DNA from: Desulfobacteraceae bacterium | GTDB taxonomy: Bacteria; Desulfobacterota; Desulfobacteria; Desulfobacterales; Desulfobacteraceae | Direction: 5' to 3' | NCBI GenBank assembly: GCA_003354055.1 | Contig: PIVQ01000484.1 | Coordinates: forward strand, 1 to 5,826 | DNA length: 5,826 nucleotides | In this document: piece after piece, positions 1 to 5,826 of the stretch | How the letters are laid out: each line of letters opens with the position of its first letter | How positions within the stretch are numbered: the stretch's first letter is position 1 | Notes under the pieces: model-generated | The model's input: only the letters and a program-made list of their open reading frames with translations | What the model was told of the DNA's origin: nothing | The model's database searches: none | Program-made: the position numbers and the translations under genes

Positions 1-63
1 CCATCTTGCCGCGGTTCGATGCAAGTTTGAATGACCTTGATATGGTTTGTTCCCTTTTTTCAT
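1..63 (-). CDS. possible start of a minus-strand gene cut by the left edge
   Basis: On the minus strand an ATG at 63-61, or another two codons earlier at 69-67, opens a reading frame that stays open for 21-23 codons to the window edge. It reads MKKGNKPYQGHSNLHRTAAR and then W. The peptide is basic and I do not recognise it. It would lie about 80 bp downstream of the channel gene in the same direction, so it could be the next gene of that transcript. There is no good Shine-Dalgarno sequence before either ATG (the upstream stretch is AT-rich), and 21 open codons can occur by chance. This is a weak call. Confidence 0.22.
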   Translation of the reverse strand, partial: MKKGNKPYQGHSNLHRTAARW

Positions 64-148
64 TTGCATAAAAATCAGGGTACAATAAATAGTGATGCAA
101 GGCAAACAGCGCCTGGTCTTATGTCATGTACGGATTGGTGTGAAATTT
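64..148. other. short spacer downstream of the K+ channel gene
   Basis: This AT-rich spacer follows the channel stop codon. A 13-bp near-perfect palindrome, GTGAAATTTTCAC at 140-152, straddles the stop codon. It has no GC-rich stem or following T-run in the minus direction, so I do not call a terminator. On the plus strand TACAAT at 81-86 resembles a -10 box but has no -35 partner at normal spacing and no gene behind it. Confidence 0.4.
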
Positions 149-1147
149 TCACCTGCGAAGAACGGATTCAAGCTGCTTAATGCTTCTGGCCCGGCCCATG
201 GCAATGACCTTGTCCATGGGGTCAAGTTTTGTCTGGGCCTTGGGGTTGAACACCATCTGCCCCTCTTTTTTCTGGATGGCAATGATGATCAGGTTCATCT
301 TTTTCCGTATCCCGGATTCAATCAGGGCAAGGCCGGCAAGCCTGGATTTCGGATGGACAAGGATCTCTTCGATCTGGATATCTTCGTCATCATCTGAAAA
401 GGCCATTTCAAGGAATTTGATGACTGTGGGGCGGAGGATGGCATGGGCCATGCGCCGTGCACCGATGTCATAGGGGGAGATGACCTTGTCGGCACCTGCC
501 GCACTCAGGGTCTTTTTGACGGAATCCTGGCCTGCCCGGGCCACAATAAAAATATCCGGGTTCAGCTGTTTCGCAGTCAGTACCAGAAATACATTTTCAG
601 CATCAGTGGCCGTGACCGCGATAATTCCCTTGGCCCTTTTGATCCCGGCCCGGAGCAGGAGATCCTCATCAGTGGCCTCGCCGAGAAGATAGAGAACCCC
701 GTCGTTTATCATGATTTCCGAACAGGCCTCATCACGCTCAATAATCACCACGTCAATATACTTTTGAACCAGGTATTGGGTCAGCAGTCTGCCGATTCTG
801 CCGTAACCGCATACGATGTAATGACCTTTCAGTTTTTTAATCTGGGTGTCCAATTTATGCCTCCCTAAAATAAGTCTTATCCTTCCCTCTACCAGGAATT
901 TGATAATATCGCTCATGAGGAAGAGAAAGAAACCGCCGCCCAGAAGAATGAGGATCAGGGTGAATATACGTCCGGCAGAACTAACCTCATGAACTTCCCC
1001 GTATCCCACAGTGGCAATGGTGATAATGGTCATATACAGGGCATCCATGAACCGCCAACCCTCAATGAACATATATCCCAGACATCCCACGCCGGTCAGT
1101 GTGCCAAAAAGGAGCAGGGACATGATGATTTGCTTAGACCGATTCAT
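149..1147 (-). CDS. two-TM potassium channel with cytoplasmic RCK (TrkA-N/TrkA-C) domain
   Basis: This 332-residue protein has the MthK-like architecture of a K+-selective pore joined to a ligand-sensing gating ring. Visible parts are a first membrane helix at about 7-28, a pore loop ending in the selectivity filter TVGYG at 46-50 (followed by E51, where many channels have D), and a second helix at about 60-87 with a glycine hinge (GGG 70-72). A basic linker follows. The RCK-N Rossmann fold starts at about 108 with the GYGRIG signature (G114, G116, G119) and has an acidic residue ending strand 2 (E137), typical of nucleotide-binding TrkA-N domains. A TrkA-C (RCK-C) domain covers about 251-332. 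An acidic SDDDED stretch at 251-256 lies between the lobes and could be a cation site (inference). Such channels sit in the inner membrane as tetramers and pass K+ under control of Ca2+, nucleotide or pH; the ligand cannot be read here. The ATG at 1147-1145 has GAGG four bases upstream. The family call is firm. No specific gene name is assigned. Confidence 0.93.
   Translation of the reverse strand: MNRSKQIIMSLLLFGTLTGVGCLGYMFIEGWRFMDALYMTIITIATVGYGEVHEVSSAGRIFTLILILLGGGFFLFLMSDIIKFLVEGRIRLILGRHKLDTQIKKLKGHYIVCGYGRIGRLLTQYLVQKYIDVVIIERDEACSEIMINDGVLYLLGEATDEDLLLRAGIKRAKGIIAVTATDAENVFLVLTAKQLNPDIFIVARAGQDSVKKTLSAAGADKVISPYDIGARRMAHAILRPTVIKFLEMAFSDDDEDIQIEEILVHPKSRLAGLALIESGIRKKMNLIIIAIQKKEGQMVFNPKAQTKLDPMDKVIAMGRARSIKQLESVLRR
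851..866 (-). promoter_or_regulatory. internal Shine-Dalgarno plus TTG start for a free RCK subunit (candidate)
   Basis: Within the channel gene the minus strand reads AGGGAGG (866-860), a 6-base spacer CATAAA, then TTG (853-851), which is in-frame codon L99. The match to the anti-Shine-Dalgarno is stronger than at the annotated start. L99 lies after the second membrane helix and about nine residues before the RCK-N fold, so initiation here would give a soluble 234-residue RCK protein. MthK is known to make such a subunit from an internal Met (M107). That this site is used is inference: the SD bases also encode G95-R96, and TTG is a weak start. Confidence 0.45.
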
Positions 1148-1150
1148 TTT

Positions 1151-1166
1151 GCCTCACTGCCTCACT
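1151..1166 (-). repeat. tandem duplication of an 8-bp ribosome-binding-site motif
   Basis: Two exact adjacent copies of AGTGAGGC (minus strand) lie directly upstream of the channel ATG. The proximal copy places GAGG four bases from the start codon. The distal copy is 12 bases from it, too far to be optimal. TATAGT at 1169-1164 overlaps the distal copy and resembles a -10 box, but no convincing -35 lies 16-18 bp upstream. The duplication is directly visible; any effect on translation is speculation. Confidence 0.5.
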
Positions 1167-1173
1167 ATAAAAA

Positions 1174-1191
1174 AGTTAGGGGACCTCTAAA
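1174..1191 (+). repeat. left terminal inverted repeat of the MITE-like element
   Basis: AGTTAGGGGACCTCTAAA is the left arm. It matches the reverse complement of 1360-1377 at 16 of 18 positions, with mismatches only at the fourth and fifth bases. It starts 27 bp upstream of the channel start codon, so insertion here would have replaced most of that gene's native promoter region. Confidence 0.65.
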
Positions 1192-1218
1192 ATCGGTATC
1201 AGGATTAAGTTAACACCA

Positions 1219-1298
1219 AGTGTAGCTCCGTAAGGAATACACATCTAGTGTAGCTCCGTAAGGAATACACATCTAGTGTAGCTCCGTAAGGAATACAT
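1219..1298. repeat. three tandem 28-bp units, each a potential GTAA-loop hairpin
   Basis: Units start at 1219, 1247 and 1275. The first two are identical over 28 bp; the third is identical for 23 bp, then diverges. Each contains a 23-bp core (1220-1242, 1248-1270, 1276-1298) with ends GTGTA and TACAC, inner arms TCC and GGA, and loop GTAA, so the RNA could fold as a 5-bp stem, a small internal loop and a 3-bp stem closed by a GNRA-type tetraloop. In the third core TACAC becomes TACAT, which keeps pairing through a G-U wobble. The cores are separated by ATCTA. There are no unique spacers, so this is not a CRISPR array. Confidence 0.75.
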
Positions 1299-1359
1299 GG
1301 CGGTGGGATCCGGTGTTGGCTTTCGTACGGCAGAATTGTAGGTGAATGGCGGTATTAAA

Positions 1360-1377
1360 TTTAGAGGTCCCCATACT
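1360..1377 (-). repeat. right terminal inverted repeat of the MITE-like element
   Basis: TTTAGAGGTCCCCATACT is the right arm. The inner 13 bases are the perfect reverse complement of 1179-1191. Its outer edge abuts the sequence that carries a perfect TATAAT box at 1398-1403, so the element may contribute the upstream part of a promoter for the gene to the right (inference). Confidence 0.65.
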
Positions 1378-1403
1378 GATGAACGCTACTTAGTACTTAT
1401 AAT
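1376..1403 (+). promoter_or_regulatory. candidate distal promoter at the edge of the repeat element
   Basis: A consensus -10 box TATAAT lies at 1398-1403. The best -35 at acceptable distance is CTGATG at 1376-1381 (three of six matches, 16-bp spacer), which begins inside the right inverted repeat. A transcript from here would have a leader of about 105 nt before the ATG at 1516. The -10 is excellent and the -35 weak. Confidence 0.35.
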
Positions 1404-1458
1404 ACGCCGGAAAAGGCCTAAAAGCAAACATATCCTTGATCCAGGGTATTGGTTTTAC

Positions 1459-1487
1459 TTGACAATGATCCGGTATCCACCTAGCCT
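1459..1487 (+). promoter_or_regulatory. candidate proximal sigma70-type promoter of the FAD oxidoreductase
   Basis: A perfect -35 box TTGACA (1459-1464) is followed after 17 bp by TAGCCT (1482-1487), which keeps the first, second and last bases of the -10 consensus. Transcription would begin near 1494, about 22 nt before the ATG at 1516. This argues against the in-frame upstream ATG at 1465, which would lie in the promoter spacer. Confidence 0.4.
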
Positions 1488-1515
1488 GTTTAATAGGTAT
1501 ATCTTATCAGGGGGC

Positions 1516-3615
1516 ATGGCCTTGAAACAAAAATCGGATAACAGAATAATACTGAAAGAAGGTGCCAGGATTGTTGTTCTGGGGGGCGGTCCTGCCGGTG
1601 CTTTTTTTGCGTTTCATCTGCTCAGACAGGCGGGAAAAGCCGGTAAAAAGATCCGCGTGACCATTATTGATAAACGAATGGCATTGGCCCGGCACAGGGC
1701 TGTAGAAGAATCAAGGGGATTTGCCGTAGCAGAATCCGGGGGGGGATTTTCTGTCGAAGAATCAGAGGGATTTTCCATAGAAGAATCCCCCGGATGTAAT
1801 TATTGTGCCGGTATTGTTTCGCCGCAATTGCAGCAGGAACTGAGGCGATATAAAATCAAGCTGCCGGAGTCTGTTCTCTGCCAGAGATTTTCCCATATCT
1901 GGATCCATGGCCTCTGGAAAAATTTCCCCCTGAAAGTGCCGGTGGGACAGCATGTGGTCTCCGTGTTCAGGGGCACTTTGCCCGCCAGTAGAAACACCCG
2001 GATCCAGGGATTGGATGCCTTTCTCCTGAAAAAAGCGGTTGCGGCCGGGGCCGAACTTGAGACGGCAGAGGCATTGAATATTGAGTACTCCTCCTCAAAC
2101 CGCCCCTGTCTGACGTTGAAAAAAAACTCTGGTGATCCGTTTACCATGGAGGCGGATTTTGTCTGTATCTGCTCAGGGGTTAATGCCGGAGAGAATCTTT
2201 TTCACTCCTTTCGAAAGATCAATCCCAGGTTTGTTCCCCCTGTGACCCGGTCTGCCCTTATTTTTGAGCTGAATCCGGGTGTCCGGTATCTGAAAAAAGT
2301 GATGGACAGGGAGCTTTACATCTTTGTGTCCGGATCAAAAACACTGGAACTTGACCATGCCGCCCTGATTCCCAAGGCAGATCATCTCACTGTGGCCCTT
2401 ATCGGAAAACGCATTGACAGGGCATCGTTTCCTGAGGATACCCAAGCGATAATCAAGACCTTTCTCTCCCTTCCCGGTATTCAGAATATCCTGCCGGGTA
2501 TTGAGAATAGGATTGCCTGTTCATGCACACCGAGGATGTCGGTCTCCCCTGCTCAGAGGCCCTACGCCCGGAGGATAGGCCTGTCGGGGGATGCCTTTGG
2601 CGCCAGGCTGTACAGGGATGGGCTTTTCTCTGCCTTTATCCTGGCCCGTTCCCTTGCCAGGACCGTAATTCACAAGGGGGTGGACGAAAAAAGCCTGTCC
2701 GGACCTTATGAGCGGGCAGGCCGCTGGCTGCATCAGGATAATACCTGGGCCAAACGGGTTATGAACCTGGTACAACTGGCCCTGAAGTCCCCGTTTGCAA
2801 GCCGGATCATGTACCAGACGTTTGCCACTGAAATGAAATTCAAACCCATGGACCAGTGGCCCATGGGAAATGTATTGTGGAAGATCGGGAGCGGGGCCGG
2901 TGATTACAAAAAGGTTTTCAGTGATCTGATGTCAGTCCCGGTCCTGCTGTCACTCCTCAGGGGCAGTGTCAAGACCATGAGGAACAGACTTACAGAGGAG
3001 TTCTTCGGCTTGAACTGGGAGGCCTATGGGAGGTATCCAACCGTTATCCTGAAGGATAAACGGACATATATAAAAGAATCTATTTCAGGACCTTTGGACA
3101 TCACGCTGGATGCCTGTCCTGAAATGGAACGGATGTATGCCATTAAAATCCGGGCATCAGCCAAAACCATATTCAGGGAATTGGGCCGATTCGGTACGCT
3201 GGAGGGTAAGTTTTTACGGCTCAGGTTTGTGGATGTCAAACGGGTATCAGGGACAGCCAACCGGGAAGGTGCGGTGGTCCGGTACCGGTTGTCACGCCTG
3301 CCCGTTGCCATGGATATTCGTCTTGGTAAATCCATAGAGGGTAAATCCCTGCTGTACGAACCGTCGGAACTCTTTACAAGGCGCGGCAGGCTTCTCTTTG
3401 ATATTACCCCCACCAGGGATGGAAACAACCGTCTGGTCATCTATACGGCCTTTGATTTCAAAAAAGGCCGCAATCCTGTGTCAAAGATGTTCTGGAGGGG
3501 GTTCAAACATGTATTCCCTGACTATGCCCATGATGTGGTCTGGAACCATGCCATCTGCTGTATAAAAGGGGAGGCTGAGAAGAGAGACCTTCAGTCTATT
3601 AAGAACAGAGACTGA
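1516..3615 (+). CDS. FAD-dependent oxidoreductase of the geranylgeranyl-reductase family with a C-terminal SRPBCC-like domain
   Basis: From the ATG at 1516 the protein has 699 residues. The N-terminal FAD-binding fold shows strand-glycine loop VLGGGPAGA (G23-G28) and strand 2 ending IIDKR (50-54). The CNYCAG motif (94-99) is a signature of geranylgeranyl-reductase-like flavoproteins, and the second FAD motif, GLSGDAFGARLYRDG and following helix, lies at 355-384. Relatives reduce isoprenoid double bonds in lipids, chlorophyll side chains or quinones; the substrate here is unknown. After a helical region (400-500), residues about 527-685 look like an SRPBCC/START-type lipid-binding fold, judged by pattern only. 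Residues 63-91 form a repeated insertion between FAD strand 2 and the CNYCAG motif. The frame is open upstream to a GTG at 1342, but that runs out of the repeat element and is unlikely. AGGGGG (1509-1514) sits only one base before the ATG and seven before an in-frame TTG at 1522, which is the alternative start. The last 25 bp overlap the convergent gene. Confidence 0.85.
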   Translation: MALKQKSDNRIILKEGARIVVLGGGPAGAFFAFHLLRQAGKAGKKIRVTIIDKRMALARHRAVEESRGFAVAESGGGFSVEESEGFSIEESPGCNYCAGIVSPQLQQELRRYKIKLPESVLCQRFSHIWIHGLWKNFPLKVPVGQHVVSVFRGTLPASRNTRIQGLDAFLLKKAVAAGAELETAEALNIEYSSSNRPCLTLKKNSGDPFTMEADFVCICSGVNAGENLFHSFRKINPRFVPPVTRSALIFELNPGVRYLKKVMDRELYIFVSGSKTLELDHAALIPKADHLTVALIGKRIDRASFPEDTQAIIKTFLSLPGIQNILPGIENRIACSCTPRMSVSPAQRPYARRIGLSGDAFGARLYRDGLFSAFILARSLARTVIHKGVDEKSLSGPYERAGRWLHQDNTWAKRVMNLVQLALKSPFASRIMYQTFATEMKFKPMDQWPMGNVLWKIGSGAGDYKKVFSDLMSVPVLLSLLRGSVKTMRNRLTEEFFGLNWEAYGRYPTVILKDKRTYIKESISGPLDITLDACPEMERMYAIKIRASAKTIFRELGRFGTLEGKFLRLRFVDVKRVSGTANREGAVVRYRLSRLPVAMDIRLGKSIEGKSLLYEPSELFTRRGRLLFDITPTRDGNNRLVIYTAFDFKKGRNPVSKMFWRGFKHVFPDYAHDVVWNHAICCIKGEAEKRDLQSIKNRD
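1702..1791 (+). repeat. in-frame degenerate 24/27-bp tandem repeat with a G8 tract
   Basis: Four units begin at 1702, 1726, 1753 and 1777 (the last partial), with lengths 24, 27 and 24 bp. The pattern is GTAGAAGAATC, a G-rich run, then GATTTTCC. They encode VEESRGFA, VAESGGGFS, VEESEGFS and IEESPG, an acidic serine/glycine insertion of about 29 residues. Unit lengths are multiples of three, so gain or loss of units keeps the frame. The second unit contains eight consecutive G (1738-1745), and slippage there would shift the frame. Confidence 0.75.
3591..3615. other. 25-bp tail-to-tail overlap of convergent genes
   Basis: The plus-strand oxidoreductase ends with TGA at 3613-3615, while the minus-strand gene ends with TGA at 3593-3591, so the last codons of each are antisense to the other. 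No intrinsic terminator fits in the overlap, and I see no strong hairpin with a T-run just inside either gene. Confidence 0.85.
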
Positions 3616-5597
3616 TCGGTTAATCGTCGTAATACACCTGCGGAAACACTACCGAGCAGCCATCGTTTGATCTGTGAAATTCCCCGTTTTCCCATGACAA
3701 TAGTGCCGTATCTTCCCCTTTGGATTTCCTGGACAAGGGGGGAGACCACATCGGTACTCCCATGGATCAGGTTCAGGGGAGTATTTTCAGGGATGCCGGT
3801 GATCTTCTTGAATAATTCCCAGCGATGGTCGCTTTTCAGGTCATGCTTTACATGGACAAAATGGAAACAAAAGGCCTTTTCTCTCATCAGGGTCTGGTGC
3901 AAAAAACGCATGATCAACAGGGTGGTATCGGAAAAATCCACCGGCACCAGAACTTTGTGCCGGCAGTTATTGGCATTGAGAAGCCCCATCATTTTGCCCC
4001 GGGTCCTGTACAACAGTCTTTCCCGCCAGGACTGATCCGGGTTTGCGGCCAGGAAGACCCGGCCGCGATTGCCTGAGTCGATTTCCTGGAAAACCGCTTT
4101 TTCCCAATTGTCCATGGGTTCCCATACCGTATAATTTTTGGTAATCCCGGCAAATCCCATGGGGTCAATAGTCGCCTGAATCCATTGGAGAAACTCCTTT
4201 CTTGATGAGTGAACCGCCTCTTCATGCCCGGGTGGGGTGAGAAACAGGACGGTGGGATGGGATTTTTTCTTACCCTTTCGGATAAGAAGAGGCAGGGACT
4301 TTTTAAATACGCTGATGTCGGTCGGGTCGGCAATGACCCACAACGCCCTGGTATTCCGGGTCAATAACTGATGTTCAAGTCTGGTTTTCATCTGCTTTGG
4401 GTTGGACCATCGACTGCAGATGAAGCCTTTTTCCAGTACCACCTGTTTCAAACATTTATTGCAATTGATACAGGTGATGATTTTTTTCCCAGGCGTTCTG
4501 GCCTTAGCCACCCATCCCGGATCGACTCTCAGGGGGCGCCCAAGACCTATGAGATCTGCGCGACCTTCCCGAAGAAGTTTTTCCGCACAGGGTGGGGTGG
4601 TGATCCTGCCGGATATAATGGTCGGTATATTTACCTTGTCTGTAAGTTGTGCCATGTCTTTTTTCAGATAGGCGGTTCCGGCCATTTTTTTTACCACCCG
4701 GGGAGAAAACAGGGAATTATAGGTACCGGCAGAGGCGGAAAGATAGGCAATGCCTGTCTTTTCAAGACACTTTGCAAAGGCAAGGGATTGGGGAAGATCT
4801 ATGCCCCCCGGGACCCATTCCCTGAGCAGAAGCCTGAATCCTACGGGAAAGCCCTGTGGCAATCTGTTTTTAATCGCTTTTACTACGGCAAGGGGGAAGG
4901 TGGTTCTTGATGAGAAATCGCCGCCAAAGGGAGGTTTTAGTTTATTTGTAAAGGGAGACAGATACTGGCAGAGAAGATAGCCATTGGCCCCGTGAAGCTC
5001 AATCATGTCAAAACCGGCCTGAAATGCCCTGGCAGCTGCAGCGGCAAAATCATGGATCACCCTTTCGTTGTCCTCGGGGGTCATGGGGTTTCGCCAGGTT
5101 TTCACCTGGTTGAACAAGGCCCTTGTCAGGCCGAACCGCTTTTCAAAGGGAAAAAATTCCATGAATTCCTTCAGGGATTCCACATTAAAGGAGAGGTTGG
5201 AACTGATAATGGGCGAGGGCAGCAACGGGCGGGAGGTTTTGGCAAACCGGCCTGCATGGTTCAGCTGTAGGCAGGCAAGCGCTCCCTCTTTTTTTATGGC
5301 AGCGGCAAGGCCGGCCAATCCCGGGATAAATTTGTCCTGGTCCGCCCTGAGGTTAAACTTTGACACCGCCCCATCCGGGGAAACCGCCGTATTGGCCACC
5401 ACCACCATACTTATGCCGGATGCTGCCAGCCTGGCATAAAAGTCTGTCATCCATGGGCTGACACGACCGTCCGTGCGGGCGAAACCCGTATGGACCGGCA
5501 GGGCAACCAGCCGGTTTTTTACCTGACAGGGTCCCAGGTCCAGGGGCGTGAAAAGCCTTGGATAAGAGGGGCTATCGGTTTTTTTATCATGGGTCAT
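3591..5597 (-). CDS. old-yellow-enzyme/dienoyl-CoA-reductase-like flavoprotein fused to tandem UspA domains
   Basis: This 668-residue protein starts with an FMN-binding TIM barrel (about 13-370). It has QLNHAGRFA (111-119), active-site H202 and N205 with Y207 in LHGANGYLL, the FGGDFSSR segment (224-231), and the phosphate-binding GLGRPLRVDP (351-360). Cysteines 376, 379, 382 and 394 follow, in the place of the [4Fe-4S] ligands of 2,4-dienoyl-CoA reductase. Full-length relatives continue into an FAD/NAD(P)H domain. Here residues about 412-540 look like a degenerate Usp domain, and 546-668 form a clear UspA domain with VPVDFSD (551-557) and the ATP-binding signature G-x2-G-x9-G-S (G636, G639, G649, S650). 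It is probably a cytoplasmic ene-reductase whose electrons come from a partner rather than a built-in reductase domain, possibly tuned by ATP or stress through Usp (inference). The ATG has AAAGGAG 11 bases upstream (5615-5609). The frame is intact throughout, with no sign of a frameshift at the fusion. Confidence 0.9.
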   Translation of the reverse strand: MTHDKKTDSPSYPRLFTPLDLGPCQVKNRLVALPVHTGFARTDGRVSPWMTDFYARLAASGISMVVVANTAVSPDGAVSKFNLRADQDKFIPGLAGLAAAIKKEGALACLQLNHAGRFAKTSRPLLPSPIISSNLSFNVESLKEFMEFFPFEKRFGLTRALFNQVKTWRNPMTPEDNERVIHDFAAAAARAFQAGFDMIELHGANGYLLCQYLSPFTNKLKPPFGGDFSSRTTFPLAVVKAIKNRLPQGFPVGFRLLLREWVPGGIDLPQSLAFAKCLEKTGIAYLSASAGTYNSLFSPRVVKKMAGTAYLKKDMAQLTDKVNIPTIISGRITTPPCAEKLLREGRADLIGLGRPLRVDPGWVAKARTPGKKIITCINCNKCLKQVVLEKGFICSRWSNPKQMKTRLEHQLLTRNTRALWVIADPTDISVFKKSLPLLIRKGKKKSHPTVLFLTPPGHEEAVHSSRKEFLQWIQATIDPMGFAGITKNYTVWEPMDNWEKAVFQEIDSGNRGRVFLAANPDQSWRERLLYRTRGKMMGLLNANNCRHKVLVPVDFSDTTLLIMRFLHQTLMREKAFCFHFVHVKHDLKSDHRWELFKKITGIPENTPLNLIHGSTDVVSPLVQEIQRGRYGTIVMGKRGISQIKRWLLGSVSAGVLRRLTDQSLFLID

Positions 5598-5755
5598 GGT
5601 GAGGATTTCTCCTTTACCATTTTTACGTATAAGCTTATCATAGTTTATCGGTTTTTAACCACTTACGCAATTCCAACCCTACTATTCCGACGGCTGACAT
5701 TCCATTTAGCGCTTGGGTCTGATGAGAATCATTGGATTTTTTCCAAGGAGGGCAT
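5598..5755. promoter_or_regulatory. divergent intergenic region with a 10-bp palindrome
   Basis: These 158 bp must hold promoters for both the OYE-Usp gene (leftward) and the SDR gene (rightward). On the minus strand TATGAT (5642-5637) matches the -10 consensus at five of six bases and lies about 40 bp before the start codon, but its -35 is poor. A perfect palindrome ATAAGCTTAT (5629-5638) overlaps it by two bases and could be an operator. TTATC recurs just beside it, once as TTATCA at 5635-5640 and once as TTATCG nine bases further on. For the rightward gene I see no convincing promoter. Confidence 0.3.
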
Positions 5756-5826
5756 ATGGGCGATACCATTTTAGTGACGGGGGCCTCCGGTTTTTTAGGG
5801 TCTGCACTTTGCGTTGATCTTGCAAG
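5756..5826 (+). CDS. NAD(P)-dependent epimerase/dehydratase-like extended SDR, N-terminal fragment
   Basis: The gene starts at ATG 5756 behind a very strong ribosome-binding site, AAGGAGGG (5745-5752), and runs off the right edge after 23 complete codons. The fragment reads MGDTILVTGASGFLGSALCV and continues DLA. It shows the first beta strand and the TGASGFLG glycine motif (TGxxGxxG) of extended short-chain dehydrogenases, the group containing NAD-dependent sugar epimerases, dihydroflavonol-reductase-like enzymes and 3-beta-hydroxysteroid-dehydrogenase-like proteins. The substrate class cannot be decided from 23 residues. It is divergent from the OYE-Usp gene and could share regulation with it. 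Confidence 0.8.
   Translation, partial: MGDTILVTGASGFLGSALCVDLA

Follow-up and report, generated by a model that had tools for sequence, protein, structure and literature searches.

The window (the whole stretch of DNA analysed, 5826 nucleotides) carries on its minus strand, at 3591..5597, an intact frame of 668 amino acids plus a stop codon, in which an old yellow enzyme (OYE) barrel, a cluster of four cysteines and two Usp folds follow one another, an OYE-4Cys-Usp-Usp architecture that is near certain. An intact 668-codon OYE frame with a cysteine cluster had been proposed from a sequence-only reading of this DNA and was borne out by the open reading frame, by Pfam and by the cysteines, which are invariant in all 120 listed proteins described below. 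The FMN-type TIM barrel (Oxidored_FMN, PF00724; residues 15-367, 4497..5555, minus strand, as for all features of this gene) scores above the curated Pfam cut-off (E 2.3e-53), and its active-site signature H202-x-x-N205-x-Y207 (4977..4994) aligns with the H-x-x-H-x-Y of solved thermophilic OYEs. In that alignment, H36 occupies the place of a cysteine that has a flavin-tuning role in the thermophilic enzymes. Between the barrel and the Usp half, C376, C379, C382 and C394 form a CxxCxxCx11C motif (residues 376-394, 4416..4472), the four-cysteine linker of the FadH/NCR/TMADH class, which likely carries a [4Fe-4S] cluster, as judged from sequence; a precedent is NCR, which holds a 4Fe-4S cluster in its linker at the corresponding place according to passages of PMC6502838.

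In the C-terminal half, Pfam detected a single Usp stretch (PF00582, residues 621-658; E 4.1e-6, 27.8 against a cut-off of 24 bits), and no FAD/NAD(P)H domain was found by Pfam in the 668-aa product at E-values up to 1. Because a fold search with the whole model listed only OYE-type structures among the best 50, the C-terminal half was modelled separately, and this model matches tandem Usp structures, its two Usp units aligning as one unit. The first predicted Usp fold (residues 418-540, 3978..4346) is delineated by AF2 strands and helices and by the tandem Usp structure match, and lacks the ATP signature. The second (residues 548-668, 3594..3956) is supported by Pfam, by the AF2 model, in which residues 546-668 form a Usp fold as the earlier reading had anticipated, and by structure matches; it includes the G-x2-G-x9-G-S ATP signature (residues 636-650, 3648..3692). 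The ATP loop and the N-terminus are the least confident regions of the model. The FadH-type C-terminal FAD/ADP-binding and second alpha/beta domains were not found, the match being to tandem Usp structures instead, which supports the proposal that a Usp pair follows the cluster at the position of the FAD/NAD(P)H half of FadH. Membership in the FadH-like, BaiCD, mycofactocin and bilirubin-reductase families was rejected, all eight NCBIfam matches lying far under their cut-offs (top model, mycofactocin FadH/OYE family oxidoreductase 2: 183.7 against 793).

Convergent to this gene lies c2 (1516..3615, plus strand), predicted to encode an FAD-binding protein weakly similar to geranylgeranyl reductases. 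The mechanical ORF begins at 1342, and comparison with relatives places the likely start at the ATG at 1516. The FAD assignment comes from a borderline Pfam DAO match (28.3 against 27.9 bits) and an N-terminal glycine motif, the geranylgeranyl-reductase label from sub-threshold NCBIfam matches, and comparison with solved structures gave one match (E 0.0011). On the other side, the start of a divergent SDR gene, c4 (3-beta-HSD/epimerase-like; 5756..5826, plus strand), is cut by the window end; positions 5756-5826 translate to MGDTILVTGASGFLGSALCVDLA, which the c4 HMM matches with 33.3 bits over 23 residues. A potassium channel gene with Pfam Ion_trans_2, TrkA_N and TrkA_C domains (149-1147, minus strand) adjoins c2. 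Promoter and terminator counts in the window are close to those of shuffled sequences (7 against 5.0 and 7 against 7.0, respectively).

Conservation and distribution of the tandem fusion

Searched against 5.8 billion proteins, the window protein matched 490 at E-values up to 1e-3, of which the best 120 were listed: the window's own protein and 119 others, 52-87% identical to it. PF00724 and PF00582 occur together in 116 of these 120 proteins and PF00724 alone in 4, according to the precomputed Pfam column, and the CxxCxxCx11C motif is kept in all 120. H202 and Y207 are invariant, and N205 is present in at least 90%. The earlier description of an ATP-binding Usp pair stood for the second domain, where G-x2-G-x9-G-(S/T) falls within the last 60 residues of all 120 listed proteins, but not for the first: 1 of 120 shows the pattern in the stretch that runs from the cysteines up to the last 130 residues. 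Likewise, D554, S556, G636, G639, G649 and S650 of the second Usp are invariant, whereas the same 120-protein alignment has no invariant column in the first. Names assigned by JGI to such proteins ("2,4-dienoyl-CoA reductase-like ... (Old Yellow Enzyme family)/nucleotide-bi...") point to an annotation pipeline that recognises both parts.

Scanning 84,980 species genomes by pattern yielded 42 loci; since the scan relied on two peptide patterns, it catches near relatives and says little on other phyla. The full combination of OYE, cysteines and Usp was present in 25 (2 of them open at the 5' end), the others being 4 loci cut by contig ends, 1 Usp-less locus (L016), 5 short OYE-4Cys forms and 7 other OYEs. 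The strict ATP pattern is found in 22 of the 25 tandem-class loci and is missed by the more distant L024-L026, which have extra loop residues. Together with the shared domain order among the listed proteins, these loci confirm that the OYE-Usp-Usp fusion is a real, conserved family across related taxa, in line with the sequence-only reading. By genome title, the 25 loci belong mostly to Desulfobacterota groups, with a few MAGs under broad labels; most bacteria of the group that carries the tandem fusion are sulfate reducers, and the closest rows to the window protein on the OYE tree are labelled Desulfobacteraceae.

Each of six genomes searched whole has one full-length copy, plus other OYE matches. 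From the order of a Desulfobacula genome, 194 genomes were drawn evenly and searched; matches at E-values up to 1e-100 came from 22 of them, 13 with tandem-like proteins (E below 1e-200) and 9 whose alignments reach about residue 518 or less. Spread on plasmids was rejected: tblastn against PLSDB matched 1466 records, in none of which a single place spans 80% of the query, and the 20 listed of these have 58-76% coverage at 25.6-32.9% identity.

Sister classes and gene neighbourhood

Six of the nine shorter-aligning loci were run through Pfam, giving four OYEs with one full-length Usp and two PilZ-OYE-Usp proteins; the other three are frames of 540-541 aa. The PilZ-OYE-4Cys-Usp genes lie at L054:3197-5188 and L055:2650-4671. 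A protein search with one single-Usp member gave 4392 matches at E-values up to 1e-3, and among the 120 listed (query included) the cysteine cluster is kept in every one. The Pfam column shows PilZ in 38 of these 120 (within P0202-P0243) and not in the remaining 82, and 79 of the 82 proteins without PilZ and 27 of the 38 with it have the Usp ATP motif. The c-di-GMP motifs of PilZ are well kept, RxxxR in 36 of 38 and RxxxR together with [DN]xSxxG in 33 of 38; of the 5 PilZ proteins that do not have both, two start after the motif.

In a tree of 72 OYE cores (IQ-TREE, LG+C20 PMSF; L027 left out), the tandem proteins (24 and L016), 17 single-Usp proteins, 11 PilZ proteins and seven short forms make up one clade with support 100/100, to which neither the FadH-like enzymes nor the other short OYEs belong. 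The short OYE-4Cys proteins (L028-L032, L074 and L075; 371-403 aa, no C-terminal domain) are sister to the PilZ class (support 82/62). L016, from Desulfocicer vacuolatum DSM 3385 (10001-11260), stops at 419 aa, retaining the core and the cysteines with the Usp half missing, and its last base lies directly beside the end of c2; since it nests among the tandem members, that one assembly has apparently lost the Usp pair. Not every member needs a Usp, for both the short clade and D. vacuolatum have the core and the cysteines but no Usp. The Usp-domain tree has long branches and includes just 3 free-standing Usp sequences. A phylum-wide search of 395 genomes with the single-Usp profile gave 9 matches at E-values up to 1e-100, namely the tandem gene of G002, the single-Usp gene that G031 was already known to carry, and seven frames of 374-464 aa that match the profile only over its residues 153-440 or thereabouts. 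At one tandem locus (L021:3069-8399, plus strand), a 1776-aa open frame with no Pfam match at E-values up to 0.01 ends 7 nt before the OYE-Usp-Usp gene.

We tentatively suggest, at clearly less than even odds, that the clade is an Fe-S OYE chassis for nucleotide sensors (ATP-type Usp, tandem Usp, or PilZ with Usp) that gate redox chemistry by energy charge and second messenger; the existence of the PilZ sister class makes nucleotide regulation more plausible.

The downstream neighbourhood of the tandem gene was tabulated for 28 loci with at least 500 bases on that side, 27 of them distinct because L063 is the same stretch as L023 (L027 left out). In 11 of the 28, c2 lies within 3 kb downstream, with one gene in between at L003; at L066, it is upstream and divergent, 59 nt away. 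Near the tandem gene c2 is thus found in 12 of 27 distinct loci, L066 included, and is not within 3 kb in the other 15. In three of seven single-Usp loci (L056, L058 and L060), the OYE stop lies in a 4-nt overlap with a gene for a protein of 430-440 aa, an arrangement that may go back to one event in all three. This protein and the first part of c2 are homologues (E 6e-12 to 1.4e-10 with the c2 profile; E 1e-14 to 4e-7 with the reverse profile, the c2 of the window being weakest; hhalign probability 97.3%).

Across the 194 genomes, c2 has a match in 14 and is full-length in 9. Six of these 9 also hold the tandem OYE-Usp gene, all within the 13 tandem genomes, where 0.6 would be expected if the two were independent, although the relatedness of the genomes keeps the comparison from being a clean one; 3 of the 9 do not have the tandem form, the genes lie apart in 3 of the 6 co-carriers, and 7 of the 13 tandem-form genomes have no match to the c2 profile at E-values up to 1e-30. 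Away from the OYE gene, the neighbours of c2, some of which were run through Pfam, are mixed and point to no pathway. The c4 SDR is upstream in 6 of 30 loci (29 distinct) with 500 bases there, and directly downstream of the OYE gene at L018. The predicted FAD protein and the SDR accompany the gene in many Desulfobacteraceae besides the window. The OYE-Usp-Usp gene, c2 and c4 seem to belong together functionally, and the products of c2 and c4 probably work in one pathway with the fusion enzyme, perhaps on a hydrophobic substrate.

Two further arrangements were observed around c2 relatives. At L103:1668-3431, a c2-like protein includes a cNMP_binding domain (residues 475-558), so that a relative of the FAD partner, too, has a predicted nucleotide sensor, and is followed by an SDR-DUF2867 fusion (3404-4942). 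At L004, L006 and L008, genes of cluster c7 lie near the OYE-Usp/c2 pair, the member at L006 (4365-5498) having three Pfam Usp stretches.

Proposed mechanism and comparison with known systems

According to passages of PMC6502838, NCR takes up electrons at FAD, for which a ferredoxin-like donor is proposed, and passes them through the cluster to FMN, and in trimethylamine and histamine dehydrogenases (TMADH and HisDH) the corresponding domain binds ADP, not FAD, and the 4Fe-4S cluster passes electrons straight to ETF. The statement of the sequence-only reading that multidomain relatives carry an FAD/NAD(P)H domain here is thus right for FadH and has to be amended for TMADH and HisDH. The window protein most resembles the latter case, because, beside barrel and cluster, it lacks an FAD domain and has an adenine-nucleotide fold where those enzymes bind ADP, and by analogy with what these passages describe, TMADH/HisDH would be a better precedent than FadH. 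From this resemblance we propose FMN chemistry, Fe-S exchange with an outside carrier, and a Usp nucleotide gate or docking switch.

The protein is most likely a nucleotide-gated Fe-S ene-reductase, of which we infer the gating, the substrate and the electron partner. It would be a soluble Desulfobacterota enzyme with FMN and [4Fe-4S], bearing a UspE-like tandem Usp module where FadH-like enzymes have their FAD/NAD(P)H half. FMN would exchange hydride with a substrate bearing an activated C=C bond, and the 4Fe-4S cluster would exchange electrons with a one-electron carrier outside the chain, be it ferredoxin, ETF or the adjoining FAD protein. Since the FAD/NAD(P)H domain was not found, electrons probably enter or leave through the Fe-S cluster by way of an outside carrier, by analogy with TMADH; direct reduction of FMN by NAD(P)H, as in simple OYEs, may be an alternative. 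Binding of ATP, ADP or AMP to the second Usp would set activity or carrier docking, so that the reaction would follow the energy or stress state of the cell. Control of activity or partner choice by ATP or stress, as the sequence-only reading also suggested, is what we infer from this arrangement, and the enzyme may be one that lacks the usual electron-feeding half and is switched by energy or signalling state. To the explanation taken whole (an FMN/[4Fe-4S] ene-reductase-type enzyme, an external carrier and Usp-nucleotide control) we assign an even chance.

A less likely alternative sees in the Usp half a fixed scaffold, serving structure or dimerisation and holding a nucleotide permanently, which replaced a lost FAD domain and regulates nothing. 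TMADH and HisDH, which keep ADP at the same place as their cluster delivers directly to ETF (passages of PMC6502838), would fit such a scaffold, as would the missing ATP signature of the first Usp and the match of both modelled units to tandem Usp structures as one unit; it sits poorly with an ATP signature kept in 120 of 120 listed proteins when the first Usp has no invariant column, and with a sister class that bears the recognised second-messenger module PilZ. Signalling could also run in reverse, the OYE/Fe-S core sensing redox state or electrophiles and the Usp pair acting as output on other targets. Standalone Usp proteins are stress effectors, and the core would have two redox centres, both in keeping with this idea, but active-site residues conserved as in catalytic OYEs and the existence of core-only relatives make it improbable. 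An equally low probability attaches to the Usp pair being a docking platform for the adjoining FAD protein, which would supply flavin and an NAD(P)H site in trans as a split FadH: homologous FAD proteins stand beside two of the classes, including the changed arrangement at L066 and the overlapping operon gene, and most full-length-c2 genomes (6 of 9) also hold the tandem form, yet 15 of 27 distinct tandem loci have no c2 within 3 kb, and L016 retains c2 without any Usp. The joining of two separate genes by sequencing or assembly error was rejected as having practically no chance, no support being found for it: all 120 listed proteins are one chain, none splitting into separate genes with a frameshift at the junction, and the fusion recurs in 25 of 42 loci of other assemblies, two of which are single-contig chromosomes (L009 and L012).

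No description of an OYE-Usp family was found in the literature surveyed, which included few subscription journals and no bioRxiv preprints, and none of the literature matches listed points, by its listing, to such nucleotide-sensor control of an old yellow enzyme. An OYE-like FMN domain is named among the domains of 719 Usp-annotated Desulfovibrionaceae proteins in a 2021 study (PMC8401546, section 3.2), possibly the same or a related fusion. That section gives it one line of a domain list, without family, cysteine cluster, sister classes, context or mechanism, and no other passage of the article mentions flavin or OYE. What goes beyond the sequence-only reading is that the tandem class forms one arm of a clade of Fe-S OYEs, a kind already known, together with OYE-Usp, PilZ-OYE-Usp and short OYE-4Cys forms. 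To our knowledge, old yellow enzymes are commonly regarded as reductases that are not regulated. If the proposed control by nucleotides is true, the clade would be a metabolic redox enzyme wired directly to stress and second-messenger signals; sensor-bearing Fe-S OYEs could serve as compact natural switches for biocatalysis, and the clade gives a way to ask what the Usp domains of these bacteria sense.

Compared with NCR and the 2,4-dienoyl-CoA reductase of E. coli (FadH), the window protein has two Usp folds in place of the FAD/NAD(P)H half. TMADH and HisDH, whose substrates are amines, have an ADP domain that belongs to the three-domain architecture of NCR and FadH and is not a Usp (passages of PMC6502838). 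Set against tandem Usp proteins, the ATP signature is present in the second repeat only, and in contrast to UspE/YdaA, Rv2623 and TTHA0350, which consist of Usp alone, the window protein fuses a tandem Usp to an Fe-S OYE.
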